Below, piece by piece: positions 1-64,000 of a DNA stretch of 64,000 bases. Source of the DNA: Octadecabacter sp. SW4 (lineage in GTDB: Bacteria; Pseudomonadota; Alphaproteobacteria; Rhodobacterales; Rhodobacteraceae); assembly GCF_008065155.1 (NCBI RefSeq), contig NZ_CP042819.1, positions 2,170,001 to 2,234,000 on the forward strand. Reading direction: 5' to 3'. Made by a program: the position numbers and the translations under genes. Position 1 is the stretch's first letter. Each line of letters starts with the position of its first letter. The notes beneath the pieces are model-generated. The model did not search any database. It was not told the DNA's origin and saw only the letters and a program-made list of their open reading frames with translations.

Positions 1-128
1 CGGGAATCAACGCCTATGTCTTTGCAAATATGTATGGCGCGGCGCGGCGTGTGGCGGCCAGCGCCGTGCTGATTGGCACGGGACTGACCATATTCACGGC
101 GCTGTTCTGGCTGACGATCCTGCCTTAG
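1..128 (+). CDS. AEC-type (auxin efflux carrier family) transporter, C-terminal fragment
   Basis: Only the last 41 codons are in the window, read in the frame that ends with TAG at 126-128. The visible residues contain a soluble turn followed by a final hydrophobic helix ending in TALFWLTILP. This fits the last transmembrane segment of AEC/malonate-type carriers, which end shortly after such a helix. The gene is cut by the window edge, so length and substrate cannot be judged. Its stop overlaps the stop of the convergent permease gene by 4 nt. The family call rests on this short tail alone. Confidence 0.55.
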   Translation, partial: GINAYVFANMYGAARRVAASAVLIGTGLTIFTALFWLTILP

Positions 129-991
129 CTGGGCGTCATTCCGCGCAGACGTTCTGATCGGCGGCGCAGCAATTCCACGGTGGTGAGCAGACCGATCGAA
201 ATCACGACCAAAATCGTCGCCACCGCCAGAATGGTCGGGCTGATCTGTTCGCGCAGGCCAAGGAACATCTGCCACGGCAGGGTTTTCTGACCGGCCGACC
301 CGACCAGCAGCACCACGATGACTTCGTCAAAGGAGGTGATGAATGCGAACAACCCACCGGAAATCACGCCCGGCAGGATCAGCGGCATCTGCACCCGGAA
401 AAACGTGGTCACAGGGTCCGCGCCCATATTCGCCGCCGCGCGGGTCAGCGATGTGTCAAACGATGACAACGTGGCTGTCACGGTGATGATCACAAACGGA
501 ATCCCAAGGGCAGCATGCGCCAGCACCACGCCCAAAAACGTGCCCTGCAGGCCGATATTGGCGTAGAAAAAGAACATCCCCGCCGAGGTAATGATCAATG
601 GCACGATCATCGGTGAAATCAGCAGGGCCGTAATCTGGCGTTTGAAGGGAACATGCGGTTGGGTCAGACCAATCGATGCCAAGGTGCCGAATGACACCGC
701 GATCAATGTCGCCAGCGGCGCGATGCTGAACGAATTGCCAAGGGCTTGCAGCCAGGAATAGTCACCATTCGCCCCCAGGAAGTCGCGGTAGTGTTTCAGC
801 GAATACCCATCGGGATCAAACCGCAGCATTTCCGGCGTAAAGGTAAAGAAATCCTGCGCGTTGAACGACAGCGGGATGATCACCAGGATCGGAAAGATCA
901 GGTAGAAAAAGATCAAACCGCAGATCACCCGAAATGCGTAGAACCAGATGCGCTGCCCAAGTGTGGCATAGGGTTGGAGTGTGGTTGCCAT
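125..991 (-). CDS. potC: ABC transporter permease, PotC-like (polyamine/opine type)
   Basis: This 288-residue inner-membrane permease has about six hydrophobic segments and the MetI-type cytoplasmic EAA loop (RAAANMGADP, followed by a conserved Pro-Gly), the site that contacts the ATPase. Length fits PotC/PotI. It is the last gene of a minus-strand operon (ATPase, binding protein, permease, permease) and starts 3 nt after the partner permease stops. With that partner it should form the channel of an importer of spermidine, putrescine or a similar cationic compound. The substrate is inferred from family only. Confidence 0.9.
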   Translation of the reverse strand: MATTLQPYATLGQRIWFYAFRVICGLIFFYLIFPILVIIPLSFNAQDFFTFTPEMLRFDPDGYSLKHYRDFLGANGDYSWLQALGNSFSIAPLATLIAVSFGTLASIGLTQPHVPFKRQITALLISPMIVPLIITSAGMFFFYANIGLQGTFLGVVLAHAALGIPFVIITVTATLSSFDTSLTRAAANMGADPVTTFFRVQMPLILPGVISGGLFAFITSFDEVIVVLLVGSAGQKTLPWQMFLGLREQISPTILAVATILVVISIGLLTTVELLRRRSERLRGMTPS

Positions 992-994
992 GAT

Positions 995-2275
995 CTATCC
1001 CAACTTCACGTTATCGACGCCGACAAGTTTGTCGTAGATGTAATAAAGGACCAGCACGACCGCGAGCATGATCGTGCCAAGGGCGGCCGCCAGCCCCCAG
1101 TTGCCGGAACTTGAGAACTGGTAATAAATCCGGTTCGAGATGAACGTGCCGTCGGCACCACCCACCAGTTCGGGCGTGATGAAGTAACCGACCGCCAGAA
1201 TGAACACGAGCAGCGCCCCCGCCCCGATCCCCGGCGTGGTCTGCGGGAAATAGACCCGCAAGAAGGCCGTGGTATTGGTCGCGCCCAGCGATTTGGCGGC
1301 GCGCAGATAGGACGGCGGGATTGTCTTCATCACCGAGTAAAGCGGCAGGATCATGAACGGCAGCAGAATATGCGTCATCGCGATAATCACGCCCAACTGG
1401 TTGTTGATCAGCGATAATCGTTCGGTAAAGCCCAGCGCTATCCAGAAATCATTGATCACGCCCTGTTGTTGCAGCAGGATTTTCCATGCCGATGTCCGCA
1501 CCAAAAGGGATGTCCAGAACGGTAGCAACACGAGGATCAGTAACAGGTTGGACGTGCGTGCGGGCAAGTCCGCCAACAGCCACGCCACCGGATAACCCAG
1601 CGCAAGCGTGCAAAGCGTGATCACAAAACTCAGCCACAGGGTGCGCACCATGAGTTTCTGATAAACCCTCTGATCAGGATCTTTCATCGTGATCCCTTGA
1701 GAGGTGCGCTGGGAATCAACCGCCGCCAGGAAATAGCTGCTGGTGTAATAGCCGGAATTGGCCTTGATCGTGGCCCAGTATTCGATGTTGCCCCAATCGT
1801 CGTCGATATCCAGAAATGCCTCGCGGAAGGGGCCATCGGTTTCGATGTCCCAGCGCGACACGGGCCGCCCTGATTTGCGGAACAGCGATGACATGCCCGG
1901 CGTTTCATAGTTGAACCGGCGGCCCAGCTGGGTGTGATTGCGATCCTCGAACGCGGTGGCAAGGTCGATGGCCAGCGCGCGGTAAACGGCTTCGGGTGGC
2001 ATTTCGCCGCTTTGCGGATCCCAGTCTTCGAGAGTCTGGACAACATTGGGGATCACGTCGGGAATATAGGATGTGCCGGCCTTGTTCTGCACCGAGCGCA
2101 GCAGCATTTCACCAATCGGCAGCACGAAACTGATGAGAATGAACAGCAACAGCGGCGCGATCAGCAGCAACGCGCGCATCTTTTGCGCCCGCAGCGCCCG
2201 GTTCAGGCTTTGCCTGAGCGGTGTGCCATCGGCGGCAAGCACGAGTCCGCTTGCATCGGTGTGGGTCTCGGCCAT
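995..2275 (-). CDS. potB: ABC transporter permease, PotB-like
   Basis: The protein has 426 residues from the ATG at 2275, which is preceded by a GGGGG ribosome site; the open frame continues upstream to 2359 but without a site. It has a cytoplasmic N-terminus, a first membrane helix near residues 35-60, an unusually long extracytoplasmic segment of about 140 residues, then five more helices. The EAA loop reads RAAKSLGATN with Pro-Gly after it. The long loop after the first helix is seen in a subgroup of PotB-type permeases. It pairs with the following permease, from which it is 3 nt apart. Confidence 0.9.
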   Translation of the reverse strand: MAETHTDASGLVLAADGTPLRQSLNRALRAQKMRALLLIAPLLLFILISFVLPIGEMLLRSVQNKAGTSYIPDVIPNVVQTLEDWDPQSGEMPPEAVYRALAIDLATAFEDRNHTQLGRRFNYETPGMSSLFRKSGRPVSRWDIETDGPFREAFLDIDDDWGNIEYWATIKANSGYYTSSYFLAAVDSQRTSQGITMKDPDQRVYQKLMVRTLWLSFVITLCTLALGYPVAWLLADLPARTSNLLLILVLLPFWTSLLVRTSAWKILLQQQGVINDFWIALGFTERLSLINNQLGVIIAMTHILLPFMILPLYSVMKTIPPSYLRAAKSLGATNTTAFLRVYFPQTTPGIGAGALLVFILAVGYFITPELVGGADGTFISNRIYYQFSSSGNWGLAAALGTIMLAVVLVLYYIYDKLVGVDNVKLG

Positions 2276-2363
2276 TGGTGCCCCCTGTCGGTCTTGGCGC
2301 GCCGTGATCGGCGTCATTGACTTGTCTTGGGAAAGCGGCGCTCCGCTTGTCGAAAACAAGGAT

Positions 2364-2389
2364 GGCGAGGGGCCGCAAAGCCCCCCGCC
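2364..2389 (-). other. Intergenic stem-loop between binding protein and permease genes
   Basis: GGCG-x-GGGGC pairs with GCCCC-x-CGCC around a 6-nt loop: nine base pairs with one mismatch. It lies 10 nt after the binding-protein stop and has no T-run on the transcribed strand. In ABC operons such hairpins commonly protect the upstream part of the mRNA, so that binding protein is made in excess over permease. That role is inference. Confidence 0.5.
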
Positions 2390-2398
2390 GGGTTCAGA

Positions 2399-3502
2399 TT
2401 ACTGCAGCAACCAGGCCTGGAACTGTGCGTCCAGATCGTCGCGGTAGCTGGCCCACCATTCGTAGTTGAACAGGAAGGTGTTTACAGCGTTCGCCGGATC
2501 GGTCGGCATATGGGGTGCCATTGCGATACCCAGTTCGGCGTGGTCACCAACCAGTGGGGCCGAAGAAAGACGTGCAGGACCGTAAGAGATATACTGGGCC
2601 TGATCAGCAAGACGCTGGGTGTCAGTGGCAAAGTAAACGAAGTCCAGCGCGCGGGCTTCGCGTTCCGGCGACAGACCGGCAGGAATGATCCAGCCGTCAA
2701 GGTCGAACATCTGCCAATCCCACAGCATGCCAATCGGCTGGCCCTGTTCGGCAATCGCGGCAAACAGACGGCCATTGTAGGTCGATCCCATCACGACTTC
2801 GCCGTCAGCCAGAAGCTGTGGCGTTTCCGCACCGGCAGACCACCAGACAGTGCTGTCCTTGATCGTGTCGAGCTTGGCAAATGCGCGCGCGACACCTTCT
2901 TCGGTTTCCAGCGCGTCATAAACATCGGCGATATCGACACCGTCACAGATCAACGCCCACTCGAGGTTACCGATCGGGCGCTTTTCAAGGGCGCGCTGGC
3001 CGGGGTATGCAGAGAGGTCAAAGATGTCGCAGACGGACGTGGGCTGGTCGATCAGGTCGGTGCGATAGCCAAAGGTCGTCGAATAGACGATCTGTGGGAT
3101 AAAGCAGTCGCTGACGATCAGGTCGCCAAAGTCTTCAGAGGCGGGCGTGCCATCTGGCGCAGGTGCCAGTTGCGTGTCAGCGTCGATTTCCAGCGCCAAA
3201 CCTTCGTCGCACAGACGCATGGCGTCTGAGGCAACAACGTCAACCACATCCCATGTCACGTTGCCCGCTTCGGACATCGCGCGCAGCTTGGTCACAGCCT
3301 CGGCCGAGCTTTCGTCGGTGATGATGGTCACACCGTCGTTCATTTCTGTGTAGGGGGTGAAATAGGCGTTCGTCTGGCTGGATTGATAGGCACCACCCCA
3401 GCTGACGATTGTCATTTCACTGGCCATGTGGGCTTCGGCGCCGGCCATCGAGCCGGCAACCGTAAGCGCCGTTGTCGCCATTAGTGCTTTGGTGAATTTC
3501 AT
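2399..3502 (-). CDS. potD: Extracellular solute-binding protein, PotD/PotF-like
   Basis: The ATG at 3502 has a GGGAGA site and opens a signal peptide (MKFTKALMATTALTV, cleavage near AEA-HM). The mature protein of about 345 residues begins MTIVSWGGAYQ, the usual first strand of polyamine-type periplasmic binding proteins, and keeps conserved Trp/Asp positions such as the SxWDVVDV and GSTYNGR stretches. Four Cys residues could form disulfides. It captures the ligand for the two permeases encoded downstream. Length (367 aa) fits the family. The in-frame extension upstream to 3610 is basic, lacks a ribosome site and is not used here. Confidence 0.92.
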   Translation of the reverse strand: MKFTKALMATTALTVAGSMAGAEAHMASEMTIVSWGGAYQSSQTNAYFTPYTEMNDGVTIITDESSAEAVTKLRAMSEAGNVTWDVVDVVASDAMRLCDEGLALEIDADTQLAPAPDGTPASEDFGDLIVSDCFIPQIVYSTTFGYRTDLIDQPTSVCDIFDLSAYPGQRALEKRPIGNLEWALICDGVDIADVYDALETEEGVARAFAKLDTIKDSTVWWSAGAETPQLLADGEVVMGSTYNGRLFAAIAEQGQPIGMLWDWQMFDLDGWIIPAGLSPEREARALDFVYFATDTQRLADQAQYISYGPARLSSAPLVGDHAELGIAMAPHMPTDPANAVNTFLFNYEWWASYRDDLDAQFQAWLLQ

Positions 3503-3588
3503 TCGTATTCTCCCGTTAGTTAACCCGGTTAAAACGTTTCGAGGGCGCCTCCGGGCGGCGGCATCCCCGTATGTTCGCGCGCTGACGT

Positions 3589-4692
3589 TCAGGCGTCGAG
3601 CGCGCGGCAATCTTGCGGCAACCAGCCGATGTCGATCTGGGTGCCCGGTTCAAGGCGGACCTGATCAGGCGCGTTGCGTGTCTTGATGATGAAATCGTCC
3701 ATGCCGGCAACCCGCAGACGGGTGCGAAAGATATCGCCCATATAGACGAATTCCAGCACTTCGGCCTTGAGCGTATGTGCGTTCTCTTGCAGGCGCGCGG
3801 GGTTGATCTCGACCCGCTCGGGGCGGATCGACACCTTGGTGCGCTCGCCCACCGTCGCCACATTCACCGGCTTGGCATCGATGATATCGCCACTGTCCAG
3901 CTTGACGGAACAGACATCGCCTTTGATCTCGGCAACGACGCCTTCCATTGTGTTATTTTCACCGATGAACTGCGCCACAAAGCTGTTTTCAGGCTCTTCA
4001 TACAGCTTGTCGGGCGGGGCCAGTTGCTGAATGCGGCCATCATCAAACACGGCCACGCGGTCTGACATGGTCAAGGCTTCGGTCTGGTCGTGGGTCACGT
4101 AAACCACGGTGATCCCCAGCCGGTGAGCCAGATGCGTGATTTCAAACTGCAGGGTTTCACGAAGCTGTTTGTCCAGCGCGCCCAACGGTTCGTCCATCAG
4201 CACCAGTTCGGGTTCAAACACCAGCGCTCGGGCCAGCGCGATCCGCTGTTGCTGACCACCCGACAGTTGCGCGGGGCGGCGGCCCGCAAAAGCCCCCATC
4301 TGCACCATATCAAGCGCGCGTTTGACCTTTTCCTCGCGCTCTAACTTGGCAATCTTGCGCACCTCCAGCGGAAACGCGAGGTTCTCGCCCACCGTCATAT
4401 GCGGAAACAGCGCATAGTTCTGGAACACCATGCCAATGCCGCGCTTGTGCGGCGGAATGTTGTTGATCGACACACCATCAAGGCGGATATCGCCGTGAGT
4501 CGCGGTTTCAAACCCGGCCAGCATCATCAGGCAAGTTGTCTTGCCGGAACCCGAAGGCCCAAGCATCGTCAGAAACTCGCCCTTGGGCATCGAGAGGTTA
4601 AGGTCTTTTACGACAAGCACTTCGCCATCGTAGCTTTTCTGGACACGCTCGAATTCAACGAACGCATTTTCGGTTGTGCCATCGGCCAACAC
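3589..4692 (-). CDS. potA: ABC transporter ATP-binding protein, PotA-like
   Basis: The protein has 367 residues starting at a GTG (4692) behind a good GGGGAG site. Walker A GPSGSGKT, Q-loop, signature LSGGQQQR, Walker B LVLMDEPLGALD and the switch histidine in VTHD are all present within the first 210 residues, followed by a TOBE-type regulatory C-terminal domain. It drives uptake through the PotB/PotC-like permeases of the same operon. It is the first gene of the operon, with 86 nt before the binding-protein gene. No operator is certain; a short inverted repeat lies upstream at 4782-4795. Confidence 0.95.
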   Translation of the reverse strand: MLADGTTENAFVEFERVQKSYDGEVLVVKDLNLSMPKGEFLTMLGPSGSGKTTCLMMLAGFETATHGDIRLDGVSINNIPPHKRGIGMVFQNYALFPHMTVGENLAFPLEVRKIAKLEREEKVKRALDMVQMGAFAGRRPAQLSGGQQQRIALARALVFEPELVLMDEPLGALDKQLRETLQFEITHLAHRLGITVVYVTHDQTEALTMSDRVAVFDDGRIQQLAPPDKLYEEPENSFVAQFIGENNTMEGVVAEIKGDVCSVKLDSGDIIDAKPVNVATVGERTKVSIRPERVEINPARLQENAHTLKAEVLEFVYMGDIFRTRLRVAGMDDFIIKTRNAPDQVRLEPGTQIDIGWLPQDCRALDA

Positions 4693-5043
4693 GTATCTCC
4701 CCGTTTGCCAGCGGATTGTTCCGCCTTGTCAGATACGCAGCAAAACAAAGCCACTCCGACATTGCAACTGGAAACACAAAATGTTTTCGCAAACAAAATG
4801 GCCGCAGGACAATCGCCACGGGATTGCCTACCTTACAGGCGAAAACGCGTAAATTTTACCCACACGCAGGACATTCGTCCTTTCGCTGTTGGCCCCAGCT
4901 CTTAGAACCGTTCAGAAGTAGGCGTTTTCGCCCGTCAATGCAGCCAAACCCACCCGATTCCCGATGTAGATGGACCATGATGGCGAGGGCAAAACCTTCG
5001 CCGCCGCTGCCCAAAGTCGTTTCAGAAAATCAAATTCAGGCTA
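4693..5043. other. Gene-free stretch between potA and tRNA-Leu
   Basis: About 350 nt without a supportable gene. It must hold the promoter of the potA operon on the minus strand. I see a 5-bp inverted repeat, TGTTT-TCGC-AAACA, at 4782-4795, about 90 nt before the potA start, in an AT-rich patch. The short open frames here have no ribosome site or recognisable product. Confidence 0.5.
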
Positions 5044-5130
5044 TGGTGCGGTCGGAGGGACTCGAACCCTCACTCTTGTTACAGAACAGCGACCTCAACG
5101 CTGCGCGTCTACCAATTCCGCCACGACCGC
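5044..5130 (-). tRNA. tRNA-Leu (anticodon GAG)
   Basis: On the minus strand the acceptor arms GCGGTCG and CGACCGC pair, followed by discriminator A and an encoded CCA (5044-5046). The anticodon stem CAGCG/CGCTG encloses the loop TTGAGGT with anticodon GAG. A long variable arm and the T-loop GGTTCGAGTCC are present, as expected for a class II leucine tRNA. It reads CUC/CUU leucine codons. A promoter lies just upstream (5148-5176). Confidence 0.97.
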
Positions 5131-5147
5131 AAGTCAGGGCTGGCGGT

Positions 5148-5176
5148 TCTCTAGACCAAGGCTTGCGCCACCTCAA
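5148..5176 (-). promoter_or_regulatory. Probable promoter of tRNA-Leu
   Basis: TTGAGG (5176-5171) and TAGAGA (5153-5148) are separated by exactly 17 nt. The tRNA 5' end is 18 nt after the -10 hexamer. Position and spacing fit a housekeeping sigma-70 promoter. Confidence 0.55.
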
Positions 5177-5382
5177 GTGCTAAAATAGGCCCCCTCGCGG
5201 CGCTCTGGGGCGCGCAAAAACCCGCGCTACTTGCGGCCACCGCGCGCGCAGCGCCGCGGATAGTGCAGCCTTGGTCGTTGGCAGTCCGCGTTTGATTGCC
5301 TATGTCTGGTCAGACGGCGATATTCACGCCCGCCACGATGTTCTCGCGCAAGAAGGAGACGGGGCTATAGCCCTCGATACGC

Positions 5383-6036
5383 ATGGTTGAATGGATTACC
5401 ACCACTGGGCTGACCGACTACGCCAAGGCCGTCGATGTCATGGAGACCCGCGCCCAAAGCATCGCCGCCGGAGAAGCCGACGAATGTATCTGGCTGGTCG
5501 AACACCCGCCGCTTTACACGGCCGGCACCAGCGCCAAACCCGCCGATCTGACCGACCCCGACCGTTTTCCGGTGCACGACAGCAAACGCGGCGGGCAATA
5601 CACCTATCACGGCCCAGGCCAGCGGGTTGCCTATGTCATGCTGAACGTGGCCGAACGGGGCCGTGATGTGCGCTGCTTTGTGCATGACCTTGAAACATGG
5701 ATCATCGCCGCGCTGGCCGAATTCAACCTCAAGGGCGAAATCCGGCAGGGGCGCGTGGGCGTCTGGGTGCAGCGCCCTGACAAACCGTTGACCGCCCTAG
5801 GCCAGCCGCAAGAAGACAAGGTCGCCGCCCTTGGCATCCGGTTGCGCAAATGGGTCAGCTTTCACGGGCTGTCGATCAACGTCGAACCCGACCTCGACCA
5901 TTTCAGCGGGATCGTCCCCTGCGGGATCACTGAACATGGTGTCACGTCACTTGTCGATCTGGGCCTGCCCGTGACGATGGAGGATGTCGATGTCGCCCTG
6001 CGCAAGACCTTTGATCAGGTGATGGTGCGACGGTAG
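5383..6036 (+). CDS. lipB: Lipoyl(octanoyl) transferase LipB
   Basis: This 217-residue cytosolic enzyme transfers octanoate from acyl carrier protein to the lipoyl domains of 2-oxo acid dehydrogenases and the glycine cleavage H protein. The family signature [12 protein letters not shown] is intact, as are the catalytic Cys in IVPCGI and the catalytic Lys in DKVAALG. Length is normal for LipB. The ATG has no strong ribosome site close by; an AAGGAG lies about 30 nt upstream. A short open frame with protein-like composition ends 8 nt inside the gene (see findings). Confidence 0.96.
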
Positions 6037-6083
6037 TGGCGCGGTGTCACTGACAGCTTGGGTCCGCACCCCTGCCCCCACAT

Positions 6084-6112
6084 TTGGCCGATCCCAAAAA
6101 CCCTGCTACGGT
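6084..6112 (+). promoter_or_regulatory. Candidate promoter for the two exported unknowns
   Basis: TTGGCC (6084-6089), a 17-nt spacer and TACGGT (6107-6112) lie 44 nt upstream of the start at 6156. It would serve the coupled genes 6156-6749 and 6750-7811. Confidence 0.4.
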
Positions 6113-6155
6113 GTTGAAACGGCACGTGGGGGTGTCGGGTGATGGGGGAATGACA

Positions 6156-6749
6156 ATGCACAACTTGACGCCGATCCTTGCGGTCGCACTTGGCCTTGCC
6201 GCGGGCGCAAACACGGCCATCGCACAGGACGCCGACACCGCGAATACGCTGGACGTGACCGTGCCGGTCAGCCTGTCGGACCTGACAGAAGACGTGATCG
6301 CCGTGTCGGTCGCCTGCGAGGTGTTCTCGGGCGACGGTGAACCTTTCGCGCTGGGACAGACCTTTCTGATTGACGATGTCGATCCGACAGAACTGGAACG
6401 GCGGTATGCTCTGGTCAGCACAGGTGACGATTTCTACAACATCGTCACCACGCTCGAAGGGTATTCCGGCGATGTCGTGGTCACCGTCGAGGCCTTTCCC
6501 GGATACTACATCGACGCCTGGGCTTCGGGGACATGTAGCCTTGATATCCTGTCGGCTGACGACGCGATGGAAAGGTCTCTTGAGGTCCGGTTCCGCCGCC
6601 CTGAGTTTTGCGGCGAATCTGGTGGGGCGAGCGTTGCCCATTGCCGCTTTCCCGGCTCCGAGGGCCTGACCGAAGTCACCTTTCAGCGCGAAGGGCTTAG
6701 CTTTAATGAGGACGGCACCGTGATCATGCCCAACAGCGCGGCCGAGTAG
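6156..6749 (+). CDS. Exported protein of unknown function
   Basis: The ATG at 6156 follows GGGGGA at ideal distance and starts a clear signal peptide (MHNLTPILAVALGLA, cleavage at AIA-QD). A second ATG at 6150 lies on top of the ribosome site and is less likely. The mature part of about 175 residues is acidic and strand-rich, with four Cys residues that could make two disulfides. I recognise no family. The stop codon directly abuts the ATG of the LxFxGW-repeat gene, so the two are surely co-transcribed and may act together at the cell surface or in the periplasm. Confidence 0.75.
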   Translation: MHNLTPILAVALGLAAGANTAIAQDADTANTLDVTVPVSLSDLTEDVIAVSVACEVFSGDGEPFALGQTFLIDDVDPTELERRYALVSTGDDFYNIVTTLEGYSGDVVVTVEAFPGYYIDAWASGTCSLDILSADDAMERSLEVRFRRPEFCGESGGASVAHCRFPGSEGLTEVTFQREGLSFNEDGTVIMPNSAAE

Positions 6750-7811
6750 ATGACAGGGCGGGCCTTGCGCGCTCTGGCCGCATGTGCGGTCTGGATCACG
6801 CTGACCAGCACAGGCAGCGCGCAAACCACCACGCCAGCCCTGAAATTCACCGGGTGGAAAGCCGCCACTGCACCCGCCACCGCCCCACTGGCCTTTCGGG
6901 GCTGGGGGGATGAAGCGGTGGTCACGGCAGGGCTTGCCTTTGCGGGCTTTGGCGCAGAGGGCGCGACGCAAACCAAGGCACTGACCTTTGTCGGCTGGGC
7001 CGCGCCTGACGCGCAAGTGGCGCAACTGGGATTTTCGGGATGGCGCGATACGAACGGCCCGACAACAGCGCGGATCGGTTTCAACGGCTGGCGCAACCCT
7101 GCACCGCCACCCAGCGCACCGTTGGCGTTCGCGGGCTGGGCGGCGGCCCCTGATCCGCTTGCCGCCGTGACCTTCACAGGCTGGGCTGCGCCCGCGACCG
7201 CCGCCACCGACAGCATGGCGTTTCGCGGCTTTGGGGCCACAGGGCTTGCGGCCACCGCCCCGCTTACCTTTGCGGGATGGCGCGCGCCCCGCGTCGCGCA
7301 AACCGCGCGCGATCTGCGCTTTCGCGGCCTTGGGCCACCCATCATCGTGACCGAAGATTTCACAAATGGGGCGCCGGACTGGACAACCAATGACGGCCCG
7401 GATGCCCTGATCGTGGATCGCACCGCAGCCCTGTGCCTGATCGACAATCAAAGAGGTGATCTGATCGTCGATTTGCCCGCCAGGTTTCTTGGCGATTGGG
7501 GAGGCAGCCGCGGCCACTTCGCCTTTCGCGCCTATTACACCGGCACAACGCAATGGCCGATCGTGATCACACTGCACAGCCCCTATGGCACTGCCATCCG
7601 CTATGAATCCCTGAGTTCGTATAACGACCTCCCCTACGAGGATGTCTTCGTGCCGATCTCTGCTCTCTGGTGGGAAGAAGACGGCGATTGGTCGCAGATC
7701 GTGCGCCAGATCGACCGCGTCACCCTGAACCTTGATATCAAGGACGGGTTCGATAGCGCGCAAGAGATTTGCATCGACGATGTCGAATTGTCCATATCGC
7801 CACGCGGTTAG
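6750..7811 (+). CDS. Exported LxFxGW-repeat protein with laminin-B-like C-terminal domain
   Basis: The protein has 353 residues. Residues 1-24 are a signal peptide (cleavage GSA-Q). Residues 30-194 hold eleven tandem units of 15-17 residues, each ending in a motif of the form L-x-F-x-G-[WFL]; the motif ends at residues 36, 52, 67, 83, 98, 114, 130, 145, 161, 177 and 194. The linkers are rich in Ala, Pro and Thr. Residues about 198-350 form a strand-rich domain with ARFLGDWGGSRGHFAF and a closing ICIDDVEL, resembling laminin-B (domain IV)-type sandwiches. A role in binding carbohydrate or surface material is possible but not shown. It follows the previous gene with no gap. Confidence 0.8.
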   Translation: MTGRALRALAACAVWITLTSTGSAQTTTPALKFTGWKAATAPATAPLAFRGWGDEAVVTAGLAFAGFGAEGATQTKALTFVGWAAPDAQVAQLGFSGWRDTNGPTTARIGFNGWRNPAPPPSAPLAFAGWAAAPDPLAAVTFTGWAAPATAATDSMAFRGFGATGLAATAPLTFAGWRAPRVAQTARDLRFRGLGPPIIVTEDFTNGAPDWTTNDGPDALIVDRTAALCLIDNQRGDLIVDLPARFLGDWGGSRGHFAFRAYYTGTTQWPIVITLHSPYGTAIRYESLSSYNDLPYEDVFVPISALWWEEDGDWSQIVRQIDRVTLNLDIKDGFDSAQEICIDDVELSISPRG

Positions 7812-7821
7812 GAATGCCCAT

Positions 7822-7835
7822 TTGATCCAGCGCAA
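7822..7835 (+). promoter_or_regulatory. Weak FNR-type site upstream of ctaD
   Basis: TTGAT-CCAG-CGCAA matches the first FNR/Anr half-site fully and the second in three of five positions. It lies about 235 nt before ctaD, a gene often under oxygen control in alphaproteobacteria, but far from the likely promoter. Tentative. Confidence 0.25.
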
Positions 7836-7972
7836 AGTCACGCCATCAGAATCACCTTATCACGCCCCCATCGGCAACAGCCGCAGACCTGAACTGCACT
7901 CCGCAACATCCCCCCAGCTGCTGCGGGGTGCACCTGCGCCAATTTTACCCACCATATCCGGTGCATCCACAG

Positions 7973-8001
7973 TTGCCGATCCATGCGACACGCACTAGAA
8001 C
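7973..8001 (+). promoter_or_regulatory. Candidate ctaD promoter
   Basis: TTGCCG (7973-7978), a 17-nt spacer and TAGAAC (7996-8001). Transcription would begin near 8008, so the perfect hairpin at 8014-8040 would sit at the very 5' end of the ctaD mRNA. Confidence 0.4.
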
Positions 8002-8013
8002 ATGTATCAACAT

Positions 8014-8040
8014 GACGGCCCGGGTATGACTCGGGCCGTC
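8014..8040 (+). other. Perfect 9-bp stem-loop in the ctaD leader
   Basis: GACGGCCCG pairs with CGGGCCGTC around a 9-nt loop, ending 30 nt before the ctaD ATG. No T-run follows, so it is not a normal terminator. It could stabilise the mRNA 5' end or be a protein-binding palindrome. Confidence 0.55.
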
Positions 8041-8070
8041 TGAAACGCAGTCATAAACGGGGAGTGCCAC

Positions 8071-9744
8071 ATGGCAGACGCAGCCATCCACGGCGAAGAA
8101 CATCACGACGAGCGCGGTTTCTTTACCCGCTGGTTCATGTCCACCAACCACAAAGACATCGGTATCCTTTACCTTTTCGTGTCCGGTGCTGTTGGTTTCA
8201 TCTCGGTGCTGTTCACCGTTTACATGCGCATGGAGCTCATGGAGCCGGGCGTGCAATACATGTGCCTCGAAGGCGCGCGCTTTATCGCTGCGGCGGCTGA
8301 AGACTGTACCCCCAACGGCCATCTTTGGAACGTCATGATCACCTATCACGGTGTGCTGATGATGTTCTTTGTGGTTATTCCGGCGCTGTTCGGTGGCTTT
8401 GGTAACTACCTGATGCCATTGCAAATCGGCGCGCCCGACATGGCCTTTCCGCGCCTGAACAACCTGTCGTTCTGGATGTTCGTGGCCGGTGTGGCGCTCG
8501 GTGTGGCCTCGCTTCTGGCGCCCGGTGGCAACGGCCAGTCCGGCTCGGGCGTAGGCTGGGTGCTCTATCCACCGCTCTCGACCAACGAGGCGGGTTTCTC
8601 GATGGACCTTGCGATCTTCGCGGTGCACGTCTCGGGTGCCTCCTCGATCCTGGGTGCGATCAACATGATCACGACCTTCCTCAATATGCGCGCGCCGGGC
8701 ATGACCCTGCACAAGGTGCCGCTCTTTAGCTGGTCGATCTTTGTCACCGCCTGGCTGATCCTGCTGGCGCTGCCCGTGCTGGCCGGTGCCATCACCATGC
8801 TGCTCATGGACCGCAACTTTGGCACGTCTTTCTTTGATCCCGCCGGCGGCGGCGATCCGGTGCTTTATCAGCACATCCTTTGGTTCTTCGGTCACCCCGA
8901 AGTCTATATCATCATCATTCCCGCCTTCGGGATCATCAGCCACGTCATCGCGACCTTCTCGCGCAAGCCGATCTTTGGCTACCTGCCGATGGTCTATGCG
9001 ATGGTTGCGATCGGTGTTCTGGGCTTCGTCGTCTGGGCGCACCACATGTATACCGTCGGCATGTCGCTGACGCAGCAGTCCTACTTCATGCTGGCCACGA
9101 TGGTGATCGCGGTGCCCACTGGGGTAAAAATCTTTAGCTGGATCGCCACGATGTGGGGCGGCTCGGTTGAATTCAAGACGCCGATGCTTTGGGCTTTTGG
9201 TTTCCTGTTCCTGTTCACCGTTGGCGGTGTGACCGGTATCGTGTTGTCACAAGCCGGTGTCGACCGTGTCTACCACGATACCTATTACGTGGTCGCCCAC
9301 TTCCACTATGTGATGAGCCTTGGTGCCGTGTTCGGTATTTTTGCCGGTATCTATTTCTACCTGCCCAAGTTCTCGGGCAAGATGATCCCGGAATGGGCGG
9401 GCAAGATCCACTTCTGGTCGATGTTCATCGGGGCCAACGTCACCTTCTTCCCACAGCACTTCCTGGGTCGTCAGGGGATGCCACGCCGCTACATCGACTA
9501 CCCCGAGGCATTCGCATACTGGAACTACGTCTCGAGCTGGGGCGCGTTCCTGTCGTTCGCATCCTTCGTGTTCTTCATCGTGGTGCTGTTCTATGTGCTG
9601 ATCTTTGCAAAACGCACAGCACCGGCGAACCCGTGGAACGAATATGCGGATACGCTTGAGTGGACATTGCCATCCCCACCCCCGGAACACACCTTTGAAA
9701 CCCTCCCCAAGCAAAGCGATTGGGACAAGGGCCACGCGCACTAG
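8071..9744 (+). CDS. ctaD: Cytochrome c oxidase subunit I (aa3 type)
   Basis: The protein has 557 residues and starts at an ATG with GGGGAG before it. It is the catalytic subunit of the terminal oxidase in the inner membrane, reducing O2 at the heme a3-CuB centre and pumping protons. Twelve membrane helices are expected. Visible signatures: ITYHG (heme a ligand), [14 protein letters not shown] (CuB ligand and the cross-linked Tyr), AHHMYTVG (CuB ligands), YVVAHFHYV with the two heme-ligand histidines at about residues 410 and 412. Other cox genes are not in this window. A strong terminator follows at 9770-9798. Confidence 0.98.
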
Positions 9745-9769
9745 CTGCGCCAGAGGCTGAAAAACATCG

Positions 9770-9798
9770 GGCCTCGGCGGAAACGCCGGGGCCTTTTT
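9770..9798 (+). terminator. Rho-independent terminator after ctaD
   Basis: A ten-bp GC stem (GGCCTCGGCG with CGCCGGGGCC, one G-U pair) with a GAAA tetraloop is followed by five T. It lies 25 nt after the ctaD stop and 17 nt before the next gene start. Confidence 0.92.
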
Positions 9799-9815
9799 CA
9801 TGAAGGAAACCGCTC

Positions 9816-10370
9816 TTGGCCATTCTGTTCGCATTGGTCCTGATCGCCATACCGCTGGCCATGCAGTTGCGTGGGGTCGGGGCGGCGGGCATGGCCCTGT
9901 CAGTCGCCGCGATCTATGCGCTGATGGTCTTTGGCCTTTGGCTGATCACCGCCCTGCCGCCCGCTATCGCCCAAACCGTGCTGCGCACAATCACCCTGTC
10001 GCAAACCAGTGACAACAGTCCTTATCTTGATACCTATTACGTCGTCGCCAATATCGGACCGGTCATCATGCCCGGTCTGCTGTTTGGCGGGATCGGCTTG
10101 ATCCTTTGGGTGCTGACCCGCTGGAACGCATTGGTGCATCAATGGCTGGCTAAAACCCTGTTCTGGGTGCTGCACCTCGGTGTGCTTGCCATGCCGTTTG
10201 TCGCGCTGCTGCTGAGTCGCCAGGGCATGCCGCGCCGTTACACCGACTATACGGCAGCCTCGGCGATGCCCAACACGATCAACATGATCCTTGCAGGTTC
10301 TGCCGCCCTGGCCTTCCTCTTGATGGTCACGCTGATGCTCTGGTCGGTGATCGCACGGCTGCGTCGCTGA
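9816..10370 (+). CDS. Membrane protein: degenerate copy of the C-terminal third of oxidase subunit I
   Basis: The protein has 184 residues from a TTG (9816) with AAGGA upstream, and four to five hydrophobic helices. From residue 72 it is colinear with the end of CtaD: DTYYVVANIGPV against [23 protein letters not shown] against [12 protein letters not shown], and [12 protein letters not shown] against [12 protein letters not shown]. The distance between the first and last motifs is one residue shorter than in CtaD. Both heme-ligand histidines are gone, so it cannot bind heme there. It is followed by the DUF2244 gene through a TGATG overlap. It may be an oxidase accessory or remnant kept for another role. 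Confidence 0.8.
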   Translation: MAILFALVLIAIPLAMQLRGVGAAGMALSVAAIYALMVFGLWLITALPPAIAQTVLRTITLSQTSDNSPYLDTYYVVANIGPVIMPGLLFGGIGLILWVLTRWNALVHQWLAKTLFWVLHLGVLAMPFVALLLSRQGMPRRYTDYTAASAMPNTINMILAGSAALAFLLMVTLMLWSVIARLRR

Positions 10371-10864
10371 TGCCGGTCGAATGGATCACCCCGCCCGACA
10401 CCCCCGATTCGCCACGGGCCGAATTGCACCTTTGGCCCTACCGGTCGCTACTCCGCCGTGATTTCGTGATCTTCATTGCCGGCACGGCCACGCTGGTGAC
10501 ACTCCCCCTGCTCGCGGTGATCGGCTCGCCGGTGCTTTGGGCGCTGCTACCGTTTCTGGCTGCCATGATCGCCGGAGTCTGGCTCGCGCTGAACCGCAGC
10601 TACCGCGACGGTGAACTGCTCGAGGAACTGCGCATCTGGGATGACCGGGCGACGCTGACCCGCCATACCCCGCGCAAGCCCACCCAAACCTGGGAGGCAA
10701 ATCCCCACTGGATTCGCGTTGAACTGCACGAGGGCGGTGGCCCCGTCCCTTTTTACCTCACGCTCAAGGGCGGCCCGCGCGAGGTCGAAATCGGCGCCTT
10801 CCTGTCCGAGGACGAACGCCGCGCGCTTTACGGCGACCTGCGACGCGCCTTTACCAATCCTTGA
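10370..10864 (+). CDS. DUF2244 family membrane protein
   Basis: The protein has 164 residues: an N-terminal region with LWPYRSLLRRDF, two adjacent membrane helices at about residues 35-75, then a soluble C-terminal part (RVELHEGG, EVEIGAFLSEDERRAL). This layout is that of DUF2244 proteins, which often neighbour oxidase genes in alphaproteobacteria; their function is unknown. Its ATG overlaps the stop of the subunit-I-like gene (TGATG), so the two are translationally coupled. About 8 nt after its stop begins a short sequence also found after purD (see findings). Confidence 0.85.
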   Translation: MPVEWITPPDTPDSPRAELHLWPYRSLLRRDFVIFIAGTATLVTLPLLAVIGSPVLWALLPFLAAMIAGVWLALNRSYRDGELLEELRIWDDRATLTRHTPRKPTQTWEANPHWIRVELHEGGGPVPFYLTLKGGPREVEIGAFLSEDERRALYGDLRRAFTNP

Positions 10865-10870
10865 CCCCAC

Positions 10871-10915
10871 CTTCTTCTGTTCAAAAAAACTCTGGGGGTC
10901 AGGGGCAAGCCCCCG
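10871..10915 (+). repeat. Post-gene repeat/terminator-like element, copy 1
   Basis: Contains TCTTCTGTTCAAAAA, a 15-nt string also found exactly at 54445-54459 after purD, then a run of G (10894-10898) that can pair with CCCCC at 10910-10914. Both copies begin within 10 nt of a stop codon. A looser copy follows the amidohydrolase at 62529. Confidence 0.5.
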
Positions 10916-10963
10916 GGGCGCGAAATCCGCATCTTTCGGGTCGCCAGACCGCTGCACCACCGC

Positions 10964-10969
10964 TAGCGT
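10964..10969 (+). promoter_or_regulatory. -10-like hexamer placed for a leaderless mRNA
   Basis: TAGCGT lies exactly 6 nt before the ATG at 10976, with TCGCCA 17 nt further upstream (10941-10946). There is no ribosome site. If used, transcription would start at or next to the ATG. Confidence 0.35.
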
Positions 10970-10975
10970 CACCCC

Positions 10976-11896
10976 ATGACAGCCCGCAGCATCCCGACCC
11001 GCACATGGATCGAACTCGCCCTACTCGGGGTGATCTGGGGCGGCAGTTTCCTTGCGATCCGACTGGCCCTGAACGAGGTCGGCTTTGTCACATCCGTGGC
11101 GCATCGCGTGTTCTGGGCGGCGTTGATCCTGTGGGGCTATGTCGCCGTGGCCCGCCTGCCGGTGCCGCGCGACCCGCGCATCTGGATCGCCTTCTTCGTC
11201 ATGGGGCTGCTTAACAATGTGATCCCCTTTTCCTTGATGGCATGGGGACAGCTGCATATCCCCACCGGGCTGACATCGGTGTTCAACGCAGGCACGGCAA
11301 TCTTTGGCGCGCTGCTTGCCGCACTCCTGCTGGCGGATGAACGGCTGACCTTGCGCAAATCCATCGGCATCGGGCTCGGCTTTGCAGGGGTCGCCGTCGC
11401 CATCGGGCTGGAGTCACTGCGCGATTTTGATATCCGCAGCCTTGCGCAACTGGCGGTGATCACCGGGACAGTATCCTATGCCTTTGCCAGCATCTGGGCG
11501 CGGCTGCGTCTGACGGGGCTGGCTCCGCAGGTCGCGGCGGCAGGCATGCTGACGGGATCGTCACTGGTGATGGTCCCCGCAGCGCTGCTGATGGATGGCG
11601 CGCCGCGCTTTGATATCGGCTGGCAGGCAGTCGCAGCGATTGCCTATTACGTGATCTTTGCCACGGCAGGCGCATATTTGCTCTATTACCGCATCCTGGC
11701 GGCAGCCGGTGCGGGTAACACGATGATCGTTACCCTGCTGATTCCGCCGGTGTCGATCGTGCTGGGCGCGCTCGTGCTTGACGAGGTGCTGTCACCCAAC
11801 GTTTACGCCGGGCTGGCGCTGCTTGCGCTTGGGTTGATCGTGTTGGACGGGCGATTGCTACGCCGCAAATCCGCTCCTAGCCCAAGCGGTCCTTGA
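10976..11896 (+). CDS. EamA/DMT family transporter
   Basis: The protein has 306 residues with ten hydrophobic helices arranged as two five-helix EamA repeats. The start ELALLGVIWGGSFLAIRLAL and the central PFSLMAWGQLHIPTG are typical of the drug/metabolite transporter superfamily in the inner membrane. Substrate is unknown. No ribosome site precedes the ATG; a -10-like hexamer sits 6 nt upstream. The last 20 nt overlap the end of the convergent yqeY-like gene. Confidence 0.88.
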   Translation: MTARSIPTRTWIELALLGVIWGGSFLAIRLALNEVGFVTSVAHRVFWAALILWGYVAVARLPVPRDPRIWIAFFVMGLLNNVIPFSLMAWGQLHIPTGLTSVFNAGTAIFGALLAALLLADERLTLRKSIGIGLGFAGVAVAIGLESLRDFDIRSLAQLAVITGTVSYAFASIWARLRLTGLAPQVAAAGMLTGSSLVMVPAALLMDGAPRFDIGWQAVAAIAYYVIFATAGAYLLYYRILAAAGAGNTMIVTLLIPPVSIVLGALVLDEVLSPNVYAGLALLALGLIVLDGRLLRRKSAPSPSGP

Positions 11897-12335
11897 CCAT
11901 CGGGCCAACACGGCCAAAGTCCATCTGACCGGTGTATTTCTTTTTCAAAATCCCCATGACCTTGCCCATGTCGCGCACGCTTTGCGCCTCGACCTTCGCA
12001 ATCGCGGCGTCAATCGCGGCGGCAGTTTCGCCCTCGTCCAGCTGGCGGGGCAGGAATTCCTCAATGATCCCGATTTCCGATTGCTCTTTTTCCGCCAGTT
12101 CCAGCCGTCCGCCCTCTTCATAGGCGCGCGCGCTTTCCTGACGCTGCTTGACCATTTTGCCAAGGATCCCCAGCACGTCATCATCCGTGACCGTATCGTC
12201 ATCCCCCGTGCCACGGGCGGCGATTTCACGGTCCTTGATGGCGGCATTGATCAAACGAAGTGTCGACAGGCGGTCGGCATCTTTTGCCTTCATCGCCTCT
12301 TTCAGGGCGGTTGAGACCCGTTCGCGCATATCCAT
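11877..12335 (-). CDS. GatB/YqeY domain protein
   Basis: The protein has 152 residues and starts at an ATG behind AGGGAT. It is a helical YqeY domain: N-terminal MRERVSTALKEAMKAKD, the central RLSTLRLINAAIKD and the C-terminal tail-like domain ending in MGILKKKYTGQMDFG. YqeY proteins share the C-terminal tRNA-binding fold of the GatB amidotransferase subunit; their own role is not settled. It diverges from carA, with separate candidate promoters for each. Confidence 0.92.
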   Translation of the reverse strand: MDMRERVSTALKEAMKAKDADRLSTLRLINAAIKDREIAARGTGDDDTVTDDDVLGILGKMVKQRQESARAYEEGGRLELAEKEQSEIGIIEEFLPRQLDEGETAAAIDAAIAKVEAQSVRDMGKVMGILKKKYTGQMDFGRVGPMVKDRLG

Positions 12336-12371
12336 CGATGTATCCCTGATGTGAGCGGTGACAAGGCCGCG

Positions 12372-12400
12372 ACACTACCCCGACAATCGCGCGGTGACAA
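12372..12400 (-). promoter_or_regulatory. Candidate promoter of the yqeY-like gene
   Basis: TTGTCA (12400-12395), a 17-nt spacer and TAGTGT (12377-12372) lie about 37 nt upstream of the start. Confidence 0.4.
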
Positions 12401-12449
12401 CGGGCCGTGTCGCTACGTCAAATTGGCCCGTGACAGGGCCGATCAACCC

Positions 12450-12478
12450 TTGACCCGCCCCTGCCGCAACCTTAGACA
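12450..12478 (+). promoter_or_regulatory. Probable carA promoter
   Basis: TTGACC (12450-12455), a 17-nt spacer and TAGACA (12473-12478), 46 nt upstream of the carA ATG. This is one of the best sigma-70 matches in the window. Confidence 0.55.
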
Positions 12479-12524
12479 TCGCCAAGTTTGGCCCGGTTTC
12501 GGGCGCCTCGGGGGATCTGTTGCC

Positions 12525-13682
12525 ATGACCAGTCAATCCAGCAAACCCACGGCCTGCCTTGTTCTGGCAGATGGCACGGTGTTCTACGGCAAGGGATTTG
12601 GGGCAAAAGGGCAAACAACCGCTGAATTGTGCTTTAACACCGCCATGACCGGCTATCAGGAAATCATGACCGACCCGTCCTATGCCGGTCAGGTTGTGAC
12701 ATTTACCTTTCCCCATATCGGCAATACCGGCGTCACCCCCGAGGACGATGAAACAGCCGATCCTGTCGCCGCGGGCATGGTCGTCAAATGGGACCCGACC
12801 CAATCCAGCAACTGGCGCGCCACCGAAGAACTGACCGTCTGGCTGGAACGGCGCGGACGCATCGGCATCGGCGGTGTTGATACCCGCCGCCTGACCCGGG
12901 CAATCCGCCAGCAGGGTGCGCCGCATGTGGCACTGGCCCATGATCCCGAAGGTCATTTCGATCTGGACGCTCTGGTCAAGGCCGCGCGTGGTTTTGCAGG
13001 GCTTGAAGGGCTTGATCTGGCCAAGGACGTGACCTGCGCCCAATCCTACCACTGGAACGAAATGCGCTGGGCCTGGCCCGAAGGCTACAAGCCCCAGAAC
13101 GCCCCCAAACACAAGGTCGTCGCCATTGATTACGGCGCGAAACGCAACATTCTGCGCTGTCTTGCCAGCGCGGGGTGCGATGTGACGGTGCTGCCCGCGA
13201 CAGCCACCGCCCAAGACGTGCTGGCACTGAACCCCGACGGTGTTTTCCTGTCCAACGGCCCCGGCGATCCGGCGGCGACGGGCGTTTATGCCGTGCCGAT
13301 GATCAAGCACGTCCTGAACACGACCGACCTGCCGGTTTTCGGGATTTGCCTTGGGCATCAGATGCTTGCGCTGGCACTGGGGGCCAAGACCATCAAGATG
13401 AACCACGGCCATCACGGCGCCAACCACCCGGTCAAGGACTATGACACCAACAAGGTGGAAATCACCAGCATGAACCACGGGTTCACCGTGGACAGCCAGA
13501 CCCTGCCCGCAGGTGTGCGCGAAACCCATGTGTCGCTGTTTGACGGCTCCAACTGCGGCATCGCGATGGCCGACCGGCCAGTATTTTCGGTACAATATCA
13601 CCCCGAAGCCAGCCCCGGTCCGATGGACAGCTACTATCTTTTTGAACGGTTTGCCGCTGCAATGGCCGCGCGCGACGCTTAA
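12525..13682 (+). CDS. carA: Carbamoyl-phosphate synthase small subunit
   Basis: The protein has 385 residues from the ATG at 12525 behind GGGGAT; the frame is open further upstream, but that stretch is basic and holds the promoter. CarA is the glutaminase subunit that feeds ammonia to CarB for pyrimidine and arginine synthesis. The N-terminal CPSase domain (CLVLADGTVFYGKG, CFNTAMTGYQE, THYPQ-type DPSYAGQ) is followed by a class I amidotransferase domain with the catalytic Cys in FGICLGHQ and the His-x-Glu pair in YHPEASPGP. carB is not adjacent here. Confidence 0.97.
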   Translation: MTSQSSKPTACLVLADGTVFYGKGFGAKGQTTAELCFNTAMTGYQEIMTDPSYAGQVVTFTFPHIGNTGVTPEDDETADPVAAGMVVKWDPTQSSNWRATEELTVWLERRGRIGIGGVDTRRLTRAIRQQGAPHVALAHDPEGHFDLDALVKAARGFAGLEGLDLAKDVTCAQSYHWNEMRWAWPEGYKPQNAPKHKVVAIDYGAKRNILRCLASAGCDVTVLPATATAQDVLALNPDGVFLSNGPGDPAATGVYAVPMIKHVLNTTDLPVFGICLGHQMLALALGAKTIKMNHGHHGANHPVKDYDTNKVEITSMNHGFTVDSQTLPAGVRETHVSLFDGSNCGIAMADRPVFSVQYHPEASPGPMDSYYLFERFAAAMAARDA

Positions 13683-13703
13683 TTTACGCGCTCATAATCA
13701 TAC

Positions 13704-13719
13704 TTAACGGCCTGTTAAC
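13704..13719 (+). promoter_or_regulatory. CtrA-type binding box
   Basis: TTAA-CGGCCTG-TTAAC is an exact match to the TTAA-N7-TTAAC consensus of the cell-cycle regulator CtrA. It lies 45 nt upstream of the glycosyltransferase start and is the only exact match I noticed in the window. Confidence 0.5.
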
Positions 13720-13764
13720 CACCCCTGCCCCAAGGTGATCCTCGGGACAGTAACGGTGTAGGCA

Positions 13765-15699
13765 ATGGCACTGAAATCAGACACATCCGTGGGCCATGCC
13801 CACGCCAATACACCTGCGCCAAACCGCGCAGCAAGGCTGGCACAACCCCTGACGGTGGGGGATGTGTTGCAGGCAAAGGGGCTTATCTCTGCGCGTCGTT
13901 TGATGCAGGAGACCGAGCGTGCAAATCACGCGGCAGTGCGGGTCGCGGATGTGCTGCGCAACCGCTTGAACCTGCCCGCCAACACCCTTGCTCGCGCCGA
14001 AGCCGAGGCGGCGAAAACCACGCTGGTCGATCCGACCCGTGAACAGATAGACCGACGGTTGGTTCATAAACTGGGGGTTGCTGTCTGCCTCAAACACGGG
14101 CTTTTGCCACTGCGCAATACTGGCGGCAGCACGCTGGTGCTGACCACGCGCCCCGATCTTTTCCCGCGTCACCGTGATGCGCTGCGCGTTTTGTTTGGCC
14201 CCGTGCGCATGGCCGTCACCAGCGAACCACTGCTGCACAAGGCGATCAAGCAGGCCTGCGATATGCCACTGATCCGGCACGCAGAATCGCGTGTGCCCGC
14301 CGCCCAAAGCTGCCGCACATGGAACCGCCGCGCGGCGCGAAATATCGGGTTGGCGGCCGTGTTTGCACTGCTCGCCGCGGCGCTGCACTGGCCAGCCGCT
14401 ACCTTTGGCCTGCTTAGCGTCTGGGCAGTGCTGACGCTGGTCCTCAACACCGCGCTCAAGGCCACGGCTGGGGTGATGCATCTGCGCGCCCGCGAACCTC
14501 GGGAAACCCCGGCCAACCCGACACCCGCCCGCCTGCCCATCGTCACAATCCTTGTGCCACTGTTCCACGAACAGGACGTGGCGCGCGCGCTGATCGGGCG
14601 GCTATCGGCCCTGGATTATCCCCGTGAACTGCTGGATGTCTGCCTGATCCTTGAAGAAGACGATCACATGACCCGTGCCGCCGTGGCCCGCGCCACCCTG
14701 CCGCCGTGGATCAGGCCGATCATGGTGCCTTATGGCCTGCTGAAGACCAAACCGCGCGCCCTGAATTACGCGCTGAATTTTGCCCGCGGCACGATCATTG
14801 GCGTCTATGACGCCGAAGATGCCCCCGCCCCTGACCAGATCCGCAAGGTCGTGGAGCGGTTCGCCCAACGCGGCCCGCAGGTGGCCTGCCTGCAGGGCGT
14901 GCTTGATTTTTATGATTACGAAACCAACTGGCTGTCGCGCTGTTTTGCCGTTGAATACGCCACCTGGTTCCGGGTGATGCTGCCCGGCCTACAACGGCTG
15001 GGACTGGCCATTCCGCTGGGTGGCACGACCCTGTTCATGCGGCGCGCGGTTCTCGAGGAATTGGGCGGCTGGGATGCCCATAACGTGACCGAGGACGCGG
15101 ATCTTGGTATTCGTCTTGCACGACACGGGTATCGCACCGAACTGATCGCCTCGGTGACCGAAGAAGAGCCAAATGCCCGCGTCTGGCCCTGGGTCAAGCA
15201 ACGCTCGCGCTGGCTCAAGGGGTATGCGATCACTTACGGGGTTCATATGCGCAACCCAAAGAAATCGTGGCGTGAACTCGGGGCGTGGCGGTTCTTTGGT
15301 GTGCAACTTTTGTTCGCGGGAACGCTCTCACAATTCACCCTTGCGCCGGTCTTGTGGTCGTTCTGGCTGGTCGCCCTAGGTCTGCCCCATCCGCTGGCCG
15401 GCGTATTGCCAACCTGGGCCTTCTGGAGCTTGGGGGGCGTGTTTTTCATGTCGGAACTGATCAATATCGCCGTGGCAATGGTGGCCGTCAAAAGCGCCCG
15501 AAAACCCCGCCTGCTGAAATGGACGCCCACGCTGCATGTCTACTTCCCGCTTGCCGCCATCGCCGCCTATAAGGGCGTGCTGGAACTGGCGACCCAGCCA
15601 TTTTACTGGGACAAAACCGAACATGGCGTGCTGGGCGGGCCTGACGCTGCGGCTACTCTGCCGCCTCGACCTTCTCGGCATCCAGTTTCAGGCGGGTGA
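13765..15699 (+). CDS. Membrane glycosyltransferase family 2 with N-terminal GspE-N-like domain
   Basis: The protein has 644 residues. Residues about 28-170 resemble the type II secretion E N-terminal/MshEN fold (VGDVLQAKGLIS, later VCLKHGLLPLR). Two helices follow at about 195-235. The GT-A catalytic core comes next: VTILVPLFHE, the metal-binding YDAEDAP, GGTTLFMRR, the catalytic NVTEDAD and QRSRWLKG (QxxRW), then four membrane helices. This is the layout of processive membrane polysaccharide synthases. Product is unknown. A CtrA box precedes it, hinting at cell-cycle or motile/sessile control. Its end overlaps the convergent regulator gene by 47 nt. Confidence 0.85.
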   Translation: MALKSDTSVGHAHANTPAPNRAARLAQPLTVGDVLQAKGLISARRLMQETERANHAAVRVADVLRNRLNLPANTLARAEAEAAKTTLVDPTREQIDRRLVHKLGVAVCLKHGLLPLRNTGGSTLVLTTRPDLFPRHRDALRVLFGPVRMAVTSEPLLHKAIKQACDMPLIRHAESRVPAAQSCRTWNRRAARNIGLAAVFALLAAALHWPAATFGLLSVWAVLTLVLNTALKATAGVMHLRAREPRETPANPTPARLPIVTILVPLFHEQDVARALIGRLSALDYPRELLDVCLILEEDDHMTRAAVARATLPPWIRPIMVPYGLLKTKPRALNYALNFARGTIIGVYDAEDAPAPDQIRKVVERFAQRGPQVACLQGVLDFYDYETNWLSRCFAVEYATWFRVMLPGLQRLGLAIPLGGTTLFMRRAVLEELGGWDAHNVTEDADLGIRLARHGYRTELIASVTEEEPNARVWPWVKQRSRWLKGYAITYGVHMRNPKKSWRELGAWRFFGVQLLFAGTLSQFTLAPVLWSFWLVALGLPHPLAGVLPTWAFWSLGGVFFMSELINIAVAMVAVKSARKPRLLKWTPTLHVYFPLAAIAAYKGVLELATQPFYWDKTEHGVLGGPDAAATLPPRPSRHPVSGG

Positions 15700-16306
15700 C
15701 AAAGGCCTTTGAAATGTGATCGCGCAGGGCCGCCGCCGCCGCCTCGCCATCGCCGGCCTCGATCGCGGCGACAATGGCGGCGTGTTCTTCAAGCGTCCCT
15801 TCGGGGCGCCCCTCGGCCGCCAAGGATGTAGTCGCCAGCAAGGCCATCGAACGATGCACCAGATCAAGCTGCTGCACCAGAAACCGGTTGTGGCTGGCCA
15901 GATGGATCTGCTTGTGAAACCGCTTGTTGGCACGGCTTAGCGCGGCAGGATCATCCACCAAAGCGCGATCCGCCTCAAGCATATCACGCAGGACACGCAC
16001 TTCCTCGGGGTTGGCATGACGCGCCGCCAGACGGGCCGCCAGCCCCTCCAACTCGCCGCGCACCACATACAGTTCGGCCAACTGGTTGTGATCCAGCGAC
16101 GCAACGATCAATGACCGGCCGTCACGTGTCAGCAGGCTTTGGGTCTCAAGCCGTTGTAATGCCTCGCGAATAGGCGTGCGCGACACACCGAAACGATCCG
16201 CCAGCTCGTTCTCGACCAGCCGGTCACCAGGGCGGTAAAGACCTGTATCAATCGCCTCGAGGATCAGGGCGTATGCATCTTTTTGCGGGGTGGTTTGGTC
16301 AGTCAT
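15653..16306 (-). CDS. GntR family regulator (FadR/FCD subfamily)
   Basis: The protein has 217 residues from the ATG at 16306 (a GTG at 16315 is the alternative). N-terminal winged helix with RLVENELADRFGVSRTPIREALQRL is classic GntR; residues 75-215 form an all-helical FCD ligand domain with His residues (RFHKQIH, EEHAAIV, RDHI) suited to bind a metal. Such proteins usually repress catabolic genes and respond to an organic acid. No obvious target adjoins: the neighbours are a glycosyltransferase (convergent) and a nucleotidase (divergent). Confidence 0.92.
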   Translation of the reverse strand: MTDQTTPQKDAYALILEAIDTGLYRPGDRLVENELADRFGVSRTPIREALQRLETQSLLTRDGRSLIVASLDHNQLAELYVVRGELEGLAARLAARHANPEEVRVLRDMLEADRALVDDPAALSRANKRFHKQIHLASHNRFLVQQLDLVHRSMALLATTSLAAEGRPEGTLEEHAAIVAAIEAGDGEAAAAALRDHISKAFVTRLKLDAEKVEAAE

Positions 16307-16372
16307 GCGGCTCACTTGTGTTCAGTCTGCATACCCTACTCCCGCGCAGCCCTGCCAATCAAGGCAAAGCGA

Positions 16373-16401
16373 TTGCGACCCTGCGCCGCGCGCCCTAGGG
16401 T
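16373..16401 (+). promoter_or_regulatory. Candidate promoter giving a leaderless nucleotidase mRNA
   Basis: TTGCGA (16373-16378), a 17-nt spacer and TAGGGT (16396-16401). The -10 hexamer ends 6 nt before the ATG at 16408 and there is no ribosome site, so transcription would start at about the A of the start codon. Confidence 0.45.
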
Positions 16402-16407
16402 GACGCT

Positions 16408-17052
16408 ATGGTTGCCGCATCCTTTGCCCATGTGCGTGCCTGGGTCTTTGATCTGGACAACACGCTTTATCCGCCCAGCGCCCGTCTGTTTGACCAGATC
16501 GAGGTGCGCATGACCGCATGGGTGCAATCCGCGCTTGGCGTCGATGCGACGCGCGCCGATCACCTGCGCGACCACTATTGGCGCAAATATGGCACGACAC
16601 TGGCAGGACTGATGGCCGAGCACGGTGTCGATCCAGGCCCCTATCTGGGTGCGGTCCACGATATTGATCTGTCCCACCTTGAAAAAGCCCCCGATCTGGC
16701 CGCCCGTATCCGCGCCCTGCCCGGGCGGCGCATCGTCTATACCAACGGCAGCGAACCCTATGCGCAGCGCGTGCTGGCAGCACGCGGTCTGGATGGGCTT
16801 TTTGATGCGGTTTACGGTGTTGAACACGCCGGTTACCGCCCCAAACCCGAACAGGCCGCATTCGAAGCGGTCTTTGCCCTAGACGGCTTGGATGCGCGAC
16901 AGGGCGCGATGTTCGAGGACGACACCCGCAACCTTGCCGCGCCACATGCGATGGGAATGCGCACGGTGCATGTGGCGCCTGCGCCCTTTCTGGCCGATCA
17001 CATCCATCACCACACCGAAGATCTGACCGCCTTCTTGTCGCAGCTGGTCTGA
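16408..17052 (+). CDS. HAD-family pyrimidine 5'-nucleotidase-like phosphatase
   Basis: The protein has 214 residues. HAD motif I is VFDLDNTLYP (nucleophile Asp and acid Asp), motif II IVYTNGS, motif III the Lys in RPKPEQ, motif IV MFEDDTRN. The DLDNTLYP form plus helical cap is that of the Sdt1/YjjG-type pyrimidine nucleotidases, which dephosphorylate UMP/CMP or related phosphates in the cytosol. The start has no ribosome site and appears leaderless. It is followed after 41 nt by the UbiH-type gene. Confidence 0.88.
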   Translation: MVAASFAHVRAWVFDLDNTLYPPSARLFDQIEVRMTAWVQSALGVDATRADHLRDHYWRKYGTTLAGLMAEHGVDPGPYLGAVHDIDLSHLEKAPDLAARIRALPGRRIVYTNGSEPYAQRVLAARGLDGLFDAVYGVEHAGYRPKPEQAAFEAVFALDGLDARQGAMFEDDTRNLAAPHAMGMRTVHVAPAPFLADHIHHHTEDLTAFLSQLV

Positions 17053-17093
17053 CACCCCTTTCCCCTACCTGCGCACAGGCCTATGTCTGAGGG

Positions 17094-18317
17094 ATGGAAC
17101 GGCAAGACACTGATATCCTGATTTCCGGCGGCGGTGTCGCTGGGCTGACCGCAGCGGCCGCCTTTGGCAGCGCCGGGTTCCGCGTGATCTGTGTTGATCC
17201 TGCGCCGCCCGTCACGGATGAAACGGCTGCAGGCGCCGATCTGCGCACCACGGCATTTCTGCAACCAGCGCGCGATTTGCTGGACCGCGCGGGGCTGTGG
17301 GATCGCCTTGCACCCTTTGCTGCGCCGTTGCAGATCATGCGGATCGTCGATGCGGGCGGCGATGCGCCCGATGCCCGCGTCACCCGCGATTTCAACGCCG
17401 CCGATATTTCCGACGCACCCTTCGGGTGGAACCTGTCCAACTGGCTGCTGCGCCGCGAGATGGCCGCGCGGTTGGCTGAACTTGATACGGTCGATTTCCG
17501 CGCCGGCGTCGGCTTCAAGTCCCTGCTGACCCGCGAGGGCGAGGCCCTGGTGACCCTGTCCAATGGCGCGCAGGTCCGCGCGCAGCTGGTCATTGCGGCT
17601 GACGGACGTGACAGCCCCGTGCGTCAGGCCGTGGGAATTGACGTGAAAACAACGCGCTACGGGCAAAAAGCGGTGACATTCGCCGTTACCCACGAAGCCC
17701 CCCACAACAATGTATCAACCGAAGTGCACCGCACCGGCGGCCCTTTTACGCTGGTCCCCTTGCCCGACCTCGATGGCAAGCCCTGTTCTGCCGTGGTCTG
17801 GATGGAAAGCGGCCCCGAAGCGCTGCGATTGGCGGCGTTGCAAGCGGCCGATTTCGAGGCGGCCGCCACCACACGATCTGCGGGAACCTATGGCCCGCTC
17901 ACCCTCGCCTCGCGCCGCATGGTCTGGCCGATCATCAGCCAGCGGGCCGCCCGCATGTCGTGCGAACGGGTCGCTCTTGTGGCCGAGGCCGCGCATGTGG
18001 TCCCGCCCATCGGCGCGCAGGGGCTGAACATGTCGCTGGCCGATATGACCTGCCTGCTGGATCTGGCTGTGGCCAGCCCCTCCACCCTTGGGGATCGCAA
18101 GATGCTGGACGCCTATCACGCACGCCGCCACCCCGAGGTCGTGCTGCGCGTCAAAGGTGTCGATGCCCTCAACCGCGCGTCAATCGCCGGGTCGCCAATG
18201 CTGCGCGACCTGCGCGCCAAGGGCATAGAGGCGCTTTATTCCGTCGCCCCCCTGCGCAAGACACTGATGCAAATGGGCCTTGGTGCCTCAAGCCAAAGTG
18301 GGAGTCACAATACCTGA
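17094..18317 (+). CDS. UbiH/COQ6-family FAD monooxygenase
   Basis: The protein has 407 residues. An N-terminal Rossmann motif ISGGGVAGLTAAAAFGSAG binds FAD; VIAADGRDSPVR is the DG motif; the second FAD motif is VAEAAHVVPPIGAQGLN, where the usual GDAAH reads AEAAH. The family hydroxylates the ubiquinone ring, which is the likely role here. The ATG is preceded by GAGGG too close to work as a normal ribosome site, and TATGTC sits 6 nt upstream (17082-17087). The end overlaps the convergent aminotransferase by 13 nt. Confidence 0.88.
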   Translation: MERQDTDILISGGGVAGLTAAAAFGSAGFRVICVDPAPPVTDETAAGADLRTTAFLQPARDLLDRAGLWDRLAPFAAPLQIMRIVDAGGDAPDARVTRDFNAADISDAPFGWNLSNWLLRREMAARLAELDTVDFRAGVGFKSLLTREGEALVTLSNGAQVRAQLVIAADGRDSPVRQAVGIDVKTTRYGQKAVTFAVTHEAPHNNVSTEVHRTGGPFTLVPLPDLDGKPCSAVVWMESGPEALRLAALQAADFEAAATTRSAGTYGPLTLASRRMVWPIISQRAARMSCERVALVAEAAHVVPPIGAQGLNMSLADMTCLLDLAVASPSTLGDRKMLDAYHARRHPEVVLRVKGVDALNRASIAGSPMLRDLRAKGIEALYSVAPLRKTLMQMGLGASSQSGSHNT

Positions 18318-19426
18318 TCGGCGACCGGCCTGAACCGTGCCAGTGTGGCGTCGACGTCATACAATTTATCCAATCCGAACAACCCGATGCGGAAGGTTCT
18401 GAAATCGGCCGGTTCATCGCATTGCAGCGGCACCCCCGCCGCGATCTGCATCCCCAGTGCCGCAAACTTTGACCCGTTTTGCACATCGCCATCATCGGTA
18501 TAGCTGACAACGACTCCGGGCGCACCAAACCCGTCCGCCGCGACAGATTTGATACCCTTGCCCGCGAAATATGCCCGCACCCCGTCGCCCAAAGCCCATT
18601 GCGCCGCGCGCAGCTTGTCAAAGCCAAATTCGCGGCTTTCCACCATCGCATCACGAAACGCGCGCAGGCTGTCAGTGGGCATGGTCGCATGATAGGCATG
18701 ACCGCCGTTTTCATAGGCCTGCATGATCGCATGCCACTTTTTCAGGTCCAGCGCGAAACTGTCCGAAGCGGTGCTGCCCATCCGCTCAACAGCGCGCGCT
18801 GACAGCATCACCAATCCGGCAGCGGGCGTAGAGGACCAGCCCTTTTGCGGCGCGGAGATCAACACGTCGACCCCTGTCGCCGCCATATCCACCCAGACGC
18901 ACCCCGAAGCGATGCAATCCAGCACCATCAGCGCGCCAACCTCGTGGGCGGCGGCGGCCAATTCGGTGATATAATCGTCCGGCAGGATGATCCCCGCGCT
19001 GGTTTCCACATGCGGCGCGAACACCACATCCGGTTTGGTCGCGCGGATCGCATCGGTGACTTCGGCAATCGGGGCGGGCGCAAAGGGGGCACGGCTGTCA
19101 TTGCCGGTTTGACGGGCTTTGAACACAGTTGTCTGCGCCGTGAACTGACCTGCGTCAAAAATCTGGCTCCAGCGATAGGAAAACCAGCCGTTGCGCACAA
19201 TCAGCGCATGGGCATCGCCACCAAACTGGCGCGCCACGGCCTCCATCCCATAGGTGCCGCCCCCGGGCACGATGGCCACGGCATCGGCCTTGTAGACGTC
19301 CTTTAACATGCCGCTGATATCCGTCATGACACCTTGAAATGCCTTGGACATATGGTTCAGGCTGCGGTCGGTGAACACGACGCTGAATTCCATAAGGCCA
19401 TCGGGATCGACTGGGGTATTGATCAT
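18305..19426 (-). CDS. Class V aminotransferase (alanine/serine-glyoxylate type)
   Basis: This 373-residue fold-type I PLP enzyme has the Gly-rich phosphate loop PGGGTYGMEAVARQ, the cofactor Asp in VLDCIASGCVWVD, and the Schiff-base Lys in ISAPQKGWSSTP. This matches the serine/alanine-glyoxylate and phosphoserine-like branch of class V. The exact amino donor cannot be told. It is monocistronic between the UbiH-like gene (convergent) and two Lrp/AsnC regulators on the same strand, 67 nt upstream. Confidence 0.85.
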   Translation of the reverse strand: MINTPVDPDGLMEFSVVFTDRSLNHMSKAFQGVMTDISGMLKDVYKADAVAIVPGGGTYGMEAVARQFGGDAHALIVRNGWFSYRWSQIFDAGQFTAQTTVFKARQTGNDSRAPFAPAPIAEVTDAIRATKPDVVFAPHVETSAGIILPDDYITELAAAAHEVGALMVLDCIASGCVWVDMAATGVDVLISAPQKGWSSTPAAGLVMLSARAVERMGSTASDSFALDLKKWHAIMQAYENGGHAYHATMPTDSLRAFRDAMVESREFGFDKLRAAQWALGDGVRAYFAGKGIKSVAADGFGAPGVVVSYTDDGDVQNGSKFAALGMQIAAGVPLQCDEPADFRTFRIGLFGLDKLYDVDATLARFRPVADQVL

Positions 19427-19493
19427 TGTGCGGCTCCGCCATCATGGGTTTTGCCCATACTAGCGCGCCACCGGCCAAGTGTAAGCCACGTTC

Positions 19494-19946
19494 TTACAGC
19501 GGCCCCGGGCGGCGCTCCTCGCTCAGCAGCACATTGGCCTCGACATTCCCCACACCCGGCAGGGTCATCACGCGGCGGCGCAGGACCCGCTCGAAATCCG
19601 CCAGATCGCGGGCGACAACCCGCAACCGGTAATCATAAAGGCCCAGCACATGCTCAACCAGTTGCACCTCGGGAATGGCCATGACGGCGCGCTCGAAATC
19701 CTCAAGCGATACGCGCCCTTTGGTGGCCAGCTTGACGCCCAAAAACACCGTCACACCAAAGCCCAGCTTTTCCGCATCCAATGCCACGCGCCGCCCTGCT
19801 ATCACGCCGCCGTCGCGCAGGCGTTTCATGCGCCGCCATGTGGCAGGCTGGCTCAACCCGATGCGCCCGCCCAAAGCGGCCGCCGATTGGCTGGCATCGC
19901 GTTCAAGCGCGCGCAAGATCGCGCGGTCAGTGTCATCCAGATCCAT
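19494..19946 (-). CDS. Lrp/AsnC family regulator
   Basis: The protein has 150 residues from the ATG at 19946, which overlaps the stop of the preceding regulator (TGATG). The N-terminal helix-turn-helix (SQSAAALGGRIGLSQPATWRRMKRLRDGGVI) is followed by an alpha/beta RAM ligand domain (VEHVLGLYDYRLRVVARDLADFERVL). Family members form dimers to octamers and sense amino acids. With its neighbour it may make a mixed oligomer. Likely targets are the nearby ilvC or the downstream aminotransferase. Confidence 0.93.
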   Translation of the reverse strand: MDLDDTDRAILRALERDASQSAAALGGRIGLSQPATWRRMKRLRDGGVIAGRRVALDAEKLGFGVTVFLGVKLATKGRVSLEDFERAVMAIPEVQLVEHVLGLYDYRLRVVARDLADFERVLRRRVMTLPGVGNVEANVLLSEERRPGPL

Positions 19947-20401
19947 CACAGCGGCAGGCTTTCATCGTCATAAAGTGTCGCGACCGTCATCAAGGCCTCG
20001 ATATCGGCCATATGTGGTAGGGCAAGAATACTGTCGCGATAGATTTGCTGATAATGGCCCATGTCACGGGCAATGACCGACAGGCGCAGATCGACACGGC
20101 CCAGAAAGGTCTGGATTTCGGTGACCTCGGCAATGCCCCGCGCCGCGGCGATAAATTCGTCAAAGGCGCGGGCCTGCGTCTTGTCCAGCGTGATGCGCAG
20201 CGACACCGTGACGCCGTAGCCCAGCGCGCGCCAGTCAATCACCGCGTGCTGGCCCTTCAGAATACCGCGCTCTTGCAAACGGCCCAGACGCCGCTGCGCC
20301 TTCAACGGCGAAACACCCGCACGCGCCGCCAGATCGGCAGCGGTCAGGCTCGGGTCGGCCTGCATCTGGCGCAACAGACGGCGATCAATGTCATCAAGCA
20401 T
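19946..20401 (-). CDS. Lrp/AsnC family regulator (first of a coupled pair)
   Basis: The protein has 151 residues: helix-turn-helix LTAADLAARAGVSPLKAQRRLGRLQERGIL and a RAM domain with VTEIQTFLGRVDLRLSVIARDMGHYQQIY. It is transcribed away from ilvC across a 138-nt AT-rich gap, the usual arrangement for a local regulator. Its stop overlaps the start of the second regulator. Residue pattern differs clearly from the second one (low identity), so this is an old pair, not a fresh duplication. Confidence 0.93.
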   Translation of the reverse strand: MLDDIDRRLLRQMQADPSLTAADLAARAGVSPLKAQRRLGRLQERGILKGQHAVIDWRALGYGVTVSLRITLDKTQARAFDEFIAAARGIAEVTEIQTFLGRVDLRLSVIARDMGHYQQIYRDSILALPHMADIEALMTVATLYDDESLPL

Positions 20402-20434
20402 GAAAAACCCTATTATTTACAAAACTACGCATAA

Positions 20435-21562
<1,128 letters not shown>

Positions 21563-21583
21563 GTCAAATCTGCAAGACAAAGG

Positions 21584-21613
21584 AAAAGGGGGGTCAGCTT
21601 GATCCCCCTTTTT
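21584..21613. terminator. Bidirectional rho-independent terminator
   Basis: AAAAGGGGG pairs with CCCCCTTTT(T) through a short inner stem and a 3-nt loop. It serves ilvC on the plus strand and the acetyltransferase on the minus strand, 21 nt and 8 nt from their stops. Confidence 0.88.
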
Positions 21614-21621
21614 CTATTGGC

Positions 21622-22158
21622 TCACTTCTGCTTTATATCTGCGAGGGGTTTTTCCATGAACACAAGATGCGCGACGATCGCGGGGTCTTGCACGCTCTCG
21701 GGATCGAACACGGCATCCACAAAACCCAGCCCTCTGTAAAAGGCGATCGCTTCGGGAAGTCCGGTCGTCGTATCCAGATAAAGGGTCATGCAGCCCATTG
21801 CGCGCGCCTCGGCCTCCAGTCGTGCCATCAGCTTATTTGCAATCCCCATGCGCCGCGCCGTCGGGGCCACATAAAGTCGTTTCACTTCGCCCTTCCCGTT
21901 CGCCAGACGCTGCAACAGGATCATACCTGCCAACCCGCCTTTGGGATGTCGGGCGACGATAAAGCGACCATCTTGATCAAGATAATGGTCGATCTTTTCC
22001 GTGGTCAGCTTCATATGCGCGTCGGGATCGACAATTTCGCCTGTCGCCTCCCGATGACGAGCGGCGGCGAAGTGCAAATACTCGCGCATCATTTCTGCCC
22101 AGCCGGGCGCATCAGCGAGATCCGTAACTACTTCAACCTTGATCGCATCAGATGTCAT
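21622..22158 (-). CDS. GNAT family N-acetyltransferase
   Basis: The protein has 178 residues from the ATG at 22158 behind AAGGAGA; a GTG directly before it is in frame. The acetyl-CoA binding motif is RLYVAPTARRMGIANKLM, preceded by the strand GMILLQRL and followed by LYLDTTTGLPEAIAFYRGLGF. Substrate is unknown. It is a single gene between ilvC (convergent) and a 295-nt gap. Confidence 0.9.
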   Translation of the reverse strand: MTSDAIKVEVVTDLADAPGWAEMMREYLHFAAARHREATGEIVDPDAHMKLTTEKIDHYLDQDGRFIVARHPKGGLAGMILLQRLANGKGEVKRLYVAPTARRMGIANKLMARLEAEARAMGCMTLYLDTTTGLPEAIAFYRGLGFVDAVFDPESVQDPAIVAHLVFMEKPLADIKQK

Positions 22159-22327
22159 CACTCTCTCCTTGTTGAAATCTTAACAGGGGCACCCGGAATG
22201 TTGAAAGGCATTTGTGGTGCGCCACGCCTGAACCACAAAAGGGCTTTCATCGTGGGTGATCATTTCTTTCAATGGCACACCCTTGTCCCCGGATCGGTCA
22301 TCTGACGTCCTGAAGCGAGGGCGCAAA

Positions 22328-22402
22328 ATGAAGACAATGACGGCCTTGATGCAGCCCCTGGGTCGTGCCGCCGCGACATTGCGTTACAAACGAAGGCCTT
22401 GA
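22328..22402 (+). CDS. Possible 24-residue small protein
   Basis: An ATG with GAGGG upstream opens a frame of 24 codons giving a basic peptide (MKTMTALMQPLGRAAATLRY...). It lies in the gap before the DsbA-like gene. Support is only a ribosome site and protein-like composition; it may be chance. Confidence 0.25.
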   Translation: MKTMTALMQPLGRAAATLRYKRRP

Positions 22403-22453
22403 ATAAGCCCGCGCCCGCAAATATTCACCCTATAGCAACACAGGAATGCCCCC

Positions 22454-23137
22454 ATGGCCCCGCTGAAACTGGTTCATTTCTCAGATATCCTTTGTGTCTG
22501 GGCCTATGTCGGGCAGGCACCGCTTTTCCGGCTTGCCGAACGGTTTGGGGACCATTTGGATATCGAGGTGCACTACTGTTCCGTGTTTCCCGACACCCAA
22601 GCCAAGATGTCCAAACTCTGGCGCGACAAAGGCGAGTTTGAAGGATATGCCCGCCACGTGAGAGAAGTTGTCGATGGCTTTGATGGCGTCGAAATCCATG
22701 AAGATGTCTGGTCAAAGACCCGGCCGTTTTCGTCGGCAAGCCCGCAGTTGTTCATCAAGGCCGTTGAACTTCTGGAAAAACACGCCGGTGCCACGCCGTT
22801 CCAGTCACGCTTGTCCGTGAAAGCCGCCAAGCTTCTGCGCGAGGCCTTTTTCAAGGAAGCGCACGACATTTCCGATTGGGGGGTGCAACGGCACGTGAGT
22901 GACAAAATTGGTGTCGACTTTGCGGATGTCAGCAAAAAGATTGAAACAGGCGAAGCGATGGCAAAACTGGCCTCTGATTACGAGCTTGTTCAGACAATGG
23001 GGATCAAGGGCAGCCCGACCTATATCCTCAACAATGGTCGCCAGACCCTGTTTGGCAATATCAGTTACGGCATACTGGAAGTGAATTTCAAAGAATTGCT
23101 GAAAGAACAAGACGGCTTGAACGCCAGCCTTTGCTGA
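22454..23137 (+). CDS. DsbA-family / 2-hydroxychromene-carboxylate isomerase-like protein
   Basis: The protein has 227 residues, with AGGAA 8 nt before the ATG and no signal peptide, so cytosolic. The fold looks like the kappa-class thioredoxin group: N-terminal strand with FSDILCVWAYVGQ in place of a CxxC (only one Cys), a helical insert, then GIKGSPTYILNNGR with the cis-Pro loop. With a single Cys it is more like a glutathione-using isomerase or transferase than a disulfide oxidase. Substrate is unknown. It converges on the LysR gene. Confidence 0.75.
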   Translation: MAPLKLVHFSDILCVWAYVGQAPLFRLAERFGDHLDIEVHYCSVFPDTQAKMSKLWRDKGEFEGYARHVREVVDGFDGVEIHEDVWSKTRPFSSASPQLFIKAVELLEKHAGATPFQSRLSVKAAKLLREAFFKEAHDISDWGVQRHVSDKIGVDFADVSKKIETGEAMAKLASDYELVQTMGIKGSPTYILNNGRQTLFGNISYGILEVNFKELLKEQDGLNASLC

Positions 23138-23206
23138 ACAGCCCATAAACGGGCGGCCCCGAAAAGGCAGCCTTGTCCGATGTCGGCCTTGGCGCCCCCG
23201 TATCGC

Positions 23207-24124
23207 CTAATCCCGCGAAAAATAACCGCCCTCGAGAATCCAGCTCTGGTCCAGCATGTATTCGACGAACAAGCGGGCGGGGCTGTCGTCGGGGGCGTTG
23301 GCCGGGTAGACGGCAAAGACATCCAAGCTTTTTGAAAATGCGCCGGGCAGGACTTCCACCAGCTCCCCGGATTTCAGATCTGCGGCCACAAGCAGTTTGA
23401 ACTCGGCGCAAAACCCCAAGCCTGCGCGGACAAACTGCATCCCCATTTCAAAGTTGTCACACGAGACCGCGATCCGCGGTTCCTTCTTTGTGGGGGCGAG
23501 CCCGCACATCCCTGCAAAGGACGACCATGCGATCTGCGGTGTTTGAACCCAGTCCCAGTTTGTCAGATCGTCGAGGCTGCGCACAGGCGGTCGCGCGTTG
23601 ACATATTCAGGCGATGCAAAAATACAGAATTTGAGAGACCCCAGCCGCGTCGCCTTGTAGCTGCTGTCGTCCAGACCGTTGGTGGTCCCGCGAATGGCCA
23701 GATCGTAGGGCGAACCTTCCAGGCTGACCTGACGATCGTTGATGTGCATCGAAAGCTGGATATTGGGATAGGCCTTGGCAAATCCGGTGTAGATGTCACA
23801 GACTGGTCGGTTTGCGGCGGACGTGTTCACCGTGATGGACAGGCGGCCCTGCGGCTGGCTGACACGCCGGTTAATCGCAGCCAGCCCTTCCTGCGCGGCC
23901 CGCGACATCTGCTGGCTGGCACGCAGAAGGTCGGTACCCGCCTCGGTCAGGGATATCCGTCGCGTCGAGCGATACAGAAGCGGTGTTCCCAGACGCGCTT
24001 CAAACTGGGTGATGTGATGGCTCACCACTGAAGGGGACAAGCGCAATTTGGCCGCCGCTTGCCTGAATGATCCCGCTTCGGCCACTGCCTGAAAGATCGC
24101 CATTGCCCGCAACTGGTCTATCAT
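23207..24124 (-). CDS. LysR family regulator
   Basis: The protein has 305 residues. The N-terminal winged helix AMAIFQAVAEAGSFRQAAAKLRLSPSVVSHHITQFEARLG is standard; the rest is a periplasmic-binding-type effector domain (LSITVNTSAANRPV, YDLAIRGTTNGLDDS). It diverges from a pair of very small genes starting at 24260, and an imperfect palindrome at 24176-24190 could be its operator, so it may control them. Confidence 0.93.
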   Translation of the reverse strand: MIDQLRAMAIFQAVAEAGSFRQAAAKLRLSPSVVSHHITQFEARLGTPLLYRSTRRISLTEAGTDLLRASQQMSRAAQEGLAAINRRVSQPQGRLSITVNTSAANRPVCDIYTGFAKAYPNIQLSMHINDRQVSLEGSPYDLAIRGTTNGLDDSSYKATRLGSLKFCIFASPEYVNARPPVRSLDDLTNWDWVQTPQIAWSSFAGMCGLAPTKKEPRIAVSCDNFEMGMQFVRAGLGFCAEFKLLVAADLKSGELVEVLPGAFSKSLDVFAVYPANAPDDSPARLFVEYMLDQSWILEGGYFSRD

Positions 24125-24175
24125 GAAAGCCCCCGATTGTTCGACTGGATGGGATTATGAAACCGAAACATACCG

Positions 24176-24190
24176 GATTATCGTATGATC
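24176..24190. promoter_or_regulatory. Candidate LysR-type operator
   Basis: GATTATCGTATGATC is an imperfect palindrome (five of seven pairs) containing the T-N11-A pattern typical of LysR sites. It sits in the divergent gap, 52 nt from the regulator and 70 nt from the small gene. Confidence 0.3.
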
Positions 24191-24259
24191 TGACATCTGC
24201 GATCAATGGTCAAGTCACCGGATGGTGGCGCATTGCAGCAAAAGTCGAAAGGAAACAAA

Positions 24260-24538
24260 ATGACATTGATGGTCTCGATCGCGCGCGTGTCTACAACCGA
24301 AAACCCCTTTGGTTCAAAGGATTTTCACGACGCGCATGACAAAATTTTCGGGGATGCGATGGCGCTGAAGGCACTTCTGCGCGATCCAAACGATCCCTAT
24401 CAGATCGCTCTGGTCGGCGACGTCAAGGATATTGACCGTGTCCGCAGTGCCAGCCGCACCGCCGAAGGCGATGCCATGATGCGCCGCTTCGGCTTTGTCG
24501 AACAACTGTCGTATTTTCTGCAAGAGGAGGATGCGTGA
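24260..24538 (+). CDS. Small protein, possible dimeric alpha/beta-barrel (ABM-like)
   Basis: The protein has 92 residues from the ATG at 24260 with AAAGGAAA before it. The order of elements (strand MVSIARV, helix KDFHDAHDKIFGDAMA, strand with LLRDPNDPYQIALVGDV, helix with SRTAEGDAMMRRFGFV) resembles single-domain ferredoxin-like barrels such as antibiotic-biosynthesis-monooxygenase relatives. No catalytic call is possible. Its stop overlaps the ATG of the next small gene (TGATG). Confidence 0.65.
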   Translation: MTLMVSIARVSTTENPFGSKDFHDAHDKIFGDAMALKALLRDPNDPYQIALVGDVKDIDRVRSASRTAEGDAMMRRFGFVEQLSYFLQEEDA

Positions 24539-24669
24539 TGTTCGCCCTTTTTCGCCGTATCTTTACCCCGGAAGCTGACAGTCTGCCTGTCAGCCAGGGG
24601 CGCGACAGGCTTGCGACCTACTGGGCGCAAGTGCGCGACGCAAATCCCTATGCTTGGCCTTTGGGCTAG
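24538..24669 (+). CDS. 43-residue small protein coupled to the gene before it
   Basis: The ATG at 24538 overlaps the preceding stop (TGATG), with GAGGAG a few bases upstream. The 43-residue product is amphipathic at its N-terminus (MFALFRRIFTPEADS) and ends ANPYAWPLG. Coupling and a good ribosome site argue that it is real. I recognise no family. It lies on the far side of a LysR regulator with its partner. Confidence 0.55.
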   Translation: MFALFRRIFTPEADSLPVSQGRDRLATYWAQVRDANPYAWPLG

Positions 24670-24818
24670 GGCGGGCCGTCACGATCACAAAAAAGGCGCC
24701 GTAACGCCCTTGTTCATGTGCGATGCGGCCCCTTTCCAAGTTGTGGCCCACCATCATCGGCGCACTAAGTCACAGGGATTTCTGGACAAACTTCGCCCCC
24801 TCTGGTCCAAGCGATCCC

Positions 24819-25718
24819 ATGACAACGCACCCTACCCTTTCAAACTGGCTGTCCATCGCCGCCCTGGGCGTGATCTGGGGTGGCACCTTTATGGTTGTCG
24901 CAATCGCCCTCGAAGGCTTCGGGCCGCTGACGGTTGCCAGCGCGCGCACAACGTTGGGGGCCGTATCGCTGCTGATCCTGATGCGCGCGCTGGGTCGCCC
25001 GATGCCATCGGGGCGCGCGGTTTGGGGGTATCTGGCGGTAATCGGTGCGCTCAACACTGCGCTGCCCTTTGCGCTGTTGTCCTGGGGCCAGCAATATGTG
25101 CCTTCTGCCTTTGCGGGCATTTCAATGGCCGCGCTGCCACTGTTCGTGCTGCCGTTGGCGCATCTGTTCAGTGACGAAAAGATGAGCGGGCGCAAAGCCC
25201 TCGGCGTTGTCGTCGGCTTTACCGGCGCGGCGGTGCTGATTGGCCCCAACGCCCTGCGGATCGGTCAGGGGATCGTGCCGCTGGCACAACTCGCCTGTAT
25301 CGCCGCCTCGCTGTCTTATGCGGTGAGTTCGGTCCTGACGCGGCGCTGTCCGCCCGTTGACAGTATCTCGATGGCGGCGCTAACGCTGGTGGTCGGGTCC
25401 ATCTGCCTGATCCCGGCGATGTTGTTGATCGAAGGTCTGCCAACTTGGCCCGCGGGGCGCGCAGGCTACGCGATCATCTTTCTTGGCCTCGTGCCCACGG
25501 CCTTTGCAGCGCTTTTACGGGTGCAGACGATCCGCACCGCCGGATCGGTCTTCATGACGCTGGTGAACTACCAGGTTCCGCTGTGGTCCGTGGTATTCGG
25601 CACGCTGGTGCTGTCCGAAGTCTTGCCGCTGCGTTTCTTTGCAGCCCTTGCGCTGATCCTCACGGGGTTGCTGATCAGCCAGTGGGTCGGCCTGCAAAAG
25701 CTATTCATGCGCAGCTAA
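24819..25718 (+). CDS. EamA/DMT family transporter
   Basis: The protein has about 299 residues from the ATG at 24819; the open frame reaches back to 24723, but the extra residues are not membrane-like. It has ten helices in two EamA repeats, with LGVIWGGTFMVVAIAL at the start and ALPFALLSWGQQYVPSAFAG in the middle. Substrate is unknown. It overlaps the end of glmM (convergent) by 4 nt. It is clearly related to, but not a recent copy of, the transporter at 10976. Confidence 0.88.
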   Translation: MTTHPTLSNWLSIAALGVIWGGTFMVVAIALEGFGPLTVASARTTLGAVSLLILMRALGRPMPSGRAVWGYLAVIGALNTALPFALLSWGQQYVPSAFAGISMAALPLFVLPLAHLFSDEKMSGRKALGVVVGFTGAAVLIGPNALRIGQGIVPLAQLACIAASLSYAVSSVLTRRCPPVDSISMAALTLVVGSICLIPAMLLIEGLPTWPAGRAGYAIIFLGLVPTAFAALLRVQTIRTAGSVFMTLVNYQVPLWSVVFGTLVLSEVLPLRFFAALALILTGLLISQWVGLQKLFMRS

Positions 25719-27064
25719 GCTGCTGTCACAGATGTAATTTCTGCAACGATCCCGTCAATAACCTGTGACAAAAGCCCGTCGTCATCACATTCCGCCATCA
25801 CGCGGATCAAGGGTTCGGTGCCCGATTTGCGGATCAGGATACGGCCGCGGCCCTGCACCGCAGCCTCGGCGGCACTGATCGCCGACTGCACCGACGCAGC
25901 GCCGAGCGGGTCTTGCCCCTCCCCGAAACGGACGTTTTTCAGCATCTGCGGCACGGTGTCAAAACTGCGCGCGAGGGCCGAAGCCGGTTCACCGGTTTCA
26001 ATCATCGCCGCCAGAAATTGCAGGCCCGCAGCCAGACCATCACCCGTGGTGCCGTAGTCCGTCATCACGATATGGCCGGACTGTTCGCCCCCCAGATTAT
26101 AGCCACCACTGCGCATTTCGGCCACCACATGGCGGTCGCCCACCGCGGTGCGCTTCAGGTGCAAATCTTTGCTTTCAAGGAAATTTTCCAGACCCAGATT
26201 CGACATCACCGTGGCCACAAGCGTGTCTTGGGCCAGCCGCCCCTGCGCCGCCCAGCGTGCGGCGAACAGTGCCATGATCTGATCGCCATCGGCCACCGCG
26301 CCGTTTTCGTCAAGGATCATGACCCGGTCAGCGTCCCCATCAAGGCAAATGCCCAGATGCGCTCCGTGTGCGACGATCGTTTCCGCCGCGGCGCGCGTGT
26401 TGGTCGATCCGCAACCGTCGTTGATATTAAAGCCGTTCGGGCTGACACCCACGGGGATCACCTCGGCACCAAGTTCCCACAACACTTCGGGGGCGACCCG
26501 GTGCGCCGCACCATTGGCGCAGTCAATCACGACCTTCAGACCATCAAGCCGCATGCCCGACGGAAAGGTTGACTTCAGGCGCTCGGCATAGCGGAACCGC
26601 CCGTCATCGATGCGTTTTGCGCGGCCAATGTTGTTGGGCTGGACGGGCTGGATTTCGCCTGCGACGAGCGCCGCGATTTCGGCTTCGGCCTCATCGGACA
26701 GCTTGAACCCGTCGGGACCGAAAAACTTGATGCCGTTGTCGTGGTGGGGATTGTGGCTGGCGCTGATCATGATGCCCACATCGGCCCGCATCGAGGTGGT
26801 CAATAACCCCACCGCCGGTGTCGGGATCGGCCCCAGCAAAAGTACGTTCATGCCGGTGCTGGTCAACCCCGCCGTCAGCGCATTTTCAAACATATAGCCC
26901 GACAGGCGCGTATCCTTGCCGATCACGACACGGTGGCCATTGCTGCCATCGTTGCGGAAATACCGCCCCGCCGCCGCACCGATCTGCAAGGCGTTTTCAG
27001 CAGTCATCGGCCACTTGTTTGCCGTGCCGCGAATCCCGTCAGTTCCGAAAAGTGTCTTAGTCAT
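25715..27064 (-). CDS. glmM: Phosphoglucosamine mutase
   Basis: The protein has 449 residues and makes glucosamine-1-phosphate for UDP-GlcNAc, the precursor of peptidoglycan and lipid A. The phosphoserine loop is MISASHNPHHDNG (phosphorylated Ser about residue 103), the Mg loop is DGDADR, the sugar loop GGEQSGH, and the C-terminal phosphate loop RKSGTEPLIRV. It is the last gene of the folB-folP-glmM operon; its start overlaps the folP stop by 8 nt, an arrangement common in proteobacteria. Confidence 0.98.
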   Translation of the reverse strand: MTKTLFGTDGIRGTANKWPMTAENALQIGAAAGRYFRNDGSNGHRVVIGKDTRLSGYMFENALTAGLTSTGMNVLLLGPIPTPAVGLLTTSMRADVGIMISASHNPHHDNGIKFFGPDGFKLSDEAEAEIAALVAGEIQPVQPNNIGRAKRIDDGRFRYAERLKSTFPSGMRLDGLKVVIDCANGAAHRVAPEVLWELGAEVIPVGVSPNGFNINDGCGSTNTRAAAETIVAHGAHLGICLDGDADRVMILDENGAVADGDQIMALFAARWAAQGRLAQDTLVATVMSNLGLENFLESKDLHLKRTAVGDRHVVAEMRSGGYNLGGEQSGHIVMTDYGTTGDGLAAGLQFLAAMIETGEPASALARSFDTVPQMLKNVRFGEGQDPLGAASVQSAISAAEAAVQGRGRILIRKSGTEPLIRVMAECDDDGLLSQVIDGIVAEITSVTAA

Positions 27065-28073
27065 CAGCCACTTGCCCGCTCATTGTCATGTGCAGGTTCA
27101 GCGCCTGCCGCATTTCTTTCGTATCATGAACGCGCAAAATTTGCACGCCCTGCGCCACCCCGTGCAGCGCGACGGCAAGCGATCCCGGCATCCTGTCCTG
27201 CGCGTCAGGCGCGTGACCCAGTGTGCCGATGAACCGCTTGCGCGATGCGCCCAGTAGAATGGCGCAGCCAAGACTATGATAGAGGGAAATACCGCGCAAA
27301 AGCGTCACGTTATGTTGCAGCGTCTTACCAAAGCCGATGCCGGGGTCGACGACGATCCGGTGGCGGGGAATACCCGCCGCTTCCGCCAGGGCGACACGCG
27401 CCTCAAGGAAGTCGTACACATCGTGCAGCACATCGTCGTAGCGCGGATCGGCCTGCATCGTTTCAGGATCGCCCTGCGCATGCATCAAGCAGACAGGCAC
27501 CTGCGCCTTTGCGGTCACATCGGCCAGTTCGGGGTCAAAGGTAAAGGCCGCCACATCGTTCACCATGCTGGCCCCCGCCGCGAGCGCGGCCTGCGCCACA
27601 GCCGCCTTGCGCGTGTCGATCGAGATCGGCACGGCGCTGTCGGCACGGATCGCGGCAATCACCGGTGCGGTGCGGGCGATTTCATCTGCTATGGTCACTT
27701 CGGCTGCGCCGGGGCGGGTGCTTTCGCCGCCAATATCAAGGATATCCGCGCCCGCCGCTTCCATCGCCCGGGCATGGGCAAGAGCGGCGGCAGGGTCGTC
27801 AAACAGCCCACCATCGGAAAAGCTGTCTGGCGTGACGTTCAAAATGCCCATGATGCGCGGGGCGTCCAGCGACAGGCCAGCAAGCGCCGCGCGCGGCGTC
27901 GTCAGACGGGCGCGCGCGTCGGCAGGCAAGTCCAGCGCGGGTAGCAGGCGATCGGGTTGTTCGCGCCCCGACACTGCAACATGGGTAAACCACAGCCACC
28001 CGCCTGCCAGCGTCACTGCGTCGTCGGGGCGATGGGGATCGCTTTGCAAAATGGGGCGGTAATAGGTCGTCAA
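27057..28073 (-). CDS. folP: Dihydropteroate synthase
   Basis: The protein has 338 residues, longer than the usual 280 because of about 70 N-terminal residues before the barrel. It joins p-aminobenzoate to 6-hydroxymethyl-dihydropterin diphosphate in folate synthesis. The TIM-barrel signatures IMGILNVTPDSFSDGG, DIGGESTRPGA, DPGIGFGKTLQHN and GASRKRFIG are intact. It overlaps folB by 4 nt and glmM by 8 nt. Confidence 0.97.
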   Translation of the reverse strand: MTTYYRPILQSDPHRPDDAVTLAGGWLWFTHVAVSGREQPDRLLPALDLPADARARLTTPRAALAGLSLDAPRIMGILNVTPDSFSDGGLFDDPAAALAHARAMEAAGADILDIGGESTRPGAAEVTIADEIARTAPVIAAIRADSAVPISIDTRKAAVAQAALAAGASMVNDVAAFTFDPELADVTAKAQVPVCLMHAQGDPETMQADPRYDDVLHDVYDFLEARVALAEAAGIPRHRIVVDPGIGFGKTLQHNVTLLRGISLYHSLGCAILLGASRKRFIGTLGHAPDAQDRMPGSLAVALHGVAQGVQILRVHDTKEMRQALNLHMTMSGQVADD

Positions 28074-28996
28074 AGCTGCGCCTCGGTCACCGCAACGGCG
28101 CGGGTCGGTATACTGGTCGCGGGCACATCCGCCCCGATCACCAGCAGCTCGACCGCCTGCATTTCATCGGCAAACCATGCCGTCAGCGCAAGGGCATCGC
28201 GCGGGGAGGCGCTGGGGCCATCCACGGCATCAAGCACCATTTTGGACGGCGCCCAAACGCAGATCTGGCCGTTCTTCATCGCCCAGTCCAGTTCGGTGCG
28301 GGTGCCAACCACGACACAGCGCTTGTCACGCGCCGCCAGCACCCAGGCGTTTTGTTCAATCGCTAGCAGGTCAATCCGGCGCTGGGGCATCGCCGCCCCC
28401 ACCTTGGGCGCAGAGGCATCGGGCGCACCAACACAGATGATCAAAGGCGCATCACCAGTCAGCCGATCAATCCATCCGGCCAAGTGCACCGCGGCAATCG
28501 CATCATTGCTCAGGAACAGCAAACGCGGATGGGGCACATCGACCAGTTCAACACCCGCCGGCATCGTGCCATCCGCACTACGCACGATTTCGACACCCAA
28601 GGCACCGGGGCCCCGATCCAGCTTTTCGATCCGCACAAAGACGCGCAGCGCCTGGGGTTCCAAAAGGATGCGTTCTGCCACGCGGGCCGCCAGCGTTTCC
28701 AACAGGTTCAACCGCTCGGCCTGCAATTCGATCTGAATCGCCTCGGTGACGCGGTCATAGGACAGGATACGATCGACATCGTCATCCACGGGGCCCCGCA
28801 AGGGTTCGACCTCGACCACCACATTGAAACTGATCCGCTGCAATGTGCCGCGTTCGGCCTGAAAGGCTCCGATTTCGACTTCGGTCACATAGTCGCGCAA
28901 CGATATCCGGTCGCGCAGCCCCTGCGCCCCTTCGGGTGTGGTCGCTTCGGCCCGTTCCGATGGATGGGCAAAGGCAAGGCGAGTGTCCGATGGCAT
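28070..28996 (-). CDS. folB: Dihydroneopterin aldolase fused to a kinase-like domain
   Basis: The protein has 308 residues, about 2.5 times a normal FolB. Residues 30-145 are a FolB domain: ISLRDYVTEVEIGAFQAER, then LSYDRVTEAIQ and the strand LRVFVRIEKLDRG. Residues about 150-308 form a second domain with LLFLSNDAI, GQICVWAPSKMVLD and SPRDALALTAWFADEMQAVELLVIG. This second pattern resembles the end of amino-acid-kinase-fold proteins of the pterin/furan kinase type, but without a clear nucleotide loop. It is the first gene of the folate/glmM operon, with AAGGA before the ATG. Confidence 0.85.
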   Translation of the reverse strand: MPSDTRLAFAHPSERAEATTPEGAQGLRDRISLRDYVTEVEIGAFQAERGTLQRISFNVVVEVEPLRGPVDDDVDRILSYDRVTEAIQIELQAERLNLLETLAARVAERILLEPQALRVFVRIEKLDRGPGALGVEIVRSADGTMPAGVELVDVPHPRLLFLSNDAIAAVHLAGWIDRLTGDAPLIICVGAPDASAPKVGAAMPQRRIDLLAIEQNAWVLAARDKRCVVVGTRTELDWAMKNGQICVWAPSKMVLDAVDGPSASPRDALALTAWFADEMQAVELLVIGADVPATSIPTRAVAVTEAQL

Positions 28997-29089
28997 GGCG
29001 CGGTCCTTATCAGCAGCAGCACTTGCCGCATACTAAGCCACGCGCGTCATCGCAAGCACAGGGATGCGCCACCCTTGGGTCAATCGCGA

Positions 29090-29767
29090 CTAGTTGGACG
29101 CGGTGCGGGTGTCCGGGCGATAGAAATAATGCGCCCCGATGCTGGCCGTGCGCGGGAAACGGCGCGCCCATGACGGGTTCACGGCCTTGGTATGGTAATA
29201 GGTCGCGCCACCGGTCAAATCACGTGGCGCCCCGTCAACCATCAGACGCGCGACCTTGCCAACACGTGCCCATGCGGCAGGTTCGGAGACCCTTTCGGGA
29301 CGGCCATCACAGGTATAGCTGAACTGGCAGGCAAACCGACGGCCGGTGCCCTGATTAACGACACTACAGATCGAACTCGGGAATACACTGCTATCGACAC
29401 GGTTCAAGATGACTTCGGCAACGGCGAAAATGCCGCGCACGCTTTCGCCACGCGCCTCGAAATACAGCGCTTCGGTCAGGCATTCCCATTCGGCACCACC
29501 GCTGGCGCGGGGCTGGGCGGCCAGAAAAGCGCGATCATAAGTGATCGACGCCGGACCAACGGCGATATTGCGGGCTTCGGCGGGAGGTGGCGATGTCAGG
29601 GCTGTCATGCGCGACGATGGCACAACACGAAGCGCCTCGCGCTCTTGTCCAAGCACAGCGCCAAGACGGCTTTCGAGCAGAGGCTCGGCCTGCGCGCTTA
29701 CCGCTGCCAGTGCAACCAATGCGGCCAATCCAGCCGCGCGTGTCAATCGTCCCAATACAATCCGCAT
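29090..29767 (-). CDS. Cell wall hydrolase, SleB-like (Hydrolase_2)
   Basis: The protein has 225 residues from the ATG at 29767, chosen because it opens a signal peptide (MRIVLGRLTRAAGLAALVAL, cleavage near AQA-EP); an ATG at 29788 is possible. The C-terminal domain has ECLTEALYFEARGES with the catalytic Glu, AVAEVILNRVDSSVFPSSIC, FACQFSYTCDGRP, and GATYYHTKAVNPSWARRF. This is the SleB/CwlJ lytic amidase-transglycosylase family, here probably periplasmic peptidoglycan remodelling. It lies downstream of ppdK on the same strand. Confidence 0.9.
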   Translation of the reverse strand: MRIVLGRLTRAAGLAALVALAAVSAQAEPLLESRLGAVLGQEREALRVVPSSRMTALTSPPPAEARNIAVGPASITYDRAFLAAQPRASGGAEWECLTEALYFEARGESVRGIFAVAEVILNRVDSSVFPSSICSVVNQGTGRRFACQFSYTCDGRPERVSEPAAWARVGKVARLMVDGAPRDLTGGATYYHTKAVNPSWARRFPRTASIGAHYFYRPDTRTASN

Positions 29768-29944
29768 ATCCCAAACCCAGAGTTCCATGCGGTCCAGCCC
29801 CGCACAGGCAGGGGGCATCTAGGCGAAAATGTGGCAACGGTCCACCCATGCAGGTGCGGTGCTCCGCCACAACCGATGCACAATGGCAACGGGTCCGAAA
29901 ACGCACACAACACATAGAAATAAAAGCGTAAATCGCCCCTATCC

Positions 29945-32524
29945 CTAGATTGTTTCCGGTTTGGAAATAGCGAGTTGAGCGGCGGATAACCGCGCAACGG
30001 GCACACGAAACGGTGAACAAGAGACATAATCGAACCCGCGCGCCCGGCAAAACGCGATCGCGGCACGGCTTCCGCCATGTTCGCCGCAGATCGACAGAAC
30101 GATGTTTTCGTTGCCCTTGCGCCCCCGCTCGGCGCCAATCGACAGCAACTCTCCGACCCCTTCGACATCAAGTGTATGAAACGGATCTTCGGCGTAAACG
30201 CCTTGGCGCACGTAGGACGACATGAACCGCCCCGCATCGTCGCGCGACAACCCATAAGTCATCTGGGTCAGATCGTTGGTGCCAAATGACATAAAGGCCG
30301 CGTGCTGGGCGATATCCTCGGCGCGCAGGGCCGCGCGGGGCGTTTCGACCATGACGCCCAGACGATAGCTGAAATCGACGCCGGTTTCGGCCTTGACGGC
30401 GGCGGCCACCGCATCAATCCGCGTCTTGACCAGTTCAACCTCGCGCACCGCACTCACCAGCGGGATCATCACCTCGGGCGCGACGGGATCACCCTTGCGC
30501 GATGCCACGACGGTGGCTTCGAAAATGGCGCGGGCCTGCATGTCGTAAATCTCGGGGACGCTGATGCCCAGACGCACGCCCCGCATCCCCAGCATGGGAT
30601 TATATTCCTCAAGGGCCGCGACGCGGGCCATGACCTCGGACAGATGCAAATCCAGCCCCTCGGCCAGATCGCGCATCCCGGCCTTGTCTGAGGGCAAAAA
30701 CTCGTGCAGCGGCGGATCAAACAGGCGAATGCACACCGGCAGCCCCTGCATGATCTTGAACAACTCGACAAAATCGCTGCGCTGCATGGGCAAGAGGCGT
30801 TCAAGCACCTCGCGGCGATCATCGGCATCGTCGGCAAAGATCATCTCGCGCATGACACCCAGACGGTCGCCTTCAAAGAACATGTGCTCGGTGCGGCACA
30901 AACCGATACCCTGCGCGTCGAAATTGCGGGCGGTCTGGGCATCGGCGGGGGTGTCGGCATTGGCGCGAATGCCGATATCGCAAAATTCCTCGGCCCAGGT
31001 CAGCAGCGTGCGGAACCATTCATCCAAAGCGGCCTCGAGCATGGCAGGTTCACCGGCCAGAATATCGCCCGTCGTGCCATCAACAGTGATCACATCGCCT
31101 TCGACAAAACTGCGCCCGTCCGGGGTGATGATCGCGTGTTTCTTGGCGTTGATTTCCAGATCGGACGCGCCCACGACACAAGGCAACCCCAGCCCGCGAC
31201 CAATCACCGCCGCATGGCTGGTGACACCGCCGCGCATTGTCAGCACACCGTTGGCCGCGTGCATCCCGCGAATATCCTCGGGCGTGGTTTCGCGGCGCAC
31301 CAGAATGCAGGCCTCGCCCCGCGCGGCGCTGGCCTGCGCCTCGTTTGAAGAAAACACGATCCGCCCTGTGGCGGCACCGGGACTGGCGGCAATCCCGCGC
31401 ACGATCAGGTCGCGGCTGGCGCGCGGGTCCACCTGACGGTGCAGCATCTCCGACAGGGCCGAAGGCGGCACGCGCATCACCGCCTCTTCACGCGGGATCA
31501 CGCCATCATTGGCCAGATCAACCGCCACCCGCACCACTGCGCGCGACGACCGCTGCACGCGCACACCGTCCAGAATATGGAGTTTCCCGTTCTGTATGGT
31601 GAATTCGATCTGCATTTCTTCGCGTAAATGCTTGCGCGCCAAGCCGCCAATACGGATGAGTTCGGCAAAGGCATCCGGGCAGATATCTTCCAGCGCCGCG
31701 CCGCGCTTGTCCTTGGTCAGATAAATCGCGCGCTTGTTGTCATGCAGGGCATCGCGGCCCTGCGCCTGACTTTGATAGCGGCCGATCAGGCTGGGCGCGC
31801 CCGTTGTGGCATCGACGAACTGGACAACACCCGCACCACATTCCCCCGCACCAACCCCAAGCGCCATCGCCTGCACCACCAGCCCAAGGCCCGCATCCGC
31901 AGGCGCGCCCTTAGCTTGGCGCAGCAATCGCGCGGTCGTGCCTTCCCAGGTGCGCGCCATGCTGCGCAACACCTCGGCCAACTGCTCTTGCGGGTCTTGC
32001 GGGAATTCCTCGTCGGTTTCGGCCTCGTAGGTGGCCAGAAACGCGTGCAGGGTTTCGCCGCTGGGCGTGTCGGGCATATGAAACGATTCAGGGTCCAGAC
32101 GGGCCACATGTTCAGCGTAGCACTGGATAAAGCGCATATAAACTGCTGCCGCCGCCGCCTCGCCCATCGTCTCGCACATGGCGTCAAAGCGTGCGTCATT
32201 CATACCGATATTGAGGATCGCACCCGGCCCGCCCCAATCAGGGTCCTGGCTACTGGGGCGCACGGATACCAGCGGCGCTTCACCAAAATGCGACAGGATC
32301 GCGGACACATTGGGCATCCGCCCCGTTGCAATCCCGTGCACCGCCTGAAACGAAATCGCAACCGTCGTGGGCACCGGCATTTCAAGACACACCAACCGTT
32401 GCAGGCATTTCGCGCGCCCGCCATGCACCGTCGCATCCATTGATGCGGTCGGGGTGATCAGCGTCACTTCTTTGAGAGTTACGATTTTCTGCACTGCGGC
32501 ACCTGCTTTGTGTGGGCGCAGCAT
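29945..32524 (-). CDS. ppdK: Pyruvate phosphate dikinase-family protein
   Basis: The protein has about 859 residues from the ATG at 32524; a GTG at 32545 and a GTG at 32494 with AGGTG before it are alternatives. The enzyme interconverts pyruvate + ATP + Pi and PEP + AMP + PPi. The swivelling phosphohistidine is in RGGVTSHAAVIGRGLG, and the PEP barrel has IGLCRTEHMF, FGTNDLTQMTYG and the catalytic Cys in SCSPFRVPVARL. The N-terminal ATP-grasp half is less typical: SVRPSSQDPDWGGPG replaces the usual SVRSG-x-PGMMDT loop. It begins 9-30 nt after glyS. Confidence 0.9.
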   Translation of the reverse strand: MLRPHKAGAAVQKIVTLKEVTLITPTASMDATVHGGRAKCLQRLVCLEMPVPTTVAISFQAVHGIATGRMPNVSAILSHFGEAPLVSVRPSSQDPDWGGPGAILNIGMNDARFDAMCETMGEAAAAAVYMRFIQCYAEHVARLDPESFHMPDTPSGETLHAFLATYEAETDEEFPQDPQEQLAEVLRSMARTWEGTTARLLRQAKGAPADAGLGLVVQAMALGVGAGECGAGVVQFVDATTGAPSLIGRYQSQAQGRDALHDNKRAIYLTKDKRGAALEDICPDAFAELIRIGGLARKHLREEMQIEFTIQNGKLHILDGVRVQRSSRAVVRVAVDLANDGVIPREEAVMRVPPSALSEMLHRQVDPRASRDLIVRGIAASPGAATGRIVFSSNEAQASAARGEACILVRRETTPEDIRGMHAANGVLTMRGGVTSHAAVIGRGLGLPCVVGASDLEINAKKHAIITPDGRSFVEGDVITVDGTTGDILAGEPAMLEAALDEWFRTLLTWAEEFCDIGIRANADTPADAQTARNFDAQGIGLCRTEHMFFEGDRLGVMREMIFADDADDRREVLERLLPMQRSDFVELFKIMQGLPVCIRLFDPPLHEFLPSDKAGMRDLAEGLDLHLSEVMARVAALEEYNPMLGMRGVRLGISVPEIYDMQARAIFEATVVASRKGDPVAPEVMIPLVSAVREVELVKTRIDAVAAAVKAETGVDFSYRLGVMVETPRAALRAEDIAQHAAFMSFGTNDLTQMTYGLSRDDAGRFMSSYVRQGVYAEDPFHTLDVEGVGELLSIGAERGRKGNENIVLSICGEHGGSRAAIAFCRARGFDYVSCSPFRVPVARLSAAQLAISKPETI

Positions 32525-32554
32525 AGACTTGCCGCGCCCTATCACAAGGGAAAC

Positions 32555-34774
32555 CTAGCCCTCGACCACCGTCAAATCGGCCACACCAAGGCAAATCGTG
32601 CGAATTTGGTTAAGAAGGTTCAACCGATTGCGCCGCACCACCGAACTGTCGGCATTGACCTGCACATCGGTAAAGAACGCATCGATCGGCGCGCGCAAGG
32701 CCGCCATCGCCGTCATGGCAGCGCCGAAATCCTCGGCCTCCATCGCCGGAGTGATGGTTTTCTCGGCTTTATCCAGGGCGGCAAACAGCGCCTTTTCACT
32801 GGGGTCTTCTGCAAATTTCACATCCGCGCCGAACGAATACTCTACCCCATCCTTTTCCTCGGCTTGGGTGAGGATGTTGTTGGCACGTTTGAAGCCCTGC
32901 AACAGGTTTTCACCGTCATCGGTTTGCAGAAAGGCCTGCAAGGCACGGGCCCGGTTAACCAGCAACGTCAGGTCGTCATTGGCCGGCATCGCAAGGCAGG
33001 CGTCGATGACATCGTGGCGAATGCCTTCATCGCGCAGGAACACCTTGAGGCGGTCGTGGAAGAAGGCGAGAAGATCGCTGGACACATCCGGGATCTTATC
33101 GGCGACGGCCTTTGACTTCTTACTGAGCTGGTCGTGCACCGCGTCGATTGCCGCTCCGAAAACGCCATGTTCCGCGATCTCTTGCAGTAATGCGTTCAAC
33201 CCATCCAGTTCGCCCGCATCAAGGGCATTGCCGTTGATCGCAATCTTGTGCCGCACCAGTTGCGCATCGATCGATTGATCAAGACGCGTGCGGACGTCAT
33301 TGGCAAGCACCAGCCGGATCACCCCCAACGCCGCCCGGCGCAGCGCAAAGGGGTCTTTGCTCCCCGTAGGTTTTTCATCAATCGCCCAGAACCCTGTAAG
33401 CAGGTCGATCTTGTCGGCCAGCGCCACGGCCACCGAAACGGGTGCGATTGGCACATCGTCAGTGGGGCCAAGCGGGGAATAATGTTCCTCGCAGGCCGCT
33501 GCCACCGCCGGATCAAGCCCTGCCTCGGCACTATAATAACGCCCCATAAGTCCTTGAAGTTCAGGGAATTCATAGACCATTTCGGATGACAGGTCAGCCT
33601 TGGCAACGCGCGCTGCCTTTTCGGCCAGCGCAGCATCAGCTTTGACCAGCGGCGCGATATCCTTGGCCAGCGCGGCGATGCGTTCAATCCGCGCAGCCTG
33701 TGAACCCAGTTTGTTGTGAAACGTCACGTTTTCAAGGGATTGCAGCCATATCTTCATGCCATCCTTGGCCACCCGAAGATCGTTCTCCCAGAAGAACTTG
33801 GCGTCCGCAAGACGGGCCGACAACACCTTTTGGTTGCCCGCCAGAATGGTCGCGCCCTGATCGGCTGTCTCGATGTTGGCGACGGTCACGAATTTCTCGA
33901 TCCGGCCGGTTTTGCCATTGCGCACCGAAAAGAATTTCTGATGCTCTTTCATAGAAGTTTGAAGGACTTGCGGCGGCAAGTTCAAGTAGTCCTGGCCGAT
34001 TTCACCCAGCAAGACCACGGGCCATTCCACCAGCCCGGCGACCTCGGCCAGCAGGCTTTTGTCGTCGACCACCTCAAGCCCTTGGGCGAAGGCCTGATTG
34101 GTGGCTTCGTGCCAGATCATCTCGGCACGTTCATCGGCGCGCAGGATCACATTGGCCCGTTTCAGCTTGGCCTCGTAGTCGTCAAAACCCGTGACGCTAA
34201 ACGCATCCGGCCCCATGAACCGATGCCCGCGCGTGGTGTTGCCCGCCACAATCCCGTCCACGTCCAACGGCACCACCTGCGCGCCCGCCTCGTCGCTGAG
34301 GATACACAGGATGGAATGGAGCGGGCGCACCCAGCGCAGACTGCCCGCACCCCAGCGCATTGATTTCGGCCAAGGGAAACTGCGGATCGTGGTGTCCAGA
34401 ACTTCGGCAACAATCGCATCAGCCTTGCGGCCTTTTTTGGCGATCACCGCGAAATAGACCTGCCCCTTTTTGTCGTCGCGCACGTCAAGGTCTTCGCGCG
34501 CAACGCCAGCGCCGCGCAAAAACCCGTCAATCGCCTGATCGGGCGCGCCCACCTTGGGGCCTTTGCGTTCTTCGCGGGTGTCAGGGCTTTCGCCGCTCAG
34601 CCCGTTGATCGACAGGGTCAGGCGGCGCGGCGTGTGAAACGCGGCCGCCCCGGCATAGGTCAGGCCCGCATCAACCAACCCGTCCGTGACCAGCTTTTGC
34701 AGATCGGCAGCGGCTTTGGCCTGCATCCGCGCTGGAATTTCCTCGGAGAACAGCTCAATCAATAGATCAGGCAT
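32555..34774 (-). CDS. glyS: Glycine-tRNA ligase beta subunit
   Basis: The protein has 739 residues, somewhat longer than E. coli GlyS. It begins [17 protein letters not shown], as the family does, and ends with an anticodon-binding-like domain. It pairs with GlyQ as the alpha2beta2 bacterial glycyl-tRNA synthetase. Its ATG overlaps the stop of the DUF6446 gene (TAATG), so alpha subunit, membrane protein and beta subunit are one translational unit. Confidence 0.97.
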   Translation of the reverse strand: MPDLLIELFSEEIPARMQAKAAADLQKLVTDGLVDAGLTYAGAAAFHTPRRLTLSINGLSGESPDTREERKGPKVGAPDQAIDGFLRGAGVAREDLDVRDDKKGQVYFAVIAKKGRKADAIVAEVLDTTIRSFPWPKSMRWGAGSLRWVRPLHSILCILSDEAGAQVVPLDVDGIVAGNTTRGHRFMGPDAFSVTGFDDYEAKLKRANVILRADERAEMIWHEATNQAFAQGLEVVDDKSLLAEVAGLVEWPVVLLGEIGQDYLNLPPQVLQTSMKEHQKFFSVRNGKTGRIEKFVTVANIETADQGATILAGNQKVLSARLADAKFFWENDLRVAKDGMKIWLQSLENVTFHNKLGSQAARIERIAALAKDIAPLVKADAALAEKAARVAKADLSSEMVYEFPELQGLMGRYYSAEAGLDPAVAAACEEHYSPLGPTDDVPIAPVSVAVALADKIDLLTGFWAIDEKPTGSKDPFALRRAALGVIRLVLANDVRTRLDQSIDAQLVRHKIAINGNALDAGELDGLNALLQEIAEHGVFGAAIDAVHDQLSKKSKAVADKIPDVSSDLLAFFHDRLKVFLRDEGIRHDVIDACLAMPANDDLTLLVNRARALQAFLQTDDGENLLQGFKRANNILTQAEEKDGVEYSFGADVKFAEDPSEKALFAALDKAEKTITPAMEAEDFGAAMTAMAALRAPIDAFFTDVQVNADSSVVRRNRLNLLNQIRTICLGVADLTVVEG

Positions 34775-35307
34775 TACTCGCCCCTTTCCGGCACAGGTGG
34801 GCAGCCTTCGGGGGCCGGATTGCCGTCAAATACGTTTTCGCCGCAGATATTGATCTGGTGCCACGAAAAACCGCGCCCGTCAGGCATGATCGCGACAACC
34901 CGGTCAATCCCGAAGGTGATGTTCTCGACGCCCATAAAGGCAATCGCTTCGCCGCTCTCAAGGGCTTCACCAATTTCGCGGGCGTCAAAACAATCAAACC
35001 ACGATGGTGCGACCAGCGGGGCCGCATCCTCCAGAACCTCGTAGGTTTCCTGCAACATGTCCTGCGACAGCGGCGTTTCAAAGCAGGAACGGAACCGGAT
35101 CGGGCTGCTGTTGCTATCAATCGCCTTGAAGTTTTCGAACAAAATGGGTGCAGGCGCGCCAAATTCCACTGAGGTAAGTTGCACTTCTCCAACATCCTCT
35201 ACCGTGACCTCGTCATAATAGGCATAGACCTGAAGGTAATAGATGGCAAAGCCAGCGATAAAGGCCGTCGCGAACAGCCCTAGAATTGCGATACGGATCG
35301 GGGTCAT
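34774..35307 (-). CDS. DUF6446-type membrane-anchored protein between glyQ and glyS
   Basis: The protein has 177 residues: one N-terminal helix ([28 protein letters not shown] broken here as residues 4-31) then an acidic soluble domain facing the periplasm with four to five Cys ([31 protein letters not shown]). I recognise it as the unknown family kept between glyQ and glyS in Rhodobacterales. It overlaps glyQ by 4 nt and glyS by 1 nt. Function is unknown. Confidence 0.85.
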
Positions 35308-36224
35308 GCGGCGGCTCCTCCGGCGTCAGTTTGCACAAAGGCATCGGCACACAGCTTGGTCAGCGCGCGCACCCGCCCGATATAGGCCTGGCGTTCGGTG
35401 ACCGAAATCACACCGCGCGCGTCCAAAAGGTTGAATAAATGCGACGCCTTGATCGCCTGATCATAGGCAGGGTGCGCCATGATGATTTTTGCGCCGGTTT
35501 TCGGGTCAACGGCGGGCGTATCCAGAATACGCTGACATTCGGCCTCGGCGTCCTCGAAGTGGCGCAACAGCGTGTCCGTATCGGCCACATCAAAGTTCCA
35601 GCGCGCATATTCCTGTTCGGTTTGCAGGAAAACATCACCGTATTTCAGGGCGATAGGCGCGTCGGGGTCATTGAACGGCATGTCCATGACATGATCCACA
35701 CCCAGCACATACATCGCCAAACGTTCCAACCCATAGGTCAATTCGCCCGATACCGGGTGGCAATCGTGGCCACCAACCTGCTGGAAATAGGTGAACTGGC
35801 TGACTTCCATACCGTCGCACCACACCTCCCAGCCAAGGCCCCAGGCCCCCAAGGTTGGCGACTCCCAATCGTCTTCGACAAAACGAATGTCGTGCAGCGC
35901 CGCATCAATGCCGATCGCCTGCAAAGACCCAAGATAAAGGTCCTGCAAATCCGGCGGGCTGGGTTTGATCAGCACCTGGAATTGATAGTAATGCTGCAGG
36001 CGGTTCGGATTTTCACCATAGCGCCCGTCCGTGGGCCGGCGTGAAGGCTGCACATAGGCAGCCGCCCAGGGTCTTGACCCCAGGGACCGCAGGGTCGTTG
36101 CAGGGTGAAACGTCCCTGCCCCGACCTCCATGTCGTAGGGTTGCAGGATCGCGCAGCCCTTGGCGGCCCAATAGGTTTGCAGCCGCAGGATGATCTCTTG
36201 GAAACTGCGTGGTTTGTCGGCCAT
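35304..36224 (-). CDS. glyQ: Glycine-tRNA ligase alpha subunit
   Basis: The protein has 306 residues from the ATG at 36224 behind GAGGGCGG; a TTG at 36239 is in frame but less likely. Catalytic subunit of glycyl-tRNA synthetase: [34 protein letters not shown], the class II motif regions [17 protein letters not shown] and [14 protein letters not shown] are intact. First gene of the operon glyQ-DUF6446-glyS-ppdK. Confidence 0.98.
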
Positions 36225-36414
36225 ATCCGCCCTCGTCAAAGCTTTGCGCGTTCAATAGGCGCGCGGGCGGCGCGGGTCAATCAGACAGCGCTGGAATCCA
36301 GACCGCCAAGGCTGTCGAAAATCTTGATGCACCCGCGCAGTGGTCTGTTAATGTTCATGGTAATCCTCCGCGTGCGGGGCAGTTGACACCAGATTTGACG
36401 GGTTCGGGACGGCT

Positions 36415-38193
36415 ATGAGAACGGCACTTTCAGCGCTTTTATTCACTTCATTCATTTCCAGCGGCGCATACGCACAGGAAATCGTCTGGGTCCAGGTCGA
36501 GGCCGAACCGACCCTGAGCGGCGCGCAGGACCGCGTCCGTGTCTATGCGGGCCGTCTCGAGAACGTGAACGGCTACTACCTTGGGTCGGGCTGGTATGGC
36601 ATTGCCCTTGGTCCCTACACGCCACAAGACGCCGAAACCGTGCTGCGCGACCTGCGCAATGCCGGTGTGATCCCTCAGGACAGCTTTATCGCCGATGGCA
36701 GCCGCTTTCAGCAACAGTTCTGGCCCGTCGGCGTCGGCGCGCCAACCACGGCGCAACCGATCCCGGGCAGTGACGCTGCGCGCGACACGGCAACGGCGGA
36801 TCAAGACGCCGAGGTCGCCGACGTGATCGCACCCGAGGTTGAACCCAATCCCATTCCCGCCCCCGATGAAACCCTTGGCGAGGCGCGCGCCAGCGAAGCC
36901 CAACTTGATCGCGAGGCAAAGCAACAGCTGCAAATCGCCCTGAAATGGGCCGGTTTCTACGACGCGGCGATTGACGGGGCGTTTGGCCGTGGCACCCGCG
37001 CGGCGATGTCCGCATGGCAGGACTCCAGAAATGTCGAGGTCACCGGCGTGTTGACCACCCAACAAAGGGCCGACCTGCTGAATGATTACAACGCGGTCCT
37101 TGACGGAATGAACCTGCAAACCCTGCGTGACGATGCCACCGGTATCGAAATCAGCATCCCTACGGGCGTGGTTGAATTTGCCGAATACGAACCGCCCTTC
37201 GCGCGGTTTGATCCAATCGGTGACATTGACGCCCGCGTCTTGCTGATCTCGCAGGAAGGCGACCAGACACGCCTGTTCGGCCTTTACGAAATCCTGCAAA
37301 CCTTGGCGATCATCCCCGCTGAGGGGGCGCGCAACCGCGCTGATCGCGCGTTTGAAATCAATGGCATGGACGACAAAATCGCATCCTATACCTTTGCGCG
37401 GCTGGAAAACGGGCAGATCAAGGGCTTTAGCCTGATCTGGCCCGCAGGTGACGAAGACCGCCGCACGCGCATCCTGGACGAAATGAAGGCCAGCTTTACT
37501 ACGGTCGACGGGGTTCTGGACCCCGCCATCGCCACCCCTGATGAAGAACAGGCGATTGACCTGATCGCGGGCTTGCAGGTTCGCAAGCCCCGTCTGGCCC
37601 GTTCCGGTTTCTTCATCGACGCGCGCGGCGATGTGCTGACCACAACCGAGGCCGTGGATGACTGTGCGTCGATCACCATCAACGCCGAGTATGACGCGGC
37701 GGTCGTGCATCGCGACGACGCACTTGGGATCGCGGTGTTGCGCCCTGACACGCCCCTTGCACCGGTGCAGGTCGCGGCCCTTCAAACCCGGGTGCCGCGT
37801 ATCACGTCAGAGGTGGCCGTGGCCGGTTTCCCTTATGGTGGGGTGCTGTCGGCCCCGTCGCTGACGTTTGGCACATTGGCCGATATTCGCGGGCTGAACG
37901 GCGAAGACACGATCAAACGCCTTGCGATTCACACCCAACCGGGTGACGCGGGCGGGCCGGTCTTTGATGCCGGCGGCGCGGTGCTGGGGATGCTGTTGCC
38001 CAGGGTGCCGGTGAACGGCCAGATCCTCCCCCCCGAGGTGGGCTTTGCCGTCGATGCCGACCAGATCATCGCCTCCTTGCAGACTGCCGAAATCAGCCCG
38101 CAAACAACCGATACTGTCGCCTATATGACGCCGGAAATCATGACACTGATGGCAGCCGATGTGACCGTGCTGGTTAGCTGCTGGGACGACTAA
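36415..38193 (+). CDS. Exported SPOR/PG-binding protein with inactive trypsin-like domain
   Basis: The protein has 592 residues with a signal peptide (cleavage near AYA-QE). Residues 24-105 look like a SPOR domain (WVQVEAEPTL, GSGWYGIALGPY). Residues about 165-225 are a PG_binding_1 domain (QQLQIALKWAGFYDAAIDG, GRGTRAAMSAWQ). Residues about 395-570 follow the trypsin-like fold (SGFFIDARGDVLTTTEAV, AVAGFPYGG, GDAGGPVFD). The triad is lost: Glu412 where His is expected, Gly438 at the Asp site, Ala512 at the Ser. It probably binds peptidoglycan or a partner rather than cutting protein. A TTGACA lies 33 nt upstream without a clear -10. Confidence 0.85.
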   Translation: MRTALSALLFTSFISSGAYAQEIVWVQVEAEPTLSGAQDRVRVYAGRLENVNGYYLGSGWYGIALGPYTPQDAETVLRDLRNAGVIPQDSFIADGSRFQQQFWPVGVGAPTTAQPIPGSDAARDTATADQDAEVADVIAPEVEPNPIPAPDETLGEARASEAQLDREAKQQLQIALKWAGFYDAAIDGAFGRGTRAAMSAWQDSRNVEVTGVLTTQQRADLLNDYNAVLDGMNLQTLRDDATGIEISIPTGVVEFAEYEPPFARFDPIGDIDARVLLISQEGDQTRLFGLYEILQTLAIIPAEGARNRADRAFEINGMDDKIASYTFARLENGQIKGFSLIWPAGDEDRRTRILDEMKASFTTVDGVLDPAIATPDEEQAIDLIAGLQVRKPRLARSGFFIDARGDVLTTTEAVDDCASITINAEYDAAVVHRDDALGIAVLRPDTPLAPVQVAALQTRVPRITSEVAVAGFPYGGVLSAPSLTFGTLADIRGLNGEDTIKRLAIHTQPGDAGGPVFDAGGAVLGMLLPRVPVNGQILPPEVGFAVDADQIIASLQTAEISPQTTDTVAYMTPEIMTLMAADVTVLVSCWDD

Positions 38194-38219
38194 AAACGCA
38201 ACTTGGGTCGCCCCCCACC

Positions 38220-39818
38220 CTACCCCGCAACGATATCTGATCGCACATGAATAACCGTTGGCCGGTCTGCGGTCAGCGCCTGTTTCACATCCTTTTGCAG
38301 GGCATCCAGTGATTCGGGCGCGGCCGCATAGGCCCCGTATGCCTTGGCGAGCATGATAAAATCGGGGTTGCGCTGAACAACGGCATTTGGCGCGATCTGC
38401 GCGCGCACCATGCCATCCTCGATCTCGCCCAGCTTGCCATTGTCCCAGATGATGATCGGCAGGGGCAGGCCCAGTTCTACTGCCGCCCCCAGTTCCTGCA
38501 CCGTGAACTGGAACCCATAGTCACCGGCGATGGCCACCGTGGGCCGCCCCTTGCGCGCCACCGCGCCGCCAATGGCCGCGGGCAGCGCATAACCCAGGGT
38601 TCCAAAGCCGTAGGGGTGGTGCCAATGACCAGGGCGGTCCATGTCCCAGACTTCCTTGGCGACATAGGCAAATTGGGTCATGTCGGAGTAGATCATCGTG
38701 TCCGGGGGCACCGCCGCGCGCAGCGCGTCGCACACGGGCACGATGCCGGGCCGCTCCGCGTCTGTCTGAGCCCGCCACCGCGCACGGATGGCGGCTACCT
38801 GATCTGGGTTCCAATGTGTCCGCGCCCTATGATCCGCAAGTTCTGAATAGACCGCTTCAAACGTCCGATAGGCATCGCCAATATGCTGCTCGCTCGCAGG
38901 GTGGCCATCGGAAATCAGCGTTGCAGGATCGATGTCGACACGGATCATCGGACAGTTATGGCCCAGATGGTCTTTCCACAGGTCAACCTCCGCCAGTTCG
39001 CTGCCCACCACGATAACCAGATCGGCCTGTGCAAAAACCTCTGGCGTGTCAGGCCGCGCCAGATAGGAGCCAAAAGAAAGCGGATAGTCTGGCGACACAC
39101 ATCCGCGCCCCGCATAACTGGTGAAAACCGCAGCGCCTGTCGCGTGCAACAGCTTGTCCCACAGCGTGCCGCCCTCGACCGCGCCGCCGCCGAGTACAAA
39201 CAGTGGATGTTTCGACTGCCGCAGTGCCAATGCGATTTTTCTGACCGCGTGACCGTCCCATTCCGGCGTGCCCAACATGTCCGTATGGCTTGGCGGAGGC
39301 GGCGGCGGGGCTGCGGCCACCAAAGCGCCGATCGGCACCTGAATATGTTTCGGGCGTGCGCGCTGCGTCTCGAACTCGACCAAGGCACGGTCGATCAGCT
39401 GATAGGCCGCTTGCGGGCTGCGCGCCTCCTCCGACCAGTCGCAGACCATCGCCGCCGCCGCGCGCTGGTCGCGCATCTGGTGCAGCTGTCCACGACGTGC
39501 CGCCGTCTCATCCAGACAGCTCGAGATCACAAGCATCGGCACAGAATCAGAATAGGCCTGCCCCATCGGCGTCATGATGTTGCACAGCCCGGGCCCCGTG
39601 ATCACATAGGCCACGCCCGGTTTGCCGCTTGCACGGGCATAGCCATCGGCCATGAACCCCGCGCCCTGTTCGTGGCGCGCAAGGATATGAGTGATCCCCG
39701 CTTCCTCGATGCCGCGATACATCTCTTGGTTGTGGACGCCCGGAATGCCGAAAATGACATCCACGCCACGGGATTTCAGCATATGCGAAATTTGCGCGCC
39801 AAGCGGACGTTCAGACAT
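38220..39818 (-). CDS. TPP-dependent enzyme, acetolactate synthase-like (probable 5-guanidino-2-oxopentanoate decarboxylase)
   Basis: The protein has 532 residues from the ATG at 39818; it starts MSERPLGAQISHMLKSRGVDVIFGIPG. The catalytic Glu is in ARHEQGAGFMADGYARASG, the central domain has the Rossmann-like VIVVGSELAEVDLW, and the TPP-Mg site is AGDYGFQFTVQELGAAVELGLPLPIIIWDN. The three-domain form equals IlvB-type enzymes, but no small subunit is near, and the sequence resembles the AruI-type decarboxylase of arginine breakdown. The substrate is inference. Its ATG overlaps the trkH stop (TGATG). Confidence 0.85.
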   Translation of the reverse strand: MSERPLGAQISHMLKSRGVDVIFGIPGVHNQEMYRGIEEAGITHILARHEQGAGFMADGYARASGKPGVAYVITGPGLCNIMTPMGQAYSDSVPMLVISSCLDETAARRGQLHQMRDQRAAAAMVCDWSEEARSPQAAYQLIDRALVEFETQRARPKHIQVPIGALVAAAPPPPPPSHTDMLGTPEWDGHAVRKIALALRQSKHPLFVLGGGAVEGGTLWDKLLHATGAAVFTSYAGRGCVSPDYPLSFGSYLARPDTPEVFAQADLVIVVGSELAEVDLWKDHLGHNCPMIRVDIDPATLISDGHPASEQHIGDAYRTFEAVYSELADHRARTHWNPDQVAAIRARWRAQTDAERPGIVPVCDALRAAVPPDTMIYSDMTQFAYVAKEVWDMDRPGHWHHPYGFGTLGYALPAAIGGAVARKGRPTVAIAGDYGFQFTVQELGAAVELGLPLPIIIWDNGKLGEIEDGMVRAQIAPNAVVQRNPDFIMLAKAYGAYAAAPESLDALQKDVKQALTADRPTVIHVRSDIVAG

Positions 39819-41266
39819 CAGACCCTCCAGAACTGCCAGGTCAGCATGGTAAAGACGACCATGATTTCCAACCGCCCGACCAGCATCGCAATTGACAAAA
39901 TCCATTTTGCTGCATCATTCAATCCGGCAAAATTTCCCGCTGGCCCGATTTCATTGCCCAATCCGGGGCCAACATTGGCCAGCGCCGTGGCCGCGCCCGA
40001 AATCGAGGTGATGAAATCAAGGCCCGTCAGCCCCAACAGCACCGCCACCGCGCCCATCGACACAAGGAAGGCCACAAAGAATGCCATGACCGAATTCAAC
40101 ACATCCTCGCTGACGGGGCGACCATCATAGCGCGGCGTGAACATCCCATGCGGCGAGTGGATCCTGCGCACCTGCGCCTTGATCGAGGTGAACAGCAACT
40201 GATAGCGGAACACCTTGATCGAACAGGCAGTCGATCCGGCGCATCCGCCAATCAAGCCAATGAAAAAGAACACCACCACAGCAAATGACCCCCAGGCCAT
40301 GTAATCCGTGCTGCTATACCCCGTGCCGGTCATGATCGAGACCACGTTGAACAAGGCCTCGCGAAAGGCGATTTCCTCGAATCCGTGAAAGTTTCGCCAC
40401 AAGAACAGCGTCATGACGGTCACAATCACTGCGATTGTGGCGAAGAAAACCCTGATCTGGCTGTCTTGAAACAGCGGCTTGGCCGTGCCGGAAATCAGTT
40501 GCACATACCGCACAAAAGGCAACGCAGAAAGGATCATGAAGACAGATGCCACATAAAGCGTGCCCGCCCCGAATTGCGCGAAGGAGCTGTCGTAATTGGC
40601 CATCCCGCCCGTCGCCACGGTCGTCATCGCATGCACAAGCGCATCAAAGGCATTCATCCCCGTGGCCGCATAGGCCAGCGCGGCAGCCAGCGTAATCCCG
40701 ACATAGATCACCGATATATTGCTGGAAATCTCGGTCGCGCGGGGCAGGATTTTTCCCATTGTATCAAAGGATTCAGACCGGAAAATCTGCATCCCCCCAA
40801 CCCGCAGTTCGGGCAGGAACACCATCGCCACAACAATGATGCCGATACCGCCCAACCACTGCAAAACCCCGCGCCACAGCTTCAGCCCGTCAGGCAAATC
40901 GTCAAGCCCGACAATCACCGTTGATCCGGTCGTGGTCAGCCCCGACATGGCTTCGAAAAAGGCATCGGTAAAGCTTGCCTCGGTCGCGCCAAGCATAAAG
41001 GGCAGCGACCCGAATAGCGGCAATGTGAACCACACCAGCGTCGTCAGCATAAAGGTCTGTCGGATACTAAGCCCCGAGGACACGCCATTGGCACAAGAAA
41101 GCGCGATAAAACCGCCGCTCAGGATCGTGATCACCGCGCTTTCCAGAAATGCGGGCCAATGCCCGTTGCCCGCGACCAGATCGGCAAGCAAAGGGGCCAG
41201 CATCGTCACCCCAAGGGCGCAGACCAGCAAGCCAATGACATATCCCACGGGGCGTAGATCGAACAT
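39818..41266 (-). CDS. trkH: Trk potassium uptake protein, TrkH type
   Basis: The protein has 482 residues from the ATG at 41266, the usual length for TrkH; the frame is open upstream to 41437 but that part is not membrane-like. It has about ten to twelve helices with four pore repeats containing the Gly of the K+ filter (AMSGLTTTGST, MTTVATGGMANY, VSIMTGTGYSSTDY, ALANVGPGLGNEIGP). It forms the K+ channel with a TrkA subunit not seen here. It is coupled to the following TPP enzyme gene by a stop/start overlap. Confidence 0.95.
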   Translation of the reverse strand: MFDLRPVGYVIGLLVCALGVTMLAPLLADLVAGNGHWPAFLESAVITILSGGFIALSCANGVSSGLSIRQTFMLTTLVWFTLPLFGSLPFMLGATEASFTDAFFEAMSGLTTTGSTVIVGLDDLPDGLKLWRGVLQWLGGIGIIVVAMVFLPELRVGGMQIFRSESFDTMGKILPRATEISSNISVIYVGITLAAALAYAATGMNAFDALVHAMTTVATGGMANYDSSFAQFGAGTLYVASVFMILSALPFVRYVQLISGTAKPLFQDSQIRVFFATIAVIVTVMTLFLWRNFHGFEEIAFREALFNVVSIMTGTGYSSTDYMAWGSFAVVVFFFIGLIGGCAGSTACSIKVFRYQLLFTSIKAQVRRIHSPHGMFTPRYDGRPVSEDVLNSVMAFFVAFLVSMGAVAVLLGLTGLDFITSISGAATALANVGPGLGNEIGPAGNFAGLNDAAKWILSIAMLVGRLEIMVVFTMLTWQFWRV

Positions 41267-41400
41267 GGCGCAGGGTTGGCCTGCCCGCGCATGGCTGTCA
41301 AGCGCGTCGCGCCATATGCCCTCCGCCCCAAGCTGGACCCACCTGAATTTCAATGGTAATTTCACCAACAGGGGCAGATTTGCCACCCCGGGAGAACAGC

Positions 41401-42441
41401 GTGTCGCACCCTTATGAAAACCTGCCGCAACGGGCATTCTGGCGCACCGGCACGGCGGCGGGCGGGCTTGAACACCTGCATGTCCCGAAATTCCCGGTGA
41501 CAGCGGAAACGCGGGTCGCCACCGCGGGAAGCTGCTTTGCCCAGCACATCGCGCAGGCCTTGCGCGGCGCGGGTGTCAACGTGCTTGATGCCGAACCGCG
41601 CCCGGTGACGATGGACAAAAATATCTGCAAGACCTTTGGATATGGCCTGTTTTCAGGGCGTTATGGCAATATCTACACCGCCCGTCAGATGGTGCAACTG
41701 CTGCAGGAGATGACCGATGGCGCACCCGATCCACGGTTCGTCTGGGCCAAGGGCGGGCGTTTTGTCGATGCCTTTCGCCCCACCGTCGAACCTGAAGGAC
41801 TGGACACCGCCCAAGAGGTTCTGTTTCACCGCGACTACCACCTTGAACGCACCGCACAGATGCTGCGCAAGGCGGATGTGTTCATCTTTACCCTTGGCCT
41901 GACCGAATGTTGGGAAGACATTGAAACCAAACGTGTCTTCCCGATGTGTCCAGGCACGGTCGCGGGCACATTCGATGCCAGTGCCCACGGTTTTCGCAAC
42001 TTTACCCACGCCGAGGTGCTGGCCGATCTGATCCGCATGCGTGACCTGCTGCTGGGCTTTAATCCCGCGATGCGGCTGTTGTTGACGGTCTCGCCCGTTC
42101 CATTGACGGCGACCGCCTCGCAGACCCATGTGGTGCCTGCCACGACCTATTCCAAAGCCGTTCTGCGCGCCGCCGCAGGCGAGGCCATGGCCGGTTTCGA
42201 GGATGTCGATTATTTCCCATCGTTTGAAATCATTACCTCGCACGCTTTGGGCGGGCCGTGGTTTGGCGACAACAAACGCACCGTGCGCCCCGAGGGTGTG
42301 GCGCAGGTGATGCAGCTGTTTTTGGCCGCACACGGGCTTGCGCCGCACCCCGTCACCAACGCGCCTGCCTCGCAAAGGGAAGACGACGAAGACGACGATC
42401 TGTTTTGCGACGAACTGCTGCTGGATGCTTTTGCCAAATGA
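41401..42441 (+). CDS. GSCFA-domain protein
   Basis: The protein has 346 residues from a GTG at 41401 with GGGAGA before it; the upstream ATG at 41353 lacks a site. The family-naming motif is at ATAGSCFAQHIAQALRGAG, followed by FSGRYGNIYTARQMVQLL, FTLGLTECWED and LLLTVSPVPLTAT. This is an SGNH-hydrolase-like fold; members are often linked to surface polysaccharides, perhaps as esterases or acyltransferases. A short acidic tail (EDDEDDD) is odd. The stop overlaps the next gene's ATG. Confidence 0.88.
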   Translation: MSHPYENLPQRAFWRTGTAAGGLEHLHVPKFPVTAETRVATAGSCFAQHIAQALRGAGVNVLDAEPRPVTMDKNICKTFGYGLFSGRYGNIYTARQMVQLLQEMTDGAPDPRFVWAKGGRFVDAFRPTVEPEGLDTAQEVLFHRDYHLERTAQMLRKADVFIFTLGLTECWEDIETKRVFPMCPGTVAGTFDASAHGFRNFTHAEVLADLIRMRDLLLGFNPAMRLLLTVSPVPLTATASQTHVVPATTYSKAVLRAAAGEAMAGFEDVDYFPSFEIITSHALGGPWFGDNKRTVRPEGVAQVMQLFLAAHGLAPHPVTNAPASQREDDEDDDLFCDELLLDAFAK

Positions 42442-43244
42442 CGAAACGCATCGCCATCTTCGGCAATTCGCATCTTGCCGCGCAGAAGTTTGCCCTGCGC
42501 GACAGCCCCGATGCCTGGCCTGATATCGACATCACATTCGTCGGCGCACACAAGTCCCAGCTTTTGGAAACCGACATCACGGATGGTGTTTTGCGCCCCA
42601 CATCGCCCGCCGCCAAACGCACCTTTCAGTCCCTGAATGGCCTGCGCGAGGTGGACCTTGCGGCCTTTGACGCCGTGGCAATTTCAGGCTGCCAGATCAC
42701 CTTCAATCTGGCCTCGGTGCTTTATAAGGATGCGCGCTGGCTTGGTCTGCCCTCGCTCGCCGCGCTTGAAGACCCGGCCCTGATGCGCGAACGCCTTGTG
42801 TCGGTCAGCCTGTTTGATACCTGCCTGCGGCGCGAGGTTGCCAAGACACTGGGCGCGCGCTTTGCCACCAAAATCCGTGATGCGGCCCCCGATTTGCCGC
42901 TCTATGTCCTGAGCCAGCCGCGGGCCGGCGAACGCGTGCTGCTGGGGGGCAAAAAGCTCTCCACCGGTCACCTGCGGATCGTCAAGAAAGGTGACGGCGC
43001 AGCCCTTTCGGCGCGCTTTGATTCTGTGGTGACGGATATGCTGGCCCAAACCGGGATCACGTTCCTGCCGCAACCCGATCACACCCGCGCCCAACATATC
43101 CTGACCGCTGAACCGTTTACCAGCGAGGCAATGCGTCTGGCCCGCGAAGATCGCCACAAGCAACCCAAAGAGGACATCCTGCACGCCAATGCCGCATATG
43201 GGGCGGTGACGCTGACGCAGTTGCAAACCGCCCTGACGGCCTAG
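42438..43244 (+). CDS. SGNH-like protein of unknown function coupled to the GSCFA gene
   Basis: The protein has 268 residues; its ATG overlaps the GSCFA stop by 4 nt (ATGA). The N-terminus RIAIFGNSHLAAQKFAL has the GNSH form often seen in SGNH-type folds, and AAFDAVAISGCQ looks like the next block. The C-terminal region has DHTRAQHILTAEPF and HANAAYG, where a catalytic Asp-x-x-His would be expected but is not obvious. It probably works with the GSCFA protein on the same surface substrate. It ends 4 nt inside the convergent folE2. Confidence 0.7.
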   Translation: MTKRIAIFGNSHLAAQKFALRDSPDAWPDIDITFVGAHKSQLLETDITDGVLRPTSPAAKRTFQSLNGLREVDLAAFDAVAISGCQITFNLASVLYKDARWLGLPSLAALEDPALMRERLVSVSLFDTCLRREVAKTLGARFATKIRDAAPDLPLYVLSQPRAGERVLLGGKKLSTGHLRIVKKGDGAALSARFDSVVTDMLAQTGITFLPQPDHTRAQHILTAEPFTSEAMRLAREDRHKQPKEDILHANAAYGAVTLTQLQTALTA

Positions 43245-44344
43245 CCGATGTGGAACAGGGTCGCGAACAGCTTGGGATCAAGACTGTCGGCGGCGAATGT
43301 CTGCCCTTCGGTCAGGACCGATACGGCATCATGGCTGTGCAGACTTTCCTGATGGCTTGCCACCACGCGAAAATCGCGAATACGTTGATCCTGTTGCAGT
43401 TTTTCGCAAAATGACCGCGCCGCATCCTCGACGAAAATCGGATTGGCGGCGTTCAGTTCTGCGAATGCCTGTTCGTCTTCGCGTTTGACCATGACTTGCG
43501 TTTCAGTCGGCACGGCCGCGCGGCAAATGTCGATCAGGTCTTCGAACCAGAGGCAGGGTGCGTCCTGTTCCAGTTCGACCGAAATGCGCGCGACGGATCG
43601 CTGCGAATGCGGTGTCGCCAACTGCCCACGATATTGGCGGGCATGTTCAGACAGTTCCAAAGAACAGGGGCAGGTGCTGGAATAGACGTAATCCAGATGC
43701 ACGATCTTTTTCGCGACACCCTTTTGTTCGATCAGTACCAGCGCAATGTCGTAATACTGGAACCCTTCCAGACCCGAGCGCAGGCTTTGAACCTTCATCG
43801 GAAAGGAAAACCGCATCTGTATGCGCGCATCAAAGCTGTCCAGATCGGCCTTATAGGCTTCAAGCGCGCGTTCGATCACGTCAAAGCTGAATGTCTCGCC
43901 CGCATGTTTGTAGAACGTGCGCATGATGCGGGACATGTTGATGCCCTTCTTTTCCGCCTCAAGACTGACAGTGCCGGTGACACTGGTTTCAAGCGTCAGA
44001 TCATCGCCGTCCCGGGTGTGAAAGCGGATCGGCAGGCGGAAATTGCTGATTCCGACGTGCTGGATTTGCTGCTTGGCGCCGCGGATCAGACTGGCGGGGC
44101 CATTCTGAAGATCGGGCAACATGGCGCGATACGCCTCATCGACGGCAAAATCCTCGGGGTAGGCGCGCGCCAAAGCGGGATAGTTCGGCAATTCCGATCC
44201 GGGGATCAGGCGCGACACCAGCGGATCAAGGGTCGCGACCTCTTCGGCAGTGGCATCAACGGCCCAGCGGCGCAGCAGGGCAAGCGCATCCTCGGCCTCG
44301 GCGCGGCTGGGTGCGCGCGCGGCATCGGGCTGGTGAATGTTCAT
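43241..44344 (-). CDS. folE2: GTP cyclohydrolase I type 2
   Basis: The protein has 367 residues from the ATG at 44344 behind AAGGGGGA. It makes dihydroneopterin triphosphate from GTP, the first step for folate and queuosine, with metal other than Zn in some hosts. Conserved blocks: GISNFRLPIRF, KGINMSRIMR, the Cys of STCPCSLELSE and ATPHSQRS. The frame stays open upstream to 44461 with another plausible start at 44446 (AAAGG before it), which would add 34 residues. folB and folP of the same pathway lie 15 kb away. Confidence 0.95.
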   Translation of the reverse strand: MNIHQPDAARAPSRAEAEDALALLRRWAVDATAEEVATLDPLVSRLIPGSELPNYPALARAYPEDFAVDEAYRAMLPDLQNGPASLIRGAKQQIQHVGISNFRLPIRFHTRDGDDLTLETSVTGTVSLEAEKKGINMSRIMRTFYKHAGETFSFDVIERALEAYKADLDSFDARIQMRFSFPMKVQSLRSGLEGFQYYDIALVLIEQKGVAKKIVHLDYVYSSTCPCSLELSEHARQYRGQLATPHSQRSVARISVELEQDAPCLWFEDLIDICRAAVPTETQVMVKREDEQAFAELNAANPIFVEDAARSFCEKLQQDQRIRDFRVVASHQESLHSHDAVSVLTEGQTFAADSLDPKLFATLFHIG

Positions 44345-44497
44345 GGCGTCCCCCTTTGACGTGATCCCATTCATATGGCGCTCACGTGACAGTTTTCCAA
44401 CGAAATCATCTAGATTACGCTGAAAAGCATCTTTTGGATCAGTCATATCGGGGCCTTTCACGCAGGTCGCGCCAGCCTAGCACGCAAGCCTGCGCAA

Positions 44498-45676
44498 TCA
44501 CACCTTGTCAAGTGCAGCCATCAGATCGGCAATCAAATCATCAGGGTGTTCCAACCCCACCGACAAGCGCACAAGCCCCCCCGAAATGCCCAAGGTATCC
44601 TTTTGGTCCTGTGGCAGGCGCTGGTGGGTCGTCGTTGCCGGGTGTGTCACGATGGATTTGGCATCGGCAAAGTTATTGGAGATCGTGAACACCTCCAAGG
44701 CGTTCAGAAACCTGAAACAGGCGTCACGCCCACCTGCGATTTCAAATGCCAGCACCGTGCCGCCACTATCGGCTTGCGACAGGGCCAGCGCCTGTTGCGG
44801 ATGGGCCGCGTGGGTCGGGTAGCGCAGCATCGTCAGTTTTGGATGCCCCGCCAGGGCATCGGCCACCATTTCGGCCGCCCCTGCCTGCGCGCGCACCCGC
44901 AAATCCAGCGTTTCCAAGGCCTTGAGATGGGTCCAGGCGGCAAAAGGGTTCATCGCTCCGCCAGTATGTTTGACGTAGGTTTCAACCGGCCCACGGATCA
45001 ATTCGCGCGATCCGCAAATCGCACCACCCAGCATCCGGCCCTGCCCATCGATATGTTTCGTGGTGGACACAAGCGCAAGGTCCGCCCCGCAGGCGCGGGC
45101 ATAGGAATAGACCGGGGTGGCCATCGCATCATCGGCCAGAACCAGCGCGCCAACCCTATGCGCCGCCTTTACCACATGGCGCATATCGACGACTTCCAGC
45201 GTCGGATTGGAAATGCTTTCAAAAAACACCAGCCGCGTGTCAGGCCGAATGGCCGCGTCCCATGCGGCGTTATCGGTGCCATCCACAAGCGTGATTTCAA
45301 CACCGAAGCGCGCCAGAATATCCTCGAGCACATAGAGGCATGACCCGAAGAGCGCGCGCGAGGACACCACGTGATCGCCCGCTTTCAGCAGGGCCATCAG
45401 CGCGCCGCTGACCGCCGACATGCCGGAATTGCAGGCAAAGCAATCCTCGTAGCCCAGCAGCGCTGCCAACCGATCCTCGAACATGCGCACGGTCGGGTTG
45501 CCGTAGCGGGCATAGATAAATTCATCCTCGCCCGCCTGCAAAAACCGCGCCTCGGCGTCCTCGGCGCTGTCATAAACGAACCCCTGCGTCAGGAATATCG
45601 CCTCGCTCAGCTCGCCATATTGGCTGCGGCGCGATCCTGTGTGCACCGCTTTGGTGCGCTTGTCCCAGTCTGCCAT
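44498..45676 (-). CDS. metZ: O-succinylhomoserine sulfhydrylase
   Basis: The protein has 392 residues from the ATG at 45676 behind AAGGGGA. It is a gamma-family PLP enzyme that joins O-succinylhomoserine and sulfide to homocysteine in methionine synthesis. Signatures: TQGFVYDSAEDAEARF, YARYGNPTVRMFE, CNSGMSAVSGALMALLKAGD, the PLP Lys in STTKHIDGQGRMLGG and GGLVRLSVGLEHPDDL. Expression is controlled by the SAM-II riboswitch and terminator directly upstream (45696-45798). Confidence 0.95.
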   Translation of the reverse strand: MADWDKRTKAVHTGSRRSQYGELSEAIFLTQGFVYDSAEDAEARFLQAGEDEFIYARYGNPTVRMFEDRLAALLGYEDCFACNSGMSAVSGALMALLKAGDHVVSSRALFGSCLYVLEDILARFGVEITLVDGTDNAAWDAAIRPDTRLVFFESISNPTLEVVDMRHVVKAAHRVGALVLADDAMATPVYSYARACGADLALVSTTKHIDGQGRMLGGAICGSRELIRGPVETYVKHTGGAMNPFAAWTHLKALETLDLRVRAQAGAAEMVADALAGHPKLTMLRYPTHAAHPQQALALSQADSGGTVLAFEIAGGRDACFRFLNALEVFTISNNFADAKSIVTHPATTTHQRLPQDQKDTLGISGGLVRLSVGLEHPDDLIADLMAALDKV

Positions 45677-45695
45677 GTGCTTGTCCCCTTGGCAC

Positions 45696-45725
45696 AAAAA
45701 ACCCGATACCGGTGCAGGTATCGGG
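45696..45725 (-). terminator. Riboswitch-linked terminator before metZ
   Basis: CCCGATACC pairs with GGTATCGGG (9 bp, 6-nt loop), followed by six T on the transcribed strand. It lies between the SAM-II aptamer and the metZ start, so it is the likely expression platform. Confidence 0.85.
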
Positions 45726-45732
45726 CTGTTTA

Positions 45733-45798
45733 TCCCTCACCCTTTTAGCGGCATGTTTAACGTGGCCCGCAATCCGGTAACAAATCGCCACATCGCGT
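45733..45798 (-). promoter_or_regulatory. SAM-II riboswitch
   Basis: The minus strand shows the SAM-II landmarks in order: GTGGCGATTTG, GGATTGCGG, GCCACGTTAAACATG and GCTAAAAGGG. Stem P1 forms from GTGGC (45791-45787) with GCCAC (45766-45762); the 3' part supplies the pseudoknot strand. SAM-II aptamers precede methionine genes in alphaproteobacteria. High SAM should reduce metZ expression, here probably through the terminator just downstream. Confidence 0.88.
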
Positions 45799-45833
45799 CA
45801 TTACGCCCAGCTTGGCGCGGGGTCAAGAACGGG

Positions 45834-46445
45834 TCAGTCGGTTTTGCTGTCTTCGGACTCGATCAAGAAGTGCTGAAGCGCGTAAATCTGCGACCACATG
45901 AACACGATTAACGCCGCCGGAAAGGCAAAGGTTTCCAGCGTGACCCATGTCGCCTCACTCATCGTGCGCCAGATCACCTCGTTGGCGATGGCCAAAGCCA
46001 GAAACATCCAGACAATCCGGCGGGTGAAAATCATCCAGCCTTCCATCTGCATGGGCAGGAATTCCCCCATGACGTATTCCAGAAACGAGCGCCCGCGCAG
46101 CAGGCCGAACCCCAGCACAGCAGCGAAAAACCCGTAAACGATCGTGGTCTTCATCTTGAAGAACGTCTCGTCGTTGAACCAGGCCGTCAACCCGCCGAAA
46201 AAGATCACCATAAAGGCGGTGAACACCTGCATCCGGCTGATTTTCCTGGTCAATATCCACAAGACCGCCATCGCCCCCAGCAACAGCGGGATCAGCAAAA
46301 GAGCCGCGACGATAAAGCCGGAATACTCCGTGCCAGCAAAGCTGAAAGTCTCGTCCTTGATCCAAAGATAGACGACGAAGAATGCAATCGTCGGCCCAAG
46401 TTCAAGGGTCTGTTTCAGCACGGGATTGATTTTGCGTTCTGTCAT
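45834..46445 (-). CDS. Inner membrane septation protein, IspZ/YciB family
   Basis: The protein has 203 residues and five helices. N-terminal NPVLKQTLELGPTIAFFVVYL and the central MQVFTAFMVIFFGGLTAWFNDETFFKMKTT (residues about 70-100) with KPTIVY-like KTTIVYGFFA are family hallmarks; EANEVIWR-type ANEVIWR is near the C-terminus. The family affects cell envelope and division; the biochemical role is unknown. Last gene of the ftsY operon, 9 nt after the transporter. Confidence 0.93.
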   Translation of the reverse strand: MTERKINPVLKQTLELGPTIAFFVVYLWIKDETFSFAGTEYSGFIVAALLLIPLLLGAMAVLWILTRKISRMQVFTAFMVIFFGGLTAWFNDETFFKMKTTIVYGFFAAVLGFGLLRGRSFLEYVMGEFLPMQMEGWMIFTRRIVWMFLALAIANEVIWRTMSEATWVTLETFAFPAALIVFMWSQIYALQHFLIESEDSKTD

Positions 46446-46454
46446 GGCGTCCTT

Positions 46455-47357
46455 TTAGCCGCCCATTTCCACAATGACAGCCCCCAAAGCGATCATTGCC
46501 ATCAAAACCAGCCGCCGCGGGCCGACTTTTTCGCCCAGGATGAACCAGCCGATCAGCGCCGCAAAAACCGTCGATGTCTCGCGCAGCACCGCTGCCTCGC
46601 CGACCTTGTCCAGCCGCGTGGCGACCATCACGCCGCCAAAACTGATCCAGGCAATGACCGCCCCCGCCGCCCCGCGTGCGATCAGTGACCCGATGCCACC
46701 AGGCGCGCCAAAGCGGCGAATGCGCACCCATGCAATCACCGGAAAATCCAGCGCCGTGATGAAAAAGAACCACGCCAGAAAGGTAAACGGGTTGGCCGAC
46801 TGCCGGATGCCCCAGGCATCATAAACCGTATAAAACGCAACCAGCATCCCCCCCAGCACCGCCCAGATCAGGCCGATCCGCAAGCCGCGCGGGTCCAGCG
46901 TTTCCTCGCCCAGATTACGCAATGCCAGCAACAGCATTCCGCCCGACAAACAGGCTACGCCCAGCCATTGCAGCGGCGTGAAATGTTCCCCGAACAAGAT
47001 CGAAGCGGCCAGCACCGTGACCAATGGCCCCGTGCCGCGAATGACCGGATAAACCACCGTATAGGCGGCTCTTTCGTAGGCCAGCGCCACAGTCATCTTG
47101 TAGCCAAAGTGAATAAACAGCGCGCCGCCCAGAATCGCGAATGTCTGCGCGTTGGGCCAAGGCACCAGAAAAAACGCGACGGGGGCGGACATAACAACCA
47201 GCCAGCCGTCAATTGACCCGCGCATCAACCAGGGATCGTGCCGCCCCTTTTGCAGCGCGCCAAACACCGCATGGGCAAGGGCCGACATCAACGCCAGCCC
47301 CGTGGCCAGTTGCGCGCCCTGCGGCGTGCCCGCGATGCTGACCAGCCAGTCACCCAT
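46455..47357 (-). CDS. EamA/DMT family transporter
   Basis: The protein has 300 residues and about ten helices in two EamA-type repeats (AALRNLG linker in the middle). Motifs such as YPVIRGTGPLVTVLAASILFGEHFTPLQWLG are usual in the family, split here across about residues 98-130. Substrate is unknown. It lies in the run ftsY, unknown exported protein, transporter, IspZ with gaps of 6-9 nt. Confidence 0.88.
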   Translation of the reverse strand: MGDWLVSIAGTPQGAQLATGLALMSALAHAVFGALQKGRHDPWLMRGSIDGWLVVMSAPVAFFLVPWPNAQTFAILGGALFIHFGYKMTVALAYERAAYTVVYPVIRGTGPLVTVLAASILFGEHFTPLQWLGVACLSGGMLLLALRNLGEETLDPRGLRIGLIWAVLGGMLVAFYTVYDAWGIRQSANPFTFLAWFFFITALDFPVIAWVRIRRFGAPGGIGSLIARGAAGAVIAWISFGGVMVATRLDKVGEAAVLRETSTVFAALIGWFILGEKVGPRRLVLMAMIALGAVIVEMGG

Positions 47358-47363
47358 GTCGCG

Positions 47364-48266
47364 TCAGTCCGTCTGCCCCGTGGTCGGCGACCAGTCCGCA
47401 CCCAGGGTCATACCATCCAGCAGGACATCCAAGCCCCCGTTTTCGACCATATCGACCCAGCCCATTGCCGCGAACGTCCCGACCTTGACCAAGCCAAATC
47501 CGGTTTCAGAATCCAGCGCCAGATCAAGCGACCCTTGCGGGCGTGGCAATTCACCGGCAAAGCCCGTCAATTCGGCGCGACTGGCATCATCCACGAACCC
47601 GTCGGGCAGTCGCGAAATCAGGTCAAAAGCGGCGCGGCGCTGTGCCTCGGGGCTGCCGCGCATCGTCAGCTTACCATTGAAACCAAAGGGATTTTCGTAT
47701 TCCCCTGATAAGGACATTTCAAACAAGCCTGCCTTGTAGGTAACGGAGCCGATACTGACCTGCATCATGGATTTCGACGACAGGAACAGGCGTTCAAACA
47801 CCATCGACCCGGCAATCACATCGCCCGCATCGGACGCCAACTCGGCCCGCTCCACGATCACCTGTCCGGCCGCCGGAATCTGGCGCAGGGTCGCCGACAG
47901 CGTCAGCGGTGGGCGGTTTGTGCTGATATCGCCCGCTTCCATTTCGTCGGGGTCAAGGCCGCTTATGCGAAATTCCAGCGCAAGCGGCGGGATGCCATCA
48001 TCGACAAAGCGCGATATCTCCTCGGCGCGCCATGTCATTTCGTCAAAACGCGATGTCGCGAATGCCGGATCGCTGCCCCGCACTGCGCACCAGCCCTGCG
48101 GCGTGACGCGCACAAACGCACCAAGGCGGGGATCATCGCGATCGCCCTCGTTCATCAAAAGGTTAAACACCTCCCACGACTGCGTGCAGTCCGACATGCT
48201 CATCCGGCCAAAGGCGCTGACCTGCGTGGCCGCCAGAAACACCACCATCGTCAGAATGGTTTTCAT
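47364..48266 (-). CDS. Exported protein of unknown function in the ftsY operon
   Basis: The protein has 300 residues with a short signal peptide (cleavage near VSA-FG). It is strand-rich with Cys residues at DCTQSW and GWCAVRG, and repeated long amphipathic strands (PLTLSATLRQIP, KAGLFEMSLSGEYENPFGF, GSLDLALDSETGFGLVKVG). The pattern resembles periplasmic AsmA/DUF2125-like lipid-binding folds, but this is weak. It overlaps ftsY by 4 nt. Confidence 0.7.
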   Translation of the reverse strand: MKTILTMVVFLAATQVSAFGRMSMSDCTQSWEVFNLLMNEGDRDDPRLGAFVRVTPQGWCAVRGSDPAFATSRFDEMTWRAEEISRFVDDGIPPLALEFRISGLDPDEMEAGDISTNRPPLTLSATLRQIPAAGQVIVERAELASDAGDVIAGSMVFERLFLSSKSMMQVSIGSVTYKAGLFEMSLSGEYENPFGFNGKLTMRGSPEAQRRAAFDLISRLPDGFVDDASRAELTGFAGELPRPQGSLDLALDSETGFGLVKVGTFAAMGWVDMVENGGLDVLLDGMTLGADWSPTTGQTD

Positions 48267-49750
48267 GGCTCCAGCCCGGTCAAAGCTGCGGCGAATTCCT
48301 GCGGATCAAAGGGCGACAAATCATCAATCTGTTCGCCCACGCCAATGGCATGGATCGGCAGGCCGAATTTATCGGCCAGCGCCACCAGCACCCCGCCCTT
48401 GGCCGTGCCGTCAAGTTTGGTCATGACAAGGCCGCTGACATCCGCCAGCTCCTGAAACACCTTGACCTGATTCAGTGCGTTCTGCCCCGTTGTCGCATCC
48501 AGCACCAGCAGGGTATTGTGCGGTGCATCGGGATCTTTCTTGCGGATCACACGCACGATTTTCGACAGCTCTTCCATCAGATCGGCGCGGTTTTGCAAAC
48601 GCCCTGCCGTGTCGATCATCAGCAGGTCCGCGCCATCGGCGGCGGCCTTTTCCATCGCGTCAAAGGCCAGCGACGCGGGGTCCGATCCTTCGGGTGCGGT
48701 CAGCACGGGGACACCGGCGCGATCACCCCAAACCTGCAACTGTTCCACGGCGGCAGCGCGAAAGGTGTCACCAGCGGCGATAACCACGGATTTTCCGGCG
48801 GCGCGGAACTGGCTGGCCAGTTTGCCAATCGTCGTCGTCTTGCCTGATCCGTTTACGCCGACCACCAGAACCACCTGCGGTTTCTTGGGATAAAGCGGCA
48901 TGGGCCGTGCCACAGGCTCCATGATACGGGTGATTTCGGCTGCCAGCAACTCTTTGATTTCGTGACTTGAAAGGCGTTTCCCAAAACGCCCCTCGGCCAT
49001 GTTTGCGGTCACGCGCAGGGCGGTATCAACGCCCATGTCGGCGCTGATCAACAACTCCTCGAGGCGTTCAAGCATGTCGTCGTCCAGCTCGCGCCGGACC
49101 ACGGTTTTCTTTTCGGTGCGTCCCAGAAGGCGCCCGATCAGACCCGGCTTTTGGGCCTCCTGCGCGGCTTTTTCAGCCTGCGCCGCCTCTTGGGCTTCCT
49201 GCGCAGCTTGGGCGGCTTCCAGCGCTGCCTTGGTGCGGGCCGCGTCCTGGCGCGCGGCTTCTGCCCGCGCCTCCTCTTGGCGTTTTGCCTCGGCAAGGTC
49301 TTCCTGGCGTTTTGCGTCTTGGCGCGCAGTTTCCTCACGCGCGTCTTGTTCGCGCTTGGCCTCGGCCTGCCGTGCGGCTTCGGCGTGTTGGGCCACTTCT
49401 GCCTGTCGCGCAGCTTCCGCTGCCTCGCTTTCAAGTTTCGCTCGCTCTGCCGCTTCGACCTTTTGGGCCGCGGCCTGCGCTGCCTTTTGCGCCGCCGCTT
49501 CGGCCACTTTTTCGGCTTCGACCCGCGCTATTTCCGCCGCCTGTTTCGCCGCTTCCTCAGCCGCGAGACGCGCAGCTTTTTCGGCCTGTTCGGCAGCGGC
49601 TTTTTCGGCTGCGATACGGGCCTGTTCCTCAATCACTTCGGTTTCGATTTCCTCGGCGGTGCCACCGTCATCGACGATCGCGTCCAGCCCTTCCTCGATT
49701 TTCGAGGACGATTTGAACAGTTTGTCTTTCAGTTTCTTGAAAAAGGACAT
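48263..49750 (-). CDS. ftsY: Signal recognition particle receptor FtsY
   Basis: The protein has 495 residues and docks SRP-ribosome complexes at the membrane. Residues about 1-200 are an Ala/Glu/Lys/Gln-rich charged coiled segment; residues 200-495 are the NG GTPase. G1 is GVNGSGKTTTIGKLA, then AGDTFRAAAVEQL, G3 DTAGR, G4 TKLDGTAKGG. The long A-domain explains the large antisense open frames here. It is the first gene of a four-gene minus-strand operon. Confidence 0.97.
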   Translation of the reverse strand: MSFFKKLKDKLFKSSSKIEEGLDAIVDDGGTAEEIETEVIEEQARIAAEKAAAEQAEKAARLAAEEAAKQAAEIARVEAEKVAEAAAQKAAQAAAQKVEAAERAKLESEAAEAARQAEVAQHAEAARQAEAKREQDAREETARQDAKRQEDLAEAKRQEEARAEAARQDAARTKAALEAAQAAQEAQEAAQAEKAAQEAQKPGLIGRLLGRTEKKTVVRRELDDDMLERLEELLISADMGVDTALRVTANMAEGRFGKRLSSHEIKELLAAEITRIMEPVARPMPLYPKKPQVVLVVGVNGSGKTTTIGKLASQFRAAGKSVVIAAGDTFRAAAVEQLQVWGDRAGVPVLTAPEGSDPASLAFDAMEKAAADGADLLMIDTAGRLQNRADLMEELSKIVRVIRKKDPDAPHNTLLVLDATTGQNALNQVKVFQELADVSGLVMTKLDGTAKGGVLVALADKFGLPIHAIGVGEQIDDLSPFDPQEFAAALTGLEP

Positions 49751-49810
49751 GGGAACCTTTGGAATAACCTTGCCTATTCCACCTAATCCCCTCGCGCCCG
49801 ATATGGAAGC

Positions 49811-50455
49811 CTAGGCCAGCGCGAATGCCCAGTAAAACAGCGCCTGCGCCCCCCAATATGTGGCCCAAACAACGTAAGGCGTGCGAAAATGCGCCCTGTG
49901 ACCTTTCGGGATCAGGAACAGTTCCGCCGCCAGAACCGCATCCGAGATGACGAAAAACAAAGCCGCGAGCATCGCCAATCCCGCGACGGGCAAGCCCAAA
50001 GCGGCCAAGCCCATCGCGACAATGATGCACAAATATATCATGACCGCCCCGCGCAACGCACCGGTGCGCGGCCACAGCAAACGCGCCATAACAACGGCAA
50101 ATGCGACCAGAGCCAGGGCCGTGGTGGCGCGCCAACCCTGCGTGACCTGCGCCAGATCAAACCCGTCAACCTGTTGGAACAAAACAATATATGCAATATG
50201 CGCAAGGGCAAACGCGGCGACGCCACCCAAAAACCAACGTTCCCCATGACGCGACAGGCAAAAATCGCCAACCGCCCCCAGCATCAGTGCCGCGACCAGC
50301 CAGAAAGGCCCGCCTGCGGTCAGGGCAGCCGCGGCCAGCAAAGCCACCGAAGCGGTCTTGATCAGTGATTTCACCCAGCTTGGACCGCGCGCACTAAACC
50401 CCAGCCAGAACAGCAGCGACAGGGCCGCCGCCGCGCCAAATAGCATCTCCGTCAT
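49811..50455 (-). CDS. YhhN family lysoplasmalogenase-like membrane protein
   Basis: The protein has 214 residues from the ATG at 50455 behind GGGGGC. It has seven to eight helices; the family blocks SLIKTASVALLA, LMLGAVGDFCLS, ALAHIAYIVLF and FFVISDAVLAAELF are present. YhhN/TMEM86 proteins hydrolyse the vinyl-ether bond of lysoplasmalogens in animals; the bacterial substrate is not clear. It diverges from the AlkB-like gene across 83 nt. Confidence 0.88.
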   Translation of the reverse strand: MTEMLFGAAAALSLLFWLGFSARGPSWVKSLIKTASVALLAAAALTAGGPFWLVAALMLGAVGDFCLSRHGERWFLGGVAAFALAHIAYIVLFQQVDGFDLAQVTQGWRATTALALVAFAVVMARLLWPRTGALRGAVMIYLCIIVAMGLAALGLPVAGLAMLAALFFVISDAVLAAELFLIPKGHRAHFRTPYVVWATYWGAQALFYWAFALA

Positions 50456-50538
50456 TTCTGCCCCCAAGGTTGCGCAGACCCGCCCTAGGCCCGCCATTTT
50501 CCTGTGCTATATCATGGGCAACCAACCCGAGGGCTGCA

Positions 50539-51570
50539 ATGTCACGCCAGATGATCCTTTTCACCGCCGTCACCCTGACGGCCCCCGTATTGATCGCCGC
50601 CGCTGCGCTATGGGGCGGCTGGTGGGCGGTTGCCGCGCTCGCTTTTCTGACGGCGATTACCGCGTCGCTGGACGAATTCGTCAGCTTTGCCAGCGCACCG
50701 GGCGGCGAGGATCGCGAATTTCCCGAGGCCGACAGGCTCTCCACGGCCCTTGCGCTGGCGCATTTTGCACTATTGGCCCTGATGATCACCACCCTGACCC
50801 GGGACTGGCTTAATCCGCTTGAAAAGCTGGCAGCTTTCGCTGCCGCCGGGCTGTTTTTCGGACAAGTGAGCAATTCCAACGCCCACGAGCTGATCCACCG
50901 GTCATCACGGTTTCTGCATGGTCTGGGCAAATGGGTCTATATTTCGGTGCTGTTCGGGCATCACACTTCGGCACATCCGCTGGTGCATCACATCCATGTC
51001 GCAACCCGCGCCGACCCCAGTTCCGCACGGCAGGGCGAGAGCCTTTATCGGTTCATGTGGCGGGCGTGGCGCGGGTCGTTCCGGCAGGGGGCGGCGGTGG
51101 AAAGCGCGCGGCTCAAACGCGCAGGCAAGCCCCGCTGGCACCACCCCTATATGATGTATATCGGCGGCGGCGCGATCATGCTTGCCCTTGCTGCGCTGAT
51201 CGGTGGACCCTGGGGCATCGCGGCCCTGCTGGCGCTGGCAGGCTTCGCGCAAACACAGCTTTTGATGTCGGATTATGTGCAGCACTACGGGCTGACGCGG
51301 GCCATTGGCGGGAACGGGAAACCTGTTCCCGTCGCCGCGCGTCATTCATGGAATACGCCGCATTGGTTTTCGTCGGCGCTGATGCTGAATGCCCCGCGCC
51401 ACTCCGACCACCACGCCCATCCCGCGCGGCCCTACCCCGCACTTGAATTGCCCGCCGATGCGCCGATGCTGCCCCGTTCACTACCTGTCATGGCCTGCGT
51501 GGCCCTTTATCCGCGCCTGTGGCGGCGCGTGATGGACCCGCGCGCCGATGAATGGGCCACCAAGCCCTAG
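50539..51570 (+). CDS. AlkB-like membrane di-iron monooxygenase
   Basis: The protein has 343 residues from the ATG at 50539 behind GAGGG. Six helices and the eight-His metal boxes NAHELIHR, HHTSAHPLVHHIHVAT and APRHSDHHAHP, plus the family block MSDYVQHYGL, mark an alkane-1-monooxygenase/xylene-monooxygenase-type enzyme. It would hydroxylate a terminal methyl of a hydrophobic substrate with O2 and a rubredoxin or ferredoxin, in the inner membrane. No rubredoxin gene is near. An extended -10 (TGC-TATATC, 50505-50513) lies 25 nt upstream. Confidence 0.88.
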   Translation: MSRQMILFTAVTLTAPVLIAAAALWGGWWAVAALAFLTAITASLDEFVSFASAPGGEDREFPEADRLSTALALAHFALLALMITTLTRDWLNPLEKLAAFAAAGLFFGQVSNSNAHELIHRSSRFLHGLGKWVYISVLFGHHTSAHPLVHHIHVATRADPSSARQGESLYRFMWRAWRGSFRQGAAVESARLKRAGKPRWHHPYMMYIGGGAIMLALAALIGGPWGIAALLALAGFAQTQLLMSDYVQHYGLTRAIGGNGKPVPVAARHSWNTPHWFSSALMLNAPRHSDHHAHPARPYPALELPADAPMLPRSLPVMACVALYPRLWRRVMDPRADEWATKP

Positions 51571-53111
51571 AACAAACTGCCCTGATCAGGCGGCGGTGTC
51601 TTTGCCTTGGCCGGTTTCGGGGTCTTGCCGGTCAAATCATAGCGCCCGTCGGCAAATTCAATCTCGAGAGCCTGGGCCGTCTTGGCCGCGGCCACACCCG
51701 TCACGACATCGCCGTCGCCGCGCACCACCGCATAGCCGCGCTTCAATGTCTCGCGATACCCAAGCGTTTCGCGCAAACGGTCCAGGCCATCAAGGCGCGC
51801 ACGGCGGCGATGTTCCTGCGCAACGCCTGCGCGCGCCATCCGCCCCGTCCAGACCAGCAAGGCATCCGCCTGCTGCGTCATCATCTGCATCAGCGCATCG
51901 GGGCGCAATCGCGGGGCAAGACGCGCAAGATCACGGCCACCATCGCGCACCACGCGTGCCAATGCCGGGGCCAGCCGCGCGCCCTGCGCCGCCGCCTTTT
52001 CGCGCGCGCGTTCTACCCGTGTTGCCAGAAGTGACGGGCGCAAGGCTCCCGACACCTGTGACAGCCGCAGCCCGCGTTTCTGCACTACACCGCGCAGCGC
52101 GCCATCCAATCTTTCATCCCAGTAATCAAGCCGTTGGCGGGCCTGTTCCACCAACATATCCGGCTTGGGCAGCGCGCGGGCCAAATCACGCACCCGTTGG
52201 TCGCGCGCCGCAATCCCACCTGTCAGGGCACGCGTCAGGCGCGCATCCTGATCACCAACCCAGGCCAGCAGTTCCAAGCGCACCGGCACGGCCAGTTCCG
52301 CCGCCGCCGTGGGCGTGGGCGCGCGCCTGTCGCTGACATAGTCGATCAGGGTCGTATCCGTTTCATGCCCGACCGCCGAAATCAGTGGAATCTCAGAAGC
52401 GGCGGCAGCGCGGGCAACGATTTCCTCGTTAAAGCCCCAAAGATCCTCGATCGAACCGCCACCGCGCGCCACGATCAGCAGATCGGGGCGCGGCAGGCTG
52501 CCCCCTGGCGTCATCGCATTGAACCCCGCAATTGCGCGGGCCACATCGGGGGCGCATTGCTGGCCCTGAACCGCCACCGGCCAGACCAGCACCTTGCGCG
52601 GGAACCGATCCCGCAAACGGTGCAAAATATCGCGAATAACGGCACCACTGGGCGATGTAATCACGCCGATCACCTCGGGCAGATAGGGCAGCGCACGCTT
52701 GCGCTCGGCCGCAAACAGCCCCTCGGCCTCAAGCGCCTTTTTGCGCTTGTCCAGCATCGCCATCAGCGCACCCACGCCGGCCGGCGCGATATCTTCAATC
52801 ACCATCTGGTATTTCGACTGACCGGGGAATGTGGTCAGCTTGCCAGTGGCGACGACTTCCATCCCCTCCTCGGGCTGGGTCACCAGACCTTGGGCGCGGC
52901 CCTTCCAAATGACGCCCGATAGCACGGCGCGATCATCCTTGAGGTCCAGATAAACATGCCCCGAGCGGGGCCGCGACACGCGCCCGACCTCGCCCTTGAC
53001 GCGGACAAAACCGAATTCGCCCTCGATCGTGCGCTTCACCGCGCCCGATATCTCGGAAACGGTAAATTCCGGCGCGTTGCCCGCCTGTTCGGGATCGTCG
53101 ATCAGGTCCAT
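51567..53111 (-). CDS. xseA: Exodeoxyribonuclease VII large subunit
   Basis: The protein has 514 residues: an N-terminal OB domain (FTVSEISGAVKRTIEGEFGFVRVKGEVG), the catalytic region with GVITSPSGAVIRDILHRLRDRFP, ARGGGSIEDLWGFNEE and SAVGHETDTTLIDYVSD, and a helical coiled C-terminus. It degrades single-stranded DNA with the small XseB, not seen here. It ends 4 nt inside the convergent AlkB-like gene and diverges from purD across 68 nt. Confidence 0.97.
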   Translation of the reverse strand: MDLIDDPEQAGNAPEFTVSEISGAVKRTIEGEFGFVRVKGEVGRVSRPRSGHVYLDLKDDRAVLSGVIWKGRAQGLVTQPEEGMEVVATGKLTTFPGQSKYQMVIEDIAPAGVGALMAMLDKRKKALEAEGLFAAERKRALPYLPEVIGVITSPSGAVIRDILHRLRDRFPRKVLVWPVAVQGQQCAPDVARAIAGFNAMTPGGSLPRPDLLIVARGGGSIEDLWGFNEEIVARAAAASEIPLISAVGHETDTTLIDYVSDRRAPTPTAAAELAVPVRLELLAWVGDQDARLTRALTGGIAARDQRVRDLARALPKPDMLVEQARQRLDYWDERLDGALRGVVQKRGLRLSQVSGALRPSLLATRVERAREKAAAQGARLAPALARVVRDGGRDLARLAPRLRPDALMQMMTQQADALLVWTGRMARAGVAQEHRRRARLDGLDRLRETLGYRETLKRGYAVVRGDGDVVTGVAAAKTAQALEIEFADGRYDLTGKTPKPAKAKTPPPDQGSLF

Positions 53112-53119
53112 CTGTCACC

Positions 53120-53148
53120 TTGTGCTAGCTTGCCTGCGACCTTAGAAC
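53120..53148 (+). promoter_or_regulatory. Candidate purD promoter
   Basis: TTGTGC (53120-53125), a 17-nt spacer and TAGAAC (53143-53148), 31 nt upstream of the ATG. On the other strand TAGCAC (53127-53122) may be the -10 of xseA, so the two promoters overlap. Confidence 0.45.
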
Positions 53149-53179
53149 GCCGATCAACCAAGGGAAAGCGGGGGCATCC

Positions 53180-54442
53180 ATGAATATCCTGATTTTGGGC
53201 GGCGGCGGTCGCGAACACAGCCTGGCCTGGGCTGTGCAACAGAACCCGAAATGCGACCGGCTGATTGTTGCGCCGGGCAATGCAGGTATCGCCCAGATCG
53301 CGGAATGCGCCGATATCGACATCAACGATGGTGACACGGTCGCCACCTTTGCCGCCGAAAACGCGGTCGATTTTGTCATTATCGGGCCAGAAGCCCCCCT
53401 TGCCGCCGGTGTCGCCGACCGTTTGCGCGATGCAGGGTTTACGGTTTTCGGACCTTCGGCAGCGGCCGCGCAGCTGGAAGCCTCGAAATACTTTACCAAA
53501 TCTGTCTGTGACGCGGCAAATGCCCCCACGGCCCGGTATGCGCGATTTGTCCAAGCCGCGCCGGCCCGCGCCTATGTCAAAGAACAGGGCGCACCGATCG
53601 TGATCAAGGCCGATGGGCTGGCCGCAGGCAAAGGCGTGGTCGTTGCGATGGACACCGAAACGGCGCTGGCGGCCATCGACGACATGTTCGGCGGTGGATT
53701 TGGCGATGCGGGCGCCGAAGTCTTGATCGAAGAATTCATGGACGGCGAAGAGGCCTCGTTCTTTATCCTTTGTGACGGCGAAACAGCCCTGCCCATCGGC
53801 ACCGCCCAGGACCACAAACGTGCCTTTGACGGCGACCTGGGGCCAAACACCGGCGGCATGGGCGCCTATTCGCCCGCGCCCGTGCTGACAGATGCCATCG
53901 CCGCCAAGGCAATGGATGAAATTATCCGACCCACACTGGCCGAAATGGTGCGGCGCGGCGCTCCCTATCAGGGCATCCTCTATGCCGGGCTGATGATCAA
54001 GGACGGCCAACCACGGCTAGTCGAATACAACTGCCGCTTTGGCGATCCCGAATGTCAGGTGCTGATGATGCGCCTTGGGGCGCAAGCGCTTGATCTGATG
54101 CTAGCCTGCGCCCAAGGGCGTCTGGCGGGGATGCAGGTCAACTGGGCCAATGATCACGCCCTCACCGTGGTCATGGCGGCCCGAGGCTACCCCGGCTCTT
54201 ATGAAAAAGGCAGTGTGATCAATGGGCTGGACGATCTGCCCGAAGATTCACATCACATGGGCTTTCACGCCGGCACTGCGGAAAAAGACGGCAAAATCAT
54301 CGCCAGTGGCGGGCGCGTCCTCGACATCACTGCGCGGGGTGATACGTTGGAACAGGCCCACGCGCGCGCCTACGCAATGATCAAACAAATCGATTGGCCC
54401 GAAGGGTTCAACCGCACCGACATCGGCTGGCGTGCCCTCTGA
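53180..54442 (+). CDS. purD: Phosphoribosylamine-glycine ligase
   Basis: The protein has 420 residues and makes glycinamide ribonucleotide from phosphoribosylamine, glycine and ATP in purine synthesis. The N-terminal MNILILGGGGREHSLAWA, the ATP-grasp blocks KADGLAAGKGVVVA and VEYNCRFGDPECQVL, and the GGMGAYSPAP loop are intact. It is a single gene followed by a post-gene repeat and a strong bidirectional terminator. Confidence 0.98.
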   Translation: MNILILGGGGREHSLAWAVQQNPKCDRLIVAPGNAGIAQIAECADIDINDGDTVATFAAENAVDFVIIGPEAPLAAGVADRLRDAGFTVFGPSAAAAQLEASKYFTKSVCDAANAPTARYARFVQAAPARAYVKEQGAPIVIKADGLAAGKGVVVAMDTETALAAIDDMFGGGFGDAGAEVLIEEFMDGEEASFFILCDGETALPIGTAQDHKRAFDGDLGPNTGGMGAYSPAPVLTDAIAAKAMDEIIRPTLAEMVRRGAPYQGILYAGLMIKDGQPRLVEYNCRFGDPECQVLMMRLGAQALDLMLACAQGRLAGMQVNWANDHALTVVMAARGYPGSYEKGSVINGLDDLPEDSHHMGFHAGTAEKDGKIIASGGRVLDITARGDTLEQAHARAYAMIKQIDWPEGFNRTDIGWRAL

Positions 54443-54444
54443 CG

Positions 54445-54459
54445 TCTTCTGTTCAAAAA
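54445..54459 (+). repeat. Post-gene repeat element, copy 2
   Basis: TCTTCTGTTCAAAAA, identical to the 15-nt core in the element after the DUF2244 gene (10871-10915). Here too it starts 2 nt after a stop codon. Confidence 0.5.
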
Positions 54460-54543
54460 TACGCCCTCTGAGCGCAACAACATACCGACCGGCGCGTCAG
54501 GATTTCTGGCGGGCTCGCGCTGCAAGACCCCCATAAAAACGGC

Positions 54544-54572
54544 AAAAGCCGCGCCCCAAGGCGCGGCTTTTT
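54544..54572. terminator. Bidirectional terminator between purD and carD
   Basis: GCCGCGCC pairs with GGCGCGGC around a CCAA loop, flanked by four A on one side and five T on the other, so it works for purD on the plus strand and carD on the minus strand. Confidence 0.93.
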
Positions 54573-54591
54573 CAATGTCAGGACAGTCGGT

Positions 54592-55101
54592 TCAGGCGGC
54601 CCGGCTGATCAGCACATCTCCGATTTCCTTGGCCGCATCGCCTTCGTCGCCATTGCCCACGGCGGCAATCTCGCGGGTCAGGCGCTCCAACGCGGCTTCA
54701 TAAAGCTGGCGTTCGGAATAGCTTTGCTCGCGTTGATCGTCAGCGCGGTGCAGGTCGCGTACCACTTCGGCAATCGCGATCAGATCGCCCGAGTTGATCT
54801 TTTGCTCGTATTCCTGCGCACGGCGCGACCACATCGCCTTTTTGACCTTGGCTTTGCCGCGCAGGGTTTTCATCGCATGTGCTACGATATCGGGCGAAGA
54901 CAAGCCACGCATCCCGACCTCGGTTGCCTTGTTGGTCGGCACCCGCAGGGTCATCTTGTCTTTTTCGAACGCAATGACGAAAAGTTCCAGTTCAAAACCG
55001 GCGACTTCGTCCTTCTCGATTGACACAATCTTGCCAACCCCATGCGCCGGATAAACGACGAAATCATTGGGGCGGAATTCACTTTTCTTTGACTTGCTCA
55101 T
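54592..55101 (-). CDS. carD: CarD family transcriptional regulator
   Basis: The protein has 169 residues from the ATG at 55101 behind GGAAAGGA. The N-terminal Tudor-like RNA-polymerase-interacting domain has DFVVYPAHGVGKI and ELFVIAFEKDKMTLRVPTNKA; the C-terminal helical DNA-binding part includes MWSRRAQEYEQKINSGDL and SERQLYEAALERL. CarD binds the polymerase beta subunit and stabilises open complexes, notably at rRNA promoters. All transcripts reaching it must pass a terminator in its leader (see the leader entry). Confidence 0.95.
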   Translation of the reverse strand: MSKSKKSEFRPNDFVVYPAHGVGKIVSIEKDEVAGFELELFVIAFEKDKMTLRVPTNKATEVGMRGLSSPDIVAHAMKTLRGKAKVKKAMWSRRAQEYEQKINSGDLIAIAEVVRDLHRADDQREQSYSERQLYEAALERLTREIAAVGNGDEGDAAKEIGDVLISRAA

Positions 55102-55118
55102 AGGTGTCCTTTCCAGAC

Positions 55119-55190
55119 ATCTTGACCGGAGCCGACAAAAAACCCGCAAGTGACAATGTCACCAGCAGGTGTTTCAGGGGCGGTCAAGAT
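55119..55190 (-). promoter_or_regulatory. Structured carD leader RNA (candidate cis-regulator)
   Basis: ATCTTGACCG (55190-55181) and CGGTCAAGAT (55128-55119) form a perfect 10-bp stem that encloses a complete terminator hairpin. The enclosing stem ends just before the ribosome site of carD. The two structures could be exclusive in time: the terminator acts before the 3' arm of the outer stem is made. Confidence 0.5.
55137..55169 (-). terminator. Terminator hairpin inside the carD leader
   Basis: CCTGC-TG-GTGAC-ATT-GTCAC-TT-GCGGG folds into a two-part hairpin and is followed by six T on the transcribed strand, 36 nt before the carD start. It contains the palindrome GTGACA-T-TGTCAC. It may end fdxA transcripts, attenuate carD, or both. 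Confidence 0.7.
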
Positions 55191-55214
55191 CAATATTCTT
55201 GTAGCATTGGCGTT

Positions 55215-55242
55215 ACCATACCACAAAAAACGCCCCAAACAA
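55215..55242 (-). promoter_or_regulatory. Candidate carD promoter
   Basis: TTGTTT (55242-55237), a 16-nt spacer and TATGGT (55220-55215) give a start near 55208 and a leader of about 107 nt that contains the terminator and enclosing stem. Confidence 0.45.
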
Positions 55243-55340
55243 AGCGCCGCGATGCAGCAAGCGGCGATATAGCTTGTTTTTCAGGGTGTTTTGCCGCGTT
55301 TTGAACGCAACGTCACACGGCAAACCACGCGAATCGCGTT

Positions 55341-55676
55341 TTACCCGCCCTCGCCCGGGTTTTCCGAAAACAGGTCGATCTTGCCCGGTTTGCCGTCCAT
55401 CTCGTCGGCATTCGGCAGGGGGTCTTTCTTGGTGATGATGACCGGCCACATCTCGGAATACTTGCGGTTGAACTCGACCCATTTTTCCATGTCCGGCTCG
55501 GTATCGGGGCGGATCGCATCGGCGGGACACTCAGGTTCGCAAACGCCACAGTCGATACATTCGTCAGGGTGGATCACCAGCATGTTTTCGCCCTCGTAGA
55601 AACAGTCCACGGGGCAGACCTCAACGCAATCTGTATATTTGCAGGCAATGCAGTTGTCGTTGACGATATATGTCAT
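55341..55676 (-). CDS. fdxA: Seven-iron ferredoxin FdxA
   Basis: The protein has 111 residues. Two cluster motifs in the first 55 residues: [18 protein letters not shown] for the 3Fe-4S side and [16 protein letters not shown] for the 4Fe-4S side, followed by the C-terminal extension typical of FdxA ([16 protein letters not shown]). It is a low-potential electron carrier in the cytosol. It lies between the S4-protein gene upstream and carD downstream, all on the minus strand, with 240 nt to carD. Confidence 0.96.
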
Positions 55677-55722
55677 GGCACGTCCATCCTTCTTTGCCGC
55701 CTAGCTAGTCCAGACGCGCCGC

Positions 55723-56133
55723 TCATTCAAGGCGGGACGGCCCGATATCGCGCTTCTGGGACGCGAGGTTTGCGCGTTCCTTGCGATTGGGGCGACCCTT
55801 CCCTTCATATCGCGGATTTGGCGAACCAGCGTTCCGGGTTTTGACCGGATCGGCGACAGGCGCTGGCGACAGATCCTCATACAGAGCCTGCGCTTCGGGG
55901 GCCGGCCCACGGCGCAGCCCAATCGCGATGATCTTCACGACTTTCACGTCTTTTTCCTTGGCGAATGTCAGCACATCGCCCGCCCCGACCATGCGCGCGG
56001 GCTTGCTCACGAGGGTGCCATCGACCCGCACCTTGCCTGCGGCCACGGTTTTTGTGGCCAGCCCACGTGTCTTGAAGAATCGCGCATGCCACAGCCATTT
56101 GTCGATCCGAATCGTGTCGCGCGGTTCACTCAA
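55723..56133 (-). CDS. S4-domain RNA-binding protein, HslR/Hsp15-like
   Basis: The protein has 136 residues starting at a TTG (56133) that overlaps the helicase stop by 4 nt. The S4 domain IRIDKWLWHARFFKTRGLATKTVAAGKVRVDG is typical of Hsp15, which binds stalled 50S subunits still carrying peptidyl-tRNA. The C-terminal 50 residues are basic and flexible. Coupled translation with an RNA helicase suggests a shared RNA or ribosome job. Confidence 0.88.
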   Translation of the reverse strand: MSEPRDTIRIDKWLWHARFFKTRGLATKTVAAGKVRVDGTLVSKPARMVGAGDVLTFAKEKDVKVVKIIAIGLRRGPAPEAQALYEDLSPAPVADPVKTRNAGSPNPRYEGKGRPNRKERANLASQKRDIGPSRLE

Positions 56134-58910
56134 TCGGTTTTGAAACCCGACAGGGCGGCGGCAAAGGGGTTATCGGGGTCGATCTTCTTTTCCGGCTTGG
56201 GCGGGCGGGCCGATACGGTTTTGGGGCCACGGTTTTGCGGCTTGCCCCCTTCTGATTTGCCACGGGGTTTGCCCTTGGCGCGGGGCTTGTCGCCTTGCGG
56301 GCGGCGCCCCTGATTGCGCGGCGCACGTGCCCCCCATGTAAAGGTATAGAACACTTCCATTTCGGGGGCCTCGGTGGGCACTTCGGCAGGGGCGTCGGCG
56401 GGGGCGTCGGCGGGCACCTCGGCGGGCGGTTCGGCCGGTATTTCATCAGGCTGCGCGGGTGTTTCAACCGGTGTTTCAACGGGCGCTTCCTGCGGTGCCG
56501 GTTCGGGCAGTTCCTTGGGGTCTTGCGCGGCCTTCACCTTGACGCGTTCACCCTTTTCGGCCGCGTATCCCAGCCCCTGCATCAGGTCGGCGAATTGGTC
56601 CAGGGTCATGCCGGTGATCGACAGCATATCGGCCTTGGCCTCAAACCCTGCGCGAGTGTTTTCATTGCGCAGCATATCGGCCAGCCGTTCCAGCATATCG
56701 ATCCGGATCGCCCGCTCTCCAGCGGCGCGATACCCGGCCATCGTATAGTATCCCTCCACTGCGTCCTTGGTTGTCGGCACAGTCACCAGACCCGGAGGCG
56801 GACTTTCGGGAAACTCCTGCAAGCCCTTGGCAAGGCTCCACAAAACCAGACGCAGGCGGGTTGGCGCGGGTTTCAGCAACAAGGGCAAAAAGATCGTGAA
56901 CTGGCCAAAGCGGATACCGTGCTTGCGCAGCGCACCGCGTGCGTCCTGATCCAGCGCCTTGACTTCCTCGGCCACATCGGCACGGGTCAACAACCCAAAC
57001 CCTTCGATCATGCGGAATGCAAAACCGCGCGCCAGACCGGTCAGGGTTTCGTCGCGCTGCATGTTGATCAACGGTTCAAATGCCGTGGCAATCTTGCGGT
57101 CGATAAAGTGCTGCAAACGGCGCTGCACCTTGGCCGCCACATCCGCACCAGCCTCATCGTCAACAAAGGCCTGCGCCGTAGGCTTCAGCGGGTCAGCCCC
57201 AGCCACCAATTTGCCCACCGCGTCGCTGCCCCACATCAGGCCCCCCTGTTCGGTGAAATCAATTTCGGTGTCGGGCGCGTTGTAAAAACGGTCCGCACGT
57301 AGATGGAAATGCGGCGCAAGCGCCTGTTCGGATGCCTGGCGCAGGGTTTTTGCCTCGTCGGGGCTGCCGGATTTGTCCTGCCGGAACCGGAAACCTTCCA
57401 AACGCCCGACATATTCGCCCTCGACGCTCACTTCACCTTTGTCGTTCACCTCGGCCACAAGGCTCTCCTTCTGCTTGAGCCGGCGAAGCAAGACAGATGT
57501 CCGCCGGTCCACAAATCGTTGGGTCAGCGCCCCGTGCAGGGCATCCGACAAGCGGTCTTCTACCGCGCGCGTCGCCTCGCGCCAATGGGATTCGTCCCCG
57601 ACCCAGCCTTTGCGCTGCGCCACATAGGTCCATGTGCGGATATATGCCAATCGTTTGGACAGGGTATCAATGTCGCCGTCACTGCGATCAATGCGTTTCA
57701 CCTGCCGCGCCATCCAGTCGTCCGGCACCCGACCCGACTGGTGCAAAAACGTGTAAATCTGGGTCAGAAGCCCCGCATGTTCGCCGCGGCTGATCCCGCG
57801 AAAATCCGGCACACGGCAAACATCCCACAGCAGTTTCACCGAAGGGCCATCACTGGCACGCGCGCGCACCTCGGCGTCATTTGCCAGCGATTTCAGCGCC
57901 GCCAGATCATCACTTTCGCGCACGCGGGTCAGCAAATCGTCATCCGTGCGCATCTCGAGCGTCTGGATCAGCCGGTCCACAGACCCAAATTGCAGCCGAG
58001 TGTTGCGCCATTGCAGTTTCTGCACCGGGCGAAAGGTGTGATTGCTGATCGCGTCGATCACATGCTGGTCCGGTTCATCAGCCTCGCCGGTGACACCGAA
58101 ACTGCCGTGCGACATATGCCGCCCGGCGCGCCCGGCAATCTGCGCCAGTTCCTCGGGGGCCAAGGGGCGCATTCGCCGCCCGTCAAATTTGCTTAGCGAT
58201 GAAAACGCGACGTGATTGATATCAAGGTTCAGCCCCATGCCGATGGCATCGGTTGCCACCAGATAGTCCACATCGCCATTTTGATACATCTCCACTTGGG
58301 CATTGCGCGTGCGCGGGGATAGTGCCCCCATCACAACCGCCGCCCCGCCCTTTTGGCGGCGCAGCAGTTCGGCGATGGCATAGACATTATCAACCGAAAA
58401 CCCGACAATCGCGGCGCGTCCGGGCATCCGGCTTATCTTTTTGGAACCCGCATAGGTAAGGGTCGACATACGTTCGCGGCGGACGAATTCAGCCTCGGGG
58501 ACCAGTGTCGCGATGGCGTGGCGCATGGTTTGCGCGCCCAGAAACAGGGTTTCATGCAGGCCACGTGCATTCAGCAACCGGTCGGTAAACACATGGCCCC
58601 GTTCCAGATCACCACAAAGCTGGATTTCGTCCACCGCCAGAAAATCACAGCCCATGCCCTCGGGCATCGCCTCGACGGTGCAGACCCAATAGGCGGCGCG
58701 GGGCGGCACGATACGTTCCTCGCCCGTGACCAGCGCGACAACGGACGGGCCGCGCAGGGCGACAATGCGGTCATAAACCTCGCGCGCAAGAAGGCGCAGC
58801 GGCAGACCGATAACGCCGGTGCGATGGGCCAGCATGCGTTCGATTGCATAATGGGTCTTGCCGGTATTCGTCGGGCCAAGAACGGCCGCAATTCGGGCGG
58901 GGTTAAGCAT
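56130..58910 (-). CDS. SUV3-like RNA helicase with disordered basic tail
   Basis: The protein has 926 residues. Walker A is VLGPTNTGKTHYAIERM and the Walker B is VDEIQLCGDLERGHVF (DEIQ, as in mitochondrial Suv3); later motifs include VATDAIGMGLNLD and QIAGRAGRH. A helical middle and a Suv3-type C-terminal domain follow. Residues about 800-860 are a Pro/Ala/Glu repeat region and about 865-910 a Lys/Arg/Gly-rich stretch (RNQGRRPQGDKPRAKGKPRG), as in degradosome or RNA-binding tails. It probably unwinds structured RNA during decay. It is coupled to the S4 gene. Confidence 0.9.
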   Translation of the reverse strand: MLNPARIAAVLGPTNTGKTHYAIERMLAHRTGVIGLPLRLLAREVYDRIVALRGPSVVALVTGEERIVPPRAAYWVCTVEAMPEGMGCDFLAVDEIQLCGDLERGHVFTDRLLNARGLHETLFLGAQTMRHAIATLVPEAEFVRRERMSTLTYAGSKKISRMPGRAAIVGFSVDNVYAIAELLRRQKGGAAVVMGALSPRTRNAQVEMYQNGDVDYLVATDAIGMGLNLDINHVAFSSLSKFDGRRMRPLAPEELAQIAGRAGRHMSHGSFGVTGEADEPDQHVIDAISNHTFRPVQKLQWRNTRLQFGSVDRLIQTLEMRTDDDLLTRVRESDDLAALKSLANDAEVRARASDGPSVKLLWDVCRVPDFRGISRGEHAGLLTQIYTFLHQSGRVPDDWMARQVKRIDRSDGDIDTLSKRLAYIRTWTYVAQRKGWVGDESHWREATRAVEDRLSDALHGALTQRFVDRRTSVLLRRLKQKESLVAEVNDKGEVSVEGEYVGRLEGFRFRQDKSGSPDEAKTLRQASEQALAPHFHLRADRFYNAPDTEIDFTEQGGLMWGSDAVGKLVAGADPLKPTAQAFVDDEAGADVAAKVQRRLQHFIDRKIATAFEPLINMQRDETLTGLARGFAFRMIEGFGLLTRADVAEEVKALDQDARGALRKHGIRFGQFTIFLPLLLKPAPTRLRLVLWSLAKGLQEFPESPPPGLVTVPTTKDAVEGYYTMAGYRAAGERAIRIDMLERLADMLRNENTRAGFEAKADMLSITGMTLDQFADLMQGLGYAAEKGERVKVKAAQDPKELPEPAPQEAPVETPVETPAQPDEIPAEPPAEVPADAPADAPAEVPTEAPEMEVFYTFTWGARAPRNQGRRPQGDKPRAKGKPRGKSEGGKPQNRGPKTVSARPPKPEKKIDPDNPFAAALSGFKTD

Positions 58911-58930
58911 ACGCGCACTGAACAGACGCG

Positions 58931-59482
58931 TTACAGCGCCTGCCCCTCGTATTTCAGGGCCAGCCGGTCAATCGCCATCCCGACATCGGGCGACATCGGA
59001 TGGATCGCCTGCACCTGACGGTAGACCTCAAGCGCCTCATCCTCGCGCCCAAGTTCCTCGAGCATATAGCCAAAGCCCAGCAGCGCCCCGAAATGGCGCG
59101 GGTTCAACACCAGCGCCTGACGCAGATCATCAATCGCGGGGCCAATCATCCCAAGGGTGTAATAGGCATTGGCGCGGGCGTTATACCCTTCGGCAAAATC
59201 CGGCGCATGATCGATCAGGGCGGTCAGATGCTCGAGGGCGACATCGGCTTCACCCGCCTCAAGCGCGTCTTGCCCGCGTTGCAACAGCAAATCCATCGCT
59301 GGCGATCCGCTCTTGCTCCACTCCTCGAAAATGCGGTCCTCGATCCACTGGAATGTTGCCTCATCCGCCTGTTTCAACTGCTCCAGCAGTTCCTCAAGGC
59401 GCGCCTCGTCAGCCGTCGCAGGTAAGGAAACCCCGACTACAAAAGCGAATGCCGTAACGATACATTTGAAGCTCTGTCTCAT
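58931..59482 (-). CDS. Exported TPR-repeat protein
   Basis: The protein has 183 residues from the ATG at 59482 (59485 and 59491 also possible). It has a signal peptide (RQSFKCIVTAFAFVVGVSL, cleavage near ATA-DE), then a helical part with three to four tetratricopeptide repeats (ALEHLTALIDHAPDFAEGYN, AIDDLRQALVLNPRHFGALL, ALEVYRQVQAIHP). It probably acts as a periplasmic scaffold. It lies upstream of the helicase on the same strand and diverges from the SCP2 gene. Confidence 0.88.
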   Translation of the reverse strand: MRQSFKCIVTAFAFVVGVSLPATADEARLEELLEQLKQADEATFQWIEDRIFEEWSKSGSPAMDLLLQRGQDALEAGEADVALEHLTALIDHAPDFAEGYNARANAYYTLGMIGPAIDDLRQALVLNPRHFGALLGFGYMLEELGREDEALEVYRQVQAIHPMSPDVGMAIDRLALKYEGQAL

Positions 59483-59556
59483 CATCCCCATAGTGTAACG
59501 CACACAGCGCCCGATACCAGAGGCGTTCGGGCAAACTGACAAAGGATGACGGAAAT

Positions 59557-59847
59557 ATGAGCGACGTTGTGACCAAGGCCGTAGCGGCATTGAACGAAAA
59601 AATGGGCGGCGCGGGCTTTGACGGCACCGCGAAATTCGACATCGAAGACGAGGGCAGCATCATCATCGACAATGGCGGCGCGCGCGCGGGCGACGATGAC
59701 GCCGAAGTAACCCTGTCGGCCAGCGCCGAGACCTTTCAGGCGATCCTTGAAGGTGAACAAAACGCCACCGCCGCCTTCATGACCGGCAAGCTGTCGGTTG
59801 ACGGTGACATGGGTCTGGCGATGAAACTTGCAGGCGTATTGGGATAA
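59557..59847 (+). CDS. SCP2 sterol-binding-domain protein
   Basis: The protein has 96 residues, a single SCP2 fold: FDGTAKFDIEDEGSIIID, AEVTLSASAETFQAILEGE, ATAAFMTGKLSVDGDMGLAMKL. Such small proteins bind acyl chains or hydrophobic ligands in the cytosol. It is 5 nt upstream of the alpha/beta hydrolase, so the pair may act on the same lipid. Confidence 0.95.
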   Translation: MSDVVTKAVAALNEKMGGAGFDGTAKFDIEDEGSIIIDNGGARAGDDDAEVTLSASAETFQAILEGEQNATAAFMTGKLSVDGDMGLAMKLAGVLG

Positions 59848-59852
59848 ACGAC

Positions 59853-60800
59853 ATGGAGCAGGCGCCCTTCTTCGCCGATATCGCGGACGGTCCTGACGGC
59901 GGCGTGGCCCATTGGCTGCGCTGCGCCGATGGCCACCGGATTCGCGTCGGTCACTGGCCGCTGGCATCGGCCAAGGGCACTGTCCTGCTTTTCCCCGGGC
60001 GCACCGAATATATCGAAAAATACGGCCGCGCCGCGCAGGATCTGGCGCAGCGCGGCTATGCGACCCTTGCCATTGACTGGCGCGGCCAGGGCATCGCTGA
60101 CCGGGTGCATGACAACCCCGCCGTGGGGCATGTTGGCCGCTTCGAGGATTACCAACTGGATGCTCAGGCCGCCGTCGCCCATGCCCGCGAACTAGGCCTG
60201 CCGGAACCCTTTTTCCTGCTTGGGCATTCGATGGGCGGCTGTATCGGTCTGCGCTCTCTCTACGAGGATCTGCCCGTGGCGGCGGCGTGTTTTTCAGCGC
60301 CCATGTGGGGCATCCAGATGGCCGCCCCGCTGCGCCCGCTTGCTTGGGGGCTGTCCACCGTCAGCCGTTCACTGGGATTCAGCCATGCCTTTGCGCCGGG
60401 GCAGGTCTCGGACAGCTATATCGAAAAGGTGGACTTCAGCGAAAATACCCTGACCAGTGATCGCGACATGTTCGACTACATGAAAGCCCAACTGACCGCC
60501 CACCCCGAATTTTCGCTGGGCGGAGCATCCCTGCACTGGCTCAACGAATCCCTGCGCGAAATGCGCGGGCTATCGCTACGGGCGGCCCCCAACGTGCCTT
60601 GTGTTTCCTTTCTGGGCAGTGACGAACTGATCGTCGATCCCGACCGGATTGTCGCGCGGATGCGCAAATGGCCCCAGAGCGAACTGGTGATGATCCCGCA
60701 CGCCCGCCACGAAGTGATGATGGAAACGCCCGAGACCCGCAAACTGGTGTTCGACAAGGCCTGCGCGTTGTTTGACGCTCAGTCGCCTGTGATGGCGTGA
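59853..60800 (+). CDS. Alpha/beta hydrolase, lysophospholipase (PldB) type
   Basis: The protein has 315 residues with the nucleophile elbow LLGHSMGGCIG, an oxyanion/early block LFPGRTEYIEKYG, the DWRGQG block, the catalytic Asp in FLGSDELIVDPD and the His in IPHARHEVMME. It matches monoacylglycerol lipase/lysophospholipase L2-like proteins. Co-transcribed with the SCP2 gene. The end overlaps the convergent aldolase gene by 22 nt. Confidence 0.92.
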   Translation: MEQAPFFADIADGPDGGVAHWLRCADGHRIRVGHWPLASAKGTVLLFPGRTEYIEKYGRAAQDLAQRGYATLAIDWRGQGIADRVHDNPAVGHVGRFEDYQLDAQAAVAHARELGLPEPFFLLGHSMGGCIGLRSLYEDLPVAAACFSAPMWGIQMAAPLRPLAWGLSTVSRSLGFSHAFAPGQVSDSYIEKVDFSENTLTSDRDMFDYMKAQLTAHPEFSLGGASLHWLNESLREMRGLSLRAAPNVPCVSFLGSDELIVDPDRIVARMRKWPQSELVMIPHARHEVMMETPETRKLVFDKACALFDAQSPVMA

Positions 60801-61546
60801 ACGGCGGCGGCGGCACCCACCGCCCCTTGCCGCATCCAGGTATGTTCTGACGCGACAACAAACACGTTGATCCCGTATTTTGCCCATTCCTGCGCCTTGG
60901 CGCCGTCCGGCACCCAAGACACATAACCTTTGCCATGAGACGCGCAGGCCTTGCCGATCCGCCCGAGCGCGGCGGGCAAGTCGGGGTTGTCCTGACTGCG
61001 ATGACCATAGCCGACCGACAGGTCCGCGGGCCCCGCAAACAGCGCATCTATCCCGTCAATCGCAGCGATCCCCTCGCAGGCCGCAACACCCGCCGGTTCC
61101 TCGATCTGGGCGATGACGATCGTTTGGGCATCCTGATCCAGCACATCCCCCATCGCGCGGGTGGCAAAACCCGCCCAGCGCGTCGATCCGGCAAAACCAC
61201 GCCCGCCATCCCCGAAATGCGCCGATTTGGCCAGTTTTCTGGCCTTGTCCACGCTATCCACATGCGGCACGACGATCCCAACCGCGCCGGCATCCAGCGC
61301 CATAAGCACGTGTTCCGCACGCGCCGAAGAAATCCGCACCAATGCCGGAAAATCCAGCGCGCGACAGACCGCTAGACAGGCATCCAGCCGCCCGCGATCA
61401 AACGCTGCGTGTTCACCATCAAGGCAGACAAAATCAAGACCCGACCGTGCCAGCACCTCGATCACCGTCACTTCGGGCGTTTTGACGAACGTGCCCGCAA
61501 GGGGCTCGCCCGTCATAATCCGTTTCCGCAAAGTCGCTGTGCGCAT
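60779..61546 (-). CDS. HpcH/HpaI-family aldolase
   Basis: The protein has 255 residues from the ATG at 61546, which has a strong AGGAGG site. Class II pyruvate aldolase features: SGLDFVCLDGEHAAFDR, GIVVPHVDSVDKARK, the metal Glu in IAQIEEPAGVA and the Asp in GPADLSVGYG. It cleaves a 2-keto-4-hydroxy acid to pyruvate and an aldehyde or keto acid. It diverges from an amidohydrolase gene, which suggests a shared catabolic route. A much longer open frame upstream is antisense to that gene. Confidence 0.92.
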   Translation of the reverse strand: MRTATLRKRIMTGEPLAGTFVKTPEVTVIEVLARSGLDFVCLDGEHAAFDRGRLDACLAVCRALDFPALVRISSARAEHVLMALDAGAVGIVVPHVDSVDKARKLAKSAHFGDGGRGFAGSTRWAGFATRAMGDVLDQDAQTIVIAQIEEPAGVAACEGIAAIDGIDALFAGPADLSVGYGHRSQDNPDLPAALGRIGKACASHGKGYVSWVPDGAKAQEWAKYGINVFVVASEHTWMRQGAVGAAAAVHAITGD

Positions 61547-61657
61547 GTGATCCTCCTGCTTTGGCCCAAGGCAGCACAGACGGCGGGCCAGCGCAACGGG
61601 GCAAGTGCTGGACGCGCGCGTCAAATTGCGAAACAAACGCGCCCGAAAGGACATGCC

Positions 61658-62527
61658 ATGCCCCACGCCACCCTGCCCCCCGCAGCCACCGCGCCACAGA
61701 TCAAGGCACCCGCCGGGGCCTGCGACGCCCACGTCCATCTTGTCGGCGCGCCCGCCGATTTCCCGCTTTGGGACGGACGTGTCGAAGACCCCGCACCGGG
61801 GCCCGATTTTCAGGGCTATCTTGATCTTTATCGCCGCCACTTGGACACTCTGGGGTTCACCCGCGGTGTGATCGTCCACTCGATCCTTTACGGGGCCGAC
61901 AACAGCATTACTTTCGCCGCCCTGCGGGCAATGGGCCCGGATTTCAAAGGGGTCGGCCTGCTGCCCGATACCGCCACCGCCGCCGATCTTGACCATTTCG
62001 CCGCCAACCAGATGGTTGCCCTGCGCCTGAACTACGTCCACGGCGGCATCCTGACCTGGGAGGGCGCGCGCAAGCTGGCACCCGCGCTGGCAGATCGCGG
62101 TTTGCATATCCAGATGCTGCTGAACGCCAACAAACACATGGGCAGCATTGCCGCCGATATCGCCGACCTGCCCTGCCCGCTGGTGATCGATCACCTTGGC
62201 TGGCCGGACCTTGCGGCGGGGGTCACTGAACCCGGGTTCCAGACCCTGCTGCGCCTTGTCGGCGACGGGCACGTCTACGTCAAACTTTCAGCGCTCTACC
62301 GCCTTTGCGATGCGCCCTATACCGATGCCGATGCCCATGTCGCCGCCCTTGTCGCCGCCAACCCCGCAGCCTGTCTTTGGGGCAGCGACTGGCCGCACTT
62401 GATGCTGGCCGATGCGCAGATGCCCCAGGCCAGCGCATTACTTGATGCCTTTCACCGCGCCGTGCCGGACCCGGACCATCGCCAGCAAATCCTTGTCACC
62501 AATCCTGACACATTGTTCTTCGCCTAG
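61658..62527 (+). CDS. Amidohydrolase, 2-pyrone-4,6-dicarboxylate lactonase-like
   Basis: The protein has 289 residues from the ATG at 61658 behind GAAAGGA. It is a TIM-barrel metal-dependent hydrolase with the N-terminal metal motif GACDAHVHLVG, the central LVIDHLGWPD and the C-terminal Asp in LWGSDWPHLM. This is the COG3618/LigI-type group of lactonases. With the divergent HpcH-type aldolase it might serve breakdown of an aromatic or sugar acid; substrate not determined. Confidence 0.88.
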   Translation: MPHATLPPAATAPQIKAPAGACDAHVHLVGAPADFPLWDGRVEDPAPGPDFQGYLDLYRRHLDTLGFTRGVIVHSILYGADNSITFAALRAMGPDFKGVGLLPDTATAADLDHFAANQMVALRLNYVHGGILTWEGARKLAPALADRGLHIQMLLNANKHMGSIAADIADLPCPLVIDHLGWPDLAAGVTEPGFQTLLRLVGDGHVYVKLSALYRLCDAPYTDADAHVAALVAANPAACLWGSDWPHLMLADAQMPQASALLDAFHRAVPDPDHRQQILVTNPDTLFFA

Positions 62528-62627
62528 GCTTCATCTTGCCGAAAAATACCTCCGCCAGAGGCTCCCAAGGTTTCAACCCGCACAGCGCCCGCCTATATCA
62601 AAACAAACCAACCCCAAGAGGCTTTTG

Positions 62628-64000
62628 ATGAAAACTCCGACCTATGACGCGAACGCATCCGCTGGCCAGGCCTTTGGCGACCTGCCCGAATGGGATCTGA
62701 GCGATCTTTACCCTGCCACGGACGCCCCCGAACTCAAACGCGACATGGACTGGGTCGAACGGGCCTGCACCGATTTCGCCCGCGACTACGAAGGGAAACT
62801 GGCCTCCCTTGACGCCGATGCGCTGCTTGAGGCGGTGAAACGTTACGAACAGATCGACGTCATCACGGGGCGGCTGATGTCGTTTGCGGGCCTGCGCTAT
62901 TATCAGGTGACCACCGACCCTGAACGCGCCAAATTCATGTCCGACATGCAGGACAAGATCACCGCGTTTACCACGCCGCTCGTGTTCTATGGCCTTGAAT
63001 TCAATCGCCTTGAAGACGCCCATGTCAACGCGCGCCTGTCCGAAAACGCCGATCTGGCGCGCTATCGCCCCGTGTTCGACCGGATGCGCGCGATGCGCCC
63101 TTACCAGCTCTCCGACGAGTTGGAAAAGTTCCTGCATGATCAATCCACTGTCGGCGCCGCCGCGTGGAACCGGCTGTTTGACGAAACCATTGCGGGCCTG
63201 TCTTTCACGGTCAACGGCGAGGATCTCAATATCGAGGGCGCACTCAACCTGCTGACCGAACAGGACCGCAGCACACGCGAGGCGGCGATGCGCGAGATCG
63301 CGCGCGTCTTTGGTGACCACCTGCCGACCTTTGCCCGCGTCCACAACACGCTCGCCAAAGAGAAGGAGATCGAAGATCGCTGGCGCGGCATGCCCAGCCC
63401 GCAAACCGGTCGCCACCTTGCCAATCACGTCGAACCCGAAGTGGTCGCGGCCCTGCGCAATGCCGTGGTCGCCGCCTACCCGCGCCTGTCGCATCGTTAT
63501 TATGCGTTGAAAGCCAAATGGTTAGGCCTCGATACCATGCAGGTCTGGGACCGAAACGCGCCCCTGCCGATGGAAAGCGAACGCCTTGTGGATTGGGACG
63601 AGGCCCGCACGACAGTGATGGACGCCTACGGCGCGTTTGATCCGCGCATGGCCGAACTGGCCGAACCGTTCTTTGACAAGGGCTGGATTGATGCGGGCGT
63701 GAAACCGGGCAAGGCTCCGGGCGCATTTGCCCACCCCACCGTCACGACCGTGCACCCCTACGTGATGCTGAACTATCTTGGCAAACCGCGCGACGTCATG
63801 ACGCTGGCCCATGAATTGGGCCACGGCGTGCATCAGGTGCTGGCGGCGGGGCAAGGCGAATTGCTGTCCTCGACCCCGCTGACACTGGCGGAAACCGCAT
63901 CGGTCTTTGGGGAAATGCTCACGTTCCGCAAGCTGCTGGAACAGGCCACGGACAAGGCGGAACGCAAGGTCCTGCTCGCCGGCAAGGTCGAGGATATGAT
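62628..64000 (+). CDS. M3 family oligoendopeptidase (PepF-like), N-terminal part
   Basis: The ATG at 62628 has AGAGG 7 nt before it; 457 codons are visible without a stop and the gene runs off the window. Start MKTPTYDANASAG and FGDLPEWDLSDLYP are typical of PepF-type enzymes of Rhodobacterales. The Zn motif HELGH is at about residues 395-399 (TLAHELGHGVHQ), followed by TLAETASVFGEML with the third ligand Glu. It is a cytosolic peptidase for short peptides. Total length should be near 600 residues. Confidence 0.95.
   Translation, partial: MKTPTYDANASAGQAFGDLPEWDLSDLYPATDAPELKRDMDWVERACTDFARDYEGKLASLDADALLEAVKRYEQIDVITGRLMSFAGLRYYQVTTDPERAKFMSDMQDKITAFTTPLVFYGLEFNRLEDAHVNARLSENADLARYRPVFDRMRAMRPYQLSDELEKFLHDQSTVGAAAWNRLFDETIAGLSFTVNGEDLNIEGALNLLTEQDRSTREAAMREIARVFGDHLPTFARVHNTLAKEKEIEDRWRGMPSPQTGRHLANHVEPEVVAALRNAVVAAYPRLSHRYYALKAKWLGLDTMQVWDRNAPLPMESERLVDWDEARTTVMDAYGAFDPRMAELAEPFFDKGWIDAGVKPGKAPGAFAHPTVTTVHPYVMLNYLGKPRDVMTLAHELGHGVHQVLAAGQGELLSSTPLTLAETASVFGEMLTFRKLLEQATDKAERKVLLAGKVEDM

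Follow-up and report, generated by a model that had tools for sequence, protein, structure and literature searches.

The window analysed here, a 64,000-nucleotide stretch of the Octadecabacter sp. SW4 genome, carries on its minus strand fdxA, a promoter, a leader and carD in that order, with the stop codon of fdxA at 55341 and the ATG of carD at 55101 (Table 1). Nearly all relatives in the initial set (80 named loci) preserve the synteny of fdxA and carD. The carD loci that we compared came from genome contigs (these 80 named loci), from a DNA search and from 147 genomes of the family, about one per genus, and gave 213 carD upstream regions after removal of duplicates. The carD leader of the window folds at -39.5 kcal/mol, against -25.6 +/- 3.2 kcal/mol for dinucleotide shuffles (z -4.3, 0/200), and a search of the leader with Rfam covariance models returned no known riboswitch or other Rfam leader at the gathering score. 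Directly 3' of carD stands a strong intrinsic terminator of 12 pairs with a loop of 4 (54571-54544), and just past the fdxA stop codon there is an imperfect 14-bp inverted repeat without a U-tract (55286-55328).

Table 1. Features of the fdxA-carD region, in window coordinates.
Feature	Positions	Strand	Basis or remark
fdxA (7Fe-type ferredoxin)	55341..55676	-	upstream neighbour of carD
Terminator-like hairpin within the carD promoter (-35/spacer)	55229..55248	-	U-tract is the T-rich spacer
carD -35 element CTTTGT (consensus CTTTCA)	55239..55244	-	family-wide profile
End of T-rich spacer and extended -10, TTTTTGTGGTATGGT	55215..55229	-	consensus TTTTTGTGNTATNNT
Predicted transcription start, A, 7 nt past the -10	55208	-	A-rich position, family profile
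Putative leaderless micro-ORF ATG CTA CAA GAA TAT TGA (MLQEY*), AUG at +2	55190..55207	-	
Enclosing 10-bp stem, 5' arm	55181..55190	-	self- versus cross-pairing
Terminator hairpin, including the 13-bp palindrome (55162-55150)	55142..55170	-	covariation
U-tract TTTTTT	55137..55142	-	sequence
GTCGGC motif directly after the U-tract	55131..55136	-	frequent; GTCGCC/GTCGTC/GTCTGG in other relatives
Enclosing stem, 3' arm	55119..55128	-	self- versus cross-pairing
carD Shine-Dalgarno region GGAAAGGA	55107..55114	-	sequence; aligned in relatives
carD coding sequence, 169 aa	54592..55101	-	ATG at 55101

Across relatives the carD promoter follows a profile of CTTTC(A), 18 nt and an end in TTTTTGTGNTATNNT. 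It scores above the 99% shuffle level in 198 of the 213 carD upstream regions, all from the Rhodobacteraceae, a count that is description rather than an independent test because part of these data had gone into training the profile; regions fetched later carry the same motif. A simple promoter scan overlooks this promoter. A preliminary description of the locus had placed the pair TTGTTT-16-TATGGT upstream of carD. Its -10 (TATGGT, 55220-55215) is correct, and its -35 gives way to CTTTGT at 55244-55239, where relatives place the element, with an 18-bp spacer. In the part of PMC8820732 that cites Henry 2021, Rhodobacter CarD is described as repressing its own promoter via an extended -10 and the adjacent T-rich spacer. 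The carD promoter of the window has both an extended -10 and a T-rich upstream spacer, and as such would appear to be of the self-repressed type, the lowering of transcription by CarD being reported second-hand only and for R. sphaeroides.

The arms of the hairpin that overlaps the -35 and spacer covary in 178 relatives, where self-pairing beats cross-species pairing (z -5.1). This hairpin probably ends fdxA transcripts, and the same bases seem to serve both fdxA termination and the carD promoter. The terminator in the leader is therefore likely to act mainly on transcripts that start at the carD promoter itself. The preliminary description had every transcript reaching carD pass a terminator; this holds in that the terminator lies between promoter and ATG, with the reservation that fdxA-derived transcripts may arrive there only rarely.

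That terminator is as first described. The hairpin ACCTGCTGGTGACATTGTCACTTGCGGGT, at 55170-55142 and with one U.U mismatch, runs into TTTTTT at 55142-55137, 35 nt from the carD ATG. It is found both by an energy-based scan and by a covariance model, and is overlooked by a simple terminator scan because of its mismatch. Counting from the conserved promoter, the window's clade has carD leaders of 100-137 nt, and the other relatives have leaders of mostly 140-195 nt. Of 198 leaders, 74% contain a hairpin at least as stable as -10 kcal/mol with a U-tract behind it, compared with 7% of dinucleotide shuffles; its usual place is 30-60 nt upstream of the carD ATG, and a quarter of the leaders have no detectable terminator. 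Among 30 relatives with leaders of the window's type, 10 of the 12 pairs have changes in both partners, pairing holds in 82% of cells, and one internal A.C mismatch is conserved; none of 500 shuffles reaches the covariation score of the hairpin, and no slid register comes near it. The T5-T3 pairing in relatives gave z values of -7.6 and -12. In each of six genomes tested, the carD leader was the only significant match to the hairpin covariance model. The element does not extend across the alphaproteobacteria, since leaders outside the family show no enrichment of the hairpin (4/20, against 14% of shuffles). We hold with moderate confidence that transcription terminates at this hairpin in the cell. 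In many long leaders (L023, L025, L027, L040, L044 and L066 among them) a further hairpin that has a T-run of its own (CCATCC...GGATGGTTTT) lies some 90-100 nt upstream of carD, giving tandem terminator-like hairpins.

The upper stem of the hairpin is the 13-bp palindrome GTGACA-T-TGTCAC at 55162-55150, which had been suggested as a protein site. The presence of such a palindrome in the carD leader is what recommends GTGACATTGTCAC as a DNA operator for a repressor, but we consider this highly improbable, as the letters are kept only in a sister species of the genus (GTGACGATGTCAC, L003) and in other relatives they differ, with compensatory changes that preserve the stem. What is conserved is the pairing and not the site.

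The perfect 10-bp inverted repeat that had been noted around the terminator, ATCTTGACCG at 55190-55181 and CGGTCAAGAT at 55128-55119, is complementary at 10 of 10 positions. In the short-leader clade to which the window belongs, self-pairing of its arms is far above cross-species pairing (z -5.6, p < 2e-4, 0 of 5000 permutations as good), and the covarying segments are the one from the micro-ORF stop (see below) to the hairpin and the one past the U-tract. Long leaders give a weak signal (p 0.0004-0.05, by segment length), and their micro-ORF-bearing subset gives none. The preliminary description had offered covariation among relatives as a check on both stems, and both come through it, the hairpin across relatives and the enclosing stem in the window's clade. 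Immediately 3' of the U-tract, where the window has GTCGGC (55136-55131), relatives often have GTCGCC, GTCGTC or GTCTGG, a motif that takes part in pairing of the enclosing stem. The enclosing stem is nested with the terminator hairpin and compatible with it; since only readthrough RNA can form it, and it is nested in this way, it does not qualify as an antiterminator.

The preliminary description did not include a micro-ORF at 55207-55190 (AUG CUA CAA GAA UAU UGA), which begins at about +2. In the window (MLQEY*) and its clade the stop follows after five codons, with 5-6 codons typical; the last base of the stop codon is, in the window, the first base of the 5' arm of the enclosing stem, and the stop lies about 19 nt upstream of the hairpin. 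Among 46 short leaders, 32 reach their stop after 4-7 codons, and shuffling of the tail leaves 4.1 such cases (maximum 9). Many long leaders have frames of 14-20 codons, and frames of 16-22 codons occur in 40/76, with about 10 expected. The quantity that is fixed across micro-ORFs of such varied length is the distance from stop to terminator. In 41 of the 80 leaders with both a 5'-proximal ATG and a terminator, the stop of the ATG frame precedes the hairpin by 14-24 nt, whereas the other two frames give 2 and 12 and shuffles give 7.2 (maximum 13 of 200); raw counts of this kind are inflated by related species, and the frame controls are drawn from the same sequences. All three stop codons occur at the fixed place in long leaders (TAA 9, TGA 6, TAG 5), which argues for function as a stop rather than as a structural triplet. 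About half of the terminator-bearing leaders have no near-start ATG or no fixed spacing, and a near-start AUG is also frequent in leaders that have retained no short frame. A functional peptide was rejected, since the peptides evolve without purifying selection (pN/pS 0.9-1.0); with the peptides unconstrained, it is the act of reading that would matter if the frame is read, and not the product. No regulatory codon for one amino acid is common to MLQEY, MLPKT, MMRFA, MMSTTGMCSTQMLVLEL and the others.

No upstream segment covaries with the arms of the terminator hairpin, and the uORF-U, uORF-T5 and U-T5 pairings are absent or avoided; the upstream sequence avoids pairing with the 5' arm of the hairpin (p > 0.99). 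In predicted folds of the nascent RNA, the terminator forms with a probability of about 0.97, whether or not a ribosome occupies the micro-ORF stop. With no antiterminator detectable, and the hairpin predicted to be indifferent to that ribosome, a classical two-state attenuator is not supported, and the terminator looks constitutive and protected rather than switched by RNA. A switch between alternative stems is likewise not supported, the two stems being nested and compatible and an antiterminator pairing undetectable. A translational switch at the carD ribosome site was rejected, as occupancy of the micro-ORF leaves predicted access there unchanged. Attenuation or feedback in the carD leader, as raised in the preliminary description, is partly supported: the leader terminator is conserved and covaries, but the feedback on carD already reported for Rhodobacter acts at the promoter. 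Of the features of ribosome-mediated attenuators of the trp/cysS type, the carD leader has a leader ORF that ends just before the terminator, and it lacks two defining ones, regulatory codons and a mutually exclusive antiterminator. Of those of the UpsM type, it has a promoter upstream, an intrinsic terminator in the 5' UTR and compensatory changes in relatives.

At the level of sequence, then, the promoter, the hairpin and its U-tract, the enclosing stem and the geometry of start, frame and stop are conserved, and we have high confidence in this anatomy. Given a conserved terminator in the leader and a tiny frame immediately before it, the leader itself probably throttles CarD output. We favour, at a probability of roughly 0.55, the view that the carD leader is a 5' attenuator, in which leaky termination limits carD expression in addition to the feedback at the promoter, and a ribosome on a leaderless micro-ORF comes to rest just short of the terminator. 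RNA polymerase would start at the conserved carD promoter of the self-repressed type (at about 55208) and meet the leaky intrinsic terminator about 70 nt downstream; part of the transcripts, perhaps most, would end as a leader RNA of about 70 nt, and CarD would be made from readthrough only. A ribosome on the leaderless micro-ORF would occupy the 5' end and stop just outside footprint reach of the hairpin, the gap corresponding, by our own estimate from standard toeprint geometry, to about one ribosome half-footprint plus a few nucleotides. Such a terminating ribosome would keep the hairpin free to form and leave its flank single-stranded. Within the window's clade, the enclosing stem would then close in RNA that has read through, bringing the micro-ORF stop codon beside the carD ribosome site. 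The ribosome may tune readthrough or hand-over to carD, or may protect the RNA end; regulation may be conditional, and our confidence in the specific regulatory logic is low.

Translation of the micro-ORF, by leaderless initiation and hence according to ribosome or initiation status, might instead itself change passage through the terminator and so couple CarD, and via CarD rRNA transcription, to translation capacity. Ribosome-gated attenuation of this kind is possible, although we consider it somewhat doubtful. It is consistent with the fixed and frame-specific distance from stop to hairpin in uORFs that range from 5 to 20 codons, with the inclusion of the stop codon in the enclosing stem of the window's clade, and with the documented translation-sensing attenuation by a uORF in another alphaproteobacterium (PMC12218461), but the leader contains no alternative fold that a ribosome could switch, and the uORFs have no regulatory codon in common. 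More tentative again is a ribosome-gated attenuator shared by the whole family: a leaderless micro-ORF, 5-20 codons long and of arbitrary sequence, would gauge translation initiation and so determine carD readthrough, with no amino-acid code, antiterminator or ligand.

It is unlikely that the terminator serves mainly to release a stable trans-acting sRNA, about 70 nt long and derived from the 5' UTR, with carD riding on readthrough. Architecture and family are those of UpsM, for which trans action has been proposed, the hairpin is carD-specific in the genomes tested, and within the clade its sequence and not only its pairing is kept (CCYGACGG...CCGCCGGG). However, the conservation expected of a seed region is missing from the leader sequence outside the hairpin and beyond the short-leader clade, and the searchable literature yielded no sRNA from the carD leader locus. 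Plain insulation, in which the hairpin only stops stray transcription from fdxA or from the antisense side, with the micro-ORF arising incidentally in the initially transcribed sequence, is quite improbable. The position of fdxA upstream of carD in nearly all relatives would suit it, as would the near-start AUG where no short frame exists and the unconstrained peptides; set against these are the separate promoter hairpin, which already appears to serve the fdxA end, and the frame-specific placement of the stop. Lying downstream of the conserved carD promoter, the leader terminator cannot spare carD transcripts.

CarD activates many promoters in alphaproteobacteria, including those of rRNA, and is essential in several of these bacteria (PMC8407463). 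On the favoured view of a leaky leader terminator with a micro-ORF ahead of it, the conserved pair would constitute a second, RNA-level control on this global polymerase factor, and the model predicts for carD both a leader RNA and a link to translation. Ribosome gating, if true, would tie an activator of rRNA transcription to translation capacity. A search of openly accessible papers, with few subscription titles among them, returned no description of the carD leader.

Leader terminators and uORF attenuators are already known kinds, and the nearest in this order are the cysS leader and UpsM. As far as PMC8820732 reports it from Henry 2021, the carD system of Rhodobacter sphaeroides shares with the window a T-rich spacer and an extended -10 upstream of carD and is one of promoter feedback, to which the leader terminator and micro-ORF would be a separate layer. 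The duf1127 attenuator of Sinorhizobium meliloti (PMC12218461) is likewise an alphaproteobacterial leader uORF, one that senses translation and controls the gene behind it; it is Rho-dependent and has a longer uORF with its own ribosome site, in contrast to the intrinsic terminator and leaderless AUG of carD. The cysS leader of Rhodobacterales, with uORFC-8-2, has a uORF and a leader element in the same order and has been proposed to act by ribosome-mediated attenuation (PMC8632094), but it combines cysteine codons with ribosome stalling and readthrough, whereas the carD micro-ORFs have no shared codon and no antiterminator. The UpsM/mraZ 5' leader of the Rhodobacteraceae (PMC5089854) is, like that of carD, a long 5' UTR of an essential gene with an intrinsic terminator between promoter and gene. 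The UpsM terminator precedes an essential operon and lets through about 1 in 100 transcripts; expression by readthrough, and a short RNA, would be expected for carD as well. After the UpsM case, carD would be a second essential gene with a leader terminator in this family. UpsM is 206 nt long with a sequence and folding of its own, and its sORF overlaps the terminator and occurs only in R. sphaeroides species; the putative leaderless micro-ORF of carD, by contrast, has its stop upstream of the hairpin at a constant spacing, and does so in many genera.
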